This document shows, one piece after another, positions 1 to 64,000 of a DNA stretch of 64,000 bases. Origin of the DNA: Thiobacillus denitrificans ATCC 25259 (lineage in GTDB: Bacteria > Pseudomonadota > Gammaproteobacteria > Burkholderiales > Thiobacillaceae); the NCBI RefSeq assembly GCF_000012745.1, contig NC_007404.1, positions 1,426,001-1,490,000 on the forward strand. Reading direction: 5' to 3'. Under the pieces are notes generated by a model. It saw only the letters and a list, made by a program, of their open reading frames with translations. It was not told the DNA's origin and made no database searches. The translations under genes and the position numbers were made by a program. The stretch's first letter is position 1, and every line of letters starts with the position of its first letter.

Positions 1-274
1 CGGCAGAGTCTGCGGGAGCCGGCTGCAGGGTGTCTCCGGCCAGCAGAGCCAACTCGCCGCTGATGCCCAAGGCAGACATTACGCGCAGGTAGGTGCCCAA
101 GGAGGGGGCTGGATCGCCGGCTTCGACCGCTCGCAGCGTGTTGCGGGTAATCCCGACGCGCGCGGCCATCTCGACCGTTCCAAGCCCATTTGCTTTCCGC
201 AGCCCTTTGAGACGGTCGCCCAACTGTAGCAACAGCTGGCGTTCGAGGACAATGTTAATTTCTGAAGTGCTCAT
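1..274 (-). CDS. XRE-family HTH regulator, HipB-like antitoxin type (cut by window edge)
   Basis: The minus strand reads from an ATG at 274 off the left edge, giving 91 codons without a stop. The product begins MSTSEINIVLERQLLLQLG and contains a helix-turn-helix of the XRE type (residues about 14-70: GDRLKGLRKANGLGTVEMAARVG is the start of the helix region, followed by ITRNTLRAVEAGDP). Such short XRE proteins with the VEAGDPAPSLGTYLRVMSAL ending are common as HipB-like antitoxins upstream of hipA-type kinases. The partner gene would lie outside the window, so the toxin-antitoxin reading is inference. An inverted repeat sits right upstream of the start, as expected for autoregulation. Confidence 0.7.
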   Translation of the reverse strand, partial: MSTSEINIVLERQLLLQLGDRLKGLRKANGLGTVEMAARVGITRNTLRAVEAGDPAPSLGTYLRVMSALGISGELALLAGDTLQPAPADSA

Positions 275-276
275 TT

Positions 277-292
277 GGTTAACAACGTAACC
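277..292. promoter_or_regulatory. Inverted repeat, candidate autoregulatory operator of the XRE gene
   Basis: GGTTA (277-281) and TAACC (288-292) form a 5-6-5 inverted repeat two bases upstream of the ATG at 274. Position and symmetry fit an operator for the XRE protein encoded to its left. The operator role is inference; only the symmetry is seen. Confidence 0.4.
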
Positions 293-573
293 ATAAACTA
301 GCGCTTTGAGCAAATTATTGACCAAATTATCGGCCTGCCGTCAGCGCAGCGGGAAACATGGAAGCGCGACTTCCTTCGAGGCGCGCCCTTCATCGGCGAC
401 CACAACGAGGTGGAATGTCCCCGCCGCGCGGCGATAATGGCTGGGATTTGAGGATCGATACCCGGGCTGGGCTGGGTTTAGCAACAGTATGCGCTGGCAC
501 CCAATAGAAGGTTCTCGCGATCGGCAGTCCTGGCCACGGAAGCGGAGCCTAGCACCTCGATTAAGCCGGCCGG

Positions 574-740
574 TCATCGGCCTAAGACGTTACGCGAACG
601 TAGAACCCTCTCGCCCTTCTCGAAGAACAGCAGGTTGGTGCCGATGCTGGCGTAGGGCTTGAACACGCTGTTGGGCAGGCGAACGATGGTGTGCAGGTCG
701 CACTCCTGCAGCAGGTGTTCCTTAACCCGCCGTTCACTCC
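574..740 (-). pseudogene. Fragment of a type I restriction-modification methylase (HsdM)
   Basis: On the minus strand the reading VKEHLLQECDLHTIVRLP, NSVFKPYASIGTNLLFFEKG runs from about 740 to 600 and stops at 574. This matches the conserved HsdM stretch in which a LHTIVRLPNGVFxPYTSIxTNLLFF motif precedes the target-recognition partner. Nothing else of HsdM, and no hsdS or hsdR, is visible. It is a roughly 50-codon relic left by deletion or rearrangement near the terminus. No function is expected. Confidence 0.65.
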
Positions 741-904
741 GGCGGAGGTCAAGGGAATGCTGGGCGGGAAAACGGGCTCCCCAGAGCGCAGCACCTAAGT
801 CCCGCTAGGGCCCAGGCTCTAAGGGCCGCCAGGAGCCAGTCGTGTCGGTGGCGCCGACCCCCAGAGCCTTTCCAAAACCGTCCGGCAGCACATCTCGTAA
901 CTCA

Positions 905-1170
905 TTGATCCAAAGGGGGCGCGGTTAGCAGGTTGAACTTGTTGGCTGGCCGCTCTGTAAGTCCTTGTTTTCATGCATCCCGAGTTAGCAACATGAACTT
1001 GTTTCATCGGCTGCCATAAGTCCTTGTTTTTATTGAATCATGGTTAGCAGGCAGGCATCCACGTCGTAAGTCATTGAATCGATTGACCTTGGGTGAGCAG
1101 GTTGCAGTTGTACGATTTAGCAGCCTTAAGTTGCGATTTAGCAGGTTGCTCTGGTTCTTACACCCGCGCC
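905..1170. repeat. Degenerate ~60-bp tandem repeat array
   Basis: TTAGCA recurs at about 924, 984 and 1043, with variants near 1094 (TGAGCAG), 1127 and 1138. TAAGTC or TAAGT follows at about 957, 1017, 1067 and 1126, and CTTGTTTT twice. The spacing of the first three copies is close to 60 bp. No gene is evident. The array ends just before the first half-dif site at 1197. Its origin is unknown; it is not a CRISPR because the units are degenerate and lack uniform spacers. Confidence 0.5.
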
Positions 1171-1196
1171 TGCAGGGCTTGCTCTGAGCCTCCCAT

Positions 1197-1224
1197 AATT
1201 CGCATAATGTATATCTTCGTGGGA
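1197..1224 (+). other. Half-dif (attL-type) junction of element unit 1
   Basis: AATTCGCATAA (1197-1207) differs from the XerC arm of the intact dif at 4770 by one base. It is followed by the identical centre TGTATA (1208-1213) and then by TCTTCGTGGGA instead of the XerD arm. The same hybrid occurs at 3052-3079. This is what XerC-first strand exchange leaves on the left side of an element integrated at dif. Confidence 0.75.
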
Positions 1225-1662
1225 TCAATGGCTTACAGACGGTTTTTGTCTTTTCGTCGTCCGGTTGATCGAATCCGCCAAGAGGAACCAATTTCAGCGG
1301 GTCATAAAAAAAACTTGGGGCAATTCTTGCCATCGTAGGGCCTCCGGGGTTCGGGAACAAGTCCAGCGGGTCGCTGGCGTCGGTGCTTCGGCCGCTGGGG
1401 GCGGCCTCGAGGACGTGCTGAGGAATGCAGGCTTTCACTTCGGGGAACGGCCCGCGGTCGGTGCGCGCCGAACCGGCGGTAGCAACGAGCCAGCGGACGA
1501 CTGCTGTCCGTTGGCTCGGCTTGCAGGCTGACGCCTGTCCGGTGGGTGACCAGGTCGACGTGCTGCGCGGAATCTCGCGGAATGCAGCCATTGGGGCAGC
1601 GTCACGCCGCCGCGTCGCGCTGACGCGCTGCCGCGTGGCGTTGCCGCCTGCCTTCCGGGCGC

Positions 1663-2100
1663 TCATGCGACCCTCCGCAGCACTGGCACCTTTTCCGCGA
1701 AGGCGGGCAGGGCCGCAGGCGCAGCCGCCACGTAACGCCCTTCCACGTAACGGCGAGCGAGCCCGACGACCAGACGAAGCTGCTGAATCTCCCACGGCTG
1801 AAACGCGTAGCCCTCCGGCGTCACCAAAGCGCCGTCACGGTCGAAACGCCAGCCGTCCCACCCCTCGACGTGGACGATGGCCTTCGCGCGCATCCTGACG
1901 AGCTTGAAAGCCGGGTAGGGGATGCGGTTGCAGCCGGTCTCCCAGTTGCGCACGGTGCGCAGCGAGACGCCGAGGTATTCGGCGGCCGATTTCTGCGTCA
2001 GGCCGGCCGTCAGACGCTCGACGTGGAACTGATCGGGATCGGCCCACACGAAGTGCGGGTGACTGCGCGGCTGCTTGCGGCGGCGGTGTTTTTCAATCAT
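1663..2100 (-). CDS. Phage-type HTH regulator with C-terminal WDGWRF / PEGY domain (unit 1)
   Basis: The 145-residue product has a helix-turn-helix at about residues 30-58 (GLTQKSAAEYLGVSLRTVRN followed by WETG). A second conserved block near residues 75-110 carries GWDGWRF and TPEGYAFQPWEI. That second block resembles the DUF3653-type proteins of filamentous phages and prophages of gammaproteobacteria (recognised from memory). It probably binds DNA and controls element transcription. Its start at 2100 overlaps the preceding gene by 8 bases, so the three genes form one operon. The unit 2 copy differs mainly in the first 40 residues. Confidence 0.7.
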   Translation of the reverse strand: MIEKHRRRKQPRSHPHFVWADPDQFHVERLTAGLTQKSAAEYLGVSLRTVRNWETGCNRIPYPAFKLVRMRAKAIVHVEGWDGWRFDRDGALVTPEGYAFQPWEIQQLRLVVGLARRYVEGRYVAAAPAALPAFAEKVPVLRRVA

Positions 2101-2419
2101 CGCGGCCCCCCGTCAGAAGCTCGGCCGGAACGCCCTCGAGGTCGGCCGGAAGGCCGAAGTCGATGTCGTCGGGGTCGAAGTCCGGCCCAACGTAAGGGCG
2201 CAGTACCGCTGCTGTGCCCGCCTGCTCCCCTGCGATCGCGGCGGTGCTCGCAGGGAACGGGCAGGACGCGACCAGCTCGCCGAGACGCGAGCGCAGCACG
2301 TAGGCCGTCGCGGACAGCCCCTCGGGCTCCTCGATCCCGGTGAGGACATGCCCGATCGCGTCGGCGAGGATCGCAAGCTCCAGATGCCAGGTGTTGAGGC
2401 GGTCGGCGTGGTCGCTCAT
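2093..2419 (-). CDS. Hypothetical protein of the dif element (unit 1, full-length form)
   Basis: This 108-residue acidic product begins MSDHADRLNTWHLELAILAD and is rich in D and E toward its C-terminus (YVGPDFDPDDIDFGLPADLE). Its ATG overlaps the stop of the upstream gene in an ATGA arrangement, indicating translational coupling. No family is recognised. The copy in unit 2 keeps only the first 60 residues because of a 137-bp deletion, so the C-terminal half may be dispensable. Function unknown; accessory regulator or DNA-mimic-like role is speculation. Confidence 0.6.
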   Translation of the reverse strand: MSDHADRLNTWHLELAILADAIGHVLTGIEEPEGLSATAYVLRSRLGELVASCPFPASTAAIAGEQAGTAAVLRPYVGPDFDPDDIDFGLPADLEGVPAELLTGGRDD

Positions 2420-2724
2420 TGCTGGCCCTCCCGCTTGGCGAAGAGATACGCGGGGTTGCTCTGGCGCTGGCGTGCGGCACGCTCATCAAGGCTCAGGGGC
2501 TGGCGTTGAGGCGTCGGCTCATAACCGGGCAGCTTGCGCAGGCTGTTGCCGTTCATGGCGTCAAGCGCCAGCTTGGCGGGCGGGTAGATAGTCCATTTCT
2601 TCGTCAACGGATGCTTGCGGGCACCGACGACCTTGCCGGCCCGGCACCACCTGAGCAGACAGCCTTCGGAGACACCGATCTGCTCGGCGAAACGGCGCAG
2701 GGAGATTCCGTCATGATGGCTCAT
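2416..2724 (-). CDS. Excisionase/MerR-like small DNA-binding protein (unit 1)
   Basis: The 102-residue product begins MSHHDGISLRRFAEQIGVSE, where GISLRRFAEQIGVSEG forms the first helices of a winged-helix fold. WCRAGKVVGARKHPLTKKW continues as the wing. Such proteins act as excisionases or phage regulators. The ATG at 2724 was chosen over an upstream in-frame ATG because AGGGGG lies just before it. It is the first gene of the three-gene operon. A palindrome about 105 bp upstream (2829-2841) is a possible operator. Confidence 0.65.
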   Translation of the reverse strand: MSHHDGISLRRFAEQIGVSEGCLLRWCRAGKVVGARKHPLTKKWTIYPPAKLALDAMNGNSLRKLPGYEPTPQRQPLSLDERAARQRQSNPAYLFAKREGQQ

Positions 2725-2828
2725 GCCGCACCCCCTGTCCGGACGAAAGAATGCGGGTTTGCGGGGAGAAACGCAGCGCAAGCCCAATGCTGGTGCGGAA
2801 TCACGCGGCGAGAAAATGCGTCCGAAAA

Positions 2829-2841
2829 TGACAATTTGTCA
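2829..2841. promoter_or_regulatory. Palindrome upstream of the unit 1 operon, candidate operator
   Basis: TGACAATTTGTCA is a perfect 5-3-5 palindrome about 105 bp upstream of the first gene of the unit. At the same place in unit 2 (4546-4560) a different inverted repeat, GTCGCAA-T-TTGAGAC, shares only the core CAATTTG. The operator role is inferred from symmetry and position. Confidence 0.45.
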
Positions 2842-2879
2842 CCGAACGGACAAGTGTTACTTAGCCGGAGCAGGTAGGG

Positions 2880-2989
2880 AGTGCAACCCATTGCACTAAG
2901 TCCGGGTATTACAGAGGACCCGGACAAAACCCGGCGACCCTCGATCAAGGGTCGGGAAATCCGATCAGCGGACAGTCCCGAAACGGGAC
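2880..2989. other. Cluster of four hairpins, candidate single-strand origin or packaging region (unit 1)
   Basis: Four strong inverted repeats lie within 110 bp: AGTGCAA/TTGCACT (2880-2897), GTCCGGGT/ACCCGGAC (2900-2925), CGACCCT/AGGGTCG (2935-2954) and GTCCCG/CGGGAC (2975-2989). The whole cluster is conserved in unit 2. Filamentous phages carry similar consecutive hairpins in the intergenic region that holds plus-strand and minus-strand origins and the packaging signal. That role here is inference. Confidence 0.45.
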
Positions 2990-3051
2990 CATTCTGGGCA
3001 CGAGAGAATGCGGATTCCCGAGGCGGCACGGATTGCCTCTTCGCCTCGGTT

Positions 3052-3079
3052 ACTTCGCATAATGTATATCTTCGTGGGA
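3052..3079 (+). other. Half-dif junction between units 1 and 2
   Basis: The XerC arm ACTTCGCATAA (3052-3062) and centre TGTATA (3063-3068) are identical to the intact dif. The following TCTTCGTGGGA replaces the XerD arm and matches the junction at 1214-1224. It marks the boundary at which the two units were joined. Confidence 0.75.
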
Positions 3080-3517
3080 TCAATGGCTTACAGACGGTTT
3101 TTGTCTTTTCGTCGTCAGGTTGACAGAATCCGCCAAGAGGAACCAATTTCAGCGTGTCATAAAAAAAACTTGGGGCAATTCTTGCCATCGTAGGGCCTCC
3201 GGGGTGCGGGAACAAGTCCAGCGGGTTGCTGGCGTCAGTGCTTCGGCCGCTGGGGGCGGCCTCGAGGACGTGCTGAGATATGCGGGGTTTCACTTCGGGG
3301 AACGGCCCGCGGTCGGTACGCGCCGAACCGGCGGTAGCAACGAGCCAGCGGACGACTGCTGTCCGTTGGTTCGGCTTGCAGGCTGACGCCTGTCCGGTGA
3401 GCGCCCAGGTCGACGTGCTGCGCGGGATATCGCGGAATGCGGCCATCGGGGCAGCGTCACGCCGTCGCGCCGCGCTAAAGCGCGGCTGCGTGGCGTTGAC
3501 GCCTGCCTTCCGGGCGC

Positions 3518-3958
3518 TCATGCGACCCTCCGCAGCACTGGCACCTTTTCCGCGAAGGCGGGCAGGGCCGCTGGCGCAGCCGGCGCCACGTAACGCCCTT
3601 CCACGTAACGGCGAGCGAGCCCGACGACCAGACGAAGCTGCTGAATCTCCCACGGCTGAAACGCGTAGCCCTCCGGCGTCACCAAAGCGCCGTCACGGTC
3701 GAAACGCCAGCCGTCCCACCCCTCGACATGGACGATGGCCTTCGCGCGCATCCTGACGAGCTTGAAGGCCGGGTAGGGGATGCGGTTGCAGCCGGTCTCC
3801 CAGTTGCGCACGGTGCGCAGCGAGACGCCGAGGTATTCGGCGGCCTGCTTCTGGGTCAGACCGGCCGTCCGACGCTCGACATGGAAGCGCTCGGGATCGG
3901 CCCAGACGAAATGCGGATGCCGGCGCGGCTGCTTCTTGCGGCGGTGTTTCTCGATCAT
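3518..3958 (-). CDS. Phage-type HTH regulator with WDGWRF / PEGY domain (unit 2)
   Basis: This is the 146-residue counterpart of the gene at 1663. The helix-turn-helix reads GLTQKQAAEYLGVSLRTVRN. Residues 8-40 differ from unit 1 at several positions, whereas the C-terminal two thirds are nearly identical. The start at 3958 overlaps the preceding stop as ATGA. It probably regulates element genes; if differences in the N-terminal region alter DNA recognition they could relate to the different operator sequences of the two units (inference). Confidence 0.7.
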   Translation of the reverse strand: MIEKHRRKKQPRRHPHFVWADPERFHVERRTAGLTQKQAAEYLGVSLRTVRNWETGCNRIPYPAFKLVRMRAKAIVHVEGWDGWRFDRDGALVTPEGYAFQPWEIQQLRLVVGLARRYVEGRYVAPAAPAALPAFAEKVPVLRRVA

Positions 3959-4137
3959 GGCAGGGCCTCCGGAAACGGGCAGGCCGCGACCAGATCGGCA
4001 AGCCGGGTCCGCAGCACATAGGCCGTGGCGGACAGGCCCTCGGGCTCCTCGATCCCGGTGAGGACATGCCCGATCGCGTCGGCGAGGATGGCAAGCTCCA
4101 GATGCCAGGTGTTGAGGCGGTCGGCGTGGTCGCTCAT
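3955..4137 (-). CDS. Truncated hypothetical protein of the dif element (unit 2)
   Basis: The 60-residue product matches the first part of the 108-residue protein of unit 1 (MSDHADRLNTWHLELAILAD) and ends ACPFPEALP. A 137-bp deletion removed the acidic C-terminal half. The deletion still leaves an ATGA junction with the next gene, so coupling is preserved. Function unknown. Confidence 0.55.
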   Translation of the reverse strand: MSDHADRLNTWHLELAILADAIGHVLTGIEEPEGLSATAYVLRTRLADLVAACPFPEALP

Positions 4138-4442
4138 TGCTGGCCCTCCCGCTTGGCGAAGAGATACGCGGGGTTGCTCTGGCGCTGGCGTGCGGCACGC
4201 TCCTCAAGGCTCAGGGGCTGGCGTTGAGGCGTCGGCTCATAACCGGGCAGCTTGCGCAGGCTGTTGCCGTTCATGGCGTCAAGCGCCAGCTTGGCGGGCG
4301 GGTAGATCGTCCATTTCTTCGTCAACGGATGCTTGCGGGCACCGACGACCTTGCCGGCCCGGCACCACCTGAGCAGACAGCCTTCGGAGACGCCGATCTG
4401 CTCGGCGAAACGGCGCAGGGAGATTCCGTCATGATGGCTCAT
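4134..4442 (-). CDS. Excisionase/MerR-like small DNA-binding protein (unit 2)
   Basis: This 102-residue protein is almost identical to the one at 2416-2724, with SLEERAA in place of SLDERAA near the C-terminus. The start at 4442 has the same AGGGGG ribosome-binding site. It heads the unit 2 operon, 328 bp from the intact dif. An excisionase-like or repressor role is inferred from the winged-helix-like N-terminus. Confidence 0.65.
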   Translation of the reverse strand: MSHHDGISLRRFAEQIGVSEGCLLRWCRAGKVVGARKHPLTKKWTIYPPAKLALDAMNGNSLRKLPGYEPTPQRQPLSLEERAARQRQSNPAYLFAKREGQQ

Positions 4443-4545
4443 GCCGCACCCCCTGTCCGGACGAAAGAATGCGGGTTTGCGGGGAGAAACGCAGCGCCAG
4501 CCCAATGCTGGTGCGGAATCACGCGGCGAGAAAATGCGTCCGAAA

Positions 4546-4560
4546 GTCGCAATTTGAGAC
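4546..4560. promoter_or_regulatory. Inverted repeat upstream of the unit 2 operon, candidate operator
   Basis: GTCGCAA and TTGAGAC flank one T in a 7-1-7 imperfect inverted repeat. It occupies the same position as the palindrome at 2829 in unit 1 but has different half-sites. The operator role is inference. Confidence 0.4.
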
Positions 4561-4597
4561 TGAACGGACAAGTGTTACTTAGCCGGAGCAGGTAGGG

Positions 4598-4707
4598 AGT
4601 GCAACCCATTGCACTAAGTCCGGGTATTACAGAGGACCCGGACAAAACCCGGCGACCCTCGATCAAGGGTCGGGAAATCCGATCAGCGGACAGTCCCGAA
4701 ACGGGAC
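4598..4707. other. Cluster of four hairpins, candidate single-strand origin or packaging region (unit 2)
   Basis: The four inverted repeats described for 2880-2989 recur here at an offset of 1718 bp, with stems intact. The segment ends about 60 bp before the intact dif. See the unit 1 entry for the reasoning. Confidence 0.45.
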
Positions 4708-4769
4708 CATTCTGGGCACGAGAGAATGCGGATTCCCGAGGCGGCACGGATTGCCTCTTCGCCTCGGTT

Positions 4770-4797
4770 ACTTCGCATAATGTATATTATGTTAAAT
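4770..4797 (+). other. dif: Chromosomal dif site (XerCD recombination site)
   Basis: XerC arm ACTTCGCATAA at 4770-4780, centre TGTATA at 4781-4786 and XerD arm TTATGTTAAAT at 4787-4797. The centre and XerD arm, and most of the XerC arm, are identical to the classical E. coli dif site. XerC and XerD resolve chromosome dimers here at division, with FtsK. Its presence places this end of the window in the replication terminus. The intact site stands on the right of the element array, where the chromosome's own XerD arm should remain after integration. Confidence 0.9.
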
Positions 4798-4864
4798 AGG
4801 CAAACGTAGCACGATGGCCGCACCTCCTTTGGTATCGGTCTTGTGAAGTTGGTTTAGCTCCCCT

Positions 4865-5083
4865 TCAACCACCCTCGACCTTCGCGGACGGCGAACCCGC
4901 CGGGCCTCGAAGGCGCTGGACGCCGTAATCAAGCAGATACCAGGTGCCCAGGAAGGCGATCGCTTCCAGGGTGAAGCTGCCGAACTTGTAGAGGGCTTCG
5001 GCAACCGCCAGCGACGCGGCGAACGTGGGGAGCTGGCGCGTAAGCAGCGTTCTGGTTGGGGTCGTTCGCATGAGGCTGTACAT
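4865..5083 (-). CDS. Small predicted inner-membrane protein
   Basis: The 72-residue product has one hydrophobic stretch at about residues 34-54 (SFTLEAIAFLGTWYLLDYGV) after a region rich in T, R and A. It ends in a short polar tail. GGAGAG lies just upstream of the ATG at 5083. No family is recognised. It is the first chromosomal gene to the right of dif. Confidence 0.5.
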   Translation of the reverse strand: MYSLMRTTPTRTLLTRQLPTFAASLAVAEALYKFGSFTLEAIAFLGTWYLLDYGVQRLRGPAGSPSAKVEGG

Positions 5084-5266
5084 GGCGCTCTCCGGGTTTG
5101 TGCCGCTAGTGACTGTGTCTTCACAACTATAGTCCGCACGACGATGCCGCCGCTGTCGGTTCAGCTGTGCTGTGACGGTAATCGGGACCTTGAACCTCGT
5201 ACCGGGTCGGGTATTCGCCGCAAGCTGTCGCGCGGTCCCTTAAGGCGGAAACGACCACCGCCGCAG

Positions 5267-8200
5267 TCAGGTTCTTTGCGGCGCGTCCGCATCCGGGGCG
5301 TCGTCGTCGAGCAGGCTCACGTCGGCCGCCTCGTGTACGACGGACCGTCCGTCTTCGAGTGTGACGTTCAGGCGGCCGTCCGGCGCGGTCTCGGCAGTGC
5401 CCACGCGGCCATCAGGGGTCCGAACCCGGAAGACCCGCCGCTCGAACGGTGCCGGTTCGCTGTCCGCTTCGGATGTCGCCGTCCGCAGGATCACGCCGCC
5501 GGCGAGGCCGAGCTGGCTGATCTTGACGATGCCGCGACCGGCGAATCCGACGTACACGGATGGGTCCGAAGGATCCGACGCCCAATCGAAAAAGCAGTTC
5601 GTCGGCAGGCCGCGCATCGCGCCGGTATCGAGCAGACGCTGCCAGGTCGCGCCGTCGTCGGTCATGAAGGCGCCTGCAACCCCTACCGCAAAGCGTCGGC
5701 CCGGATTGAACGGGTCGAACTGCATGTCGGCGAGGACGACCTGGGTCGTGTCGCCCACTTCGTCGCGGTCGGCCGGGATCCGGCCGTCGCAGGTGACCAT
5801 CCGCTCCAGGCTGTCGTCCACCTGCCAGACGGCGCCGCCGTCGTCGGACCGTTTGATGCGGTCACGGTCGATCACGTAGACCAGGTTCGGGTCGTACGGG
5901 CTGACGAAGAATCGCTTCGCCTGAGCGGCGCCGCCTCCGGGGATGATCGGCTGCCATTCCGTCATGCCCTCGGTCCATTTCCAGAGCCGCTTGCTCATGT
6001 CGCCGCCGATGTAGAAGACGGTGCGCTCATGTCCGCCCGAGGCCTGCACCACGCCAATACTCGGATCCGGGAGGAAGGGGCCTGCCTGCTCGGCGTTCCC
6101 GTTCTCGCTGCTCCCGAAGTTCGGGATCACGAACAGCGGCCGCTCGCGGAAGGTCCCGTCGGCGCGCGCGGGGGCGACCAGCGTTCCGGCATCGCCAAAG
6201 CCCACGACGTCCACCCTGCCCTCGCCCGTCACGTCCGCCAGGATGCGGGGGTGTTTCTCTTCGCGCCACCCCTGGTGGTAGCCGAAGTCCTCCAGGGCGA
6301 GTTGCGGCGCCTGGAAGCTGCCGTCGCCGTTGCCGAGCGCGGTCCACACCCCGGCGTCACCGAAGCCGACGAGGTCGGCGCGGCCGTCGCCGTCGAGGTC
6401 CGCGAGGAAGCGCGGATGCCTGTCCACCCGCCAACCGGCGTCGTACCCGAGGTCGGCCAGAACAAACTGCGGCGGCTGGAAGCTGCCATCACCGTTGCCG
6501 AGCGCGGTCCACACGCCAGCGTCGCCGAAGCCGACGAGGTCGGTGGGGCCGTTGCCGGTGAGGTCGACGACGAAACGCGGGTGCTTTTCCACGCGCCAGC
6601 CCGATTCGTAGCCGAGATCGGCGAGCACGAACTGGGGCGGCTGGAAGGTTCCGTCGCCGTTGCCGAGCGCCGTCCATACGCCCGCACCACCGAAGCCGAC
6701 GATGTCCGCGCGGCCATCTCCATTGAGATCGACAAGGAAGCGTGGGTGCCTCTCCACGCGCCAGCCCGAGTCATAGCCGAGGTCGCCCAGAACGAACTGC
6801 GGCGGCTGGAAGGTTCCGTCACCGTTGCCGAGCGCTGTCCACACGCCCGCATCACCAAAGCCGACGATGTCGGCGCGGCCGTCACCGGTGAGGTCGACGA
6901 GGAAGCGCGGGTGTTTCTCCACCCGCCAGCCGGCTTCGTATCCCAAGTCCGCGAGAACGAACTGCGGCGGCTGGAAGGTCCCGTCACCATTGCCGAGCGC
7001 CGTCCAAACGCCCGCGTCGCCGAAACCGACGATGTCTGCGCGGCCGTCACCGGTGAGATCGACAAGAAAGCGCGGGTGTTTCTCGACCCGCCAGCCGGCG
7101 TCGTAGCCAAGGTCGGCAAGCACGAACCGCGGGTCGGCGAAAAGTCCGCCGCCCTTGCTCAGGGCGGTCCACACGCCAGCGTCGCCGAAACCGACGACGT
7201 CCGCGCGGCCACTCGCGGTGAGGTCCGTCAGCAACCGGGGGTGCCGGTCGACCCGCCATCCTCCCGGGGTGTCCCAGTCGGTGCGCTCAGTGATCTTGTG
7301 CAGGTCGCGCGCGCGCATGAGGACGGTGAGGTGGTCGGGATAGCGTGCGAAGGGATCGTCTCGCGAGAAGTTGCCGTAGAAGCGGATGAAGACGCAATCC
7401 GTCGGCCGCGATGGATCGTCCGACGCGAGGTTGTGGACGAGTGGGCGGTAGCCACGCAGGGCGAAGCCGCTGGTTGCGTTCCAGGTCCTGCTGCCCGGTC
7501 GCAGCGGCGGCCCGGGGATGATGTGTTCGTGAGCGGTCGAGCTGATGTCGGGGAGGCTTCCCGGCTCGGTCTCGTACAACGCCAAGGTCTGCCCCCAGCG
7601 CGGCGTAAAAATGAGCATCGCGTGCGGGCGCAAGGGGTCGGCCCAGGAGGTATCGTTGTCGCCGCCGCCATACCGCTGCGGCCGCCAGGTCTTGCCGCCG
7701 TCGCGCGAGGCGAACCCGTCGTTGTCGCCGGTGTTCAGGGAGAGCAGCGGGCCTTTTCCGGGGAGCGCGGTGCCCGCGAAATTGACGGTGGAGAGCGAAC
7801 TGATGCTCCCCGCCGGATGGAAGGTGATCCCGCCGTCGGTGCTGCGGTCGATTCCCCCGTCGCTCAGCAGCCAGACGATCCCGCGCGTCGGCGCGTACCC
7901 GCCGCCGTCGAAGCCGGCATGGAAATCGGGAGACAGGAACAGCCCGTGCAGATCCACGTGGACCTGGCCCGTCGTGTCGAGCTCGCGCCAATCCGACGCG
8001 GACTGCGGATCGAGCGGTGCGACCGACGCCTCGCCCAGGTTGTCGCCGAAGTAGCGTTGCGTTCCGTAGAACAAGGCCTCGCCCTGCCCCGGCCGGGTGA
8101 TCGCGAGCCACACGTTGCCGGAGTCCTGGCCGCCGACCGCCGGGATCGGCACGTTCTGCCAGGTCGATGCCATGGTCTGGGCGAACTGACTGAAGTCGCC

Positions 8201-10183
8201 GCGCCACAGCTGGGGCAGGCCCGGATGTGCGTTCGCGTCGCGCGTGACGAAAACCTCGAACGGGGAGCGTGGCGAGACCACCATGACGCACTCGTTGTTC
8301 GCGTTGGCCAGACCGACGGGCCCGCCGATCGGCGTCGGCAGCGCGCCGCCGTCGGAGGTCCAGCTGTCGCCGCCGTCGAACGACACCTGGATCATGTTGC
8401 TGGCCAGCGCATAGACCACCGGCGGACTCAGCGAGCCTTCGGGCGTCGCCGCGACTGCCACATGGTTCGCCGGCACTGGGCTTCGGGTGCCAATGATGGG
8501 ACTTGTCTGCGTGGTCGCGGTCTGCCAGGTCGCGCCGCCGTCGCGACTGAACGCCAATGAATTCTCGCCGGCCGCGAAGACGAGGTGCGCCGTGCCTTGC
8601 GCCCAGACCAGTTGGCCGGCCGCGGGCGGGCGCCCTTGCGAACGCGGGAACGCGTGGACGAGCGACCAGGTTTGGCCGCCATCGGTCGAGCGCCAGATAC
8701 CGGCGTCCTCGATTTCGCGATCACTGCGCACGAGGGCGAGGACGGTGAGCCCCGAGCCGAAATTGGGCAGCACGAACCGTAGCGCTTGTTGAAAGCTGCC
8801 GTCGCCGCTGCTTTGCGCAACGTACACGCCGGCATCACCGAAACCGACGAGGTCGGCGCGGCCGTCGCCGGTCAGGTCGACGAGAAAGCGTGGGTGTTGC
8901 TCCACGCGCCAGCCCGACTCGTACCCGAGATCGGCCAGCACGAATTGCGGCGGCTGGAAGCTGCCGTCGCCGTTGCCGAGCGCGGTCCATACGCCCGCGT
9001 CACCGAAGGCGACAAGGTCGGCGCGGCCGTCGCCGGTCAAATCGGCGAGGAAGCGCGGATGTTTGTCCACGCGCCAGCCCGACTCGTAGCCGAGGTCGGC
9101 CAGCACGAATTGGGGCTGCTGGAAACTGCCGTCACCATTGCCGAGTGCCGTCCACACGCCCGCGTCACCGAAGCCGACGATGTCGGGACGGCCGTCGCCG
9201 TTCAAATCGGCGAGGAAACGAGGATGTTTCTCCACCCGCCAGCCGGCCTCGTACCCGAGATCGGCCAGCACGAACTGCGGGGGCTGGAACGTTCCGTCAC
9301 CATTGCCGAGCGCCGTCCACACCCCGGCGTCACCGAAGCCGACGAGGTCGGCGCGGCCGTCACCGTTCACATCGGCGAGGAAACGAGGATGTTTCTCCAC
9401 CCGCCAGCCGGCCTCGTACCCGAGATCGGCCAGCACGAACTGCGGGGGCTGGAAGGTTCCGTCGCCGTTGCCGAGCGCCGTCCATACGCCGGCGTCGCCG
9501 AAGCCGACGAGGTCGGCGCGGCCGTCACCGGTGAGGTCGACGAGAAAGCGCGGATGTTTCTCCACCCGCCAGCCGGACTCGTAGCCGAGATCGGCCAGCA
9601 CGAACTGCGGAGGCTGGAAAGTCCCGTCGCCGTTGCCGAGCGCCGTCCACACCCCGGCGTCGCCGAAGCCGGCGATGTCGGCGCGGCCGTCGCCGGAAAG
9701 GTCGGCGAGGAAGCGTGGGTGCTTGTCGAATTGCCACCCCCCGGCCCGTGTGCCAAAGGCGGCGAGCACGACGCGTGGGGGCTGGAAGCTGCCGTCGCCG
9801 TTCCCCAGCGCGGTCCACACTCCCGTGCTGCCGAAGCCGACGATGTCGGCCGTGCCGTCACCGGCAAGGTCAGCCAGGACCCGCTGATCCCGGCCATCGA
9901 GCCAGCGCGCGATGTCCGGGCCGATCGCGACCGACGGAATACAACATCCTCCAAGCGCGCCCGGCACGCCGAACTGATCAGGAGCAGGCTGCTCCCACGC
10001 CAGCTGTACCCAGGACTCGCCGCCGTCCTCCGAGACCCACAGGCCGCTCGAGTACGAGCCCGCGAAGACGGTCTTGCCGTCGTCCGAGCTCGCGAGAGAC
10101 AGCATCCGTCCGCTCACGTCCTGCCAATCGTGCCCGAACGACATATTCGACCTGTTCGGGCTCACATCGGTGATCGTGGCCAT
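5267..10183 (-). CDS. Giant FG-GAP/VCBS-like and Asp-box repeat protein (twin seven-bladed propellers)
   Basis: The 1638-residue product contains 14 repeats of about 55 residues in two blocks of seven, around residues 95-475 and 980-1355. Each repeat carries a DxxGDGRADxVGFGDAGVWT calcium-loop motif and ends GWRVEKHP. Seven such units make one FG-GAP-type beta-propeller, so two closed propellers are likely. Eight or so Asp-box (BNR) motifs of the form SxDGGxTW lie before, between and after the blocks (for example SEDGGESW, STDGGQTW, SRDGGKTW), suggesting sialidase- or sortilin-like propellers as well. No signal peptide or anchor is visible. ATG 10183 was chosen because GAGGGAG precedes it; an in-frame ATG at 10258 lacks one. 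The role may be ligand binding or adhesion; no catalytic domain is recognised. Long open frames on the opposite strand are shadows of this repeat. Confidence 0.85.
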   Translation of the reverse strand: MATITDVSPNRSNMSFGHDWQDVSGRMLSLASSDDGKTVFAGSYSSGLWVSEDGGESWVQLAWEQPAPDQFGVPGALGGCCIPSVAIGPDIARWLDGRDQRVLADLAGDGTADIVGFGSTGVWTALGNGDGSFQPPRVVLAAFGTRAGGWQFDKHPRFLADLSGDGRADIAGFGDAGVWTALGNGDGTFQPPQFVLADLGYESGWRVEKHPRFLVDLTGDGRADLVGFGDAGVWTALGNGDGTFQPPQFVLADLGYEAGWRVEKHPRFLADVNGDGRADLVGFGDAGVWTALGNGDGTFQPPQFVLADLGYEAGWRVEKHPRFLADLNGDGRPDIVGFGDAGVWTALGNGDGSFQQPQFVLADLGYESGWRVDKHPRFLADLTGDGRADLVAFGDAGVWTALGNGDGSFQPPQFVLADLGYESGWRVEQHPRFLVDLTGDGRADLVGFGDAGVYVAQSSGDGSFQQALRFVLPNFGSGLTVLALVRSDREIEDAGIWRSTDGGQTWSLVHAFPRSQGRPPAAGQLVWAQGTAHLVFAAGENSLAFSRDGGATWQTATTQTSPIIGTRSPVPANHVAVAATPEGSLSPPVVYALASNMIQVSFDGGDSWTSDGGALPTPIGGPVGLANANNECVMVVSPRSPFEVFVTRDANAHPGLPQLWRGDFSQFAQTMASTWQNVPIPAVGGQDSGNVWLAITRPGQGEALFYGTQRYFGDNLGEASVAPLDPQSASDWRELDTTGQVHVDLHGLFLSPDFHAGFDGGGYAPTRGIVWLLSDGGIDRSTDGGITFHPAGSISSLSTVNFAGTALPGKGPLLSLNTGDNDGFASRDGGKTWRPQRYGGGDNDTSWADPLRPHAMLIFTPRWGQTLALYETEPGSLPDISSTAHEHIIPGPPLRPGSRTWNATSGFALRGYRPLVHNLASDDPSRPTDCVFIRFYGNFSRDDPFARYPDHLTVLMRARDLHKITERTDWDTPGGWRVDRHPRLLTDLTASGRADVVGFGDAGVWTALSKGGGLFADPRFVLADLGYDAGWRVEKHPRFLVDLTGDGRADIVGFGDAGVWTALGNGDGTFQPPQFVLADLGYEAGWRVEKHPRFLVDLTGDGRADIVGFGDAGVWTALGNGDGTFQPPQFVLGDLGYDSGWRVERHPRFLVDLNGDGRADIVGFGGAGVWTALGNGDGTFQPPQFVLADLGYESGWRVEKHPRFVVDLTGNGPTDLVGFGDAGVWTALGNGDGSFQPPQFVLADLGYDAGWRVDRHPRFLADLDGDGRADLVGFGDAGVWTALGNGDGSFQAPQLALEDFGYHQGWREEKHPRILADVTGEGRVDVVGFGDAGTLVAPARADGTFRERPLFVIPNFGSSENGNAEQAGPFLPDPSIGVVQASGGHERTVFYIGGDMSKRLWKWTEGMTEWQPIIPGGGAAQAKRFFVSPYDPNLVYVIDRDRIKRSDDGGAVWQVDDSLERMVTCDGRIPADRDEVGDTTQVVLADMQFDPFNPGRRFAVGVAGAFMTDDGATWQRLLDTGAMRGLPTNCFFDWASDPSDPSVYVGFAGRGIVKISQLGLAGGVILRTATSEADSEPAPFERRVFRVRTPDGRVGTAETAPDGRLNVTLEDGRSVVHEAADVSLLDDDAPDADAPQRT
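6115..7245 (-). repeat. Seven tandem ~163-bp coding repeats (C-terminal propeller)
   Basis: Seven consecutive copies of the ~55-codon unit lie here, the inner ones very similar at DNA level (for example the recurring GGCGGCTGGAAGGTTCCGTC). The first and last copies are the most divergent, as in the other block. High identity between copies favours slippage and recombination, so copy number may vary between strains. Confidence 0.8.
8757..9893 (-). repeat. Seven tandem ~163-bp coding repeats (N-terminal propeller)
   Basis: The second set of seven ~55-codon units in the same gene. Internal copies are nearly identical to each other and to those at 6115-7245. The closing copy (GVYVAQSSGDGSF) is degenerate, as expected for the last blade. 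The two blocks are separated by about 1.5 kb encoding Asp-box propeller segments. Confidence 0.8.
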
Positions 10184-10466
10184 AGGGGACTCCCTCAGCG
10201 CTGCGGTCAGGACGGACGCGGACTGCGACCAGCCGCGGCGTCCGACCGGGTTCGGCATTCAGGCTGCGTGACGTCAGCGTGCTTCGGGATGGGGGGCGTC
10301 GGGGTCGCCTTCGTCCCCCGCCCGTGGCCGTGAAGTCAGCCTGCGTGGCACCGTAAACTTAGCCTACGCGCCGGATTCGGCAAGACCTCGACCCGCGGTC
10401 GACAGGCTGGCGCGGGCCGCGCGTCCGACCCCTGGCGGGAACCCGCATTCGACGCGGCGCGGGTGC

Positions 10467-11972
10467 TCAGTTCGTCTCCGTCCAGCCGCCCCCCAATGCC
10501 TGGTACAAGGCCGCGTTATCGACGAGGCGTTGCGCCTGGGCGGCGACGAGATTGACCCGGGTCTGCTGGGCCTGCTGCTCGGCGGTGAGAATGTCGAGGT
10601 AGCTCGCCGCGCCGAGCGCGTAGCGGCGACGCATCGATTCGAGTGCGCCCTGCGCGGCTTCGTCGGCGCTTGCCAGCGCGGCAAGCGCGCTCGCGTCGTG
10701 GTCCAGTGCGCGCAGGACGTCGGCCACGTCGCGCAGCGCTTCGAGCACGACGCCCTGGTAGTTTGCCGACGCGGCTTCGAAAGCGGCCAGCGACGCGCGC
10801 TTTTCGGCAGGCAGACCGGGATTGAAAAGCGGCTGGGTCAATTGCCCGACCAGGCTCCACACGGCCGAACCGCTGCCGAACAGGGCGCCGGTGCTCAAGG
10901 CCTGGGAGCCGAGGTTCGCGGAGAGCTTGAGTTGCGGATAGAGCCTCGCGACCGCGACGCCGTATTCCGCGTTCGCGGCGTGCATGAGCGCTTCGGCTGC
11001 GCGGATGTCGGGGCGGCGGCGCGCCAGCTCGGACGGCACGACCAGAGGCAACTCAGCGGGAAGCGTGAATTCCTCGAGGCTGAAGCTCGGCATGTCCCCT
11101 GCTCCCGGCGCGCGCCCGGCGAGCACGGCGAGCAGATGTGCAGTCTCGTCCAGACGCTGGCGCAGCGGCGGCAGGCTCGCGCGCGTCTGCTCGACCTGTG
11201 TTTGCAACGTGAGGACCTCGTCGGGCGACGCCTGGCCGAGGCGCTCGCGTTCCCGTGCGAGCGCCAATTGCTCGTCCTGCGCACGCAGGATCGCTTCACT
11301 GGCGTCGATCTGCGCGGCGAGCATGGCTTGGGTGATGGCCGTGGTCACGATGTTGGCCGCCAGCGTTAGGCGAGCGCCTTCGAGCTCGAAGCGCCGGTGC
11401 TCGACGCGCGCGCGCAAGGCTTCGAGGGCGCGCCGGTTTCCGCCCGCCAGGTCGAGTTCGTAACGCACGCCGACGCTCGCGTTGTACAGGCTGAATTCCC
11501 GCGGCTCGCCGGCCTGTCCCAGGGCGCTCGGACTCAGCCGCTGCCGCTGCGCCCCGAGTCCGGCGTCGACCTGCGGATAAAGCGTCGAGCCCGCGCGCGC
11601 GGCATGCAGTTCCTGCGCCTGCCGCAAGGTCGATTGCGCGGAAGCGAGCGTGGGGCTGGCCTCGAAGGCGGCGTCGATCAAGGCGGACAGCTTCGGCGGG
11701 CCGAGACGCTGCCACCACGCCGCGTCGACCGGTGCGTCGGCGAAGCGCTGCGCCTGTCCCAGCGCGACGGGCGCCGACGCGGTTTCGGCCGGCAGAGGCT
11801 GCGCCGTGTAGGTGCCGACCGTGGGCGCGGCCGGCCGTTTGAAGTCGGGCCCGACGGCACAGCCGGCGAGCAGGCTGGCCAGTACCGCCGAGGCCACGAC
11901 GGCGCGAGTGCAAGTACGCCTCGCGCCCGAACCCCCTGCATCGGCGGTCGGCTTGGCTTCAGCGCTCGCCAT
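10467..11972 (-). CDS. Outer membrane efflux lipoprotein, NodT/OprM family (TolC-like)
   Basis: The 501-residue product has a lipoprotein signal ending in the lipobox LLAGC at about residue 38, followed by AVGPDFKRPAAPTV, the typical start of NodT-type outer membrane factors. Two halves rich in alanine-heptad helices (for example RAEALMHAANAEYGVAVARL-like segments) form the periplasmic tunnel barrel. It should form the exit duct of the efflux pump encoded upstream. Its start overlaps the cytochrome c' gene by 14 bases, so it is the last gene of the operon. Confidence 0.88.
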   Translation of the reverse strand: MASAEAKPTADAGGSGARRTCTRAVVASAVLASLLAGCAVGPDFKRPAAPTVGTYTAQPLPAETASAPVALGQAQRFADAPVDAAWWQRLGPPKLSALIDAAFEASPTLASAQSTLRQAQELHAARAGSTLYPQVDAGLGAQRQRLSPSALGQAGEPREFSLYNASVGVRYELDLAGGNRRALEALRARVEHRRFELEGARLTLAANIVTTAITQAMLAAQIDASEAILRAQDEQLALARERERLGQASPDEVLTLQTQVEQTRASLPPLRQRLDETAHLLAVLAGRAPGAGDMPSFSLEEFTLPAELPLVVPSELARRRPDIRAAEALMHAANAEYGVAVARLYPQLKLSANLGSQALSTGALFGSGSAVWSLVGQLTQPLFNPGLPAEKRASLAAFEAASANYQGVVLEALRDVADVLRALDHDASALAALASADEAAQGALESMRRRYALGAASYLDILTAEQQAQQTRVNLVAAQAQRLVDNAALYQALGGGWTETN

Positions 11973-12417
11973 AGAAATGCTCCACGAAAGGCTTGCGGAA
12001 GCTCTCGTGACAGGCCAGGCAGGTGTTTTGCAGCGTCGCGAACGCGGCGATCACCGCCCGCCCGTCGCCGCGCTGCGCCGCCTGTTGCAGGGCCTGCGCC
12101 GCGGTGTGGGTTTTCTCGTCGTAGCCCTTGAACTTGCCGGCGTCGCTGCCGGCGAATTTCAGGATGCGCATCTTTTCGACGAGCGGCGGCTGCGGGTGCT
12201 CGCCGATGGCGGGCGCGATGCGTGCGACGGTTTCCCAGTCCTCGCGCGAAATGCCGTCGGTGATGCGCTGCATGTTCGTGCCGAGATCCTGCATGATCTT
12301 GCGCAGCGCGAGCGGCCTGGCTTTGTCGGGTTCGGCAGCGACCGCTGCGCCAGCCGCGGCGAGCAAGGCGCCGACGACGACAAGGCGAACGGCTTTGCGT
12401 GGAAGTCGATGGTGCAT
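11959..12417 (-). CDS. Cytochrome c'-like (class II) periplasmic protein
   Basis: A signal peptide (residues 1-27, ending VAAE) precedes a helical domain of about 125 residues. The single haem motif CLACH sits near the C-terminus (residues about 136-140), as in class II four-helix cytochromes c' and c-556. AAGGAGA precedes the ATG at 12417. Cytochromes of this class bind NO or pass electrons in the periplasm. The gene lies between the ABC exporter genes and the outer membrane factor, which it overlaps, so it belongs to the same transcript. Why a haem protein travels with an efflux pump is unclear. Confidence 0.8.
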   Translation of the reverse strand: MHHRLPRKAVRLVVVGALLAAAGAAVAAEPDKARPLALRKIMQDLGTNMQRITDGISREDWETVARIAPAIGEHPQPPLVEKMRILKFAGSDAGKFKGYDEKTHTAAQALQQAAQRGDGRAVIAAFATLQNTCLACHESFRKPFVEHFYGER

Positions 12418-12499
12418 GAAGGTCTCCTTGAAAGTTAATCCCTGTTTCTGGCTTACGCCCGGCGAGGTCGAGGCGCCCTCCCCTCGCGGGCGGCCCCAA

Positions 12500-12793
12500 C
12501 TATTCGGCCCGCGCGCCCGAGTCCGCTTTCGTCGCCCGAGATTCGGGCAGACGCCGCGCCGCGATCCGCCGGTAGAGCGCCCAGTGGTCCGACAGATCCG
12601 GCTCGCAGTGCGCTTCCGTGTCGGTGCTGCGCGCGGGCGACGCGGCGTGAGTCCGCGGTACCGCGTCGATCACGAGTCGCGTGGGACGGGGTACGGCTCC
12701 CGTGGCCAGCGCCGGCCAGGCCACGCTGCCGCCCGCCAAAGCGAGGCCGAGCGAGAGCAGGCGGGCGAGCCGAAGCGCCGCTTCGCGCCTCAT
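12500..12793 (-). CDS. Hypothetical exported protein of the efflux operon
   Basis: The 97-residue product begins with an arginine-containing N-region and a hydrophobic segment (LLSLGLALAGGSVAWPALA) typical of a Sec signal peptide. The mature part is short and polar with one cysteine and a DHWALYRR stretch. Its ATG overlaps the stop of the ATPase gene (ATGA). No family is recognised. Confidence 0.55.
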   Translation of the reverse strand: MRREAALRLARLLSLGLALAGGSVAWPALATGAVPRPTRLVIDAVPRTHAASPARSTDTEAHCEPDLSDHWALYRRIAARRLPESRATKADSGARAE

Positions 12794-13500
12794 TCGAATC
12801 CCCGCCCTTCCCCGGCTTCCTCGTGGGTCACGCCGTCGCGAATGTGGTAGATGCGCTTGAAGGTCGGGATGATCTTTTCGTCGTGGGTGACGACGATGAT
12901 CGCGGTTTCGAACTTGCGCGCCATATCGTTGAGGATGCGGATGACCGCCATCGCGCGTTCGCTGTCGAGGGGCGCGGTCGGCTCGTCGGCCAGGATCACG
13001 GGCGGGCGGTTGACGAGGCCGCGCGCGATCGCGACGCGCTGCTGCTCGCCGCCCGACAGCTGCGAGGGCATGGCGCGCGCGCGGTGCTGCACGTCGAGCG
13101 CGGTGAGCAATTCGAGCGCCTTGGCCCGCGCCTCGGCGTTGGGGACACCCGCGAGCATGGGCAGCAGCGCAACGTTGTCGGTGACGTCGAGGAAGGGGAT
13201 CAAGTAAGGCGCCTGGAACACGAAGCCGATCTTGTCACGGCGCAAGGCGCGCAGGTCGCGGACTTTCCAGCCGCCGTCGTAGATCGTTTCCTCGCCCAGC
13301 GTCATGCGCCCCGCGGTCGGGTCGATGACCGCGCCGAGGCACTTGAGCAAGGTGCTCTTGCCCGACCCTGACGGACCGATCAGGCCGACGACCTCGCCGG
13401 GCGCGACGTGCATGTCGACGTCCTTCAGCGCGTCGACGGCGGTGTCGCCTTCGCCGTAGCGTTTTTTCAGACCCTCGAGGTGGATGCCTTTGCCGCTCAT
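12790..13500 (-). CDS. ABC transporter ATP-binding subunit (DevA/LolD/MacB type)
   Basis: The 236-residue ATPase has Walker A GPSGSGKS at about residue 42, the signature LSGGEQQ, Walker B PVILADEPT and the switch histidine in VVTHDEK. It belongs to the LolD/MacB/DevA subgroup that powers FtsX-like permeases in exporters or mechanotransmitters. The permease gene ends two bases upstream (13502). Together with the adaptor and outer membrane factor it forms a DevBCA-TolC or MacAB-like pump; the substrate is not evident. Confidence 0.9.
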   Translation of the reverse strand: MSGKGIHLEGLKKRYGEGDTAVDALKDVDMHVAPGEVVGLIGPSGSGKSTLLKCLGAVIDPTAGRMTLGEETIYDGGWKVRDLRALRRDKIGFVFQAPYLIPFLDVTDNVALLPMLAGVPNAEARAKALELLTALDVQHRARAMPSQLSGGEQQRVAIARGLVNRPPVILADEPTAPLDSERAMAVIRILNDMARKFETAIIVVTHDEKIIPTFKRIYHIRDGVTHEEAGEGRGFE

Positions 13501-13501
13501 C

Positions 13502-14707
13502 TCAGCCTCCGATCGCTTCGGCCGGATCGACCTTGAGCGCCATGCGTATGGCGACGATGCTCGCCAGCACGCAGATCGCGAGCACGGCGAAGAAGCCGGC
13601 GACCGAATCGAGCGGCATCAGGAGCACGTATTTGGGAAAGAGCGGCGCGGCGAAGGTCGCGGTGATCTTGCCGACGACGAAGCCGATCACGCCGAGCGCG
13701 AGCGCCTGCTGCATGATCATCGCGGCGATCGTGCGGTTGCGCGTGCCGATCAGCTTGAGCACGGCGATCTCGCGGATCTTGTCCATGGTCAGCGTATAGA
13801 TGATGAAGGCGACGATGGCCGCGCTGACGATTGCCAGGATCACGAGGAACATGCCGATCTGCTTGGCCGAGGTCGCGATCAGCTTGCCGATCAGAATGTC
13901 TTCCATCTGCGGCCGCGTATAGACCGTCAGCCGCTTCCAGCGCCGGATCGACTCGGCGACCTCCTCCGGCGTATGCCCCGGCTGCAGCGTGACGAGCACG
14001 GCATTGACGAAGGGATTGCTGCTCTGCGAGTCGATGACCGCGTCGAGCAGGCCCGGCACACCGGGCCGGTTGAGCGCCGGATTGGCCTCGGTGCGGCGGC
14101 GGCTCTGCCAGATCGCGTCGTTGTCCTTGAGGAACTGCGCCTCCTGCGCGTCCTTGAGCGGAATGAAGACCATGGGGTCGCCGCTCGACGAGACCATGCG
14201 CCGGGTCAGCCCGACGACGAGGTAATGGTTGCGCCGGATCGTCAGGCGGTCGCCGAGCCTGAAGCCGGTCGCAATGTCGGCCACGGCCTCGTAGTGGCCG
14301 CGCGTGATCTGCCGTCCGGCGACCAGATAAGGCGGCCACCCGGGCGTCGCACCGAGTTCGCCCGGCGCGATGCCGACGACCATCGTGCGCACGTCGCGCG
14401 TCCCCTTGCGGACCTGCATGGTCAGATAGGTCACATTGGCCGCCTCGGCGACGCCCGGCATCGCGAGCACGGTGCGGTACACGTCGTCGTTGAGGCTCGA
14501 CGACTCGGCGTAGGGCCCGAGCGTATCCTTCTGCACGACCCAGAGGTCGGCGCCGCTGTTGTCGAGCAGCGCCTTGCCGTCGTCGACCATGCCGCGGTAG
14601 ACGCCGGCCATGACCAGCGTCACGCCGATCAGCAGGCCCAGCCCGACGCCGGTGAAGACGAACTTGCCCCAGGCATGAAGAATGTCGCGACCGGCCAGGC
14701 TGATCAT
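13502..14707 (-). CDS. FtsX/MacB-type ABC permease (DevC-like)
   Basis: The 401-residue protein has a first membrane segment at about residues 17-37, a large periplasmic domain of some 230 residues, and three further segments in the C-terminal 130 residues (for example FLVILAIVSAAIVAFIIYTL). This is the MacB/FtsX topology, here closest to DevC. Its ATG overlaps the adaptor stop as ATGA. It should be the inner-membrane part of the tripartite exporter. Confidence 0.88.
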   Translation of the reverse strand: MISLAGRDILHAWGKFVFTGVGLGLLIGVTLVMAGVYRGMVDDGKALLDNSGADLWVVQKDTLGPYAESSSLNDDVYRTVLAMPGVAEAANVTYLTMQVRKGTRDVRTMVVGIAPGELGATPGWPPYLVAGRQITRGHYEAVADIATGFRLGDRLTIRRNHYLVVGLTRRMVSSSGDPMVFIPLKDAQEAQFLKDNDAIWQSRRRTEANPALNRPGVPGLLDAVIDSQSSNPFVNAVLVTLQPGHTPEEVAESIRRWKRLTVYTRPQMEDILIGKLIATSAKQIGMFLVILAIVSAAIVAFIIYTLTMDKIREIAVLKLIGTRNRTIAAMIMQQALALGVIGFVVGKITATFAAPLFPKYVLLMPLDSVAGFFAVLAICVLASIVAIRMALKVDPAEAIGG

Positions 14708-15855
14708 TTCGACGTTCCCGCGATGCGCTCGACGACCTTGACGCGGCTGCGCTCGGTCAAGGCCTTTTCGCTATAGGTCACGACGCGGTCGCCCGGTTCG
14801 AGTCCTTCACGCACCTGCACATGGCCGTCGAGATCGGAGGCGCCGAGCTTGACCGGCGTGAACCGAAGGTCGCCGTCCACGACCCGCCACACGCCGACCT
14901 GCCCGCCCTCGCGGCGGATCGCGGCGTTGGGCACGCTCGGCGCCGCCGCAAGAGCCGGCAGTTCCACCGTGACTTCGGCCAGTTCGCCGACCGGCGGCAG
15001 CGGCGCAGGCCGCGTGTCGAACGTCACCTTAGCGAGCGTCTCCTCGGTCACGGCGTCGGCCATCGGTTCGATGCGCAGCACGCGCCCTTTCAGGGTGTGG
15101 CCGTCGCGCGAGCGCAGAACGATCCGCGCTGGCAGCCCGCGCGCCAGCCCCGCGGCGCGCATCTGGTCGAAGCGCACGTTGACCCACAGGCTCTCGGGGT
15201 CGATCACCTCGATCACGGCCTGCCCGGCGACGACGGTCGTGCCGGGGTCGGCGTCGCGCACGGCGACGACGCCGCCGACCGGCGTCACCAGGCGCAGGTT
15301 CCGCCGCTGTGTCAGTAGCGCTTCGCGGTCCGACCGGGCCCGCGCGATGTCTTCCCGCGCCGCCGCCAGCGCGGCTTCCGCGATCTGCAGCTCCTGCTGC
15401 TTGGCGGTGAGGATTTCCTCGCTGGTCGAACGCACGGTGAAGAGTTGCTGATAGCGGCTCGCCTGGGCCTCGGCATAGGACTTCCGCGCTTCGGCCTCGC
15501 GCAGATTGGCCTGTGCGCGCTTGGCAGCCGCTTCCTGGGCGCGGACGCGATCGTCGAGATCGACCGGGTCCATCTCGCCGAGTACCTGCCCTGCGCGGAC
15601 CGTATCTCCCGCGTGCACGTCCAGCCGCTTGACGCGCCCGGCGACGGTCGGACCGATCTTGTACGTGTAGCGCGCCTCGACCGTGCCGATGCCGAAGAGC
15701 GCCGGCGTGACCGGCCGCGATTCGACTGTGGTGGTCGCGACGGGCACCGGTGCTAGCGGCCCCGAGCGCAGCCCGACGTAGACGAAGAGCGCGAGCAGCG
15801 GAAGGATCACGGCGACGAGCATGAGCGTGCGCCGTTGCACAGGGAGCCGTTTCAT
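14704..15855 (-). CDS. HlyD/MacA-type periplasmic adaptor (DevB-like)
   Basis: The 383-residue protein has one N-terminal membrane segment (residues 10-28), a biotinyl-lipoyl-like domain split by a helical hairpin (about residues 100-190, alanine- and arginine-rich coiled coil), and a beta-barrel C-terminal part. This is the membrane-fusion protein that links permease and outer membrane factor. It overlaps both neighbours in ATGA fashion, tying it to the regulator gene upstream and the permease downstream. Confidence 0.9.
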   Translation of the reverse strand: MKRLPVQRRTLMLVAVILPLLALFVYVGLRSGPLAPVPVATTTVESRPVTPALFGIGTVEARYTYKIGPTVAGRVKRLDVHAGDTVRAGQVLGEMDPVDLDDRVRAQEAAAKRAQANLREAEARKSYAEAQASRYQQLFTVRSTSEEILTAKQQELQIAEAALAAAREDIARARSDREALLTQRRNLRLVTPVGGVVAVRDADPGTTVVAGQAVIEVIDPESLWVNVRFDQMRAAGLARGLPARIVLRSRDGHTLKGRVLRIEPMADAVTEETLAKVTFDTRPAPLPPVGELAEVTVELPALAAAPSVPNAAIRREGGQVGVWRVVDGDLRFTPVKLGASDLDGHVQVREGLEPGDRVVTYSEKALTERSRVKVVERIAGTSK

Positions 15856-16459
15856 AGCGTTCTCCCGATGCCGCGCCGGTAGATGGCGAACACCCGCGGC
15901 GCGTCGCGGCGGATGCCCGCGACATCACCGGCAAGCAGGGACTGCATGACCAGACCCTGGATCGTGCCGATGAAGAGCGTCGCGGCCGCCTCGGTGTCGA
16001 GCGCGGGATCGAGTTCGCCCTGCGTCTTGCCGGCTTCGAGCAGGCGGTGCAGGCGTTCGCCGTATTGCCGGATGAGGGTCTGAACCATGCGCTTGGGCGC
16101 CGTGTCCCCGCCGCGCTGTAGCTCGCCGAATATCATCCGCGGCGCCCCCGGGTGCTGCGCGACGAAATCGATGTGGGTCATGAAGATCGCCTCCAACGCC
16201 GCGAGCGGCGAGGCGATGCCGTCGGCTGCCTTGTCGACCCGCGAAAGCAGGCGCTCGGCGACCCAGGTCATGACCGCCTCGAGGATCGCATCCTTGCTCG
16301 GAAAATGCCGGAACAGCGCGCCCTGGGTCAGCCCATGCGCTTGGCGATCGCCGAGGTCGTGATGTCGTTGGGATTCTGTTCCGCCGCGAGTTCGACCACG
16401 GCCTCTACGGTGACCGCCCGGCGTTCATCCGCCGGCAGGTGTTTGACATGGGTGCTCAT
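15852..16459 (-). pseudogene. TetR-family regulator of the efflux operon, interrupted by a one-base frameshift
   Basis: From ATG 16459 the frame reads MSTHVKHLPADERRAVTVEA and continues through ITTSAIAKRMG, then meets TGA near 16332. In the next frame the sequence carries on as LTQGALFRHFPSKDAILEAV and then 139 residues of a TetR ligand-binding domain ending at 15852. Adding one base in the CATGGGCTGACC context would restore a single ~201-residue TetR protein with the helix-turn-helix at residues about 33-55. Either this is a real inactivating mutation or a sequencing error. The C-terminal part overlaps the adaptor gene start. Confidence 0.8.
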
Positions 16460-16477
16460 CGACGGGCCTCGAAAGTG

Positions 16478-16491
16478 AGTAACTTGTTACT
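16478..16491. promoter_or_regulatory. Palindrome upstream of tetR, candidate TetR operator
   Basis: AGTAAC and GTTACT flank TT in a perfect 6-2-6 palindrome, 19 bases upstream of the tetR start. A half-site-like AGTTACTTACT occurs near 16791. Position fits autoregulation of the efflux operon by the TetR protein; binding is inference. Confidence 0.55.
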
Positions 16492-16499
16492 ATCATATC

Positions 16500-16922
16500 A
16501 GCGTATCGCGACGAGGCAACCCATCCGAGAAGAAAAAGTGAGTGGTTTATTACCGTCCTTTTTGATGTCCGGGGTCAAAGGCACCAGGAACAGGGAGCGG
16601 GAGTTGTCGATCCCCGCGCTCCGATCCCCCAAAGCCCTTGAACGAGCCATCGAATTGCATGTTGGTGCGTGCGACCGCCCGAGAGAGCCCCGATATTCGT
16701 TCCTCCCGGATGCCCTGAGCTACGCGGCCGAAGGGGCGCGGGAATCGGCTAAACAGGGTCAACTACCATTCCCATGTGACTGATAAATAATAGTTACTTA
16801 CTCTGCGGGAAACCGGCCACATTCCAGCCGACCTAATAGGCTCCCCCGTACCCGTGCGTGCTGCGCGCTCCGGTCTGCGTTCCCGCGTACTATCTGCCCT
16901 CGCCCCATTCCCTAGACTCACC
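16500..16922. other. Intergenic region without a supported gene
   Basis: This 420-bp stretch between the efflux operon and hflX has short open frames on both strands but none with a ribosome-binding site or recognisable product. Base composition is slightly lower in GC than its neighbours at the left end. It may be a remnant of an inserted sequence; no terminal repeats are seen. The hflX promoter should lie at its right end. Confidence 0.4.
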
Positions 16923-18299
16923 ATGCCCCTTCAAGTAGAAGACAAACCCGCGTACGCGGTCGTCGCCGCCGTTCAGTTGCCTCAGGTCAGCGACCTCGAG
17001 TTCGAGGCGTCGTTGACCGAATTACGGGAGCTGGCCAAGACCCTGGGGTTCACAGTCATCCGCACGTTCACGCAAAAGCGCCCGGGCTTCGACACGACGG
17101 CCTATCTGGGCGTCGGCAAGCGGCAGGAACTCACGCGCTTCGTCCGCGGCGGGGAAGAAGAAGCGGAAGCCGATCCCGCGGCGCCGTATGCCTTGCATCG
17201 CGTCGAGGGCCAGGACGATGTCTCGCCGCATCCGATCGACGTGCTTTTCGTCGACCACGAGATTTCGCCCTCGCAGGCCCGCAACCTGGAAAACGAGGTG
17301 GGTTGTCAGGTGATGGACCGCACCATGGTCATCCTCGAGATCTTCCACCGCAACGCGCGCTCCCCGGCGGCACGCGCGCAGGTCGAGATCGCACGTCTGG
17401 GCTACCTCGCGCCGCGCCTGCGCGAGGCAGCGAAACTCGCCGGGCCGCAGGGCCGGCAGCGCAGCGGGGTCGGCGGACGCGGCGCCGGCGAATCGCACAC
17501 CGAACTCGACAAGCGCAAGATCCGCGACCGCATCGCCGAACTGCAGAAGGAAATCGCCGCGATGGATGCGGACCGCAAGACCCAACGCGCCCGGCGGCAG
17601 GCGCACCAGGGCCTCGCCAGCGTGGCGCTGGTCGGCTATACCAACGCCGGCAAGTCCACGCTGATGCGCGCCCTCACCGGCAGCGAAGTGCTGGTCGCCA
17701 ACAAGCTCTTCGCCACCCTCGACACCACGGTCCGCACATTGCACCCCGAGGGCGTCCCGCGCGTCCTTGTCAGCGACACCGTCGGCTTCATCAAGAACCT
17801 GCCGCACGGCCTGGTCGCGTCGTTCAAGTCCACGCTCGAAGAGGCACTCGATGCCTCGCTGCTGCTCCATGTCATCGACGCCAGCGACCCTGGCTTCGTG
17901 CGGCAGATCGAAACCACCGAAGACGTGCTCGAGGAAATCGACGCGCAGGACGTGCCGCGCTTGCGCATCTTCAACAAGATCGACCACCTCGGCGACGCCG
18001 TGGCGCAAGCCGAGCGCGAAGCCGCGCTGCGCGCAGCCTATCCCGGCTGCATCGTCATGAGCGCCCGCCGCCCGGAAGACGTCGCGAAACTGCACGACGC
18101 GATCCTCACGTTTTTCCAGAAGGATCTGGTCGAGGCCGAGCTGTTTCTGCCGTGGTCGGCACAGCAGCTGCGCGGCGAAATATTCGCGCGCTGCCAAGTG
18201 CTGGAAGAACGCTCGGACGAAGACGGTGCGTTTTTCCACGTGCGCGGCGAGCAGGAGACCTTGAATGGCCTGCGCGACCAACTCGGCCACGCGCGATGA
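16923..18299 (+). CDS. hflX: GTPase HflX
   Basis: The 458-residue protein has the HflX N-terminal domain (about residues 15-190, including RPGFDTTAYLGVGKRQEL), a glycine-rich linker (GVGGRGAGESHTELDKRKI) and a C-terminal G domain with Walker A GYTNAGKST, DTVGF and NKID. HflX binds the 50S subunit and splits stalled ribosomes under stress. ATG 16923 gives the usual family N-terminus; earlier in-frame starts add unrelated residues. In many betaproteobacteria hflX follows hfq, but here it stands alone. Confidence 0.93.
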   Translation: MPLQVEDKPAYAVVAAVQLPQVSDLEFEASLTELRELAKTLGFTVIRTFTQKRPGFDTTAYLGVGKRQELTRFVRGGEEEAEADPAAPYALHRVEGQDDVSPHPIDVLFVDHEISPSQARNLENEVGCQVMDRTMVILEIFHRNARSPAARAQVEIARLGYLAPRLREAAKLAGPQGRQRSGVGGRGAGESHTELDKRKIRDRIAELQKEIAAMDADRKTQRARRQAHQGLASVALVGYTNAGKSTLMRALTGSEVLVANKLFATLDTTVRTLHPEGVPRVLVSDTVGFIKNLPHGLVASFKSTLEEALDASLLLHVIDASDPGFVRQIETTEDVLEEIDAQDVPRLRIFNKIDHLGDAVAQAEREAALRAAYPGCIVMSARRPEDVAKLHDAILTFFQKDLVEAELFLPWSAQQLRGEIFARCQVLEERSDEDGAFFHVRGEQETLNGLRDQLGHAR

Positions 18300-18554
18300 A
18301 ATCGGCGTGCTCACGGCGACTCCCCGCGGCCCGGTGAACGGCCGTCGCAGCCGTGCCGTGCGCGTCCTCGGCTCAGCTTGTGGCGGCAGGTGCCCCGACC
18401 AGATTGAACCGGACCGCCGCTGGGCACCGCCGAGACGCCGCGAACGGGCTGCGCAGGTCGCGGTTCACGCCGCGTCGCACGATGCTGGTGTCGCGGCGCG
18501 CCGCTGAAGCAAGCGGCCCGCGCGGCCCGTGCAGAACGGCGTCGCTGAACACGC

Positions 18555-19154
18555 TCAGTCTTCGCGCAGACTGCGAAAGGTGATCGCGTACCGCAGCGCC
18601 TTCACGGGCGCGATGCTGTGTTCCCAAATCGAGCGCGAGGCACCCGTCAGCAGATAAGCCGAGCGCGGCGCCGCGATCAGATTCACGCGCTCCCACTTTT
18701 TCCCGGTGGCATGGCGAAAGCGGAAAACGCACGGCGCGAGCAGCGAGACGCCAACGATCTGCCCGAATACACCTTTGTCGCGATGCCAGCCGATCGCGGC
18801 ACCGGGGCTGTACTCCGTGACGAGTGCCTGCTGCAGGGCCGGCGCGGGCAAGTCGGCGAAAGCCGCGGCGATCGAGCGCAACGGAAGAAGAAAGGCGGGG
18901 ATTTCCGCTGCCTTGCGCAGGCTGCGCGCCCCGAAATCGTATCGCCAACCGAAGGAGACGACCCGGCGCCTGCCAGTGTAGCCGTGGAATTCGAAGGCCT
19001 CGAACGGCAGCTCGCGCAGCTGCGCGACGAGTGCGGTCTCCTCGGCGCGCTCGATCAGGTCGGGTTGATAGCGGAAACCGTCGGGCAGTGGTTGCCGCGG
19101 TTCGGGCGCGTCGTCGGCGGTGAAAAGCTCGAATTGCGGGCTCATGTTCGGCAT
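18555..19154 (-). CDS. AlkB-like 2-oxoglutarate/Fe(II) dioxygenase
   Basis: The 199-residue protein shows the metal ligands WHRDKG (HxD) and the distal histidine in WEHSIAP, with RYAITFRSL as the 2-oxoglutarate-binding arginines. These are AlkB-family features; the size fits the short AlkB2/AlkB3-type proteins that demethylate alkylated bases. Two close starts exist (19154 and 19145); the upstream one is given. It is divergent from the DsrC-family gene and convergent with hflX. Confidence 0.85.
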   Translation of the reverse strand: MPNMSPQFELFTADDAPEPRQPLPDGFRYQPDLIERAEETALVAQLRELPFEAFEFHGYTGRRRVVSFGWRYDFGARSLRKAAEIPAFLLPLRSIAAAFADLPAPALQQALVTEYSPGAAIGWHRDKGVFGQIVGVSLLAPCVFRFRHATGKKWERVNLIAAPRSAYLLTGASRSIWEHSIAPVKALRYAITFRSLRED

Positions 19155-19302
19155 GGGGCGGCTATGCGGGGCGCCAGTCTGGCTATATTCATGACGACTT
19201 CGGAGCGATCGACGGAACTGTCGGCGCCGCCCAAGGGTCGCTCCTCTGAGGATAGCCGGCAACCTCGCCTTCACTCACCCACTCAAACTTTGGAGACTCT
19301 TC

Positions 19303-19662
19303 ATGGCCCTCAACGTAAACGGCACCAACGTCGAAACCGACGAAGCAGGCTTTCTCAAGGACCCCGAAGACTGGAACGAGGACGTCGCCCGGGCGCTCGA
19401 GCGCGAACACGAAAAAGCCGGCAACGCGCCACTCGACGACACGGCGCGCGGGCTGGTCCGGTTCTACCGCCAGTACTACAAGGAGCGGCTCGTCCACCCG
19501 ACGATGAACGACCTGCTCGAGACGCTGAAAAATCCCGGCGAAAGCCACAGCGACACCGAAAAATATAAAACGCGTCTTTACCAGATGTTTCCGCACGGCC
19601 CGGTGCAGGCGCTCTGCCGTCTTGCCGGCTTGCCCAACCCCGGCGTGGAAAACGAAAGTTGA
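19303..19662 (+). CDS. DsrC/TusE-family protein lacking the C-terminal cysteine
   Basis: The 119-residue protein matches DsrC/TusE along its length: an N-terminal ETDEAGFLKDPEDWNEDVAR, then LVRFYRQYYKERLVHPTMND, then LYQMFPHGPVQALCRLAGLP. In true DsrC two cysteines, 11 residues apart at the C-terminus, form the sulfur-carrying trisulfide. Here only the inner one (C105) is present; the position of the outer one is E116 and the tail is PNPGVENES. TusE keeps the outer one instead. It is therefore a divergent DsrC paralog, perhaps regulatory (proteins of this kind have been grouped as RspA). GGAG precedes the ATG. Confidence 0.88.
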   Translation: MALNVNGTNVETDEAGFLKDPEDWNEDVARALEREHEKAGNAPLDDTARGLVRFYRQYYKERLVHPTMNDLLETLKNPGESHSDTEKYKTRLYQMFPHGPVQALCRLAGLPNPGVENES

Positions 19663-20330
19663 CCCAGTACTGTCGTACCGCGACCGGCTAGCTTGAACCG
19701 GCCGGTCGGGCCGGTAGCAGCGGATCGACCTGCTGCGCCCGCCTTTGGCTAGCGGATGAGGCCCGTGCCGCTCGCGATCTTCGACGTCTTTGACCTGAAG
19801 CCGAGCGCGGGTGCACCGCCTGGGCGCACGCCTCGCCTTGCTCGGCTGATACGTCGCCCGCAATCTCATACGCCCTGACGCCATCCCTCAGGTCGGCGGA
19901 CTGCCGGACGCCGCAATCCAAAGCCCGACGCCCGGCATTCGGTGCTCGGCGCAGGGGGCGCACACTCACCACACACCCTACCCGATTGCCTGTCCACTCC
20001 TCGGCATGCGCGCGGCGCGGCTCGCGACGGACCCCGCGACGTTGCACAGACGACCCGCGACCCTCTCGGTGTTGCCCGCAGCCATGAGCGCGGGGCACCC
20101 CCGAAGCGGATTCGCGCCCCCGAGGCCATAGCATGTGTCTACCGCTCAAGAAGCGGTGCCAGGTGCCGAATACGCAAGAAGGAGACAAATCCTCGGTCGA
20201 CAACGAACGGGAAAAATACAATGACAAACATCGCAAACCCTTACGGCCATCCGCCGGCCGGCCGCTCCGCCCGCTGGGCTGGCGGCTCTCACTGCCCACG
20301 CTCCGAGTCGAGACACGTCTAGCTGTTGCG
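19663..20330. other. Intergenic region with hairpins, no supported gene
   Basis: No convincing gene is present. GACCGGC (about 19681) pairs with GCCGGTC downstream as a possible end-of-transcript hairpin without a T-run. ACCGCT/AGCGGT at 20140-20157 forms another stem, followed by AAGGAG at 20175 with no start codon in range. A 34-codon frame from ATG 20221 is not supported. The GGDEF-EAL gene's promoter should lie here. Confidence 0.4.
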
Positions 20331-22349
20331 ATGTCGCATCAGTCCCCGATTCTGAGCACGCGCCCGGCTCCGCCCCGCGACGCTGCGACCGCGTGCGCCA
20401 GGTCGAACTACGTCGAGCCGACGATACGGAGCATCGCCGGTGCCTTCATCCTCGCGTGCGGGATCCTGGTCTTGATCAAGCCGGAATGGTCCGTGCTGTG
20501 GGCCGCGACCCTGTGCTTTGTCGGCTTCAACCTGTTCCAGTCCGGCTTCACGCAGTTCTGCGTGATGGAAAAGCTGCTGAAGAAGCTGCGCTTCAAAAGC
20601 GAACTCGACGAAATCCGTACCCTGAGCCGATCGCACGCGGAAGCCGAGGCACGGGCCGCGTTCTACGACACGCTCGGGCTCCTCAACGAAGTCGTCGTCG
20701 AACTGTCGCGCGAGGGCGAACTCGCGTTCCTATCCGAACACTGGACCAAGCTGCTCGCGGCCGACGGGCGGCGCAACGCCGATTTTCTCGGGCTCGCCTT
20801 CCTCTCCTTCGTCAAACAACACGACCGCGACACCCTCGAACAGCGTCTGAGCGCTTTGCTCAAGGGCGAGAGCGACATCGTGACGCTGCGCTTCCGCATG
20901 CAGCGCGAGGACAGACTCGAGCACTGGGTGGAAGGGAAGTTCGCCCGCCATCACAAGCACGGGCAGGTGCACGGCATTCGCGGCGTGCTGCGCGACGTGA
21001 CCGAAGCCTACATGCAGGAAAAGCGCATCAGCCACATGGCGATGCACGACGCCTTGACCGGGCTTCCGAACCGCACCTATCTCGACGCACGCATCAACGA
21101 AGCGATCGAACAATCGCGCAGCAGCGCGACGAAATTCGCCCTGCTCTTCATCGATCTCGACAACTTCAAACGTATCAACGACCTCTACGGTCACAAGGCG
21201 GGCGATCAGTTGCTCGTCAGCGTCGGCGAACTCCTGCGCGCCAGCCTGCGGGCGACCGACGTGCTCGCGCGCTGGGGCGGCGACGAGTTTGTCGTGCTGC
21301 TGCCCTTCCCCGGGGAGATCGACATGGTGCGCAGAATCGCGAGCGAGCTGCTGGACGGCCTGCGAAACGATCTGGAGAAGCAGTGTCGCGACACCTTCGT
21401 CACCGTGAGTATCGGTGTCGCGATCTACCCCGACGATGCGGAATCGGCCGAGACGCTCCTCGTTCAGGCGGACAAGGCCTTGTTTTACGCCAAGTCGCAG
21501 GGGCGCAACAACATCCAGCTGTACGCGGATCTGCAGACCCGCGCACCCGGCTTCGAGGACGCCGAAATGACCGCTCGCTTCGTCGCCGCGGTCAAACAGA
21601 ACCTGCTCGAAGTCCACTACCAGCCGGTCATGGACGCGGCGAATCCACGGTGCCCGGTAAGCGTCGAAGCCCTTGCGCGCTGGCACGACGACAAGTACGG
21701 CTGGGTCAATCCGGCCGACTTCATTCCGCTCGCCGAGAATATGGGGCTCATCCACGAGGTCGGACGGCAGGTTCTGGAACAGGCGCTCGACCACTTCAGC
21801 AAGCGCAACAACACCTGCGACGCACTCAAGCTCGCCGTGAACGTATCGAAACGTCAGTTGATGTCGCCCGATTTCTACCCGACGCTGCTTGCGACCGTCG
21901 AGCGCTTTGGCGTGCATCCCCGCCAGATCAAACTCGAGATCACCGAAAGCATCGCGCTCGAGGGCATCGAGCGGGCGCGTGCGCTTCTGCAGCGGCTCTC
22001 CGACGCGGGATTCACGCTTTCGCTCGATGATTTCGGCACGGGGTTTTCCTCGCTCTCGCACGTCCACGAGTTGCCGTTCGACGAAATCAAGATCGACATC
22101 TCGTTCGTTCGCCGCATCAAGACGCCCGAAGGACGCGTCCTCGTCAAGACCATCGTCGACATGGGGCACGCCATGCGCCTCGCGCTTGTCGCCGAGGGCG
22201 TCGAGGACAGCGAAACCGCGGCGATCCTGCAGGGCATGGGCGTCGAAATGCTGCAGGGCTACCATTTCAGCCGGCCCATGCCGAAAGAGGTATGTGCCGA
22301 TTTCATCGCCAGACTGCAAGCGCCTCCGGCCGCCGCGGCCGCCGCCTGA
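20331..22349 (+). CDS. DUF2892-PAS-GGDEF-EAL protein (c-di-GMP turnover)
   Basis: The 672-residue protein starts with two membrane helices of the YgaP/DUF2892 type (about residues 27-88: SIAGAFILACGILVLIKPEW, then CFVGFNLFQSGFTQFCVMEK). A PAS-like region (about 100-235) follows, then a GGDEF domain with intact WGGDEF and the inhibitory RATD site five residues before it. The EAL domain has VEALARW, KLEITES and DDFGTGFSSL, all intact. So both diguanylate cyclase and phosphodiesterase activity are possible. DUF2892 is usually found with rhodaneses in sulfur metabolism; its fusion here suggests membrane-linked sensing. Upstream in-frame starts exist but add non-conserved sequence; no clear ribosome site precedes 20331. 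Confidence 0.85.
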   Translation: MSHQSPILSTRPAPPRDAATACARSNYVEPTIRSIAGAFILACGILVLIKPEWSVLWAATLCFVGFNLFQSGFTQFCVMEKLLKKLRFKSELDEIRTLSRSHAEAEARAAFYDTLGLLNEVVVELSREGELAFLSEHWTKLLAADGRRNADFLGLAFLSFVKQHDRDTLEQRLSALLKGESDIVTLRFRMQREDRLEHWVEGKFARHHKHGQVHGIRGVLRDVTEAYMQEKRISHMAMHDALTGLPNRTYLDARINEAIEQSRSSATKFALLFIDLDNFKRINDLYGHKAGDQLLVSVGELLRASLRATDVLARWGGDEFVVLLPFPGEIDMVRRIASELLDGLRNDLEKQCRDTFVTVSIGVAIYPDDAESAETLLVQADKALFYAKSQGRNNIQLYADLQTRAPGFEDAEMTARFVAAVKQNLLEVHYQPVMDAANPRCPVSVEALARWHDDKYGWVNPADFIPLAENMGLIHEVGRQVLEQALDHFSKRNNTCDALKLAVNVSKRQLMSPDFYPTLLATVERFGVHPRQIKLEITESIALEGIERARALLQRLSDAGFTLSLDDFGTGFSSLSHVHELPFDEIKIDISFVRRIKTPEGRVLVKTIVDMGHAMRLALVAEGVEDSETAAILQGMGVEMLQGYHFSRPMPKEVCADFIARLQAPPAAAAAA

Positions 22350-22422
22350 GCGATTCACCCCCGCTCCAGGGCCTGCTGGCCACGCCGGCGCGTGTGCTAT
22401 GTTGACCTTGGAGGTGTCGCTG

Positions 22423-23160
22423 ATGAAAAACGGAAACGCTGTTCTCAAAACGGTTCGCGCCGCGCTCGAGCGCGATCCCCGTATCAATCTGCATGTATGG
22501 CCCCTACAACTCGAACTGACCGATGACCACGCCCTCGTCGTCCAGGGCGAGGTGCAGAACATCGCAGCGAAAAAGCGCGCGCTCGAGGTGGCGGGCGCGA
22601 TGCCGGAGGTACTCGGCATCGTCGACCGCGTGCAAGTCGCGCCGGCCGAGCACAAAGGCGACGGCGAAATACTCGAAGTGCTGATCCGTCTCCTGCTCGA
22701 TTCAGGCGAATTCAAGAGCTGCACCTTGCGTGCGATCAAGAAGGGGCAGGACGTTGTGGTTCAGTCGGCCGAGGGCGCCGACTATCCGGGTGGCACCCTC
22801 AGGGTGTGGGTCGACGATGGCGTCATCACGCTCGACGGCTCGCTCATTAGCCTCTCGCACAAGCGCATGGCCGGGGTGCTGGCGTGGTGGGTGCCGGGCT
22901 GTCGCGACGTGCGCAATCTGCTCGAAGTCGAACCGCCCGAGCAGGACAACGACGGCGAGATTAGCGAAGCTCTCGCGCTGGTCCTCGAACTGGACCCGAT
23001 GATTTCACGACCGCATCAGATTCGGGTCGGCATCCGCGACAAGGTCGTGACCCTGCAGGGCGCGGTCGGCACGGAAACGGAAAAAGACCGCGCCGAACAG
23101 GACGCGTGGAGCATGTTCAACGTCGGGACCGTCGTCAACCAGCTGACGGTCAGCCGCTGA
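22423..23160 (+). CDS. Protein with three BON-like domains
   Basis: The 245-residue product contains three repeats of the BON type, about residues 5-75, 85-165 and 170-245, each with a helix-strand pattern and a GxVxxxxxxxRAExxAxxxxGVxxVxNxLxV-like end (for instance KVVTLQGAVGTETEKDRAEQ then VNQLTVSR). No signal peptide is visible, so it is probably cytoplasmic. BON domains bind membranes or ligands and occur in OsmY-like proteins. TTGGAGG stands 8 bases before the ATG at 22423. Confidence 0.75.
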   Translation: MKNGNAVLKTVRAALERDPRINLHVWPLQLELTDDHALVVQGEVQNIAAKKRALEVAGAMPEVLGIVDRVQVAPAEHKGDGEILEVLIRLLLDSGEFKSCTLRAIKKGQDVVVQSAEGADYPGGTLRVWVDDGVITLDGSLISLSHKRMAGVLAWWVPGCRDVRNLLEVEPPEQDNDGEISEALALVLELDPMISRPHQIRVGIRDKVVTLQGAVGTETEKDRAEQDAWSMFNVGTVVNQLTVSR

Positions 23161-23186
23161 CGCCCGGCGGGAGCTCTCCTGCCGAT

Positions 23187-23573
23187 CTAGCCGCTGATGT
23201 TCCCGCAGGCAACCGCACTTTGTGTGCCGCTGCCGCGGACATTGACCGCCGCCGGCTGCTTGACGAGGGTGTCGATCGATGCCGGGACGAGCGTGATCGA
23301 ACGGCCTTCGCGCAGCGGCTTCAAGGTCCACTTCGCGCTCGATCCGGACGCATCACAGGGCCCGAGCTGGATCGACGCCGATTGCGCTTTTTCCGGCGCC
23401 CCTGACAGGTCGATGACCACGCGCGTCTTCTTGCCCGCCGGGATCAGCGTCGCGACCCCGGTCTGACCGGAACCGTTGCGCGGGTCGAGGTTGACTCTCA
23501 CGCCGTTGTCGAGGGCCGCGCTGGGGTCGGCCAGCAGACCATTCAGTACCAGGATCAGCAGCAGTTTCGACAC
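23187..23573 (-). CDS. Hypothetical secreted protein (GTG start)
   Basis: The 128-residue product starts with VSKLLLILVLNGLLADPSAA, a signal peptide, if translation begins at GTG 23573, which has GAGGAGCG just upstream. The mature part is beta-rich with two cysteines (GPCDASGS and VACGNISG), probably a disulfide-bonded beta-sandwich. It resembles small CHRD- or allergen-like folds only vaguely. No function is recognised. It is convergent with the BON gene. Confidence 0.6.
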   Translation of the reverse strand: MSKLLLILVLNGLLADPSAALDNGVRVNLDPRNGSGQTGVATLIPAGKKTRVVIDLSGAPEKAQSASIQLGPCDASGSSAKWTLKPLREGRSITLVPASIDTLVKQPAAVNVRGSGTQSAVACGNISG

Positions 23574-23765
23574 GACGCGCTCCTCGATGAGCCCACGAAC
23601 TTTGGGGTTATAGCAGCTGGACGTCGTAGAACAAGCATGATCGGCTAATTTTCTTCGCAGAAACAAGCCTCTCGTGTCCCACCCTACCCGTTTGGAGTAA
23701 TCCCGATGAAATCGCTCGGGGTTTGTCTAGACTGGGAGGCGTCATCGTCTTCAGGAGATTGAGCC

Positions 23766-25070
23766 ATGTCTTCCAGCAGCCATGACACCCCCATGCTCGA
23801 CGAACTCGAGCGCGGACCCTGGCCCAGCTTCGTCACCGGGCTCAAGCGTCTGGCCGACGACAACCCCATGATGGCCGACCTGCTCGGCCAGCTCGAAACC
23901 TCGTACGAGACCAAGACCGGCTACTGGAAAGGCGGCACGGTCGGGGTGTTCGGCTACGGCGGCGGCATCATTCCCCGTTTCACCGAATTGAAGGACGCGG
24001 CCGGCAAGCCGCGCTTCCCCGAGGCCGCCGAATTCCACACCCTGCGCGTCCAGCCGCCGGCCGGCATGCACTACACCTCGGATCTGCTGCGCAAGCTGTG
24101 CGACGTCTGGACCGAAAACGGCGGCTCGGGCCTGATCGCGTTCCACGGCCAGTCCGGCGACATCATGTTCCAGGGCATCCGCAGCGAAAACGTTCAGGCG
24201 GCCTTCAACGGCCTTAACGAAATGGGCTTCGACCTCGGCGGCGCCGGTCCCGCGCTCCGTACCTCGATGTCCTGCGTTGGCGCTGCGCGCTGCGAAATGT
24301 CCTGCTTCGACGAAGCCCGCGCGCTGCGCACCGTCATCAACAACAACCTCGACGACATGCACCGTCCGTCGCTGCCCTACAAGTTCAAGTTCAAGTTCTC
24401 CGGCTGCCCGAACGACTGCGTCAACGCGATCCAGCGCTCCGACATGGCGACGATCGGCACCTGGCGCGACAACATCCGCGTCAATGAAGACGAGGTCCAG
24501 GCCTACTACAAGGCCCACGGCATGAAGGATCTGTACAACGACGTCGTCGGCCGCTGCCCGACGCGGGCGATCTCGGTCGTGGAAGCCGGCCAGGTCGAGC
24601 CCGAGCCACACGTTTCGGTGGCCCGGCTGGGCGACGGCAACGCCCTGTGCATCGACAACAAGAACTGCGTGCGCTGCATGCACTGCCTGAACGTCATTCC
24701 GGGCGGCCTGCGCCCCGGCGTCGACAAGGGCGTCACGATCCTCGTCGGCGGCAAGGGCGTGCTCAAGATCGGCGCGACCATGGGCACCGTGATCATCCCG
24801 TTCATGAAGCTCGAGACCGACGAGGACTTCGAGAAGCTGAACGAACTCGCGCGCAACGTTCTCGATTTCTTCGCCGAGAACGCGCTCGACCACGAGCGCA
24901 CCGGCGAGATGATCGAGCGCATCGGGCTCGCCAATTTCCTCGAGGCGATGGACATCCCGGTCGACCCCAACATGATCAACCAGCCGCGTTCCAACCCCTA
25001 TTTCCGCTCCGACGACTGGGACGAACAGGTCGCGAAGTGGGTCGACTACACGCAGCAGAAGGCTGCCTAG
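23766..25070 (+). CDS. dsrA: Dissimilatory sulfite reductase alpha subunit (orphan DsrA)
   Basis: The 434-residue protein matches DsrA from end to end: it begins with HDTPMLDELERGPWPSFV, has GVFGYGGGIIPRF, and carries the sirohaem/[4Fe-4S] cysteines C170-x5-C176 and C214-x3-C218 (FSGCPNDC). The inserted ferredoxin domain cysteines are C264 and CVRCMHC (301-307). All expected ligands are present. DsrA normally forms an alpha2beta2 enzyme with DsrB encoded directly downstream. Here the next gene, 92 bp away, is a small heat-shock protein, and no dsrB or dsrEFHC is nearby. In sulfur oxidisers the enzyme runs in reverse, oxidising DsrC-bound sulfur. This could be a second copy or a subunit whose partner is elsewhere. 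Confidence 0.92.
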   Translation: MSSSSHDTPMLDELERGPWPSFVTGLKRLADDNPMMADLLGQLETSYETKTGYWKGGTVGVFGYGGGIIPRFTELKDAAGKPRFPEAAEFHTLRVQPPAGMHYTSDLLRKLCDVWTENGGSGLIAFHGQSGDIMFQGIRSENVQAAFNGLNEMGFDLGGAGPALRTSMSCVGAARCEMSCFDEARALRTVINNNLDDMHRPSLPYKFKFKFSGCPNDCVNAIQRSDMATIGTWRDNIRVNEDEVQAYYKAHGMKDLYNDVVGRCPTRAISVVEAGQVEPEPHVSVARLGDGNALCIDNKNCVRCMHCLNVIPGGLRPGVDKGVTILVGGKGVLKIGATMGTVIIPFMKLETDEDFEKLNELARNVLDFFAENALDHERTGEMIERIGLANFLEAMDIPVDPNMINQPRSNPYFRSDDWDEQVAKWVDYTQQKAA

Positions 25071-25090
25071 GGCGGCGGCCCTCCTCGGGG

Positions 25091-25121
25091 CATTGAAATT
25101 CCGCGGACCGGAACCACTATT
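25091..25121 (+). promoter_or_regulatory. Candidate heat-shock (sigma-32-type) promoter of hsp20
   Basis: CATTGAAA (25091-25098) and CCACTATT (25114-25121) with a 15-base spacer resemble the sigma-32 consensus CTTGAAA / CCCCATNT. It lies 42 bp before the hsp20 start. A GACAGGC/GCCTGTC stem (25126-25144) follows in the leader, which could act on translation. Both roles are inference. Confidence 0.4.
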
Positions 25122-25162
25122 CCAGGACAGGCGACGTGCCTGTCTTCGTAGGAGAAACCATC

Positions 25163-25597
25163 ATGGCAAACCTTGCACGCTTGGATCCCTTCACCTCGCT
25201 GACGCGCCTCGATCCCTTCGAGACCATGGTGCGCGAACTCATGCCGACGATGTTCCGTTCCTCGGCCGGCGGCGAGCAGCCGGCGATCCCGATCGAGGTC
25301 CAGGAGATGGATAACGCCTATCTCGTCGCGGCCGAGCTGCCCGGCGTCAGGAAAGACGCGATCGATATCAGCATCACCGGCAACCAGGTCACGATCAGTG
25401 CCGAAGCCAAACGGGAGATGGCGGCCGACGCCAAGGAGTGGTGCAACGAACGCTGCTACGGAAAGCTCAGCCGCACGATCCAGCTGCCGATCGACATCGA
25501 GGAAGAGAGCGCCGACGCGAGTTACACCGACGGCGTTCTGCGTCTGACCCTGCCGAAGAAGGCATCGAGCCTGCCCAAACGGATCGAGATCCACTAG
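25163..25597 (+). CDS. Small heat-shock protein, Hsp20/alpha-crystallin family
   Basis: The 144-residue protein has the alpha-crystallin domain from about residue 42 to 140, with the conserved ELPGVRKDAIDISITGNQVT and the C-terminal DGVLRLTLPKK motif, ending KRIEIH. It is an ATP-independent holdase. GTAGGAG lies upstream of ATG 25163. A heat-shock-like promoter stands in front. It follows dsrA but probably has its own promoter. Confidence 0.92.
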   Translation: MANLARLDPFTSLTRLDPFETMVRELMPTMFRSSAGGEQPAIPIEVQEMDNAYLVAAELPGVRKDAIDISITGNQVTISAEAKREMAADAKEWCNERCYGKLSRTIQLPIDIEEESADASYTDGVLRLTLPKKASSLPKRIEIH

Positions 25598-25735
25598 GCA
25601 CGCGGCTACCGGCCACGCGTCGCTAGGTGCGCCGTCGCGGTCACGGCGCCTCGCTCCCTCACCGCCTTGATTGAAGGCCGCGCTGATCTACATAAAGAAG
25701 AGCGGGCCGAGAGTCGGCTCGCCAAGGAGACGGCG

Positions 25736-27541
25736 ATGGCCTCTGTTCCCTCCCTGCGGGCTGCGATGACCGGAGCCGGCGTGCTCGCCGCGAGTCTGGT
25801 GCTGGCGAACGCGAGCGACCGGGAGTCGTCTCGCCCCGGCGAGGCCGCGTTGCTGGCCGCCCAATCACAGTTTTGCACGTCGGTCCGGGGCCGCCAGGGT
25901 GCCCTGTTCGAACAGCTTGCCGCGGCGAAAACCGAGCTCGGGCCTTTTCCGACCGAGCGAGGGGCAGGCGACCCGGCCTCCTCGGCGGCGCCGCCGCTCT
26001 TCGAGAATCTCGGCTCCCTCCACTTCCCGATCACCACGGCCACGTCCGCCGCGCAGCGCTATTTCGACCAGGGTTTGAAGCTCGCCTACGCGTTCAATCA
26101 TGCCGAAGCCGCGCGCGCGTTCCGCCACGCGCAACGCCTCGATCCGCACTGCCCGCTCTGCTACTGGGGGGAAGCCCTGGTGCTCGGCCCCAACATCAAC
26201 GCGCCGATGGAGCCGGCAGCCAACACGGCCGCCCTCGAGGCCCTGCGTCGCGCCCAAGCCCTCGTGGACGTCGCGAACCCGAAGGAACGTGCGCTCATCG
26301 GCGCCCTCGCCCGACGGTACGCGGACGAACCGGACGGGGCGCGTGGCGGCCTAGACGCGGGCTATGCTGATGCGATGCGCGCGGTTGCTGCGCGTTACTC
26401 GGACGACGCCGACGTCAGCTTGCTGTACGTCGAATCGCTGATGGATCTGTCGCCTTGGGACTACTGGGAAGCGGCCGGCACCCGGCCCAAGGGGCGTACT
26501 GCGGAAATCGTCGCCCTGCTCGAGAAAGTGCTGCAGAAGCGTCCCGACCATCCCGGTGCGATCCATTTCTACATCCACATGGTCGAAGCGTCGGCCGACC
26601 CCGGCCGGGCTCTGCCCTACGCGAACAGGCTCGGCGACCTGATGCCGGACGCGGGGCATCTCGTCCACATGCCCTTCCACATCTACTACCGCGTCGGACG
26701 TTACAAGGACGCCATCGAAGCCAACCGGCGGGCCGTGGCGGTCGATGAGCGCTACCTCGCCGCGGCTTCACCCATCGGCATCTATCCGCTTGCCTACTAC
26801 CCGCACAACATCCATTCCCTGATGAGTTCGGCACAGATGGCCGGAGACGGTCGAAGCGCGGTCGCCGCGGCAGAGAAACTCGCGCGCGTCGTCAGCGCCG
26901 AGACGGGGCGAAGCATCGCCTGGGTGCAGCCGATCCTCGTCGCGCCTTACTTCGCCCATGCCCAGTTCAGCCCGCCCGACGTCGCCCTCGCGCAGCCCGA
27001 CCCCGGGAGCGAGCTTCCGTATGTGAAAGCGATGTGGCACTACATGCGCGGCGCGGCCTTGGCCTTGCTCGGCAGGCCCGCCGAGGCGCGACGAGAAGTT
27101 GCCGCGATGCGCGACCTCGCCCGCCACCGCGATCTGGCCATGCTGGCGCAAAACGGCGTGCCCGCGCCGGACCTGATCGAACTGGCACAGCAGGTGGTGC
27201 TCGGCCGGATCGCACAGTCCGGCGGCGACCTCGTCGCCGCGCAACAAATCTTCGAGCGCGCGGTTGTGCTCGAGGACAAACTCCCCTACTCGGAGCCGCC
27301 CTACTGGTACTACCCGGTGCGCCAATCACTCGGCGCCGTCCTGCTCGAGGCCGGCAGACTCGAAGACGCCGAGAGCGCTTTCCGGACCAGCCTCATGCGC
27401 ACGCCGAACAGCGGTTGGGCCCTCTATGGACTGGCGGTCGCTTATGCGCGTCAGGGCAGGCAGGGCGCGGCCGCAGAGGTCCGCGAGCGGTTCGCGCGGG
27501 CCTGGGCCGGCGACGCTGCCCCCGATCTTGCCCGGCTCTAA
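25736..27541 (+). CDS. Large tetratricopeptide-repeat protein, probably exported
   Basis: The 601-residue protein begins with a hydrophobic leader (residues 9-24, AAMTGAGVLAASLVLANA). Helical TPR repeats follow at about residues 105-175, 290-370 and 440-590, with conserved patches FDQGLKLAYAFNHAEAARAF and CPLCYWGEALVLGPNINAPM. Such TPR proteins are widespread in proteobacteria but not characterised. AAGGAG precedes ATG 25736. It begins a three-gene run with the two small genes downstream. Confidence 0.75.
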   Translation: MASVPSLRAAMTGAGVLAASLVLANASDRESSRPGEAALLAAQSQFCTSVRGRQGALFEQLAAAKTELGPFPTERGAGDPASSAAPPLFENLGSLHFPITTATSAAQRYFDQGLKLAYAFNHAEAARAFRHAQRLDPHCPLCYWGEALVLGPNINAPMEPAANTAALEALRRAQALVDVANPKERALIGALARRYADEPDGARGGLDAGYADAMRAVAARYSDDADVSLLYVESLMDLSPWDYWEAAGTRPKGRTAEIVALLEKVLQKRPDHPGAIHFYIHMVEASADPGRALPYANRLGDLMPDAGHLVHMPFHIYYRVGRYKDAIEANRRAVAVDERYLAAASPIGIYPLAYYPHNIHSLMSSAQMAGDGRSAVAAAEKLARVVSAETGRSIAWVQPILVAPYFAHAQFSPPDVALAQPDPGSELPYVKAMWHYMRGAALALLGRPAEARREVAAMRDLARHRDLAMLAQNGVPAPDLIELAQQVVLGRIAQSGGDLVAAQQIFERAVVLEDKLPYSEPPYWYYPVRQSLGAVLLEAGRLEDAESAFRTSLMRTPNSGWALYGLAVAYARQGRQGAAAEVRERFARAWAGDAAPDLARL

Positions 27542-27580
27542 CGGTTCGGGTGTTTCGCTCGTTTGAAAGGAGACCACGTC

Positions 27581-27922
27581 ATGAATACAAAAATTCTCAC
27601 CGCCGCCCTGCTCGGCGCAAGCCTCTCGGTGCCTGTCGCGCATGCCGCCGAGGGCAAGGTCACCATTACCGCCCCAACGAAGGGCGCGATCCTCGATTCG
27701 ATGGACGAGAACCGGCTCGTCTACAGCGTCGACCCGGGACCCCGTGGTGACCATGTCCACGTCTACGTCGACGACCAGGAAGTGGGCATCTTGCGCCAGC
27801 TCAAAGGCAGTTATCTGCTCGAGAGCATGGCGTCGGGGCAGCGTGACATCTGCATCAAGGTGGTGAACAAGGCCCACGTTCCGGTCGGCGTCCAGGACTG
27901 CGTCAAGGTCACGGTCAAATAG
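27581..27922 (+). CDS. Small periplasmic protein (DUF4399/DUF6130-like)
   Basis: The 113-residue product has a clear signal peptide ending AHAAEG at about residue 23. The mature domain, KVTITAPTKGAILDSMDENR then DHVHVYVDDQEV, has two cysteines and a histidine motif DHVHVY. Similar short beta-domain proteins are annotated as DUF4399/DUF6130 (from memory). AAAGGAGA precedes ATG 27581. It sits between the TPR gene and a small membrane protein. Confidence 0.65.
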   Translation: MNTKILTAALLGASLSVPVAHAAEGKVTITAPTKGAILDSMDENRLVYSVDPGPRGDHVHVYVDDQEVGILRQLKGSYLLESMASGQRDICIKVVNKAHVPVGVQDCVKVTVK

Positions 27923-27925
27923 GCG

Positions 27926-28336
27926 GTGGATCTGGAAAATCTGGCCTATGCGCTCGTCCAGCTCGGGCACAACTTCGGCGCCGCGGCGGTCGTCGGCGGC
28001 GCGGTCTTCGCGTTATGGCCGACCCTGCAGGCGAATCACGCCCGCACCCTCGCCGGTCTGGTCCTCGCGGGATGGGCACTGCAGATCGCGACCGGCGTAC
28101 TCTTCGGCGTCGTCAGCATCTATTACTACGGCCGCACTCCGGATTTGAGCGCGGTCGCAACGACAGCGCTGGCGGTCAAGGTGAGCGCCGCCGTGGCCGG
28201 CCTTCTGCTCGCGGGCTGGTATCTCAAACGTGGCGCGCGCTGGGACCCGCACAGGCTACGCGCGACCTTTCGGGCCCTCATCATCCTTGGCGTGACGGCA
28301 CTCGCTGCCGCGGCGTTTCTGCGCTGGTTTTCCTAG
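27926..28336 (+). CDS. Small integral membrane protein with four helices
   Basis: The 136-residue product starts at GTG 27926, three bases after the previous stop. Four hydrophobic segments are visible (about residues 15-32, 43-67, 79-101 and 115-134), with histidine in GHNFGAAAVVG. No family is firmly recognised; CopD-like or DUF2269-like small membrane proteins look similar. It is co-transcribed with the preceding gene and convergent with hupE. Confidence 0.6.
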   Translation: MDLENLAYALVQLGHNFGAAAVVGGAVFALWPTLQANHARTLAGLVLAGWALQIATGVLFGVVSIYYYGRTPDLSAVATTALAVKVSAAVAGLLLAGWYLKRGARWDPHRLRATFRALIILGVTALAAAAFLRWFS

Positions 28337-28355
28337 GGCCGGGCGCGGCGCCGGC

Positions 28356-28940
28356 TCACAGCCCGAGGATGAGGGCAAGGCCGCTCGCCGCGATCGCAGC
28401 ACCCGCGTAAGGGACTGCGCGCCGCCCCGCCACCCCGCCGAGAAAACCTGCCGCGTGCAGGAGCGCGGTGCCCAACACGAAGCCGGCACCTGCGGCTAAA
28501 GGCGAAGCGGCCTGTTGCATCTCGATGCCGTGCGCGAAACCGTGGAAGACGGCAAACGCGCCTGCGAGCGCCATTGCGGCAGGCAATGACTGCGCGTGCC
28601 GGGCGGCGACGAGCAGGCCGAGTATCACGACCGAAACGGCAATCGCCGCTTCGGCAGCCGGAAGCACGATCCCGGCCGCGGCGAGCGCGGTGCCGACCGC
28701 CGTGGCGCCGGCGAAAGCGCCGGCGAAAGCGCCGGGGATCGCCCAGCGCGCGCGCCCGCTATGCTGGGTGGCCCACAGGCCGACGGCGAGCAACGCGAGC
28801 AGGTGGTCGAGGCCGAGGAAAGGATGCGCGAGGCCGGCGGCCAGGCCGCCCGCTGGCGCATCGAGGCTGTGTGCGGCGGCGCTACCGGAGAGCAGCGCGA
28901 GGACGGGCGCGATACAGCGGCTGATCGTATTTCGGTACAT
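28356..28940 (-). CDS. hupE: HupE/UreJ-type membrane nickel transporter
   Basis: The 194-residue membrane protein shows the family motifs HPFLGLDHLLALLAVG and FHGFAHGIE, with about six or seven helices and a signal-like N-terminus (SAAAHSLDAP). HupE/UreJ proteins bring nickel into the cell for hydrogenase or urease. It lies 21 bp downstream of the hydrogenase large subunit as the last gene of the structural operon, so it very likely supplies nickel to HynL maturation. Confidence 0.9.
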   Translation of the reverse strand: MYRNTISRCIAPVLALLSGSAAAHSLDAPAGGLAAGLAHPFLGLDHLLALLAVGLWATQHSGRARWAIPGAFAGAFAGATAVGTALAAAGIVLPAAEAAIAVSVVILGLLVAARHAQSLPAAMALAGAFAVFHGFAHGIEMQQAASPLAAGAGFVLGTALLHAAGFLGGVAGRRAVPYAGAAIAASGLALILGL

Positions 28941-28961
28941 GGGTGGCTCCAGGGGATTCGG

Positions 28962-30752
28962 TTATTTGACCTTCACCTGCACGAGTTCCTCACCGTCCGG
29001 ATCGACCACGTGGACGGCGCAGGCGATGCAGGGGTCGAAGGAATGGATCGTGCGCAGGATCTCGATCGGCTGCTTCGGGTCGAGCATCGTGTGGTTGTGC
29101 TGCAGGGCCGCCTCGTAGGCGCCCGGCTGCCCGGCCGCGTCGCGCGGGCCCGCATTCCAGGTGCTCGGGACGACCGCCTGGTAGTTGCTGATCCTGCCGT
29201 CGTCGACGACGATCCAGTGGGCCAAGCCGCCGCGTGGCGCCTCCATGAGGCCGACGCCTTGCATGTGCGCTGGCCAGGTCGAGGGATCCCAGTATTTTTC
29301 GTTGAAGGTGCGCAGGTCGCCGGCCTTGATGTTCGCCATGAGCTGATCGAACCAGCCCTGCATCGCGTCGGCGAGTATTTTCGACTCGAGCGTGCGTGCC
29401 GCGGTCCGCCCCAGCGTCGAATAGAGCGCCGTGACCGGCAGATCGAGCGTCTTCAGCGCGCGGTCGACGAGTTCCTTCGCCTGTTTGTCGCCCTTGGCGA
29501 CCATCACGAGCACGCGTGCGAGCGGGCCGACTTCCATCGATTTGCCCTTCCAGCGCGGCGACTTCATCCACGAGTATTTCTGCGCGACGTCGAGCTGCTC
29601 ATAGGGCGGCTTGGGTCCGGTGTAGTTCAGCGCGGTTTCGCCCTTGAACGGGTGCAGGCCCTGGGCGTCGCCGCCTTCGTAGCGATACCAGGAGTGACTG
29701 ACGAATTCCTGGATTTCCTTGTCGTCGTCGAGGTCGATCGGGTGGACCCGCGTCAGGTCACGATCGAGAATGACGCCGCGCGGAATGAAATAGGAATCCG
29801 TATCCCAGAATCCCTTGGACGGCAGGTCGCCGAAGGACAGGAAATTGCCCAGGCCCTCGCCGCGCCCCGCCCAGTCCTTGTAGTAGCGGGCGATCGCAAG
29901 GGTGTCCGGCAGATAGACCTGGTCGACGAACTCGCGCATCTGGCGAATGACGGTCTGCACCGTCTGCAGGCCGACCATGTTGACCGCGGTCGCGTCCTGG
30001 CCGCCGCGGTAATGCGGCCCCTTGCCGCGGCCCTCGGTGGGAAAGACCGAGATCGCCGACGGCACGCCGCCGACGACGAAATTCGGATGCGGATTGCGGC
30101 CGCCGAAGATCGCGTGCAGCTTGACGACCTCACGCTGCCAGGCGAGCGCGTCGAGATAATGCGCGAGCGCCATCAGGTTCGCTTCGGGCGGCAGCTTGTA
30201 GGCCGGGTGGCCCCAGTAGCCGTTGGCGAAGATTCCGAGCTGACCCTGTTCGACGAAGGTCTTCACCTTTCGCTGCACGTCGGCGAAATACCCGGGCGAC
30301 GACCGCGAGTAGTCCGAGATCGACTGCGCCAGCGTCGAGGCCGCGCGCGGATCGGCCTTCAAGGCCGAGACGACGTCGACCCAGTCGAGTGCGTGCAGGT
30401 GATAGAAGTGCATGACGTGGTCGTGGACGTGCTGCGCCGCGATCATCAGGTTGCGGATCAGCTCCGCGTTCGGCGGCAGCGCATAGCCGGGGATCGCGCG
30501 GTGCAGCGCATCCTCGACCGAGCGCACCGAGGCGACCCCGTGCACGAGCGTGCAGACCCCGCAGATGCGCTGCGCGAAGGCCCACGCGTCGCGCGGATCG
30601 CGGCCCCGCAGGATGATCTCGATCCCGCGCACCATGGTTCCGGCCGAGTACGCCTTGAGGATCCTGCCGTCGACGTCGGTCTCGGCCTCGATGCGCAGAT
30701 GGCCCTCGATGCGCGTGATGGGATCGACGACGACGCGCTGTGTTGTTGCCAT
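28962..30752 (-). CDS. hynL: [NiFe] hydrogenase large subunit, Isp-linked group 1 (HynL)
   Basis: The 596-residue protein carries the L1 motif RICGVCTLVHG (C64, C67) and the L2 motif DPCIACAVH (C575, C578, H581), which together hold the NiFe(CN)2CO centre. The 15 residues after H581 are the extension removed by the maturation protease. It splits or takes up H2 at the membrane. GGAGG lies before ATG 30752. The order hynS-isp1-isp2-hynL, with two genes between the subunits, identifies the Isp-type enzymes known from Thiocapsa, Allochromatium and Aquifex. Confidence 0.95.
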   Translation of the reverse strand: MATTQRVVVDPITRIEGHLRIEAETDVDGRILKAYSAGTMVRGIEIILRGRDPRDAWAFAQRICGVCTLVHGVASVRSVEDALHRAIPGYALPPNAELIRNLMIAAQHVHDHVMHFYHLHALDWVDVVSALKADPRAASTLAQSISDYSRSSPGYFADVQRKVKTFVEQGQLGIFANGYWGHPAYKLPPEANLMALAHYLDALAWQREVVKLHAIFGGRNPHPNFVVGGVPSAISVFPTEGRGKGPHYRGGQDATAVNMVGLQTVQTVIRQMREFVDQVYLPDTLAIARYYKDWAGRGEGLGNFLSFGDLPSKGFWDTDSYFIPRGVILDRDLTRVHPIDLDDDKEIQEFVSHSWYRYEGGDAQGLHPFKGETALNYTGPKPPYEQLDVAQKYSWMKSPRWKGKSMEVGPLARVLVMVAKGDKQAKELVDRALKTLDLPVTALYSTLGRTAARTLESKILADAMQGWFDQLMANIKAGDLRTFNEKYWDPSTWPAHMQGVGLMEAPRGGLAHWIVVDDGRISNYQAVVPSTWNAGPRDAAGQPGAYEAALQHNHTMLDPKQPIEILRTIHSFDPCIACAVHVVDPDGEELVQVKVK

Positions 30753-30756
30753 GAAC

Positions 30757-32019
30757 TCAGTCCTCCAGATGCTCCGCCATGAGCTCGGTCAAGCCGAGCA
30801 GCCTGGTATTCATGCCGTAATGGTCGACTGCCTCTTCCATCGTGATGCGGCAATTGGCGCAGAAAGTGACGATCGTGTCGACGCCCGCGTCCTCGAGCTG
30901 CCGCTTCTTGACGCCGAAGGCCCGCGCTCGCAAAGCCTCCGCGTCCGGCGTATGGATCGCCGAAGCGCCTCCGCCGCCGCCGCAGCACCAGTTCCACTTC
31001 TGCTTGTCGACAATGGGAATGTAATTCTCCGCGACGTGCTCCACCAGCGGCTCGGGCGCATTGAGCACGCCGCCCCGGCGCACGACCTGGCAGGGGTCAT
31101 GAAGGATGCACCGATCCTTGAACTTGTCCTTGATCCTGAGCACGCCCTTCTGGCGCAGCGCGTCGAGCAATTCGATCACGTGGACGACGTCGAAGGCGTA
31201 AGGGCGGCCCATCAGGTTGGGGCCTTCCCAGCGGATCGCCATGTAGGCATGACCGCATTCGGGCGACAGCACGTTCCTCACCTTGAGCCGTTCGGCGGCC
31301 AGCACGATGCGCGCGACGATGACCTCGGCGAGATCGGAGTTGCCGATCTGGATCCCGGCGTTGGTCGCCTCGTAGGCATCGGACGCGATCGTGAAGCTCA
31401 GGCCCGCGCGATGCATGATCTTCACGAGGGCCTCGATGTACTCGGGGTAGTTCACGACTTCCATCGACGACAGCAGGATCATGTAGTCGACGCCTGCGCG
31501 GTCGACCGGAATCGGCACCCCGGTCTTCTCCTCGACCTTGCGCAGGACGTTGGCGACCGCCGGCCACTTGAGGCCCATCGGCCCCCCCACTTCGACCGTG
31601 CGCTTGGTCGCGCTGCGGATGCCGTCCGGCGCGTGACCGGAGACGGCGAGGCCTTCGCGAAACTTGCGGATCATGTAGGTGATGTCGTTGCCGACCGGGC
31701 AGACCAGCGAGCAACGATCGCACAGCGTGCAGGCGTCGTAGGCGAGGTGCTGCCAGGCGTCGAGCTCGGCGTCGGTGACCGGTTTGGAAAGGCCGACCAG
31801 TTTCTTCAGCCGGCCGAGCAGCGTGTATTCCTGCTCGTACACGCGCCGCATCGGTTCGACCTTGTTGATCGGCGTGTACTTCGGTTCCTTCGTTTCGGTG
31901 TAGAAGAGGCAGGCGTCGGCGCAGATGCCGCAGTGCACGCAGCTCTCGAAATAGCTGGCGATGGGGGCATCGATGACTTCCTTGAGGGCATGGATGCCTT
32001 TTTCGAGTGACGCACTCAT
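30757..32019 (-). CDS. isp2: Isp2, HdrD-like iron-sulfur electron transfer protein
   Basis: The 420-residue protein has two [4Fe-4S] ferredoxin motifs, CVHCGICADAC (from C27) and CTLCDRCSLVCP (about residue 98). The C-terminal half has CCG-type motifs: HDPC followed by WCCGGGGG and then FCANC. This is the heterodisulfide-reductase HdrD architecture. With Isp1 it passes electrons from HynSL to quinone or another acceptor. ATG 32019 was chosen for its AAGGAG; an upstream ATG has none. It ends 4 bases before hynL. Confidence 0.9.
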   Translation of the reverse strand: MSASLEKGIHALKEVIDAPIASYFESCVHCGICADACLFYTETKEPKYTPINKVEPMRRVYEQEYTLLGRLKKLVGLSKPVTDAELDAWQHLAYDACTLCDRCSLVCPVGNDITYMIRKFREGLAVSGHAPDGIRSATKRTVEVGGPMGLKWPAVANVLRKVEEKTGVPIPVDRAGVDYMILLSSMEVVNYPEYIEALVKIMHRAGLSFTIASDAYEATNAGIQIGNSDLAEVIVARIVLAAERLKVRNVLSPECGHAYMAIRWEGPNLMGRPYAFDVVHVIELLDALRQKGVLRIKDKFKDRCILHDPCQVVRRGGVLNAPEPLVEHVAENYIPIVDKQKWNWCCGGGGGASAIHTPDAEALRARAFGVKKRQLEDAGVDTIVTFCANCRITMEEAVDHYGMNTRLLGLTELMAEHLED

Positions 32020-32089
32020 CGTGGCACTCTCCTTGAGCCCGTGCATGCGTGGCCGGTCTTCGTTCGCCGTGGCCGCAGCCCTCCGCGTT

Positions 32090-32749
32090 TCATACCGGCA
32101 CGCCGCGATGGGCGTGGGCCTTGCCGTTATACCAACGCGAGCCGAACAGCGTGAAGGTATGGAAAAGCTTGCTGAACGGCAGCACCACGAGCAGGATTTC
32201 GGCGGTGAGCACGTGCAGCACCAGCAGGTTGGTATAGGGCAGCACGAGGTGCTGCACCGCCATCCAGCCCGTCAGCACCGGCAGAAAGGTGACGGTCCAG
32301 CCGAACCAGTCACCGAACCCGCTCAGAAAGCGCTTGACCGGATTGGTCAGGCGGTCGACCAGAAGAACGACCATCGCCGCCATCGTCAGCACGGTCACGA
32401 GTTCGATCACGCCCGAAGGCAGGCCCGGCCATGAGACCCCGACGAGGCCCTCGATGAGCAATATGTGCGGGATGCCGAAGAACACGATGAGCCCGAGACC
32501 GATGTGGAACACGTAGCCGGCGATGTAGTTCACCGGCGAGCGCTTGAGCATGCCCTCGGACGCGAGCGAACGGCGCACCACGGTGTGCAGGCCCGACGCA
32601 CCCCTCGCCCGCCGCGGCGGCGCGAGGTCCCGGTGGCGGCCGAGCAGGAAGACCTCGAGCAGGCGCCAGAGCACGCCAGCGAGAAAGATGCCGGCCGAAA
32701 TCGCAAGGCCGGGTCCGCGCAGCCAGGTCAGAAGCTCCAGTTCGTTCAT
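32090..32749 (-). CDS. isp1: Isp1, NarI/DsrM-like cytochrome b membrane subunit
   Basis: The 219-residue protein has about five membrane helices with candidate haem-b histidines in YVFHIGLGLIVFF and in LLVLHVLTAEILL. It resembles the NarI-like cytochromes paired with HdrD-type proteins (Isp1, DsrM, HmeC). It should anchor the hydrogenase and hand electrons to the quinone pool. Its ATG overlaps the hynS stop as ATGA, fixing the start at 32749. Confidence 0.88.
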   Translation of the reverse strand: MNELELLTWLRGPGLAISAGIFLAGVLWRLLEVFLLGRHRDLAPPRRARGASGLHTVVRRSLASEGMLKRSPVNYIAGYVFHIGLGLIVFFGIPHILLIEGLVGVSWPGLPSGVIELVTVLTMAAMVVLLVDRLTNPVKRFLSGFGDWFGWTVTFLPVLTGWMAVQHLVLPYTNLLVLHVLTAEILLVVLPFSKLFHTFTLFGSRWYNGKAHAHRGVPV

Positions 32750-33828
32750 TTCTCCAGATCCTCGACCGTGATCGTCCTGTGCGACGCCCGCGCCGCGCTT
32801 TTCTTCGCGCGGTTGGCGACCGTGACGGCGGCGCCGGTCGCGAGCCCGCCAGCTGTCGCGGCGAGTCCGACGTTCAGCGGCCCGGAAGGCTGCGACAATG
32901 CCTTGTAGAAGCTGCCGGCGTCCCAGAAGTCGGGCTCGGAACATCCGAGGCAGCCGTGGCCCGACTCGACCGGCCAGGAGGTGCCGCCATTCCATTTGAC
33001 GGTCGCGCAGGCGTTGTGGGTGACCGGACCCTTGCACCCGAGCTCGAACAGGCACCAGCCCTTGCGCGCGCCCTCGTCGTCGAAGGTCTTGGCGAATTTG
33101 CCCTGGTCGTAGAAAGGCCGGCGATAGCAGCGATCGTGGATGGTCTCGCCGAAGAAGGCCTTGGGCCGGTTCTTCGCGTCGAGTTCGGGCAGGCTGCCGA
33201 AGGCGATGTAATGCGCGAGCACGCCCGTCATGACGACCGGGATGGGCGGACAGCCCGGAATGTTGACGATGGGCTTGTCCTTGATGACGTCGGAGACCGC
33301 GACCGCGCCGGTCGGATTCGGGTTGGCGTGGGGAATGCCCCCGTACGACGAGCAGGTGCCGACGCAGATGATGGCCGCGGCGCCTTTGGCCGCCTCCCGC
33401 AGGATGTCGACGTTGGAGCGCCCGCCGATGCACGAATAGGCGCCCTCGGCGCCGAGCGGGACAGAGCCGTCGACGACGAGCAGATATTTGCCGAAGTTGT
33501 CGCGTATCGCGGCGTCGCGCGCGGCCTCGGCCCGATGCCCTGCGGCGGCCATCAGCGTTTCCTGGTAGTCGAGCGAGATCGCCTCGAAAATCAGGCCCTC
33601 GATGGTCGGCGAATGCGAGCGCGTGATCGATTCGGTGCAACCGGTGCATTCCTGGAACGGCAGCCAGATCACCGACGGCCGCCTGACGGCGCCGATGGCC
33701 TCGGCCATCGCCCGGCCCGCCGCGGGCGGCAAGGCCATCAGCGAAGCCAGCGTGGCGCAGTACTTGAGAAAGCCGCGGCGCGTGACCCCTTGCCGTCCGA
33801 GCATGTCGATCAACGGGCTTTGCTGCAT
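32746..33828 (-). CDS. hynS: [NiFe] hydrogenase small subunit with Tat signal (HynS)
   Basis: The 360-residue precursor has a twin-arginine signal (TRRGFLKYC) and the proximal-cluster motif CTGCTES. Further cysteines for the medial and distal clusters occur in CVGTCSSYGG, GCPPIP, HDRCYRR and GCLGCSEPDFWD. It exports the folded dimer with HynL through Tat to the periplasm. The C-terminus (GLAATAGGLATGAAVTVANR) is hydrophobic and may be a membrane anchor. GGAGACAC precedes ATG 33828. Confidence 0.95.
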   Translation of the reverse strand: MQQSPLIDMLGRQGVTRRGFLKYCATLASLMALPPAAGRAMAEAIGAVRRPSVIWLPFQECTGCTESITRSHSPTIEGLIFEAISLDYQETLMAAAGHRAEAARDAAIRDNFGKYLLVVDGSVPLGAEGAYSCIGGRSNVDILREAAKGAAAIICVGTCSSYGGIPHANPNPTGAVAVSDVIKDKPIVNIPGCPPIPVVMTGVLAHYIAFGSLPELDAKNRPKAFFGETIHDRCYRRPFYDQGKFAKTFDDEGARKGWCLFELGCKGPVTHNACATVKWNGGTSWPVESGHGCLGCSEPDFWDAGSFYKALSQPSGPLNVGLAATAGGLATGAAVTVANRAKKSAARASHRTITVEDLEK

Positions 33829-33867
33829 GCGTGTCTCCTGAGCCGAGGCTTTGGCGGCTCCTTCACC

Positions 33868-34278
33868 TTAGAGGTCCGCCATCCGCAAGACAAGGGCCGC
33901 GCGGGCCGCTGCGACGTCCGCGCGCGGCGATTTGACGAGTTCGGGGACGAAGGCCACTTCGATGAACTGCGTCGTCACGGCGCCCTGGGCGTTGCGATGG
34001 ATGATCCACCAGACCCCGGGAAAGGCCGTCTCGTCGAGCGTCGACGCGCCGTCCGCGTGCAGGGTGACCGACACTTCGCCCCCGCCCAGTTCGGCGCGCA
34101 GCCATTCGAGGTCCCCCGGCGTGAGCGGGAGTGCCGACAGGTCGATCGTGGACGCTTCGCCGGTCTCGAGCAGGTGGTGCAGATGTTCGGCGATTTCGCG
34201 CAGGAGCGGTAGCGCGTTGCCCGAGCGCGCCGTTTCGACGGGCGCCTCGGGGAGGATCGGGATGATTTCACGCGTCAT
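33868..34278 (-). CDS. hupH: Hydrogenase expression/assembly protein, HupH/HyaF type
   Basis: The 136-residue protein matches the C-terminal domain of HupH/HyaF: LPLLREIAEHLHHLLETGE, then a GGGEVSVTLHADG stretch and GVWWIIHRNAQGAVTTQFIE. These proteins help mature the small subunit and protect its Fe-S clusters. It overlaps hynD by 11 bases and lies 39 bp before hynS, within the structural operon. It is shorter than the usual ~280-residue HupH, so it represents one domain only. Confidence 0.78.
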   Translation of the reverse strand: MTREIIPILPEAPVETARSGNALPLLREIAEHLHHLLETGEASTIDLSALPLTPGDLEWLRAELGGGEVSVTLHADGASTLDETAFPGVWWIIHRNAQGAVTTQFIEVAFVPELVKSPRADVAAARAALVLRMADL

Positions 34279-34738
34279 GCCAGCCCCGGATCAGGTGCGC
34301 GATCGCCGCGCATGCGGGCGGCATGGCGGCCGCGACCGGGGCCGTGGGGAATTCGCCCCAGTCGATGACCGCGGGCTGGATCGCGAGCAGCGCACGTCGT
34401 TCCGGCCAGTGGCCCGCAAGGAGCGCGATGGTGCGCAGGTCGGCGAGGCCCACTTCGTGCACCGAAGCTTTGCGCGCGCCTATCAGGAACCGGTCCATCT
34501 CCTCCCCTTCCAGCACCGCCCATTCGCCCGGGCGGCGTTTCAGCTCGGCCGCGTCGACGACGATCAGCGCGTCGGCATCCTCAATCGACGCGGCAAGTGT
34601 GAACGACAGCGTGCCGCCGTCGAGCAGCGTGACGCCGTGCAGGTCGCCGAGCATGGGGCGAAGGACGTCGAGCAGGTGGACGCCGACGCCTTCGTCGGTA
34701 AGCAATGTGTTGCCGATGCCGAGCACGAGCGTTTTCAT
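34268..34738 (-). CDS. hynD: Hydrogenase maturation endopeptidase
   Basis: The 156-residue protease begins with MKTLVLGIGNTLLTDEGVGV, the family hallmark with the nickel-sensing glutamate in DEGVG. The central VDAAELKRRPG and the histidine in VHEVGLADL supply the other ligands. It cuts the C-terminal tail of HynL after H581 once nickel is in place. ATG 34738 gives the canonical N-terminus. It is the first gene of the leftward operon. Confidence 0.92.
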   Translation of the reverse strand: MKTLVLGIGNTLLTDEGVGVHLLDVLRPMLGDLHGVTLLDGGTLSFTLAASIEDADALIVVDAAELKRRPGEWAVLEGEEMDRFLIGARKASVHEVGLADLRTIALLAGHWPERRALLAIQPAVIDWGEFPTAPVAAAMPPACAAIAHLIRGWHDA

Positions 34739-34874
34739 TGTCTCTTTCAATCTACCAGAGCTTATGCGGAGCGCAATCGTCGCCAATCATTGGTCGGCGG
34801 CACGCTCCCCTACGTCCTGGGCCCCGCCGGGCAAATCCCCCTATACTGCGGGCAGTGCGGTTCCGGGGTCCACC
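34739..34874. promoter_or_regulatory. Divergent promoter region of hyn and hyp operons
   Basis: This 136-bp gap separates the leftward structural operon from the rightward hyp operon and must hold both promoters. TATACT at 34842-34847 is a possible -10 for hypC. No -24/-12 sigma-54 element is evident. Confidence 0.4.
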
Positions 34875-35105
34875 ATGTGCCTTGCCATTCCGATGCAGAT
34901 CGAGTCGATCGACGGTTTTACGGCGCGCTGCGCAGCGAAAGGCGTGTGGCGCGACGTCAGCCTGTTCATGATGCAGGATGCGCCGCCCGAGGTGGGCGAC
35001 TTCGTCATGGTGCATGTGGGCTACGCGATCCAGAAGGTCACCGAAGCCGATGCGCGCAGCGCGTGGGAATTGCTCGACCAGATCCTGGAGGAAAACGGTG
35101 CATGA
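34875..35105 (+). CDS. hypC: Hydrogenase maturation chaperone HypC
   Basis: The 76-residue protein begins MCLAIPMQIE with the essential cysteine at position 2. HypC binds the Fe(CN)2CO unit with HypD and delivers it to the HynL precursor. It is the first gene of hypCABDFE and overlaps hypA by 8 bases. Confidence 0.93.
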   Translation: MCLAIPMQIESIDGFTARCAAKGVWRDVSLFMMQDAPPEVGDFVMVHVGYAIQKVTEADARSAWELLDQILEENGA

Positions 35106-35466
35106 GCTGTCGATCGCGCAGGCGCTGGTCGAGCAGGTCGAAGCGGTGATTCGCACGCATCACGCGCTCCGGGCGAGCCTCATTCGCGTGCGCGTCGGGC
35201 CCTTGGCCGGTGTCGTGCCCGAGCTGCTGGCGCATGCCTTTCCGCTCGCCGCCGCCGGCAGCCGCATGGAGCACGCGGAACTCGCCCTCGTCAAGGCCCC
35301 GGTCCGGGTGCTGTGCGAGCGCTGCGGCGCGGAAAGCGAAGCGGCGATGAACCGGCTGCTGTGCGCCGAATGCGGGGACTGGCATACCCGCATCGTCTCC
35401 GGAGACGAATTGCTGCTCGAAAGCGTCGAACTCGAAACCGCCGCTTCCCCGTCCCCTGCATCCTGA
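35098..35466 (+). CDS. hypA: Hydrogenase nickel-insertion protein HypA (GTG start)
   Basis: From GTG 35098 the product reads MHELSIAQALVEQVEAV, the exact HypA N-terminus with the nickel-binding histidine 2. The zinc site is CERC plus CAEC (about residues 74-92). At 122 residues it has the usual length. HypA works with HypB to insert nickel into the large subunit. An earlier ATG would add sequence that belongs to hypC's other frame, so GTG is clearly the start. Confidence 0.92.
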   Translation: MHELSIAQALVEQVEAVIRTHHALRASLIRVRVGPLAGVVPELLAHAFPLAAAGSRMEHAELALVKAPVRVLCERCGAESEAAMNRLLCAECGDWHTRIVSGDELLLESVELETAASPSPAS

Positions 35467-35478
35467 GCCCCCCGAAAA

Positions 35479-36285
35479 ATGTGCGACACCTGCGGCTGCA
35501 ACCTCACCCCGGGCAACAGGCATCTTGCCTACAAGCCGGTCGCCCGCGGCGCGACCGCGGTTTCCGTCCTCAAGGGCCTGCTCGCGAAGAACGACGACCA
35601 GGCCGGACACAATCGCGCGCACTTCGACCGGCGCGGCATCCTCGCGCTCAACCTGATGTCTTCGCCGGGCTCGGGCAAGACAGCGCTGCTCGAAGCGACG
35701 CTTACGGCGCTGAAGGGTGAATTCACCTGCGCGGTGATCGAGGGCGACCTCGAAACCGAGAACGACGCCGAGCGCATCCGTGCCAAAGGGGTGCAGGCCC
35801 ACCAGATCGTCACCGGGACGGCCTGCCACCTCGACGCGCATCTCGTGCACGACGCACTGCATGAGATGAAGCTCGACGGCGTCGACATCCTGTTCATCGA
35901 AAACGTGGGCAATCTCGTCTGCCCCGCAAGCTTCGACCTCGGCCAGCATCTCAACGTCACGCTGCTCTCGGTCACCGAGGGCGACGACAAACCGGCGAAG
36001 TATCCGGTGATGTTCCGTGCGGCCGATGCGCTGCTTTTGACCAAGACCGATCTGTTGCCGGTGCTCGACGATTTCGACCTTGACCGCGCCGAAGCGCATC
36101 TGCGCAATCTCGCGAATCCGGCGCCGGTGCTACATCTGTCGGCGCGCAAGGATGCCGGAATGGGCCCGTGGCTCGACTGGATCCGCGTGCAGCTGGCGCA
36201 GCAGCTTGCGCGCGTCGCCGCGGGGCAGTCCAGGCGGCCGGCGATCCAGCCCGACGGCGCGCGCTACCACCACACGGAGGCGTGA
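35479..36285 (+). CDS. hypB: Hydrogenase nickel-insertion GTPase HypB
   Basis: The 268-residue protein begins MCDTCGCN, the high-affinity nickel motif. The GTPase domain carries SSPGSGKT (P-loop), EGDLETENDAERI and the nickel/zinc site around TACHLDAHLV. No histidine-rich stretch is present near the N-terminus. It supplies energy for nickel delivery with HypA. Its TGA overlaps the hypD start by one base. Confidence 0.93.
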   Translation: MCDTCGCNLTPGNRHLAYKPVARGATAVSVLKGLLAKNDDQAGHNRAHFDRRGILALNLMSSPGSGKTALLEATLTALKGEFTCAVIEGDLETENDAERIRAKGVQAHQIVTGTACHLDAHLVHDALHEMKLDGVDILFIENVGNLVCPASFDLGQHLNVTLLSVTEGDDKPAKYPVMFRAADALLLTKTDLLPVLDDFDLDRAEAHLRNLANPAPVLHLSARKDAGMGPWLDWIRVQLAQQLARVAAGQSRRPAIQPDGARYHHTEA

Positions 36286-37382
36286 TGGACGAAGCACGGA
36301 TCTGGCTCGAGAAAGTCCACGCGCTCGCGTTCGACCGCAAGGTCAAGATCATGAACGTATGCGGCGGGCACGAGCGCTCGATCACCCATGCCGGACTGCG
36401 CGGCGCGCTGCCGGACTGGCTCGAGCTCGTGCCCGGACCCGGCTGCCCGGTCTGCGTGTGCCCCGAAGAAGACGTCTACCAGGCGATCCAGCTCGCGCTG
36501 CAGGACAGGGTCATTCTCGTCGCCTACGGCGACATGCTGCGGGTACCGGTCAACGTCAAGAAAGGCGAAATTCGATCACTGGCCGAGGCGCAGGCCGCGG
36601 GGGCGGACGTGCGGCCGATCGCGAGCCCGCTCGACGCCCGCAGGATCGCAGCCGAAAACCCGACGCGGCCCGTGGTGTTCTTCGCCGCGGGCTTCGAAAC
36701 GACGACCGCGCCGACCGCCGCCATGCTGGCCGAAGGCGTTCCCGACAATCTGAGCATTCTGCTGTCCGGGCGCCTGACCTGGCCCGCGGTCGCGATGCTG
36801 CTCGACTCGGGCAGCCCCGGCTTCGACGCGCTGATCGCCCCCGGCCACGTGTCGACCGTGATGGGGCCCGAGGAATGGAACTTCGTCGTCCAACGCCACG
36901 AGATCCCCGCCGCGGTCGCCGGGTTCGGCACGGCCTCGCTGCTCGCCTCCTTCTATTCGGTGCTGCGCCAGCTCGAGAGCGGTGAACGCTTTCTCGACAA
37001 CTGCTACCGCGAAGTCGCGCACCCGGACGGGAATCCAACGGCGCGTCGAATGATGGCCCGCGCGTTCGACGTGGTCGACGCGAACTGGCGCGGCATCGGC
37101 GTGATCGCTCGCTCGGGATACGCACTCAAACCGGGCCTCGCGCAGCACGACGCACGCGTCCTGTTCGACGACCACACCGATCCGGCGCGCTGGCGCGCCG
37201 GCGAAATGCCGCCCGGATGCGACTGCGCGCAAGTCGTTCTCGGCAAGATCTATCCCAACCAGTGCCGCATCTACGGCAAGGCCTGCACGCCGCGCAAGCC
37301 GGTGGGACCGTGCATGGTCTCGGACGAAGGCGCCTGCCGCATCTGGTGGGCCGGTGGCGTGCGCGTCGCGGCCGATGCCTGA
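36285..37382 (+). CDS. hypD: Hydrogenase maturation Fe-S protein HypD
   Basis: The 365-residue protein has the family motifs CGGHERSITHAGLR, PGPGCPVCVCPEE, GFETTTAPTAA and the C-terminal cysteines CDCAQVVLGKIYPNQCRIYG. It carries a [4Fe-4S] cluster and assembles the Fe(CN)2CO group with HypC and HypE. ATG 36285 shares one base with the hypB stop. It overlaps hypF by 8 bases. Confidence 0.95.
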   Translation: MDEARIWLEKVHALAFDRKVKIMNVCGGHERSITHAGLRGALPDWLELVPGPGCPVCVCPEEDVYQAIQLALQDRVILVAYGDMLRVPVNVKKGEIRSLAEAQAAGADVRPIASPLDARRIAAENPTRPVVFFAAGFETTTAPTAAMLAEGVPDNLSILLSGRLTWPAVAMLLDSGSPGFDALIAPGHVSTVMGPEEWNFVVQRHEIPAAVAGFGTASLLASFYSVLRQLESGERFLDNCYREVAHPDGNPTARRMMARAFDVVDANWRGIGVIARSGYALKPGLAQHDARVLFDDHTDPARWRAGEMPPGCDCAQVVLGKIYPNQCRIYGKACTPRKPVGPCMVSDEGACRIWWAGGVRVAADA

Positions 37383-39636
37383 GCGCATCGCGCAATTCAT
37401 CACGATCGGCGGGCGCGTGCAGGGGGTCGGCTTTCGGCCTTTCGTCTACCGCGCCGCGCGCGCGCACGCGCTTGCAGGATGGGTGCGCAACGCTAACGGA
37501 TCGGTGGAAATTCACGTCGAAGGCGAACGCGCGCAGTTGCAAGGTTTCGTCGACACGCTGCTGAACGAGGCGCCGCCGCTGTCGGCGCCCGGCCCGCTAG
37601 CGATCCGGCCGTGCGCGTCCACCCGGCTTCGCGGCTTCTCGATTCTCGACAGCACGGCGGCGAGCGAAGCCGACGTCCATCTTCCGGCAGACGGTTTCGT
37701 CTGCGCCGACTGCCTCAACGAACTGCACGATCCGGCCAACCGCCGCTACCGCTACCCCTTCATCAACTGCACGCAGTGCGGCCCGCGCTACACGCTCATC
37801 ACCGGCCTGCCCTACGACCGGCCAATGACCGCGATGCGCGGTTTCACGCTGTGCGCGGCGTGCCGGCGCGAATACGAGGACGCGGGCGACCGCCGTTTCC
37901 ATGCCGAGCCAATCGCGTGCCCGGTGTGCGGGCCGCATCTGCAATTCGTGTCGGGCGACAAGACCCTCAGCGGTGACGAGACGGCACTGGCAGCCGCCGT
38001 GGCCCAGCTGCGCGCAGGAAAAATCGTTGCGGTGAAAGGCGTCGGCGGCTACCACCTGATGTGCGACGCGCGCAACGACCCGGCCGTCGCCGCACTCCGT
38101 GCGCGCAAGCCGCGGCCGGCCAAACCGCTCGCCGTGATGTTTCGCGACCTCGACAGCCTGCGCGACGCGGTCCATTTCGACACGGACGACGCGGCGCTGC
38201 TGAGCTCGCCCGCGCGGCCGATCGTGCTGCTGCGGAAGCGCAACACAAACCCGCTTTCAGCTGCCATTGCGCCGGGCCTCGGCGAAATCGGCTGCATGCT
38301 CCCCTACTCGCCCCTGCACGATCTCCTGCTGCACGATTTCGGCGGACCGCTCGTCGCAAGCTCCGGCAACCTTTCGGGCGAACCGGTGCTGACCGCCAAT
38401 GCCGAGGCACAGGCGCGGCTGAGGCATCTCGCCGACGCCTTCCTGCATCACGACCGGCCGATCGTGCGCCCCGCCGACGACCCGGTCTACCGCCGAATCG
38501 CCGGCGCGCCACGGCCCTTGCGCCTCGGCCGCGGCCTCGCACCGCTCGAACTCGAACTGCCCGCCGCACTCGCGCAGCCCGTTCTCGCGCTCGGCAGCCA
38601 CATGAAAAACACGGTCTGCCTCGCCTGGGGAACGCGCGCGGTCGTCTCGCCGCACATCGGAGAACTCGACAGCGCACGCAGTCTGGACACGCTCGCCCGG
38701 GTCGCCGCCGATCTGCAAGACCTGTATCAGGTTCGCGCCGCGACGCTGCTTGTCGATCATCACCCCGGCTTCGGCTACCGCCGCTTCGCGCGCGACAGTG
38801 GCCTGCCTCTCGCTGCGGTCTGGCATCACCACGCGCACGCCTCCGCGCTCGCGGCCGAGTTTGAGGATATTTCGGAGTGGATCGTCTTCGCCTGGGATGG
38901 GGTCGGATTGGGCGAAGACATGAGCCTGTGGGGCGGCGAAGCCTTCGCCGGCGCGCCCGGGCGCTGGCGGCGCGCCGCCTCCTGGCGCCCGTTCCGGCTC
39001 CCCGGCGGGGACAAGGCCGGACGTGAACCCTGGCGCGCGGCGGCGGCACTGCTCTGGGAAACTGGCGCGCCGGCGGCCTTCGCGCCACCCGCCCTGCACC
39101 AGGCGTGGGCGGCGCGGCTCAACAGCCCGGGCAGCTCGTCGGTCGGCCGGCTCCTCGACGCGGCGGCAGCGCTCTGCGGAATCTGTACCGAGGCGAGCTT
39201 CGAGGGCGAGGCGCCGATGCGTATCGAAGCGTGCGCAAGCGATATCGCACCCGACGGCACGTGCATCGACGCCGCGGCGCTCACGCTGCCGCTCGCCGCC
39301 GACGCCCAAGGCGTCTGGCGCAGCGACTGGGCCCCGTTGCTGCCTATGCTTGCCGACGCGACCCAGCCGGCCTCGCGCCGCGCTGCCCGCTTCCACCTGA
39401 GCCTCGCCGAAGCACTGGTCGCGCAGGCGAAGCAGCTGCGCGGCGATACCGGCATCCGCACCGTCGGCCTGACCGGCGGCGTTTTCCAGAACCGGCTGCT
39501 CACCGAGACCGCGGCGCTGGCCCTCGCGGCGGCGGGATTTTCGGTCCGCCTGCCGCAGCGCGTACCGATGAACGACGCCGGCCTGAGCTTCGGCCAGGTC
39601 ATCGAGTTCCTATACCGACAACACACCAAGACATGA
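37375..39636 (+). CDS. hypF: Carbamoyltransferase HypF
   Basis: The 753-residue protein has the expected domain order: acylphosphatase (residues 5-90, GGRVQGVGFRPFVYR), two zinc fingers (CADC and CTQC; CAAC and CPVC, about 110-190), a YrdC-like domain (about 205-385, AVKGVGGYHLMCDARN) and a Kae1-like domain with HHHAHASAL. It makes the carbamoyl group from carbamoyl phosphate and loads it onto HypE for cyanide formation. ATG 37375 overlaps hypD. Confidence 0.95.
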   Translation: MPERIAQFITIGGRVQGVGFRPFVYRAARAHALAGWVRNANGSVEIHVEGERAQLQGFVDTLLNEAPPLSAPGPLAIRPCASTRLRGFSILDSTAASEADVHLPADGFVCADCLNELHDPANRRYRYPFINCTQCGPRYTLITGLPYDRPMTAMRGFTLCAACRREYEDAGDRRFHAEPIACPVCGPHLQFVSGDKTLSGDETALAAAVAQLRAGKIVAVKGVGGYHLMCDARNDPAVAALRARKPRPAKPLAVMFRDLDSLRDAVHFDTDDAALLSSPARPIVLLRKRNTNPLSAAIAPGLGEIGCMLPYSPLHDLLLHDFGGPLVASSGNLSGEPVLTANAEAQARLRHLADAFLHHDRPIVRPADDPVYRRIAGAPRPLRLGRGLAPLELELPAALAQPVLALGSHMKNTVCLAWGTRAVVSPHIGELDSARSLDTLARVAADLQDLYQVRAATLLVDHHPGFGYRRFARDSGLPLAAVWHHHAHASALAAEFEDISEWIVFAWDGVGLGEDMSLWGGEAFAGAPGRWRRAASWRPFRLPGGDKAGREPWRAAAALLWETGAPAAFAPPALHQAWAARLNSPGSSSVGRLLDAAAALCGICTEASFEGEAPMRIEACASDIAPDGTCIDAAALTLPLAADAQGVWRSDWAPLLPMLADATQPASRRAARFHLSLAEALVAQAKQLRGDTGIRTVGLTGGVFQNRLLTETAALALAAAGFSVRLPQRVPMNDAGLSFGQVIEFLYRQHTKT

Positions 39637-40640
39637 ACGAAGAGACCGCTCGCATCCTCCTCGCACACGGCAACGGGGGGCGCCTCATGCGCGAGCTGAT
39701 CGCCGGCATATTCGCGCGCCACCTCGGCAATCCGCTGCTCGATACCGATGCCGACGCCGTCGCGCTGCCGCGGCTCGACGGCGAGATCATGGTCACGACC
39801 GACGGGTTCACCGTGCAGCCGCTCGAATTTCCGGGCGGCGATCTCGGCTCGCTGGCCGTGCACGGCGTCGTCAACGACCTCGCGGTCGCCGGTGCCGAGC
39901 CGCGCTACCTGACTCTGTCGGCATTGATCGAGGAAGGACTGGAACTGCCCACGCTGGAGCGGCTCATCGCGAGTCTTGCCGACGCTGCGCGCGCCGCCGG
40001 CGTCGCAGTCGTCGCGGGCGACACCAAGGTGGTCAGGCGCGGTGAAGGCGGCGGGCTGTATCTCTCGGTCGCGGGGATCGGCGTGAAACGCGCGGCGACG
40101 CTCGATCTGCGGCGCGTCCAGGCCGGCGACGCGGTGCTCGTGTCGGGGCCGGTCGGCGACCATGGCATCGCGGTCATGCTCGCGCGCGAACAATTCGGGC
40201 TCTCGGGGGAATTGCGCTCGGACTGTGCGTCGGTGCTTCCGCTTGCCCGGGCGGTGTGGGAGCTGCCCGGTCTCAGGTTCATGCGCGACCCGACCCGCGG
40301 TGGGTTGGCAACCGTTTGCCATGAAATCGCCCGCGCCACCGGGCACACGGTCGTGCTCACGCAGGCGAGCGTACCTTTGCGGCCCGAAGTCGTGTCGGTG
40401 TGCGAAATGCTCGGCTATGACCCTTACTATCTGGCGTGCGAGGGACGTATCGTCGCCGTGACGGACGCGTCTGCCGCCGGCGAACTGCTCGAGCGTTGGC
40501 GCGCCGTGCGGGGCGGGGAGGACGCCGCGATCATCGGTCGCATCGATGAAGCGGGCGCCCGCGTGATCCTCGAGACCGAGCTCGGCGGGCGCCGCGTGAT
40601 CGACGAACTGGAAGACGATCCGTTACCGCGCATCTGCTGA
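39633..40640 (+). CDS. hypE: Hydrogenase maturation protein HypE
   Basis: The 335-residue protein shows the PurM-like fold motifs AHGNGGRLM, VTTDGFTV and GDTKVV, and ends in PRIC, whose terminal cysteine carries the thiocarbamate that becomes thiocyanate. It receives the carbamoyl group from HypF and passes cyanide to HypC-HypD. Its ATGA overlap with hypF closes the hypCABDFE operon. Confidence 0.95.
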   Translation: MNEETARILLAHGNGGRLMRELIAGIFARHLGNPLLDTDADAVALPRLDGEIMVTTDGFTVQPLEFPGGDLGSLAVHGVVNDLAVAGAEPRYLTLSALIEEGLELPTLERLIASLADAARAAGVAVVAGDTKVVRRGEGGGLYLSVAGIGVKRAATLDLRRVQAGDAVLVSGPVGDHGIAVMLAREQFGLSGELRSDCASVLPLARAVWELPGLRFMRDPTRGGLATVCHEIARATGHTVVLTQASVPLRPEVVSVCEMLGYDPYYLACEGRIVAVTDASAAGELLERWRAVRGGEDAAIIGRIDEAGARVILETELGGRRVIDELEDDPLPRIC

Positions 40641-40681
40641 ACGCCCGGACATATGCAAACGTACGTGCCCACTCCCGCCGT

Positions 40682-41269
40682 TCAGGCGGCGACGTGGTTG
40701 CGGCGGTCTCCCGGTCCGGTGCGACGTTCGTGCCCGGCCGGGACGTAGCTCGACGCCATCGTCGACGGCCGCGCCCCCGGCGGCGTTCGTTCGACGGTCA
40801 CCGATTCGCGCGCGGCGGGAACCGCGCCGATGTGATGTCGGTAGGCCATCTCGCCGCCAAGCCAGGCCGTGACGAGCAAAATGCCGGCGACCACGGCCGA
40901 AAGCGTGATCCCGGCGGGGGTGAGGCCGTCGATTGGCGCCTCGTTGCGCATCGAGACGTTGACCCATGCAAGGATCAGTACCGTCGCGTTGCCGATGAAG
41001 TGGTACCAGGCGATCTTGTGGTCGCGGATCGTGCGCCGCGAATAGAAGTCGACCAGACCGAACACGGCCGCGAGGATGCCCATCACGAGGCCCGCGCGCA
41101 GCAGCCACAGCGAAGCCAGCGCCCAGAATGGATCCTCGGTATTGAGATAGGTCAGGTCCGTGATCAGTGCAGTGACCAGAAAGGCGATCGGGAACGGAAC
41201 GAGCATGGGGTGGATCGGGTGCCCCGCGACCTGGGCCGTGCTTGGGATATCGGGATGATAAAGCGCCAT
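40682..41269 (-). CDS. DUF2231 family membrane protein
   Basis: The 195-residue protein has four membrane helices in its first 150 residues and the DUF2231 signature GHPIHPMLVPFPIAFLVTAL near the N-terminus. A polar C-terminal tail of 45 residues follows (RTPPGARPSTMASSYVPAGH). DUF2231 proteins are of unknown function. It is convergent with hypE. Confidence 0.8.
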   Translation of the reverse strand: MALYHPDIPSTAQVAGHPIHPMLVPFPIAFLVTALITDLTYLNTEDPFWALASLWLLRAGLVMGILAAVFGLVDFYSRRTIRDHKIAWYHFIGNATVLILAWVNVSMRNEAPIDGLTPAGITLSAVVAGILLVTAWLGGEMAYRHHIGAVPAARESVTVERTPPGARPSTMASSYVPAGHERRTGPGDRRNHVAA

Positions 41270-41588
41270 CGCACACCTCCTTTACGCTTTGACCGGGACG
41301 CCAGCGCATGCCGGCGGTGGAGAACAGGATGGAAGAATAGGACGCGGGCATGAACATGCAACCGCACGGACAGCACTTGAGCGGAAGCCGCGCCGGCCCA
41401 GGCGTTCGGCCCACCCTAGCCCGGCCCGATGTCGCCGCGCCTTTCGCGCGGCGACCGGCCTCAGTCTTTAGGGCCTCGCTTCGTGCGCGCCGGCACGCGG
41501 GGCGTTGTCCCACGCGAAGACGGGCCGCGAGGTCGTGTGTGCGCCCCCGGGCGGCGCTGACGCGATGCGGCCGGGCCGGTGGCTTGCG
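41270..41588. other. Intergenic region, nothing recognised
   Basis: This 319-bp stretch between the DUF2231 start and the CBS gene stop shows no gene, hairpin with T-run or repeat that I can support. The promoter of the DUF2231 gene should be at its left end. Confidence 0.35.
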
Positions 41589-42038
41589 TCATCGGCGGAC
41601 GTCGGTTTCGTGCTGGCGCTCGCGCGACAGCAGCTTCGCGACGTTCGTGAGTTCTTCGGCGAACAGCGTGAGAAGGTCGTCGAGCGTGAGGATGCCGACG
41701 AGAGCGCCATCCCCATCGACGACGGGCATGCGCCGGACGCCCTTGTCGCGCATGTAGCGCAGCGCCTCGTAGAGGCCCTCGCTCTCGCCCAGGGTCGCGA
41801 GCTCTGCCGCCATGATGTCGCCGGCCGTGAGCGCCTCGGGATTCACCCCCGCGGCGACGACCTCGACCGCGATGTCGCGGTCCGTGAGGATGCCGACCGG
41901 ATGACGCCGACCCCCGCGGTCTTCGACGATGACCAGGTCGCCGACGTGGTGGGTGCGCATCAGGCCCGCCGCTTCGGTCACGGAAAGCGACGTGTCGGCG
42001 ACGACGACCTCGCGATTGCAGATCTCTCCTATCGGCAT
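41589..42038 (-). CDS. Protein with two CBS domains
   Basis: The 149-residue product consists of a CBS pair: residues about 7-62 (VTEAAGLMRTHHVGDLVIVE, GILTDRDIAVEVVA) and 72-130 (YEALRYMRDKGVRRMPVVDG, GILTLDDLLTLFAEEL). Such stand-alone CBS proteins bind adenine nucleotides and modulate partner proteins. GAGGGAAGG precedes ATG 42038. It is divergent from nosZ, so the intergenic region is shared. Confidence 0.88.
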   Translation of the reverse strand: MPIGEICNREVVVADTSLSVTEAAGLMRTHHVGDLVIVEDRGGRRHPVGILTDRDIAVEVVAAGVNPEALTAGDIMAAELATLGESEGLYEALRYMRDKGVRRMPVVDGDGALVGILTLDDLLTLFAEELTNVAKLLSRERQHETDVRR

Positions 42039-42465
42039 GGGGCCTTCCCTCACGCACCTTTCCGTGTATTGAAGAGCGCGGCCGCGAAAAAGCAAGGCGA
42101 CTTGGGGACGTATCTCCCTCGGCGCGCGCCCCCAGATGTTGCGTCTTTGCCGCAATCCCCTACCCCAAATGGAGTACCTCCAATATACCAAGGGTCGCCT
42201 GACCATGGGCAAGCGCGCGTCGTCCCCCCTTTTGCGACAAGGACTTAAGCGTCTTATACGGGCGCCCGACGTATCGCCGGCAATAAAGATGTAGGCGCTC
42301 TGCCGTTTTTTTTACAAATCAAACGAGTTTGATATCTTTTTTTTGGTAAAGTGAGTGTGCGACGGAATGTCGCAGGCGCAGACAAGTGGGGGACGCTCGT
42401 GGAGATCGGCCCCACCTCTTCCCCCTAGACATTAGCTGTTTTTTTTTTACATGGAGCCGGTAAGA
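42039..42465. promoter_or_regulatory. Divergent regulatory region of the CBS gene and nosZ
   Basis: Two palindromes are visible: TGGAG-TAC-CTCCA at 42170-42182 and ATCAAAC-GA-GTTTGAT at 42318-42333. The second has FNR/DNR-like half-sites (TTGAT, ATCAA) in inverted order relative to the usual TTGAT-N4-ATCAA. T-runs flank it (42305-42313 and 42337-42344). The region should contain oxygen- or NO-responsive control of nosZ; the binding proteins are not known. Confidence 0.5.
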
Positions 42466-44406
42466 ATGACACAGGACGACAACACGAAATCCCTCGACGC
42501 CCAGCCTGACCTGGGGCGCCGCAAATTCCTGAATACCGCAGCGCTCGTCGGTCTGTCCGGCGCGGGCCTCTCGGTCGGCCTGTCTGCCTGCAACAAGGAC
42601 ACCGTGCCTGCAGCGACCTCGGGCGGCGAGAAGGCCGGCGCAGCACCCGCGCACGGCAAGTACGAAGTCCCGCCCGGCCAGCTCGACGAGTACTACTCGT
42701 TCTCGAGCGGCGGCCACTCCGGCGAAGTGCGCATCTACGGTCTGCCCTCCGGCCGCGAGCTCAAGCGTATTCCGGTCTTCAACATGGACTGTCTGGTCGG
42801 CTGGGGCGTGACCAACGAATCCAAGGCGATCCTCGGCACCAAGCCCAACGGCACGCCGAAATACACGACGGGCGACACCCACCACGTGCACCAGTCGTAT
42901 CGCGACGGCACCTACGACGGCAAGTATATGTTCGTGAACGACAAGATTCACGGCCGCCTGGCACGCATTCGCATGGACACCATGGAATGCGACAAGATCA
43001 TCGAACTGCCTAATGTCCAGGGCTTCCACGGCACCTTCACCGACAAGCGTGACCCGGTCGACGCCAGCATCAACCACACCACGCGCGTGTTCTGCGGCGG
43101 TGAATTCGGCATCCCGCTGCCCAACGACGGTCGCGACCTCGAAGACGTCAGCAAGTACAAGTCCGTGTTCAGCTGCGTCGACGCCGAGAGCATGGAAATG
43201 CGCTGGCAGGTGCTGATCGACGGCAACTGCGATCTGGTGGCAAGCTCCTACGACGGCAAACTTGCCGCGACCAACCAGTACAACACCGAGAACGGTGCGC
43301 GCTACGAAGACATGATGTCGGCCGAAATGGACGCCTGCCTGTTCTTCAACATCGCCCGTATCGAAGAAGCCGTCAAGGCCGGCAAGGTTACCTATATCGC
43401 CGGTTCCAAGGTTCCGGTCGTCGACGGCACGCGCGCTGCGAACGCCGACCCGAAGACCGCACTGACCTGCTACGTTCCGGTCTCGAAGAACCCGCACGGC
43501 GTGAACATCAGCCCCGACGGCAAGTACTACGCCTGCTCGGGCAAGCTCTCGCCGACCGCGACCGTGATCGAACACGCCCTCGTGCTGAAATGGTTCGACG
43601 GCGCGTTGGCCAAGCCGCGCGATGCAGTCGTCGCCGAAGCCGAAATCGGCCTCGGCCCGCTCCACACGGGCTTCGACAACAAGGGCAACGCCTACACCAC
43701 GCTGTTCCTCGACAGCCAGATCGTGAAGTGGAATGTCGAAGCGGCGATCAAATCGTTTAAGGGCGACAAGACTGCGAAAGTCGTTCTCGACCGGATCGAC
43801 GTGCACTACCAGCCGGGGCACGGCTTCACCTCGATGGGCGAGACCAAGGAATCGGACGGCAAGTACTTCATCTCCGACAACAAGTTCTCGAAGGACCGCT
43901 TCCTGCCCGTGGGCCCGCTCCACGCCGAGACCGCGCAGATGATCGACATCAGCGGAGACAAGATGAAGCTGGTCGCGGACCACTCGGTCTATTCCGAGCC
44001 GCACGACTCGATCATCGTCCGCCGCGACATCATCAAGACGCGCCAGGTCTACGACATGGACGAGTTCCCGCTGGCCGTGAAGGACCCCAAGGATTCGGGC
44101 GTGTTCCGGAACGGCAAGAAGGTGACGGTCAAGCTGATCAGCCAGGCGCCCGCGTTCAGCCTGCGTGAATTCAAGGTCAAGAAGGGCGACGAGGTCACGA
44201 TCATCCTGACCAACCACGACAAGGTGGAAGACCTCACGCACGCGCTGGCGATTCCGAAGTACGATATCAACTTCATCGTCAACCCGCAGCAGACGCAGTC
44301 GGTCACGTTCGTCGCGGACAAGCCCGGCGTGTACTGGTGCTACTGCACCAACTTCTGCCATGCGCTGCACCTGGAAATGCGCACGCGCATGATCGTTGAG
44401 GCGTAA
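42466..44406 (+). CDS. nosZ: Nitrous oxide reductase, Tat-exported clade I type
   Basis: The 646-residue precursor has a twin-arginine signal (LGRRKFLNTAALVGLSGAG), placing it in the Tat-dependent clade I. The beta-propeller domain follows with CuZ histidines in segments such as DTHHVHQSYRDG and GFHGTF. The C-terminal cupredoxin domain has the CuA motif CTNFCHALHLEM. It reduces N2O to N2 in the periplasm. ATG 42466 is preferred because GGAG lies nine bases before it; an in-frame ATG at 42451 would put GGAG inside the gene. Confidence 0.96.
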   Translation: MTQDDNTKSLDAQPDLGRRKFLNTAALVGLSGAGLSVGLSACNKDTVPAATSGGEKAGAAPAHGKYEVPPGQLDEYYSFSSGGHSGEVRIYGLPSGRELKRIPVFNMDCLVGWGVTNESKAILGTKPNGTPKYTTGDTHHVHQSYRDGTYDGKYMFVNDKIHGRLARIRMDTMECDKIIELPNVQGFHGTFTDKRDPVDASINHTTRVFCGGEFGIPLPNDGRDLEDVSKYKSVFSCVDAESMEMRWQVLIDGNCDLVASSYDGKLAATNQYNTENGARYEDMMSAEMDACLFFNIARIEEAVKAGKVTYIAGSKVPVVDGTRAANADPKTALTCYVPVSKNPHGVNISPDGKYYACSGKLSPTATVIEHALVLKWFDGALAKPRDAVVAEAEIGLGPLHTGFDNKGNAYTTLFLDSQIVKWNVEAAIKSFKGDKTAKVVLDRIDVHYQPGHGFTSMGETKESDGKYFISDNKFSKDRFLPVGPLHAETAQMIDISGDKMKLVADHSVYSEPHDSIIVRRDIIKTRQVYDMDEFPLAVKDPKDSGVFRNGKKVTVKLISQAPAFSLREFKVKKGDEVTIILTNHDKVEDLTHALAIPKYDINFIVNPQQTQSVTFVADKPGVYWCYCTNFCHALHLEMRTRMIVEA

Positions 44407-44419
44407 AACCTGCACTACC

Positions 44420-44443
44420 CCCTCCTGCCGACTGGCAGGAGGG
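44420..44443. terminator. Strong hairpin after nosZ without T-run
   Basis: CCCTCCTGCC and GGCAGGAGGG form a perfect ten-pair stem with a GACT loop, 13 bases after the nosZ stop. No T-run follows. It may be a partial terminator or an mRNA-stabilising end that lets nosZ exceed nosR in expression (inference). Confidence 0.6.
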
Positions 44444-44547
44444 TCAGCTTCATCCTTGTACGGCCGTGTTGTCCTGCAGCAGCGTGCGGCACGCGCAAGG
44501 CAACAATCAGGTCAGCGGCTTCGCCGTGCCGGCCTACGGGATTCGTA

Positions 44548-47202
44548 ATGAAATACTTTTCCGCTTTTGCCTCCCGTCTCTTCGCGTCGGTCCTCCTTTG
44601 CTGCGCCAGTGGCCTGGCCACGGCGGCCGAATCCGGCGCCACCTACGAAGCCCCGCTTCCGGTCCAATTGTCGACCGACCCCGATCTCTGCGCCTACGTC
44701 CCGTGCAAGGATGTGATCCCCGGCGCGGACAGCTTTTCCAAACGCATGGGCAAGCCCGCTTACGTCGAGGCCTATGCAAACACGTCCGACAGCGACGACG
44801 CGCCGGAAACCGACGGCGCGAAGGCGTCCGCTGACGAGAACGGACGCAAGCTCATCGGCTATGTGTTCCTCTCGACCGACATCGTCGACATCCCCGCCTA
44901 CTCCGGCAAACCCGTCGTCACGCTGATCGGCATGGACACCAAGGGCACGATCACGGGCGTGCGCGTTCTGCGGCATTCCGAGCCCATCCTGCTCCTCGGC
45001 ATTCCCGAGTCGGAGCTCACCAAGTTCATCAAGCAATACGTCGGCAAGTTCGTCGGCTCCAAAATCGAAGTCGGCGCGGGTCGCCCGGACCAGGGCGTAC
45101 TCGGCCTCGATGCCATCACCGGTGCGACCGTCACCGTGATCGCGCAAAACCAGGTCGTTCTGCGCAGCGGCGTACAGATCGCCAAGCAGGTCGGCATCAT
45201 CAAGCCGACGATCCGGCCGCAGGCCAAATTCAAGCAGGCCGAAGGCAATCGCGACTGGAACACGCTCGTCGACGAAGGCAGCGTCGAGCACCTGAGGGTC
45301 GAGACGGCCGACGTCGGCATGCCGCGCTCGCGCGAGCCTTACATCGACATGTACTTCGGCTACCTCAATGCCCCCGGGGTCGGCCGCAGCATCCTCGGCG
45401 ACGCCGTCTACGAAGGCCTGATGTCACGCTTGAAGCCCGGCGAACATGCGATCTTCGTCGTCGCCAACGGCATCGAATCGTTCAAGGGCTCGGGTTTCGT
45501 GCGCGGCGGCATCTACGACCGCGTCCAGGTCGCGCAGGACATGGACACGTTCACGTTCCGCGACCTCGACTATCTCAATCTGTACGCGATCCGCGCCGAC
45601 GGGGCGCCGAGCTTCCGCGAATCGGCGATCTTCATCGTCCGTTCGCCGACCTTCAGCGCAGCCTACCCCTGGCACCTCGTATTCCTCGGCAACAAGATGG
45701 ACCCGCAAACCGGCGTCCGCACCTTCGCCAACTTCAACCAGAAATACTGGCTGCCGGCCCGCCATCTCGAGGGCGGACGCCCGGAGATCGTCGAGCCCGA
45801 GGCGACCTGGGTGACGGTGTGGAAAACGCGCAAGACCGAGGTCATCCTGTTCGTGCTGTGGCTCGCCGCGGCGGGTACCGTCTACGCGCTGCGCGACAAG
45901 CTCGTGCGTCGCGCCACCTACAAGGACCGCCGCTGGAAGGACGTCCCCAAGCTGCTGCTGTGGCTCACGTCGATCGGCTTCGTCGGCTTCTACCTGCTCG
46001 CCGTGCCGTCGATCACCCAGGTGCTGACCTGGTTCCACGCCATCCTGTTCGAATGGCGCTGGGAGCTGTTCCTGTCGGACCCGTTCATTTTCCTGTTCTG
46101 GATATTCATCATCGTCACCGTGTTCTTCTGGGGACGCGGGATGTTCTGCGGCTGGATGTGCCCCTACGGCTCGCTGTCCGAGATCGTCTACAAACTCTCC
46201 GGAAAACTCGGTCTCAAGCGTTTCCAGCGCCACCTGCTGCCGCAGCGCTGGCACGACCGGCTGAAATGGGTCAAGTACGGTGTCTTCGCGGTCCTGCTCG
46301 CGGTCTCCTTCTATTCGATGGGGATGGCCGAGAAGATGGCCGAGGTCGAGCCGTTCAAGACGACCTTCCTGGTCGGCGTATGGAACCGTACCTGGCCCTT
46401 CGTGACCTTCTGGCTGCTGCTGCTGCTCGCGTCGATGTTCTTCGAGCGCCCGTTCTGCAAATACCTGTGCCCGCTCGGCGCCGCGCTCGCCGTCCCTTCG
46501 ACCTTCCGCTGGTGGGGGCTCAAGCGCAAGAAGGAATGCGGCCCCTGCGCGGCCTGCGCGGTCGGCTGCGGCTCGCAGGCGATCGACCCCTCGGGCCGTA
46601 TCGACCAGCGCGAGTGTCTGCTCTGCCTCGATTGCCAGGTGTTGTATTACGACGACCACGCCTGCCCGCCCCTCGCCCAGGAGCGCAAGCGGCGCACCAA
46701 GGCGGGCGAACCGCTGACACCGATCGGCGCGAACGGCTACTTCATCCCGATCACGCCGGCGGCGGCGACGGTTGCGCCGGCTGCGGCCGTGCGCCAGAGC
46801 GCGCCGGCGTGGATCGGCCAGGAAGTGTTCGACCACCTGTTCCCATGGAGCCGCAAGGTGTTCCAGCAGCCGATCCTGCTGCAGGCGACGACCTTCGCTC
46901 TCACGATCCTCGTGACCTGGGTGTGGGTGCTCGGCGCCGCCGGCAGGATCGGCCCTGGCATCGTGCTCGGCTGGTGGTCCGCCTGGAGCGTGTACGAACT
47001 CGTCGTACGCATGCGCTGCAAGCCCTACGTCAAGGACGGCCCATGGTGGGGTCGCAACCTGCGCCCGGCCTCTTGGGCCGACATGGCGGCCTATGTCACC
47101 TTCAAGAACCTGCTGATCGCGGCGACGCTGTTCCTGATCATGAAGGGGACCGGCGTACTCGACTACCTGAGCGACGTACCCGGACTCGAATGGCTCTACT
47201 GA
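44548..47202 (+). CDS. nosR: NosR, membrane flavo-iron-sulfur protein for N2O reduction
   Basis: The 884-residue protein has a signal peptide (residues 1-27), a periplasmic FMN-binding domain with the flavinylation motif DAITGATVT (about residue 193), several membrane helices from about 430 on, and two [4Fe-4S] motifs in CGPCAACAVGC and CLLCLDCQVL. Polyferredoxin-type FCGWMCPYG and CKYLCPLG also occur. It passes electrons to NosZ and is needed for nosZ activity. It overlaps nosD by 13 bases. Confidence 0.95.
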   Translation: MKYFSAFASRLFASVLLCCASGLATAAESGATYEAPLPVQLSTDPDLCAYVPCKDVIPGADSFSKRMGKPAYVEAYANTSDSDDAPETDGAKASADENGRKLIGYVFLSTDIVDIPAYSGKPVVTLIGMDTKGTITGVRVLRHSEPILLLGIPESELTKFIKQYVGKFVGSKIEVGAGRPDQGVLGLDAITGATVTVIAQNQVVLRSGVQIAKQVGIIKPTIRPQAKFKQAEGNRDWNTLVDEGSVEHLRVETADVGMPRSREPYIDMYFGYLNAPGVGRSILGDAVYEGLMSRLKPGEHAIFVVANGIESFKGSGFVRGGIYDRVQVAQDMDTFTFRDLDYLNLYAIRADGAPSFRESAIFIVRSPTFSAAYPWHLVFLGNKMDPQTGVRTFANFNQKYWLPARHLEGGRPEIVEPEATWVTVWKTRKTEVILFVLWLAAAGTVYALRDKLVRRATYKDRRWKDVPKLLLWLTSIGFVGFYLLAVPSITQVLTWFHAILFEWRWELFLSDPFIFLFWIFIIVTVFFWGRGMFCGWMCPYGSLSEIVYKLSGKLGLKRFQRHLLPQRWHDRLKWVKYGVFAVLLAVSFYSMGMAEKMAEVEPFKTTFLVGVWNRTWPFVTFWLLLLLASMFFERPFCKYLCPLGAALAVPSTFRWWGLKRKKECGPCAACAVGCGSQAIDPSGRIDQRECLLCLDCQVLYYDDHACPPLAQERKRRTKAGEPLTPIGANGYFIPITPAAATVAPAAAVRQSAPAWIGQEVFDHLFPWSRKVFQQPILLQATTFALTILVTWVWVLGAAGRIGPGIVLGWWSAWSVYELVVRMRCKPYVKDGPWWGRNLRPASWADMAAYVTFKNLLIAATLFLIMKGTGVLDYLSDVPGLEWLY

Positions 47203-48458
47203 CGCGCGTCGCCGCCCTGCTCTGGCTGCTGAGCACCGGCGCGACGGCGGCCGAACTCACGGTAAGCCCGGGCCAGTCGATCGCGCAGGCGGTCGCGCGC
47301 GCAGCCCCGGGCGACGTGATCCGGATCGAGCGCGGCCACTACGAGGAAAACCTCCTGATCGAGAAGCCGCTGACGCTCAAAGGCATCGGCCGGCCGACAA
47401 TCAGCGGCGGCCTCAAGGGCGACACGATCCGCGTCACCGCCGAGGACGTCGTCATCGACGGACTGATCGTCAGCGACTCGGGCGACAGCCTGCTCGACCA
47501 GAACGCCGGCGTCTACATCTACCCGGGCGCGCATCGCGCGGTCGTGCGCAACTGCGACCTGACCTACAACCTTTTCGGCTTGTGGATCGAGAAAGCGAAC
47601 GACGTCCGCATCGAAAACAATCTCATCACCGGCAAGCGCGACTACCGCTCGCCCCAGCGCGGCAACGGCATCCAGCTCTACAACACGACGGGCGCGCGCA
47701 TCATCGGCAACCGCATCGGCTTCGTGCGCGACGCGATCTACGTCGACGTCTCGCACCGCGCTATCTTCCGCGGCAACAGCCTGCATCACAGCCGCTACGG
47801 TACGCACTACATGAACTCCTACTACAACCTGTGGGAGGACAACGACAGTTGGCGCAACCGCGGCGGACTCGCGCTCATGGAAGTGCGCGACCAGGTCGTG
47901 CGCAACAACCGCGCCTGGGGCAATTCCGACCATGGGATCATGCTGCGCACGATCCAGGACGCCGTCGTCGAGAACAACGTGGTCGCGGGCAACGCGCGCG
48001 GATTCTTCATCTACGACGCCGAATACAACGTCCTGCGTGGTAACCTCGTCGTCGACAACGTCGTCGGCGTCCACCTGTGGGCGGGCTCGATCAACAACAC
48101 GGTCGAGGGCAACGACTTCATCTCCAACCGCGAGCAGGTCCGCTACGTTGCGGCGCGTGACTCGGTCTGGGGCGGGAAGCTGGGCAACCACTGGAGCAAT
48201 TACCTCGGCTGGGATCGCGACGGCGACGGCGTCGGTGATGTGCGCTACGAAGCCAACGACGTCGTCGACCGGTTGTCGTGGCAGCATCCGATGATGAAAC
48301 TGCTGCTCGCCAGCCCTGCGGTGCAAACGCTGCGCATGGTCGGGCAGCAGTTCCCGCTGCTGCGCGCGCCGAGCATCGTCGATCCGCACCCGCGCATGCA
48401 GCCCGGACATACAAACTGGAGAATCTGGCTTGGCAAGTATTTCCCCGGCGCACGCTGA
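47190..48458 (+). CDS. nosD: NosD, periplasmic copper-site maturation protein
   Basis: The 422-residue protein has a signal peptide (ending ATAAEL, about residue 20) and many right-handed beta-helix repeats typical of the CASH/pectate-lyase fold (for example NGIQLYNTTGARIIGNRIG). NosD takes part in building the CuZ cluster with the NosFY transporter. It starts inside the nosR end at ATG 47190 and ends 28 bases into nosF. Confidence 0.93.
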   Translation: MALLTRVAALLWLLSTGATAAELTVSPGQSIAQAVARAAPGDVIRIERGHYEENLLIEKPLTLKGIGRPTISGGLKGDTIRVTAEDVVIDGLIVSDSGDSLLDQNAGVYIYPGAHRAVVRNCDLTYNLFGLWIEKANDVRIENNLITGKRDYRSPQRGNGIQLYNTTGARIIGNRIGFVRDAIYVDVSHRAIFRGNSLHHSRYGTHYMNSYYNLWEDNDSWRNRGGLALMEVRDQVVRNNRAWGNSDHGIMLRTIQDAVVENNVVAGNARGFFIYDAEYNVLRGNLVVDNVVGVHLWAGSINNTVEGNDFISNREQVRYVAARDSVWGGKLGNHWSNYLGWDRDGDGVGDVRYEANDVVDRLSWQHPMMKLLLASPAVQTLRMVGQQFPLLRAPSIVDPHPRMQPGHTNWRIWLGKYFPGAR

Positions 48459-49386
48459 GTCCCGCGCCACCCCGGCGCACGACAACGTCGTCGTCGCCCG
48501 CGCGGTTAGAAAACACTACGGCGCCGTCCACGCCGTCGACGGCGTCGATCTCGAAATCCGCCGCGGCGAGTTGTTCGGCCTGATCGGCCACAACGGCGCG
48601 GGCAAGAGCACGCTGTTCAAGACGATGCTTGGCCTGATTCCGCTGAGTTCGGGCGAGATCCTGATCGATGGCGCCTCGGTATCGGGCAGCGGCTTTCGCG
48701 CGGTGCGGCGCAAGATCGGCTATCTGCCGGAAAACGTCGTGCTCTACGAGAACCTCACCGGGCTCGAAACGCTGCAGTTCTTTTCCCGGCTCAAGGGCGC
48801 CGCGCTGCGCGAATGCGCGCCTGCGCTCGAGCGGGTAGGCCTGGCCGCCGCGGCGAAGCGCCGCGTGCGCGAATATTCCAAAGGCATGCGGCAGCGCCTC
48901 GGATTCGCCCAGGCCCTGCTCGGCAAGCCCCAGATCCTGTTCCTCGACGAGCCGACGACCGGCCTCGACCCCGAAGCGATCCGCGAGTTTTACAGCATCC
49001 TGCGCGCGCTTCGCGCCGAGGGCGTGACCGTGGTCCTGACGTCGCACATCCTGGCCGAGATCCAGGAGCGCGTCGACCGCCTCGCCATCATGGCTGCGGG
49101 CAAGATTCAGGCGCTCGGCAGCGTCCAGTCCCTGCGCGAGCAAATGGACCTGCCGCTCTGGTTCGACATCCACATCGCGGCCGAGCACTTCGACACCGTG
49201 CGCACGGCGCTCGGCCATCTGCCGGTCATCGCAGTCGACGCGCGCGGCGATCATGTCGCCGTCCAGTGCCGGCGCGAAAGCAAGATGGCCGTACTCGAAG
49301 CGCTGGCGGCACTCGACGGCCGCGTGCTCGACCTGCACGTGCGCGAACCCTCGCTCGAAGACGTATTCTTCGGTTTTTCCGACTAA
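48430..49386 (+). CDS. nosF: NosF, ABC transporter ATPase (TTG start)
   Basis: The 318-residue ATPase has Walker A GHNGAGKST, signature YSKGMRQRL and Walker B ILFLDEPTTGLDP. It energises NosY for CuZ assembly. The only plausible start is TTG 48430, with TGGAGAA seven bases before; no ATG or GTG occurs before the Walker A region. The gene overlaps nosD by 29 bases. Confidence 0.9.
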   Translation: MASISPAHAESRATPAHDNVVVARAVRKHYGAVHAVDGVDLEIRRGELFGLIGHNGAGKSTLFKTMLGLIPLSSGEILIDGASVSGSGFRAVRRKIGYLPENVVLYENLTGLETLQFFSRLKGAALRECAPALERVGLAAAAKRRVREYSKGMRQRLGFAQALLGKPQILFLDEPTTGLDPEAIREFYSILRALRAEGVTVVLTSHILAEIQERVDRLAIMAAGKIQALGSVQSLREQMDLPLWFDIHIAAEHFDTVRTALGHLPVIAVDARGDHVAVQCRRESKMAVLEALAALDGRVLDLHVREPSLEDVFFGFSD

Positions 49387-49397
49387 AGGGCAGACGC

Positions 49398-50213
49398 GTG
49401 GAATTCAGCCAAATCGGGGTCATCGCCGGCAAGGAATTCTGGGACCGCATCCGCAACCGGTGGGTCCTCGCCGTCGCCCTCGTGTTCACCGTTTTCGCAC
49501 TCGCGATCGCCTATTTCGGCGGTGCGCAGCAGGGCACCGTCGGCTTCCGCTCGATCGAGTTCACAATCGCGAGCCTGGTCAGTCTGGTCATCTACCTGAT
49601 CCCGCTGATCGCGCTGGTTCTCGGCTTCGACGCGATCGTCGGCGAGCGTGAGCGCGGTTCGCTCGACCTGTTGTTGTCGATGCCGATCACCCGGCTGGAG
49701 TTGCTGCTCGGCAAGTACCTCGGGCTTGCCGCCGCGCTCGCGTTCTCGACTGTCGCCGGCTTCGGCCTGGTCGCGATCGTGCTCGCCACCCAGCTCGATC
49801 TCGCCGCCCTGCTCCACTACTTCGGCTTCATGCTGAGTTCGGTCCTGCTCGGGATGGCCTTCCTGAGTCTCGCGGTCATGGTCTCCGCCTTCGCCGCCGA
49901 CCGCACGCGCGCTTCGGGCATGGCGATCGCCCTGTGGTTCTTCTTCGTGCTCGTGTTCGACCTGCTGCTGCTTGGCGCGCTCGTCGTCAGCGGCGGCCAG
50001 TGGGGCGGCGACATCCTGCCCTACCTGCTGCTCGCCAATCCGGCCGACGTCTTCCGTATCCTCAACATTTTTTCGCTATCCGACGTCCGCAGCCTTTACG
50101 GGCTCGCGACGGTCTTCCCCCCGGCGCTCGCCAACCCCTGGCTTCTGGGCCTCGTGATGCTGGGCTGGATCGTCGCGCCGCTCGGCGTCGCAACCTGGAG
50201 ATTCCGTCGATGA
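49398..50213 (+). CDS. nosY: NosY, ABC-2-type membrane permease (GTG start)
   Basis: The 271-residue protein has six membrane segments and the ABC-2 pattern IVGERERGSLDLLLSMPITR between helices. It begins at GTG 49398 eleven bases after the nosF stop and ends in the nosL start (ATGA). With NosF and NosD it forms the system supplying sulfur or another factor for the CuZ site. Confidence 0.9.
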   Translation: MEFSQIGVIAGKEFWDRIRNRWVLAVALVFTVFALAIAYFGGAQQGTVGFRSIEFTIASLVSLVIYLIPLIALVLGFDAIVGERERGSLDLLLSMPITRLELLLGKYLGLAAALAFSTVAGFGLVAIVLATQLDLAALLHYFGFMLSSVLLGMAFLSLAVMVSAFAADRTRASGMAIALWFFFVLVFDLLLLGALVVSGGQWGGDILPYLLLANPADVFRILNIFSLSDVRSLYGLATVFPPALANPWLLGLVMLGWIVAPLGVATWRFRR

Positions 50214-50731
50214 ACCTGTCGCGCCCCGCAGGCGTCCTGATCCTCGTGGCCGCCGGCGCCCTCGCCGCCTGCGGCCAGGACAAGATAGCCGAGAAAGTCG
50301 CTCCGCTCGAGATTACGCAGGGCACGTCCTGCAGCCTCGACGGCATGCTGCTCGCCGATTACCCCGGCCCCAAGGCGCAGATCTTCTACGCCGGACAGAC
50401 CGAGCCCGAGTTTTTCTGCGACACGGTCGAGATGTTCCACGTCTACCTCAAACCCGAGCAGGTGCGTCCGGTGCGCGGCATTTTCGTCCAGGACATGGGG
50501 AAAGCCGACTGGGACGAGCCGCGCGACAACTGGATCGACGCGACGGCCGCCTACTACGTCCACGGCAGCAAACGACGCGGCTCGATGGGACCGACCCTGG
50601 CGAGCTTCGCCTCCGAAGGCGACGCGACCAAGTTTGCGGCCCAATACGGCGGCAAGGTCTATCGTTTCGCCGACGTCACGCCCGATATGGTCGTGCTCGA
50701 CGGCGGCGCCCTCCACGACAGCACCATGTAA
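50210..50731 (+). CDS. nosL: NosL, copper-binding outer membrane lipoprotein
   Basis: The 173-residue protein has a lipobox LAACG at about residue 21. The copper site contains SCSLDGMLL, a variant of the CxxCGM motif in which only one cysteine stands. The rest follows the NosL fold (MFHVYLKPEQ, AYYVHGSKRRGSMGPTLASF). It delivers Cu(I) to NosZ through NosDFY. A second NosL-type gene lies at 51372. Confidence 0.9.
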   Translation: MNLSRPAGVLILVAAGALAACGQDKIAEKVAPLEITQGTSCSLDGMLLADYPGPKAQIFYAGQTEPEFFCDTVEMFHVYLKPEQVRPVRGIFVQDMGKADWDEPRDNWIDATAAYYVHGSKRRGSMGPTLASFASEGDATKFAAQYGGKVYRFADVTPDMVVLDGGALHDSTM

Positions 50732-50737
50732 GAAGCC

Positions 50738-51007
50738 ATGGCCCATTTTTTCGAAAACCTCGACCCAGAAACCGCGGCTGAACTCGACCAGTTGTCGCGC
50801 CTGCTCTACGAATTGCGCGAACACCTGAGCACGGTTCTCGCCGCCTACGGTGCGGACAATCCCGCCGCCCTGCTGCGCCAGATCGAAAGCGGCGCGGTGG
50901 GCGAGCATCCGGCGTACGAACACTACCTGTCGGCGCGCATCCTTGCGGATACGCGGGACGCCGCCCGCACCCTGCTCGGCGAACGGGCGAAGGAAGCGAA
51001 CCGCTGA
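50738..51007 (+). CDS. Hypothetical helical protein inside the nos operon (possible antitoxin partner)
   Basis: The 89-residue product is acidic and helical (MAHFFENLDPETAAELDQLS and LLYELREHLSTVLAAYGADN). Its stop shares one base with the ATG of the next gene, so the two are coupled. No family is recognised. Because the following gene looks like TumE, this one could be its cognate antitoxin; that is inference from pairing only. Confidence 0.5.
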   Translation: MAHFFENLDPETAAELDQLSRLLYELREHLSTVLAAYGADNPAALLRQIESGAVGEHPAYEHYLSARILADTRDAARTLLGERAKEANR

Positions 51008-51372
51008 TGAGCCTGCATTTCGAACTTGCCACGGCGGTCGACGCCGCATTCGCCGACCACCTCGATGGACCCGTCGAGCAGAAGCAGGACGCGCTGATCA
51101 TTCGGCTCAAGAACGGCGTCGCGCTCACCGTTCGCTACGCCGCCGAGGACGCCTACTCCCTGCGCTGGACGTATGGCACATCGGAAGCCGCGATCGACAC
51201 GGCGCCGCTCCACAGCGGTCTCGCGACTTTCCCCAACCACTTTCACGACGCCGCCGGCCGCGTGGCGGCCGACCCTCTTACCCGACCCGACGCCACGCCG
51301 GCCGACAATCTGCAACGTCTGATCGGCGCCTTGCTCGACGATCCGACGCTCGGGGCCGCGGATATCGGCTGA
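51007..51372 (+). CDS. TumE/DUF6516-like protein inside the nos operon
   Basis: The 121-residue product shows a beta-rich N-terminal half (DALIIRLKNGVALTVRYAAE) and the segment DTAPLHSGLATFPNHFHD, which resembles the DNAPHHPxxxTFPHHxH motif of TumE-family toxin-antitoxin proteins. The match is from memory and partial; the usual RWDNAPHH is changed to IDTAPLH. It lies between nosL and the second nosL-type gene and overlaps both neighbours by one base or more. Confidence 0.5.
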   Translation: MSLHFELATAVDAAFADHLDGPVEQKQDALIIRLKNGVALTVRYAAEDAYSLRWTYGTSEAAIDTAPLHSGLATFPNHFHDAAGRVAADPLTRPDATPADNLQRLIGALLDDPTLGAADIG

Positions 51373-51971
51373 TGCGCGGGGCGACGAAACTGGCGCTGGC
51401 CGCGACCGTGGCGGCGCTTTCGGCGGCGGCCGTCGTCGTGTTCCCGACGGGCGGCGCGAAACCGGTCCCGCCGGAGGTGGACAACGACTTCTGCGTGGTC
51501 GCGCCGGCGACACCCTACGAAGCCGCGTCGGGCCTGCCGATGCTCGCGCCCAAGACCGTTCCCGATGATGCGCGCTGCCCGGTCTGCGGCATGTACCCAG
51601 CCCGTTTCCCCCACTGGGCGGCGCAAGTCGTTTTCCGCGACGGCGCCTCGCAGTTCTTCGATTCGCCGGTCGACCTGCTGGTCTTCCTCGCGCGTATCGA
51701 ACGCTACAACCCGAGCTACGCGGCCGCCGACGTCGCGGGCCGCTTCGTCACGGATGCCAAGACCGGGAAGTGGACCGCGCTCGAGCAGGCCTACTTCGTC
51801 CACGGCTCGAACGCGCTCGGGCCGATGCGCGACGGTGACCTGCCTGCCTTCGCCAGCCGCAGCGAGGCTGAACGCTTCGCCGCGAAAAACGGCGGGCGCG
51901 TGCGCAAACACTCCGAGATCACCGCGGCCGAGCTGGGTGTGCTGAGCCGCAACCGACGGCATCACCACTAG
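51372..51971 (+). CDS. Second NosL-family protein with CxxCGM motif
   Basis: The 199-residue protein has an N-terminal hydrophobic anchor or signal (LALAATVAALSAAAVVVFPT) without a lipobox. The copper motif CPVCGMYPARFPHWAAQVVF is intact, unlike the nosL gene at 50210. It ends with a histidine tail RRHHH. It probably handles copper for NosZ and may back up or follow NosL. It is the last gene before the terminator at 52002. Confidence 0.8.
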   Translation: MRGATKLALAATVAALSAAAVVVFPTGGAKPVPPEVDNDFCVVAPATPYEAASGLPMLAPKTVPDDARCPVCGMYPARFPHWAAQVVFRDGASQFFDSPVDLLVFLARIERYNPSYAAADVAGRFVTDAKTGKWTALEQAYFVHGSNALGPMRDGDLPAFASRSEAERFAAKNGGRVRKHSEITAAELGVLSRNRRHHH

Positions 51972-52001
51972 GCCGGCGAGCGCCCCACGAATTCTCGGAC
52001 C

Positions 52002-52040
52002 AAAAAAAAACGGAGGAGACCAGGTCTCCTCCGTTTTTTT
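52002..52040. terminator. Bidirectional rho-independent terminator
   Basis: CGGAGGAGAC (52011-52020) pairs with GTCTCCTCCG (52024-52033) around a CAG loop, flanked by nine A on the left and seven T on the right. It ends the nos operon rightward and the cytochrome c gene leftward. Confidence 0.95.
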
Positions 52041-52064
52041 CGAAGCCGCGGTTTTCGAAGCGGC

Positions 52065-52550
52065 TTACTTCGACTGCGCAACCATGAAGTCGACTGCAGC
52101 CTTGACTTCGTCGTCCGACAGCGTCGTCGAGCCGCCGCGCGCGGGCATCATGCCTTTCTTGCCGGTGAAGCCTTCGATCGCGTGCTTGTAGAGCACGTCG
52201 TTGCCCTGGGCGATGCGGGGGCCCCACTCGGCCTTGTCGCCCGGCTTCGGCGCGCCGGCCACGCCTGCAGCGTGGCACATCGAGCACACGTTGCCGTAGA
52301 CCTTCTTGCCGACGTCGCCTGCCGCGGCGACTGCCTCACCTTCGGCCGGAGCGGCGGGGGCGGCAGCCTCCGGCGCAGGCGCGGCCTCCGGTGCGGCTGC
52401 CTCAGGTGCCGCTGCTTCGGGTGCGGCGGCCTCGGGCGCCGGTGCGCTCATTTCAGGCGCTGCCGTTTCCGGGGTCTCTGCTTCCTTGTCGCCGCAAGCG
52501 CTGAGCAAGGCCGCCAAAGACAAGGCGAGTGCAAGCGAGGTCATCTTCAT
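52065..52550 (-). CDS. Monohaem cytochrome c (c5-like) lipoprotein with Ala-Pro-Glu linker
   Basis: The 161-residue protein has a lipobox LLSACG (residue about 19), then a low-complexity linker of repeated APEAA units (about residues 25-75), then a class I cytochrome c domain with CSMCH and the distal methionine in KKGMMPARGG. It is a membrane-tethered electron carrier, probably serving periplasmic reductases such as NosZ. A 7-2-7 NarL-type site lies 261-276 bases upstream. AGGAGA precedes the start. Confidence 0.88.
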   Translation of the reverse strand: MKMTSLALALSLAALLSACGDKEAETPETAAPEMSAPAPEAAAPEAAAPEAAAPEAAPAPEAAAPAAPAEGEAVAAAGDVGKKVYGNVCSMCHAAGVAGAPKPGDKAEWGPRIAQGNDVLYKHAIEGFTGKKGMMPARGGSTTLSDDEVKAAVDFMVAQSK

Positions 52551-52810
52551 CGTTCATATCTCCTGTAGATCGGGTTTGAAAAGCTGGGAATAAGTCTGGC
52601 CGATGCAACGGGTTCCATCCTCGCGGGCGGGCCCAGGCTTTATTCGGCGCAGAAGCATCGACGCCGCGGAAATATAGCACAGCCGGTGGGCGCGACGCCC
52701 CCGGCCAAGGGGTTACACGGCGCGTCGGCGAGGCGCTCACCACGCGACGCTCCGGCCGCATGCTGTTTTTCTTTCATAAGAAAAACAGCGTCTTACCGGA
52801 ATACCCCCTC

Positions 52811-52826
52811 TACCTCTTTAGAGGTA
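52811..52826. promoter_or_regulatory. Perfect 7-2-7 NarL/NarP-type binding site
   Basis: TACCTCT, TT, AGAGGTA form the head-to-head heptamer pair known as the NarL/NarP 7-2-7 site. A further near-heptamer TACCCCC stands at 52802. The site is in the 374-bp gene-free stretch 52551-52924 between narL and the leftward cytochrome c gene, so nitrate control of that gene is likely (inference). Nothing else is recognised in the stretch. Confidence 0.75.
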
Positions 52827-52924
52827 ATCCCCTCTTTTGCACGGTCAGCAAAGTTGCATAAACGATACATCATTGGTCCGGCGGGGCGACCGCGCTCCCG
52901 TCGGGTGAATGCGCGCAACCCGCT

Positions 52925-53584
52925 TCAGGGTTTCGCCTGCCGGCGACAGCGATCCGCCCACACCGCCGCCTCGACCCGCGACCGGAGGTTGAGTTTCTTG
53001 AGGAGATGCTTGACGTGCACTTTCACGGTGCCCTCGGCGATGCCCATGTCGCGGGCGATGAGCTTGTTGCTCTTGCCGTCGACGAGGTGGTCGAGGATGC
53101 GGTTTTCCTGCTCGGTGAGTCCTGCGTCGGCGAGGCTCGTCGGCCGCGTCTTCTCTCGCAGGGACGAGACGAGCAACTGCGTCAGGCCTTCGCTGATCGT
53201 GATCTTGCCGCGCGCTGCCTCGGCCAGTTGCTGCATCAGGTCTTCGGGCTCCATGTCCTTGAGCAGGTAGCCGTCGGCGCCTGCCTGCAACGCGGCGATC
53301 AGGTCTTCCGCCTGGTCCGACACGGTCAGCATGATCACCCGTGAATCCAGCCCCTCGTCCTTGATGGCCTTGAGCACCTCGACGCCGTTCATGTCCTTCA
53401 TGTTGAGATCGAGCAGGATCATGTCGGGGTGCAGGCGGTGCGCGAGCGTAAGGCCTTCCCCGCCGCTCGCCGCTTCGCCGACGAAGCGGAATTCCGGCGC
53501 CGCCTGGATGAGCTGGATCACACCCTTGCGAAACAGCGGGTGGTCGTCGACGATCAGGATGGTCTGGGGGTCGGTCGTAGGCAT
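52925..53584 (-). CDS. narL: Nitrate/nitrite response regulator NarL
   Basis: The 219-residue protein has a receiver domain with D14/D15-type acid pair (VDDHP), phospho-acceptor in LLDLNMK, and a C-terminal LuxR-type helix-turn-helix (NKLIARDMGIAEGTVKVHVK). This is the NarL/FixJ layout and the adjacent narX supports NarL specifically. It starts 5 bases after the narX stop. NarL-type heptamers occur near the cytochrome c gene and in front of narK. Confidence 0.93.
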   Translation of the reverse strand: MPTTDPQTILIVDDHPLFRKGVIQLIQAAPEFRFVGEAASGGEGLTLAHRLHPDMILLDLNMKDMNGVEVLKAIKDEGLDSRVIMLTVSDQAEDLIAALQAGADGYLLKDMEPEDLMQQLAEAARGKITISEGLTQLLVSSLREKTRPTSLADAGLTEQENRILDHLVDGKSNKLIARDMGIAEGTVKVHVKHLLKKLNLRSRVEAAVWADRCRRQAKP

Positions 53585-53589
53585 GGCTT

Positions 53590-55488
53590 TCAGCTCGGTT
53601 GAATGGGGTGAATCGTACCGTTGTCCTCGCGCCGCGTGCTCGGCACGAAGTGGAGGGCCACGCGCGTGCCCCGTGCAGCAAGGTTCTCGACGCTGAGCCG
53701 GCCGCCGAGGTTTTTCGCACGCTCTTCCATGATCGTCATCCCGTAATGGTGGGCGCGTGCAGTCCCGTGGATGCCGATGCCGTCGTCGGTCACGGTGGCC
53801 GACACCGATCCGTCGCTGTTGCAGCTCACACTGACCTCGGCCTGGCGCGCCTGGGCGTGATTGAGCACGTTGGACAGCGCCTCGCGCACGATTTGCAGCG
53901 CATGGATTTCCTCGTTCGGCGTGAGCTTGCACCCGGCCAGATGGACGACGAGCGTGATCGGAATGCCGCCGCGGTTGGAGAATTCGGTCACCGTGGTCTG
54001 CAGCGCGGCGCCGAGGCCTTCACCCTCGATTCGCAGGCGGAAGGTCGTCAGCAGTTCGCGTAGCTGGCGGTACGCGCTGTTGAGACCTTCGCGCAACTCG
54101 GCCAGCACGTCGCCGGCCTCGCTGCCGGCGCCCGACCCTTCGACCAGCGGCTTGAGCCGGCTGACCTGGATTTTCATGTAGGCGAGCGACTGCGCGAGCG
54201 AATCGTGCAGGTCGCGCGCGAGCGCGGCGCGCTCGTCGAGCAGCGACAGTCGACGGCTCTGCTCGGTGCGCCTCGCGGTGCCGATCGCAATGCCGATGTG
54301 GCGCGACAGCGCTTCGAGCAACTGGCTTTGCCACTGGACCAGTTCCTTGCCCGGCGGCATTTCGAGTTGCAACACGCCATACAGCTGCTCGGTGTCGTTC
54401 AGCGGCAGCGACAGCACGCGCCGGCCGTCGCCGAGCGGGTGGACCGCGAGCGCCGGGCGCGCGAGACACTCGGCGCAGCTCATGACGCTGCAGGGGTCGG
54501 CCCCCTCGGGCAGCGGCGGCAAGGTGCTCGCGATCACGCGCCCGCGCGTCGCGCCGTCGCCTTCCACCAGACACGCGAGGCCGTGCCCGAGGCCGAGCAC
54601 GTTCTCCAGGTCCTTGAGCAGGATCTCGTAGGTACGGGGGGCGATCGGGCCGTTGTAGAGCCGCGCGATCGAGTGATAAAGCAGTTCGAGCGAACGGTTG
54701 GCAATCGTCAGTTCCGCGGTCTTCTCCTCGACCCGCGCCTCGAGGTTCTGGTAAAGCATCGAGAGGTCTTCGGCCATGTGGTTGAAAGCCTGGCCGAGCC
54801 GCCCGATCTCGTCCTCGCCGGTCAGATCGTTGCGCACCGCGAGATTGCCCTGGCCGATCTGGTCGGCCAGCCCGAGCAGGCCGCGCAGCGGGTAGACGAG
54901 AATGTTGTTGACCAGATAGATGGCAAGCGCCACGACGAGCATCGTCGCGATCACGGCTGCTCCGAGGATCACGCGCATGACCAGGATCTTGGCCTCGGCC
55001 GCGTCCTCGATCTGTTTGACCAGGTCGTTGATGTGGGCGACGAACGCCGGAATGTCGTCGAGCACGCTGCCGCGCGCGGGCCGCCCGGCGGCCGGCGTGA
55101 CCTGCAAGCCGGGCTTGACGACGGTGCGCCAGTCGTTTTCGACCTGCCGGTAGACGTGCCAGAGCGGCGTGGTCTCGTCGCTCGGCAGCACGGCGAGAAT
55201 CGGTGCCGCCTTGAGGTCGGCCTCGAAGCGGGCGATCGCCTCCCCCAGATCCTCCGCGTCTTCAGTTGCGCCGTCGCTCTGCAGCCGCTGATAGATCGCA
55301 GCCATGCGCCAACTCTGCATGCGCAGGCTGCCGGCAAGGTTGATCGCCTCGCCGCTGCCCTGGATCGTCTCGGCCACCATCCACGAGGTCGACATGCTGG
55401 TGACCGCGAGCACGGTGATCGCGACAAACATGCCGCCCAGCCGCATGAGCAGCGAGTTCTCGAGTTTGGTCCGCCCCGAACGGATCAC
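53590..55488 (-). CDS. narX: Nitrate/nitrite sensor kinase NarX (GTG start)
   Basis: The 632-residue kinase has two membrane helices (about residues 16-35 and 160-185) around a periplasmic sensor with the P-box NLAGSLRMQSWRMAAIY. A HAMP domain, a cysteine cluster CSVMSCAEC, and the HPK7-type H-box DLHDSLAQSLAYMK follow, with an ATPase domain at the end. GTG 55488 is supported by AAGGGAGA just upstream. It phosphorylates NarL in response to nitrate or nitrite. Confidence 0.93.
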   Translation of the reverse strand: MIRSGRTKLENSLLMRLGGMFVAITVLAVTSMSTSWMVAETIQGSGEAINLAGSLRMQSWRMAAIYQRLQSDGATEDAEDLGEAIARFEADLKAAPILAVLPSDETTPLWHVYRQVENDWRTVVKPGLQVTPAAGRPARGSVLDDIPAFVAHINDLVKQIEDAAEAKILVMRVILGAAVIATMLVVALAIYLVNNILVYPLRGLLGLADQIGQGNLAVRNDLTGEDEIGRLGQAFNHMAEDLSMLYQNLEARVEEKTAELTIANRSLELLYHSIARLYNGPIAPRTYEILLKDLENVLGLGHGLACLVEGDGATRGRVIASTLPPLPEGADPCSVMSCAECLARPALAVHPLGDGRRVLSLPLNDTEQLYGVLQLEMPPGKELVQWQSQLLEALSRHIGIAIGTARRTEQSRRLSLLDERAALARDLHDSLAQSLAYMKIQVSRLKPLVEGSGAGSEAGDVLAELREGLNSAYRQLRELLTTFRLRIEGEGLGAALQTTVTEFSNRGGIPITLVVHLAGCKLTPNEEIHALQIVREALSNVLNHAQARQAEVSVSCNSDGSVSATVTDDGIGIHGTARAHHYGMTIMEERAKNLGGRLSVENLAARGTRVALHFVPSTRREDNGTIHPIQPS

Positions 55489-55558
55489 CGCTTTCTCCCT
55501 TGCGCCTTGTCTACAGGGCCCCAAGCGTAATACACCGGCGCGTCTGGCGCGCGGATAA

Positions 55559-55572
55559 ATAGGTATACCTCT
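55559..55572. promoter_or_regulatory. Paired NarL-type heptamers between narX and narK1
   Basis: ATAGGTA (55559-55565) and TACCTCT (55566-55572) are two consensus-type NarL heptamers placed back to back. A third, ATGGGTA, lies at 55660-55666. They sit in the 280-bp divergent region of narXL and narK1 and suggest control of both operons by NarL. Confidence 0.55.
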
Positions 55573-55768
55573 TCTTCGTCAGGCCGCCGGCTACGCGCCC
55601 GCCTCGCAAAAATAGCAGCAACGAAACAAGGCGTTATCGAATATCCCCCCTATCCAGAAATGGGTATCCGCGCCCTTCCGACCGGCGCTTCCCCCTCTGG
55701 CCTGTGTGGGTTCAAGGGGGTAAAAAGACCCCTAAGTCCATTTTACCGGTTCCGTCGCGGGGTGGTTT

Positions 55769-57037
55769 ATGCAGAGCCAACAATACAAGGCATGGTCGGT
55801 CGTCAGCATGAGCACGCTGGCGTTCACGGTCTGCTTCATGATCTGGATGATGTTCGCCGTCATCGGCGTTCCCATCAAACAGCAACTCGGCCTCAACGAG
55901 ACGCAGTTCGGCATCCTCGTCGCCACCCCGGTCCTGACCGGGTCGCTGATCCGCGTGCCGCTCGGCATGTGGACGGACAAATTCGGCGGCCGCATCGTGT
56001 TCTTCGTCCTGATGCTGACGACGGTCATCCCGATCTGGCTGATCTCCTACGCGACCGAGTTCTGGCAGTTTCTGCTGGTCGGCCTGTTCGTCGGCCTGGC
56101 CGGCGGCTCGTTCACGGTCGGCATCGCCTACTGCGCGCGCTGGTTCCCGCGTGAGCGCCAGGGGCTGGCGATGGGCATTTTCGGCGCGGGCAATACCGGC
56201 GCCGCCGTCACCAAGCTGCTCGCACCGATCATCGTCGTCGGATACGGCTGGACGATGGTGCCCAAGGTCTACGCCGGACTCATGCTCGTCACCGCCATCG
56301 TCTTCTGGTTCTTCACCTACACCGAGCCCGCCCACAAGGTGAGCAAGTCGGTCACGATCCGCGAGCAGCTTGCGGCCTTCAAGGATCCGAAGGTCTGGCG
56401 CTACAGCCAGTACTACTCGATCGTGTTCGGCGGCTACGTGGCGCTCGCGCTGTGGATGACCAAGTACTACGTGAGCCAGTACGGCTTCGATCTCAAGACC
56501 GCGGCCTTCCTGGCGGCCGCCTTCAGCATTCCCGGCGGCGTGCTGCGCGCGGTCGGCGGCTACTTCTCCGACAAGTACGGCGCGCACACGATCACCTGGT
56601 GGGTGCTGTGGGTCTCGCTGCTGTGCCTGTTCTTCCTGTCCTACCCGCAGAGCAGCATCACGATCCACACCGTCGACGGCCTGCGCACCTTCCACTTCGG
56701 CCTCGGCCCGACGGCGTTCACGATCGTGATGTTCAGCCTCGGCATCGCGTTCGCGATCGGCAAGGCCTCTGTCTTCAAGTACATCTCCGACGACTACCCC
56801 GACAACATCGGCGTGATCTCCGGCGTGGTCGGCCTCGCCGGCGGTCTCGGCGGCTTCCTGATGCCGATCATGTTCGGCGCCCTGGTCGACCTGACCGGCG
56901 TCCGCTCGTCGGCCTTCATGCTGATGTTCGGCGTCGTGTGGGTGTCGCTGATGTGGATGTATTTCACCGAAGTACGCGAGATGGACGCGGCGGCGCGGGG
57001 CGCGAAGCGCGTCATCGCCGCGGACGTCATGGAGTAA
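55769..57037 (+). CDS. narK1: Nitrate transporter, NarK1-type MFS protein
   Basis: The 422-residue protein has 12 membrane helices and the NNP-family motifs: GLAGGSFTVGIAYCARWFP and GVVGLAGGLGGFLMPIMFG (nitrate signatures), with RVPLGMWTDKFGGR after helix 2. NarK1-type proteins are nitrate/proton symporters for start-up import. It precedes narK2 by 34 bases in the nar operon. Confidence 0.93.
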   Translation: MQSQQYKAWSVVSMSTLAFTVCFMIWMMFAVIGVPIKQQLGLNETQFGILVATPVLTGSLIRVPLGMWTDKFGGRIVFFVLMLTTVIPIWLISYATEFWQFLLVGLFVGLAGGSFTVGIAYCARWFPRERQGLAMGIFGAGNTGAAVTKLLAPIIVVGYGWTMVPKVYAGLMLVTAIVFWFFTYTEPAHKVSKSVTIREQLAAFKDPKVWRYSQYYSIVFGGYVALALWMTKYYVSQYGFDLKTAAFLAAAFSIPGGVLRAVGGYFSDKYGAHTITWWVLWVSLLCLFFLSYPQSSITIHTVDGLRTFHFGLGPTAFTIVMFSLGIAFAIGKASVFKYISDDYPDNIGVISGVVGLAGGLGGFLMPIMFGALVDLTGVRSSAFMLMFGVVWVSLMWMYFTEVREMDAAARGAKRVIAADVME

Positions 57038-57071
57038 CTGTGTCGATCAGCCGAATGGAGGGCAAGGGATC

Positions 57072-58748
57072 ATGAGTCTCAGAAACAAGCAGCACGGCGC
57101 CGCGGGCGTCGCCGTCGGGGGACGCGAGCGCGAGCAGGTTCCCGCGACCATTCCCGAGTGGGACGTCGAGAACAATGTGTTCTGGGAATCGACGGGCAAG
57201 CGCATCGCCAACCGCAACCTGTGGATTTCGATCCCGGCCCTGTTGTGCGGATTCGCGGTGTGGGGCATGTGGGGCATCATCACCGTACAGATGCTCAATC
57301 TCGGGTTCCCCTTCTCCAAGGAGGAGCTCTTCACGCTCACCGCGATCGCCGGCATCTCGGGCGCCACGATGCGGATTCCGTCGTCGTTCTTCATTCGTCT
57401 CGCGGGCGGGCGCAACGTCATTTTCCTGACCACGGCGATGCTGCTCGCGCCGGCGATCGGCACGGGCATCGTGCTGCAACACCCCGACTGGCCCTTGTGG
57501 ACCTTCCAGCTAATGGCGCTGTGGTCGGGCGTCGGCGGCGGCAACTTCGCCAGCTCGATGTCGAACATCAGCACCTTCTTCCCCAAGCGTCTCCAGGGCA
57601 CGGCGCTCGGCCTCAACGCGGGCCTGGGCAACTTCGGCGTAACCACGATGCAGGTCGTGATTCCGCTGGTCATGACTCTCGGCATGCTCGGCAGCTACGG
57701 CGGCGAATCGATGACGCTGGTCAAGGACAGCGGCTGGATCCTCGGCAAGATCGCCGCGGGCACCGAGACCTACGTGCAGAACGCCGGCTTCGCCTGGGTG
57801 CTGTCGCTGGTGCCGCTGGCCATCCTGGCCTGGTTCGGGATGAACAACCTGAAGCCGATCTCGCCGGACGCGCATCACACGATCGCGTCCTTCGCCAAGG
57901 TCACCTACCTCTACACGCTGGCCTTCCTGCCGGCGATCTTCATGCTCTACCTGTATCTGCCGGCGCCGACCGGGCTCGGCGTACTCAACATGTGGGTCGC
58001 CATTCCGCTCGATATCCTCGCGGCGCTGCTGGTGATGAAGCTTGCAGCGTTCGGCACCATGAAGGAAAACGTCGCCAAGCAGTTCGCAATCTTCAAGAAC
58101 AAGCACACCTGGTCCCTGACCGCGCTGTACATCGTCACCTTCGGCTCGTTCATCGGCTTCTCGATGGCGCTGCCGTTGTCGATCACGGTCATCTTCGGCG
58201 ACTCGCACGTGCTCGATGCGGCAACCGGCGTCTGGACCCATAGCAAGAACCCCAACGCGCCCTCGGCCTTCACCTATGCGTGGATCGGCCCCTTCGTCGG
58301 CGCGGCGATGCGCCCGATCGGCGGCTGGATTTCGGACAAGGTCGGCGGATCGATCGTCACCCAGATCATCTCCGCCGTGATGGTCGCCGCCTCGGCCTAC
58401 GCGGGCTGGATCATGATGCAGGCCTTCCACTCGGCCACGCCCGAAGTCTATTTCACCCAGTTCCTCGTTACCTTCATCGTGCTCTTTGCCGCCACCGGTG
58501 TTGGCAACGGCTCGACCTTCCGCACCGTCGGCGTGATCTTCGACCGCGTGCAGGCGGGGCCGGTGCTCGGCTGGACGTCGGCGGTCGCCGCCTACGGCGC
58601 GTTCATCGCCCCGGTGGTGATCGGCGATCAGATCAAGGCCGGCTCGCCGGAGAACGCGATGTACGGCTTCGCCGCCTTCTATGCCGTGTGCCTGTTCGTG
58701 AACTGGTGGTTCTACCTGCGCAAGCACGCCTACATCAAGAACCCCTGA
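57072..58748 (+). CDS. narK2: Nitrate/nitrite antiporter, NarK2-type MFS protein
   Basis: The 558-residue protein is a longer NNP-family member with 12 or more helices and a ~40-residue N-terminal tail. Motifs include WSGVGGGNFASSMSNISTFF and FAATGVGNGSTFRTVGVIF. NarK2-type proteins exchange nitrate for nitrite. A NarK1-NarK2 pair before narG is usual in denitrifying proteobacteria. narG starts 31 bases downstream. Confidence 0.92.
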   Translation: MSLRNKQHGAAGVAVGGREREQVPATIPEWDVENNVFWESTGKRIANRNLWISIPALLCGFAVWGMWGIITVQMLNLGFPFSKEELFTLTAIAGISGATMRIPSSFFIRLAGGRNVIFLTTAMLLAPAIGTGIVLQHPDWPLWTFQLMALWSGVGGGNFASSMSNISTFFPKRLQGTALGLNAGLGNFGVTTMQVVIPLVMTLGMLGSYGGESMTLVKDSGWILGKIAAGTETYVQNAGFAWVLSLVPLAILAWFGMNNLKPISPDAHHTIASFAKVTYLYTLAFLPAIFMLYLYLPAPTGLGVLNMWVAIPLDILAALLVMKLAAFGTMKENVAKQFAIFKNKHTWSLTALYIVTFGSFIGFSMALPLSITVIFGDSHVLDAATGVWTHSKNPNAPSAFTYAWIGPFVGAAMRPIGGWISDKVGGSIVTQIISAVMVAASAYAGWIMMQAFHSATPEVYFTQFLVTFIVLFAATGVGNGSTFRTVGVIFDRVQAGPVLGWTSAVAAYGAFIAPVVIGDQIKAGSPENAMYGFAAFYAVCLFVNWWFYLRKHAYIKNP

Positions 58749-58779
58749 TCGCAGCCTGAAACCCCAAGGAGCAAGAACA

Positions 58780-61700
58780 ATGAGTCACTTTCTCGACCGA
58801 CTGACCTACTTCACCCGCCAGCGCGAGTCGTTTTCCGGCGATCACGGCATCACCACCTGCGAGGATCGCAAATGGGAGGATGCCTATCGGAACCGGTGGC
58901 GTCACGACAAGGTCGTGCGCTCGACCCACGGCGTGAACTGCACCGGCGGCTGCTCGTGGAAGATTTTCGTCAAGGGCGGCCTGGTTGCGTTCGAAATGCA
59001 GCAGACCGACTACCCGCGCACCCGCGAAGACCTGCCGAACCACGAGCCGCGCGGGTGTCAGCGCGGGGCCTCGTTCTCCTGGTATCTGTACAGTCCGCAC
59101 CGCATCAAATACCCGCTGATCCGCGGCCGTCTGCTCGATTTGTATCGTGCCGAACGCGCAGCGGGCCGCGACCCGGTCGAAGCCTGGGGCGCGATCCAAG
59201 CCGACGACACGAAGCGCCAGCAGTACGTCGCCGTACGCGGGCTCGGCGGCTTCGTGCGCTCGACCTGGGACGAGATGACCGAGATCATCGCCGCCGCCAA
59301 TGTCCACACGATCAAGAAGTGGGGGCCCGACCGCATCTACGGGTTTTCACCGATTCCCGCGATGTCGATGATTTCCTACGCGGCGGGCTCGCGCTACCTC
59401 TCGCTGATCGGCGGCGCGTGCGGCTCGTTCTACGACTGGTATTGCGACCTGCCGGCCGCGTCGCCGCAGACCTGGGGCGAGCAGACCGACGTGCCGGAAG
59501 CGGCCGACTGGTACAACTCGACCTACATCATCATCACCGGCGCCAACCTGCCGATGACGCGCACGCCCGACGCCCACTTCGCGGCCGAAGTCCGCTACAA
59601 GGGCGCGAAGATCGTCGCGATGGCGCCGGACTACGCGGAATTCTGCAAGTTTTCCGATCTCTGGATGCCGATCCGCCAGGGCACCGACTCGGCAGCATTT
59701 CTCGCGATGGGCCACGTCGCGCTCAAAGAGTTCTACATCGACAAGCAGGACCCCTACTTCCAGGAATACGCGCGCACCTACACCGACCTGCCGATGCAGG
59801 TGATGCTGCGCGCGCACGAGAACGGCAGCTACGTGACCGACCGCATGCTGCGCGCGTCGGACTTCGACGGCGCGCTCGGCGAAACCAACAACCCCGAATG
59901 GAAGACCATCGTCTACGACGAGAAACGCGGCGCCTTCGTCGCGCCCAACGGCTCGATCGGCTTCCGCTGGGGCGAGGAAGGCAAATGGAATTTGTTGCCG
60001 AAAAACGCTGCGGACCAGAGCGTGATCCAGGCTGAACTCTCGTGCATCGGGCACCGCGACGAGGTGGTCTCCGTCGGTTTCCCGCACTTCAACCACGACG
60101 AGGATGCGCTGCTGTTCCGCAACGTGCCGGTGCGTCGCGTCAAGCTCGCCAGCGGCGAGACCGCGCTGGTTGCTTCCGTCTTTGACCTGCAGATCGCGCA
60201 ATACGGCATCGACCGCGGCCTCGGCGGCGGCAACGTCGCCAAGGACTACAGCGACGCCAGCGTGGCCTATACGCCCGCCTGGGCGCAGAAGGTCACGGGC
60301 GTGAAAGCCGCCGACATCGAGCGCACCGGACGCGAGTTCGCCTACAACGCGTCGAAAACGAAGGGCAAGTCCATGGTCATCATGGGCGCTGCGATCAACC
60401 ACTGGTACCACAACGACCTGTCGTACCGCTCGATCATGAATCTGCTGCACATGTGCGGCTGCGTCGGCCAGACCGGCGGCGGCTGGGCGCACTACGTCGG
60501 GCAGGAAAAGCTGCGCCCGCAGGCGGGCTGGGCGCCGATCGCGTTCGCGCTCGACTGGCAGCGTCCGCCGCGGCACATGAACTCGACGTCGTACTGGTAT
60601 TTCCACACCGACCAGTGGCGCTACGAAACGCTGGACGCCGACAAGCTGCTGTCGCCCGCAGGTAAAGGCAAGAACAAGGGCTACTCGCTCGCGGACTACA
60701 ACGTCGCCGCCGCTCGCATGGGCTGGCTGCCGACCGCGCCGCACTGGAACACCAACCCGCTCGAACTCGTGGCCGAGGCCGAGCGTGCCGGCGCGACCGA
60801 TGAGGCCAGCATCGGCAAGCACATCGTCGGCAAGCTGCAGGACGGCTCGCTCGACGTCGCGTTCGCCGACGTCGACAACCCGGTCAACTGGCCGCGCAAT
60901 CTGTTCGTCTGGCGCGCCAACCTGATCGGTACCTCGGCAAAGGGTCACGAATATTTCCTTAAACATTTACTGGGAGCCCAGAACGGCGTGCTGCAGGAAG
61001 GCGGTGCCGGGCGCGACAACAAGGAAGTGAAGTGGCACGACGAGGCGCCGATCGGCAAGCTTGATCTGATGGTCGACATCAACTTCCGTCTCAATTCCAC
61101 CGGCGCCTACTCGGACATCATCCTGCCGACCGCGACCTGGTACGAGAAGAACGACCTCAACACGACCGACATGCATCCCTTCATCCATCCGTTGTCGGAG
61201 GCGGTGTCGCCGGGCTGGGAATCGAAGTCCGACTGGCAGATCTTCAAGTCGATCGCCAAGACCTTCTCGCCGCTCGCCGCGAAGCACCTCGGCACGCGCA
61301 AGGACGTCGTGGCACTGCCGATGCAGCACGACTCGGCGATGGAACTGGCGCAACCGTTCGGCCAGGTGACCGATTGGAAGCGCGACGGCGTCGCCCCGGT
61401 GCCAGGCAAGACCATGCCGATCCTGAAAGTGATCGAACGTAACTTCGGCGACACGTACAAAAAGTACATCGCGCTCGGTCCGCTCATGGTCAAGCTCGGC
61501 AACAACATCAAGGGCGTCGACTGGAACACCGAGCAGGAATACGAGGAGCTGAAGAAGTGCAACTACACGGTCAAGGACCCGGGTGTCTCCTTCGGCATGC
61601 CATCGCTCGAAGAGGACATCAGCGTATGCGACGCCGTGATGCGCATGGCGCCCGAAACCAACGGTGAAGTCGCGCACAAGGCGTGGACGGCGATGTCGAA

Positions 61701-62538
61701 GAAGACCGGTATCGACCATCACCATCTCTATGCCGGACGGCACGAGGACAAGATCACCTTCCGCGACATCCAGGCGCAGCCGCGCAAGATCATCACCGCG
61801 CCGACGTGGTCGGGGATCGAATCGGAAAAGGTGTCGTACACGGCCGGCTACACCAACATCCACGAGCACATCCCGTTCCGGACGCTGACCGGCCGCGCGC
61901 ATTTCTATCAGGATCACGAATGGATGCTCGACTTCGGAGAAGGCTTCTGCGCCTACAAGCCGATGGTCGATCTAGGCGAACTCGACCAGCTGCCGGCGGC
62001 CGTCCGCGACAAGCCGCATCTGTCGCTGAACTGGATCACGCCACACTCCAAGTGGGGCATCCACTCTAGCTACCAGGACAACCTCAGGATGCTGACCCTG
62101 TTCCGTGGCGGCCCCTACGTCTGGGTGTCGGAGGACGACGCCAGGCGCATTGGCCTCGAAGACAACGACTGGGTCGAGGCGGTCAACCACAATGGCGCGA
62201 CCGTGGCGCGCGCCGTCGTCTCGCAGCGCATCCCGCGCGGCATGGCGATGATGTACCACGCGCAGGAGAAGAATGTGAACGTCCCCGGCTCGCCTTCGAC
62301 CGGCAAGCGCGGCGGCATCCTCAACTCCGTCACGCGCGTGCTCATCAAGCCGACCAACATGATCGGCGGCTATGCGCAGCTGTCGTACGGCTTCAACTAT
62401 TACGGAACGGTCGGCAGCCAGCGCGACACGATGGTGGCCCTGCACAAGATCGCGGACAAGGACGTGGACTGGCTCGAACGTCCGCTCACGCCCGAGCGTG
62501 AAGCGCAACGCAATCCCAACGGCATCGGCACCAAGTAA
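58780..62538 (+). CDS. narG: Respiratory nitrate reductase alpha subunit NarG
   Basis: The 1252-residue protein has the FS0 ligands H50, C54, C58 and C93 (STHGVNCTGGCSWK, GCQRGASF). The molybdenum site region DLPAASPQTWGEQTDVPE supplies the aspartate ligand seen in NarG. Its length is that of E. coli NarG. It reduces nitrate in the cytoplasm with electrons from NarH. AAGGAG precedes the ATG. Confidence 0.97.
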   Translation: MSHFLDRLTYFTRQRESFSGDHGITTCEDRKWEDAYRNRWRHDKVVRSTHGVNCTGGCSWKIFVKGGLVAFEMQQTDYPRTREDLPNHEPRGCQRGASFSWYLYSPHRIKYPLIRGRLLDLYRAERAAGRDPVEAWGAIQADDTKRQQYVAVRGLGGFVRSTWDEMTEIIAAANVHTIKKWGPDRIYGFSPIPAMSMISYAAGSRYLSLIGGACGSFYDWYCDLPAASPQTWGEQTDVPEAADWYNSTYIIITGANLPMTRTPDAHFAAEVRYKGAKIVAMAPDYAEFCKFSDLWMPIRQGTDSAAFLAMGHVALKEFYIDKQDPYFQEYARTYTDLPMQVMLRAHENGSYVTDRMLRASDFDGALGETNNPEWKTIVYDEKRGAFVAPNGSIGFRWGEEGKWNLLPKNAADQSVIQAELSCIGHRDEVVSVGFPHFNHDEDALLFRNVPVRRVKLASGETALVASVFDLQIAQYGIDRGLGGGNVAKDYSDASVAYTPAWAQKVTGVKAADIERTGREFAYNASKTKGKSMVIMGAAINHWYHNDLSYRSIMNLLHMCGCVGQTGGGWAHYVGQEKLRPQAGWAPIAFALDWQRPPRHMNSTSYWYFHTDQWRYETLDADKLLSPAGKGKNKGYSLADYNVAAARMGWLPTAPHWNTNPLELVAEAERAGATDEASIGKHIVGKLQDGSLDVAFADVDNPVNWPRNLFVWRANLIGTSAKGHEYFLKHLLGAQNGVLQEGGAGRDNKEVKWHDEAPIGKLDLMVDINFRLNSTGAYSDIILPTATWYEKNDLNTTDMHPFIHPLSEAVSPGWESKSDWQIFKSIAKTFSPLAAKHLGTRKDVVALPMQHDSAMELAQPFGQVTDWKRDGVAPVPGKTMPILKVIERNFGDTYKKYIALGPLMVKLGNNIKGVDWNTEQEYEELKKCNYTVKDPGVSFGMPSLEEDISVCDAVMRMAPETNGEVAHKAWTAMSKKTGIDHHHLYAGRHEDKITFRDIQAQPRKIITAPTWSGIESEKVSYTAGYTNIHEHIPFRTLTGRAHFYQDHEWMLDFGEGFCAYKPMVDLGELDQLPAAVRDKPHLSLNWITPHSKWGIHSSYQDNLRMLTLFRGGPYVWVSEDDARRIGLEDNDWVEAVNHNGATVARAVVSQRIPRGMAMMYHAQEKNVNVPGSPSTGKRGGILNSVTRVLIKPTNMIGGYAQLSYGFNYYGTVGSQRDTMVALHKIADKDVDWLERPLTPEREAQRNPNGIGTK

Positions 62539-62548
62539 GGAGAACCCC

Positions 62549-64000
62549 ATGAAAGTCAGAGCGCAATTCGCCTTCGTCTTCAACCTGGACAAGTGCATCG
62601 GATGTCACACCTGCTCGGTGACCTGCAAGAACGTCTGGACCAACCGCAAGGGCGTCGAGTACGCCTGGTTCAACAACGTCGAGTCCAAGCCCGGCGTCGG
62701 CTACCCCAAAAGCTGGGAAGACCAGAGCAAGTGGAAAGGCGGCTGGGAGCTCAGGAACGGCAAGTTGGAGTTGAAATCCGGCAACCGCCTATCCAAGCTC
62801 GTGAACATCTTCGCCAACCCGGACATGCCGGAGATCGAGGACTACTACGAACCCTTCACTTACAACTACGCGCATTTGCAGAACGCGCCGCTGTCGGAGG
62901 CCGCTCCGACCGCGCGCCCGATGTCGCAGATCGACGGCAGCCGGATGGAGAAAATCCAGTGGGGCCCGAACTGGGAAGACGACCTCGCCGGCGAGTTCGC
63001 CAAGCGCAGCAAGGACAAGAACCTCGACAACATCCAGAAGGAGATGTACGCCCAGTTCGAGAACACCTTCCACATGTATCTGCCGCGCATCTGCAATCAC
63101 TGCCTGAATCCGGCCTGCGTGGCGGCGTGTCCGTCGGGTTCGATCTACAAGCGCGAAGAGGACGGCATCGTGCTCGTCGACCAGGACAAATGCCGCGGCT
63201 GGCGCATGTGCATTTCCTCCTGCCCGTACAAGAAGGTGTTCTACAACTGGGAATCCGGCAAGGCCGAGAAATGCATCGGCTGCTATCCGCGCGTCGAGTC
63301 CGGGATGCCGACCGTATGCTCGGAATCCTGCGTCGGGCGCATCCGCTACAACGGCATCATGCTGTATGACGCCGACAAGATCGAAGCGCTCGCCAGCACC
63401 GAGAACGAGCAGGACCTGTACGAGGCGCAGTGCAACATCTTCCTCGACCCGCACGATCCTGAAGTCATCGCCGCCGCGCGCGCCGAGGGCATCAACGAGG
63501 ACTGGATCGTCGCGGCACAGAAGTCGCCGATCTACAAGATGGCGATCGACTGGAAGATCGCCTTCCCGATGCACCCGGAGTTCCGCACGCTGCCGATGGT
63601 CTGGTACGTGCCGCCGCTCTCACCCGTACAGTCGCAAATCGACCAGGGCAATCTGCCGGTCGGCCCCGACGGCGCGATTCCGCTGGCCGGCACGATGCGC
63701 ACGCCGATCCAGTACCTCGCCAACCTGCTGACCGCCGGCAAGACCGCACCGATCGAAAGCGCGCTCAACCGCCTGATCGCGATGCGCAGCTACCAACGCT
63801 CGGTGCACGTCGAGGGCGTGGCCGATACCCGCGCCCTCGACAAGGCCGGCATCACCGAGGACCAGGCCAAGGAGATGTATCGCTACCTCGCGATAGCCAA
63901 CTACGAGGACCGTTTCGTGATCCCGACCGGGCACGAGGAAGTGCGCCTCGAAGACTTCCACGGCTTCCAGGGACAGAACGGCTTCACCTTCGGCAACGAC
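62549..64000 (+). CDS. narH: Respiratory nitrate reductase beta subunit NarH (cut by window edge)
   Basis: The first 484 residues of NarH are present. The four cysteine groups are CIGCHTCSVTC (from C16), CNHCLNPAC plus CP, CRGWRMCISSCP (tryptophan replaces a cysteine, giving the [3Fe-4S] cluster) and CIGCYPR with CSESC. NarH carries electrons from NarI to NarG. It starts 10 bases after the narG stop with AAGGAGA before the ATG. The end and narJ/narI lie outside the window. Confidence 0.97.
   Translation, partial: MKVRAQFAFVFNLDKCIGCHTCSVTCKNVWTNRKGVEYAWFNNVESKPGVGYPKSWEDQSKWKGGWELRNGKLELKSGNRLSKLVNIFANPDMPEIEDYYEPFTYNYAHLQNAPLSEAAPTARPMSQIDGSRMEKIQWGPNWEDDLAGEFAKRSKDKNLDNIQKEMYAQFENTFHMYLPRICNHCLNPACVAACPSGSIYKREEDGIVLVDQDKCRGWRMCISSCPYKKVFYNWESGKAEKCIGCYPRVESGMPTVCSESCVGRIRYNGIMLYDADKIEALASTENEQDLYEAQCNIFLDPHDPEVIAAARAEGINEDWIVAAQKSPIYKMAIDWKIAFPMHPEFRTLPMVWYVPPLSPVQSQIDQGNLPVGPDGAIPLAGTMRTPIQYLANLLTAGKTAPIESALNRLIAMRSYQRSVHVEGVADTRALDKAGITEDQAKEMYRYLAIANYEDRFVIPTGHEEVRLEDFHGFQGQNGFTFGND

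Follow-up and report, generated by a model that had tools for sequence, protein, structure and literature searches.

A dsrA gene without an adjoining dsrB in Thiobacillus denitrificans: recurrence in related genomes, selection, and a predicted IscR-type operator

The locus studied here lies within 64,000 nucleotides of the chromosome of Thiobacillus denitrificans ATCC 25259 (NC_007404.1, positions 1,426,001 to 1,490,000), a stretch that we call the window. At its center is a complete dsrA with an ATG start codon, preceded by a predicted regulatory site and followed by an hsp20 gene and small genes of no assigned family. The features used below, in window coordinates and all on the forward (+) strand, are as follows.

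22465 to 23160, +: BON-domain protein (Pfam BON); the coordinates are those of the stretch scanned, the start codon being further upstream; outside the proposed mechanism
23699 to 23723, +: IscR type-1-like site, AATCCCGA-N9-TCGGGGTT, a predicted operator and the top-scoring position of the window with a matrix from iscR promoters
23728 to 23733, +: TAGACT block just 3' of the box, a possible -10 element, largely conserved over 21 aligned upstream regions
23753 to 23757, +: ribosome-binding site AGGAG, read from the sequence
23766 to 25070, +: unpaired dsrA of the window clade (clade W), 434 aa; TIGR02064, 500 bits; 83% identity to the paired copy; 173 of 174 conserved positions
27581 to 27922, +: c3, a small protein without a family (no Pfam or NCBIfam match); outside the proposed mechanism
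27926 to 28336, +: c9, a 136-aa protein without a family, next after c3 and found in 10 of 23 orthologous loci; outside the proposed mechanism

The score of 500 bits with the curated DsrA equivalog profile TIGR02064 (cut-off, 392.85) places the window protein in the DsrA family; with the DsrB profile TIGR02066, it reaches 107.3 bits, below the cut-off of 341.5. Both Pfam domains, NIR_SIR and NIR_SIR_ferr, are recovered above cut-off. The fold is undisputed, because solved DsrA chains match the protein over most of its length, the closest being dissimilatory sulfite reductase alpha subunits (e.g., 3mm5_A, 2xsj_A, and 2v4j_A). DsrA is the subunit that bears [4Fe-4S] clusters and a sirohaem site. 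An earlier reading made from the sequence alone (the sequence-only reading) held that all of the cofactor ligands are present, and the cluster cysteines are indeed in place, namely, C170-X5-C176 and C214-X3-C218, which we take to hold the sirohaem-linked cluster, and C264, C301, C304, and C307, presumably those of the ferredoxin cluster. That reading also remarked that the N-terminal region around residues 30-45 is shorter than in Allochromatium DsrA, which is nothing special: no difference in length was seen there between the window protein, its paired copy, and a DsrA from Chromatiales (L202), and among the rows compared, those that exceed it, by five residues, are two alphaproteobacterial ones and two others.

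The same reading described a complete dsrA standing without dsrB, and this is borne out. There is no dsrB directly 3' of the gene, which therefore lacks the operon context of a DsrAB subunit, and none was found anywhere in the 64-kb window. The genome, a single contig of 2,909,809 bases, has three dsrA genes, at genome positions 1449766 (the window gene), 2559708 (83% identity), and 1388055 (81%, likewise unpaired), and a genome-wide search recovered a DsrB match in a single place, adjoining the dsrA at 2559708. The check that the sequence-only reading had called for thus gives a dsrAB operon elsewhere in the genome and no unpaired dsrB. The DsrA search produced two weaker matches as well, one of them to the dsrB (24%) and the other at 2379307 (28%).

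That T. denitrificans has two dsrA copies lacking dsrB is on record in Loy 2009, citing Beller 2006 (PMC2702494), in a passage that remarks on them only as unexpected. They are very probably the window gene and the copy at 1388055, with which they share the organism and the identity range (78-83%). The bare existence of unpaired dsrA is therefore already in print, and what is added here is its distribution, the selection acting on it, its separate origins, and the IscR-type site. The titles and abstracts listed in literature searches yielded no explanation of such copies, and a literature search gave no title on IscR regulation of dsr genes among the matches listed; the iscR that figures in PMC7596348 is, in the part of the paper that names it, a gene deleted in an expression host.

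To place the gene among its relatives, we surveyed the family, the genus, and the order. Of 117 genomes of the family, 107 gave a match to DsrA (E up to 1e-20) and 99 a match to DsrB (E up to 1e-40). The genus is represented by 56 genomes; clade W was found in 23 of them, plus one in which it is cut off by a contig end, and was not found in 32, many of these being incomplete. Twenty-two of the 23 carriers have no internal stop; the one orthologue with a stop, in G066, was assigned to the clade through identity and not through the tree. A second unpaired clade (T), which includes the copy at 1388055, is present in 6 of the 56 genomes; in T. thioparus DSM 505, a W copy and a T copy accompany the dsrAB pair. 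A third (G) is spread over two other genera of the same family, where 10 genomes carry it. DsrA occurs in 87 genomes of a 399-genome sample of the order; in a sample of family f15, to which a Sulfuricella denitrificans assembly appears to belong, as judged from matching coordinates, seven genomes have two dsrA and one dsrB, four have a single dsrA, and one (G430) has partial dsrA pieces with no dsrB match. Unpaired dsrA thus extends beyond the genus, to two further genera and to another family.

Throughout the carriers, two or three dsrA genes stand against one dsrB and, split pieces aside, never more than one. Where a genome gives multiple DsrB matches, these look like pieces of one gene, except in G112; this genome has a second, partial dsrB place with an internal stop, and its loci as read include no unpaired dsrA. 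A single DsrA match (E up to 1e-50) was obtained in each of the 47 genomes from which 47 of the 49 named loci L178 to L226 come, and some of these genomes are members of the same family or of f15. A possible further unpaired case is L196 (Gammaproteobacteria), in whose genome part of a dsrB lies at the edge of a contig; at L215, dsrA ends 286 nt from the contig end, and no dsrB was found in that genome. A frameshift in both dsrA genes of G178 was ruled out, the cause being runs of N.

The comparison with the canonical copy that the sequence-only reading had called for puts the window gene in clade W, and the unpaired genes do not form a single clade. On a 105-row tree (quick search, SH-aLRT support), the unpaired label has to change 7 times, and at least 6 of these changes fall on supported branches. 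In AU tests on 40 chosen rows, for which the groups were chosen in the light of a first tree, so that the p-values are weaker than they look, a clade of W with G was rejected (p 0.0001), as was one of W, T, and G (p 0.001), and a clade of W with T was not (p 0.26). A second tree was built after 18 paired Thiobacillus rows had been thinned out and 22 further rows added. L052 (internal stop) and L068 (truncated) were left out of the trees, the dN/dS comparison, and the dsrA promoter scan, and L239 to L243, which are partial or contain N, stood outside the tree and scan. Separate origins could also be mimicked by gene conversion between copies; one f15 genome has its paired and unpaired copies (L230 and L231) as sisters on short branches. 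Four substitutions, V68I, M111L, F150L, and V343I, are common to most W and G members, by convergence or as remains of an older common copy, though the tree separates the two clades. They are conservative and present in some paired copies too, and we gave them no weight as proof.

We then compared the unpaired proteins at 174 columns that are at least 97% conserved among 62 paired DsrA. The window protein keeps 173 of these; its sole break, E375D, is found in most of clade W and is the only majority change within any clade at these positions. The mean number of breaks is 1.7 in W, 0.3 in T, 1.3 in G, and 1.2 in the unpaired f15 genes, and it is 0.45 in paired copies. Residues in contact with DsrB, DsrC, and the cofactors are expected to be among those kept. 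Over 171 genome pairs, with paired copies taken from the same genomes and L084 and L085 left out, the median dN/dS of unpaired versus paired genes was 0.139 versus 0.113 in W (120 pairs), 0.081 versus 0.082 in T (15 pairs), and 0.165 versus 0.131 in G (36 pairs). In 77% of the W, 69% of the G, and 33% of the T pairs, the unpaired gene has the higher dN/dS. Purifying selection on unpaired dsrA is therefore strong and, as unpaired dN/dS is higher in most of their pairs, slightly relaxed in W and G. The gene is not a relic, and its selection and conservation look like those expected of a working alpha subunit.

The region upstream of the W genes contains a conserved block that is absent from the paired dsrA in the same alignment. 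We scored it with an IscR matrix made, independently of dsrA, from 27 distinct boxes (57 boxes at 29 iscR loci of the genus). The window site scores 6.7, the top of all positions in the 64 kb (runner-up, 5.4) and at the same time the lowest value of clade W, whose median is 22.6; the 20 other scanned W orthologues have the site at about the same distance, with scores from 16.4 to 34.0. A consensus scan reported no sigma-70 hexamers at the predicted site, the TAGACT block included. The promoter scan took the best match in up to 200 nt upstream of each gene; it had no upstream sequence for L084 and L141, and L085 stood outside it. Scores of at least 15 were obtained for 20 of 21 W, 10 of 10 G, 5 of 6 unpaired f15, and 0 of 6 T genes, versus 0 of 61 paired and 0 of 5 paired f15 genes, that is, 35 of 43 unpaired versus 0 of 66 paired dsrA at a cut-off chosen after the scores had been seen. 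By a per-position p of <1e-4 (background of ten loci), the corresponding numbers are 21 W, 10 G, 5 unpaired f15, and 0 T genes versus 6 of 61 paired and 1 of 5 paired f15 genes, or 36 of 43 versus 7 of 66. The median scores are 26.4 for G, 20.5 for unpaired f15, -5.2 for T, -5.8 for paired, and -4.9 for paired f15 genes. Rows within a clade are kin, so that these counts amount to about three lineages and not 35 events. From one clade to another, the box lies at different distances from the start codon (65-70, 51-100, and 132-140 nt), an argument for its having been gained separately.

Exceptions occur on both sides. Three paired copies equal or exceed the window box (11.9, 9.6, and 6.7), and some of the paired copies that pass p <1e-4 carry a different dyad near -160. 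In genus g7, the paired dsrA of L118, L121, L122, L123, and L124 have a weaker dyad, YTACCCGA-N9-...GTTAC, near -160, which may be the site of another regulator. No IscR box was found upstream of the clade T genes (0 of 6 at either cut-off) or of the f15 copy L228. The third dsrA of the T. denitrificans genome (L014:8050-9351), unpaired and of clade T, is under strong selection and has no IscR box. Among 462 upstream regions of the same loci called as non-dsrA, 12 score at least 15, and by inspection these are 3 miscalled dsrA, 8 divergent neighbors sharing the intergenic region, and 1 separate case.

The predicted sites have the layout of IscR type-1 sites, two 8-base arms with a 9-base spacer, as given in PMC3899308. 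The window site agrees with the Escherichia coli type-1 consensus at 17 of 25 positions, as does Pseudomonas aeruginosa iscR site A, and the common W form agrees at 20 of 25, as does site B; the first arm of site A, AATCCTGA, resembles AATCCCGA of the window site (PMC3899308). Unlike these reference sites, those described here have a dsrA as their presumed target gene. The genome encodes an IscR (TIGR02010, above cut-off) followed by IscS, and this IscR has C92, C98, C104, H107, and E43, the residues named in PMC3899308. According to that paper, cluster-loaded IscR binds type-1 sites and represses, and its level is proposed to drop in oxidative stress and iron limitation. A degenerate pattern covering the iscR and window sites, composed after both had been seen, matches 8 distinct sites in the genome versus 0 in a reversed control, and the window site is its only match in the 64 kb. 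Others lie at iscR, at a Grx4-type glutaredoxin gene (above cut-off), and at a gene pair whose second member is like dioxygenase ferredoxins (below cut-off). Two further IscR-like boxes, L285:1759 and 2220 (genome positions 1603758 and 1604219), each precede a small gene without an NCBIfam match.

The hsp20 gene stands next to the window dsrA as the sequence-only reading had noted, but it is uninformative as a clue, having been found at none of 23 orthologous loci (the L068 locus stops within dsrA), and we rejected it as a partner. The c3 gene is present in 11 of the 23 loci and sits just 3' of dsrA in 8 of 10; the BON-domain protein gene is present in 8. An aprB, aprA, and membrane gene set lies near the W dsrA in L058, L065, L067, and L084, with AprB and AprA above cut-off for L058 and an AprA fragment for L067. 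At 4 of 24 W loci (L058, L062, L067, and L084) and 3 of 10 G loci (L078, L079, and L081), suf genes lie no more than 9 kb from unpaired dsrA, with SUF families confirmed on the L079 and L081 proteins, and none was found at 6 T or 16 f15 loci; this closeness has no fair control, as the paired loci had short flanks. nifU, nifS, and a nifW-like gene lie near L074. These apr, suf, and nif links are scattered and only suggestive. A SUF-type Rrf2 regulator is encoded at all seven suf-bearing loci but L081. We rejected it as the controller, since its own promoter shows, by eye, a different block, so that its closeness to unpaired dsrA is merely positional. DsrC/TusE-like proteins are encoded at L079:9303-9620 and L081:7082-7396, just 3' of the unpaired dsrA; they score under the family cut-off and lack C-terminal cysteines.

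The computation shows an intact gene, conservation across a clade, one dsrB, purifying selection, and an operator-like site. We consider it reasonably likely that the window gene encodes an alternative alpha subunit that would join the single DsrB in trans and be derepressed at Fe-S shortage; the pairing, the repression by IscR, and the purpose are read from sequence patterns. The gene would have arisen as a duplicate of the paired dsrA, and the probable partner of its product is the one DsrB, which is encoded far away. Cluster-loaded IscR would repress the promoter via the predicted type-1-like box, and loss of the cluster through iron shortage or through oxidative or nitrosative damage would derepress dsrA, so that fresh alpha subunits might be made while the Fe-S enzymes of the cell fail. 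The protein resembles the paired oxidative-type DsrA of rDsrAB in family, length, cluster cysteines, and conserved positions, and differs from it in the missing adjoining dsrB, the other upstream region, and the IscR-type box. Among the three readings offered from the sequence alone, that of a trans-encoded partner fits best because each genome has one dsrB, the conserved positions are kept, and selection is close to that on paired DsrA; we found nothing that favors a homo-oligomer or a regulator over it. Clade T, which has no box, falls outside the IscR proposal, and the doubling of the alpha subunit alone is not accounted for. A wider claim, that three or more lineages of sulfur oxidizers separately evolved an IscR-controlled solo DsrA that is swapped in with one DsrB when Fe-S supply fails, we put forward tentatively, holding it slightly less probable than its opposite.

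Other accounts of the gene seem to us weaker. A plain dosage copy or decaying duplicate without a role of its own, for which the operator would be incidental, could explain the in-frame stop in the G066 orthologue, the 32 genus genomes in which the clade was not found (many of them incomplete), the degenerate window box, and the slightly relaxed selection in most W and G pairs. It is nonetheless unlikely, given the carriers without internal stops, the dN/dS near 0.14, and similar boxes in three lineages at differing distances. The cluster cysteines and the occurrence of the gene alone in many genomes would also suit a homo-oligomeric or self-sufficient enzyme, a complex of its own without DsrB that acts on a sulfur or nitrogen compound, though such an enzyme would be expected to have a reworked DsrB-facing surface, and the sequence is near that of paired DsrA. 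In DsrAB structures, moreover, the active sirohaem site requires both subunits, which makes this account quite unlikely. Predicted IscR-type control and the suf genes within 9 kb of the W and G loci counted above would be in keeping with a noncatalytic Fe-S or sirohaem sensor, sink, or regulator; we find this distinctly improbable, as selection and conservation are near those of the catalytic paralogue and the protein has no extra Pfam domain. An assembly artefact, with a dsrB that belongs at position 25071 missing, was the condition under which the first description of the gene would have fallen. It is very unlikely, to the point of being negligible, because the genome is a single contig, the arrangement recurs in many genomes, among them that of T. 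thioparus DSM 505, an isolate with two unpaired loci, and unpaired copies are recorded in PMC2702494.

DsrA and DsrB are usually regarded as a co-encoded pair, and dsrA serves as a marker of sulfur metabolism, counts of which are inflated by unpaired dsrA. If the unpaired gene is under Fe-S control, a central energy enzyme would adapt to cluster damage through exchange of one subunit, and if solo DsrA is indeed swapped in, sulfur oxidation would go on under iron shortage, oxygen, or nitric oxide. The oddity called unexpected in the 2009 passage would thereby gain a testable purpose.

The sequence-only reading also stated that no other dsr genes are present, which is nearly right, as two genes of the window come close. 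A DsrC-family gene at 19303-19662, one of nine such matches above cut-off in the genome, encodes only one of the two C-terminal cysteines that are the rule in DsrC; we rejected it as a partner on this ground and because it occurs in 0 of 23 other W loci. The other, at 30757-32046, is a DsrK/HmcF-like protein gene with 209 bits against a DsrK cut-off of 400. It belongs to a pair (28962-32046) in which a [NiFe] hydrogenase large subunit stands beside this DsrK/TmcB/HmcF-like iron-sulfur protein, which is below each of the curated cut-offs compared. The large-subunit gene, at 28962-30752, fits hynL (Tbd_1375), named in PMC3753534 as encoding the periplasmic [NiFe] hydrogenase large subunit of T. 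denitrificans.
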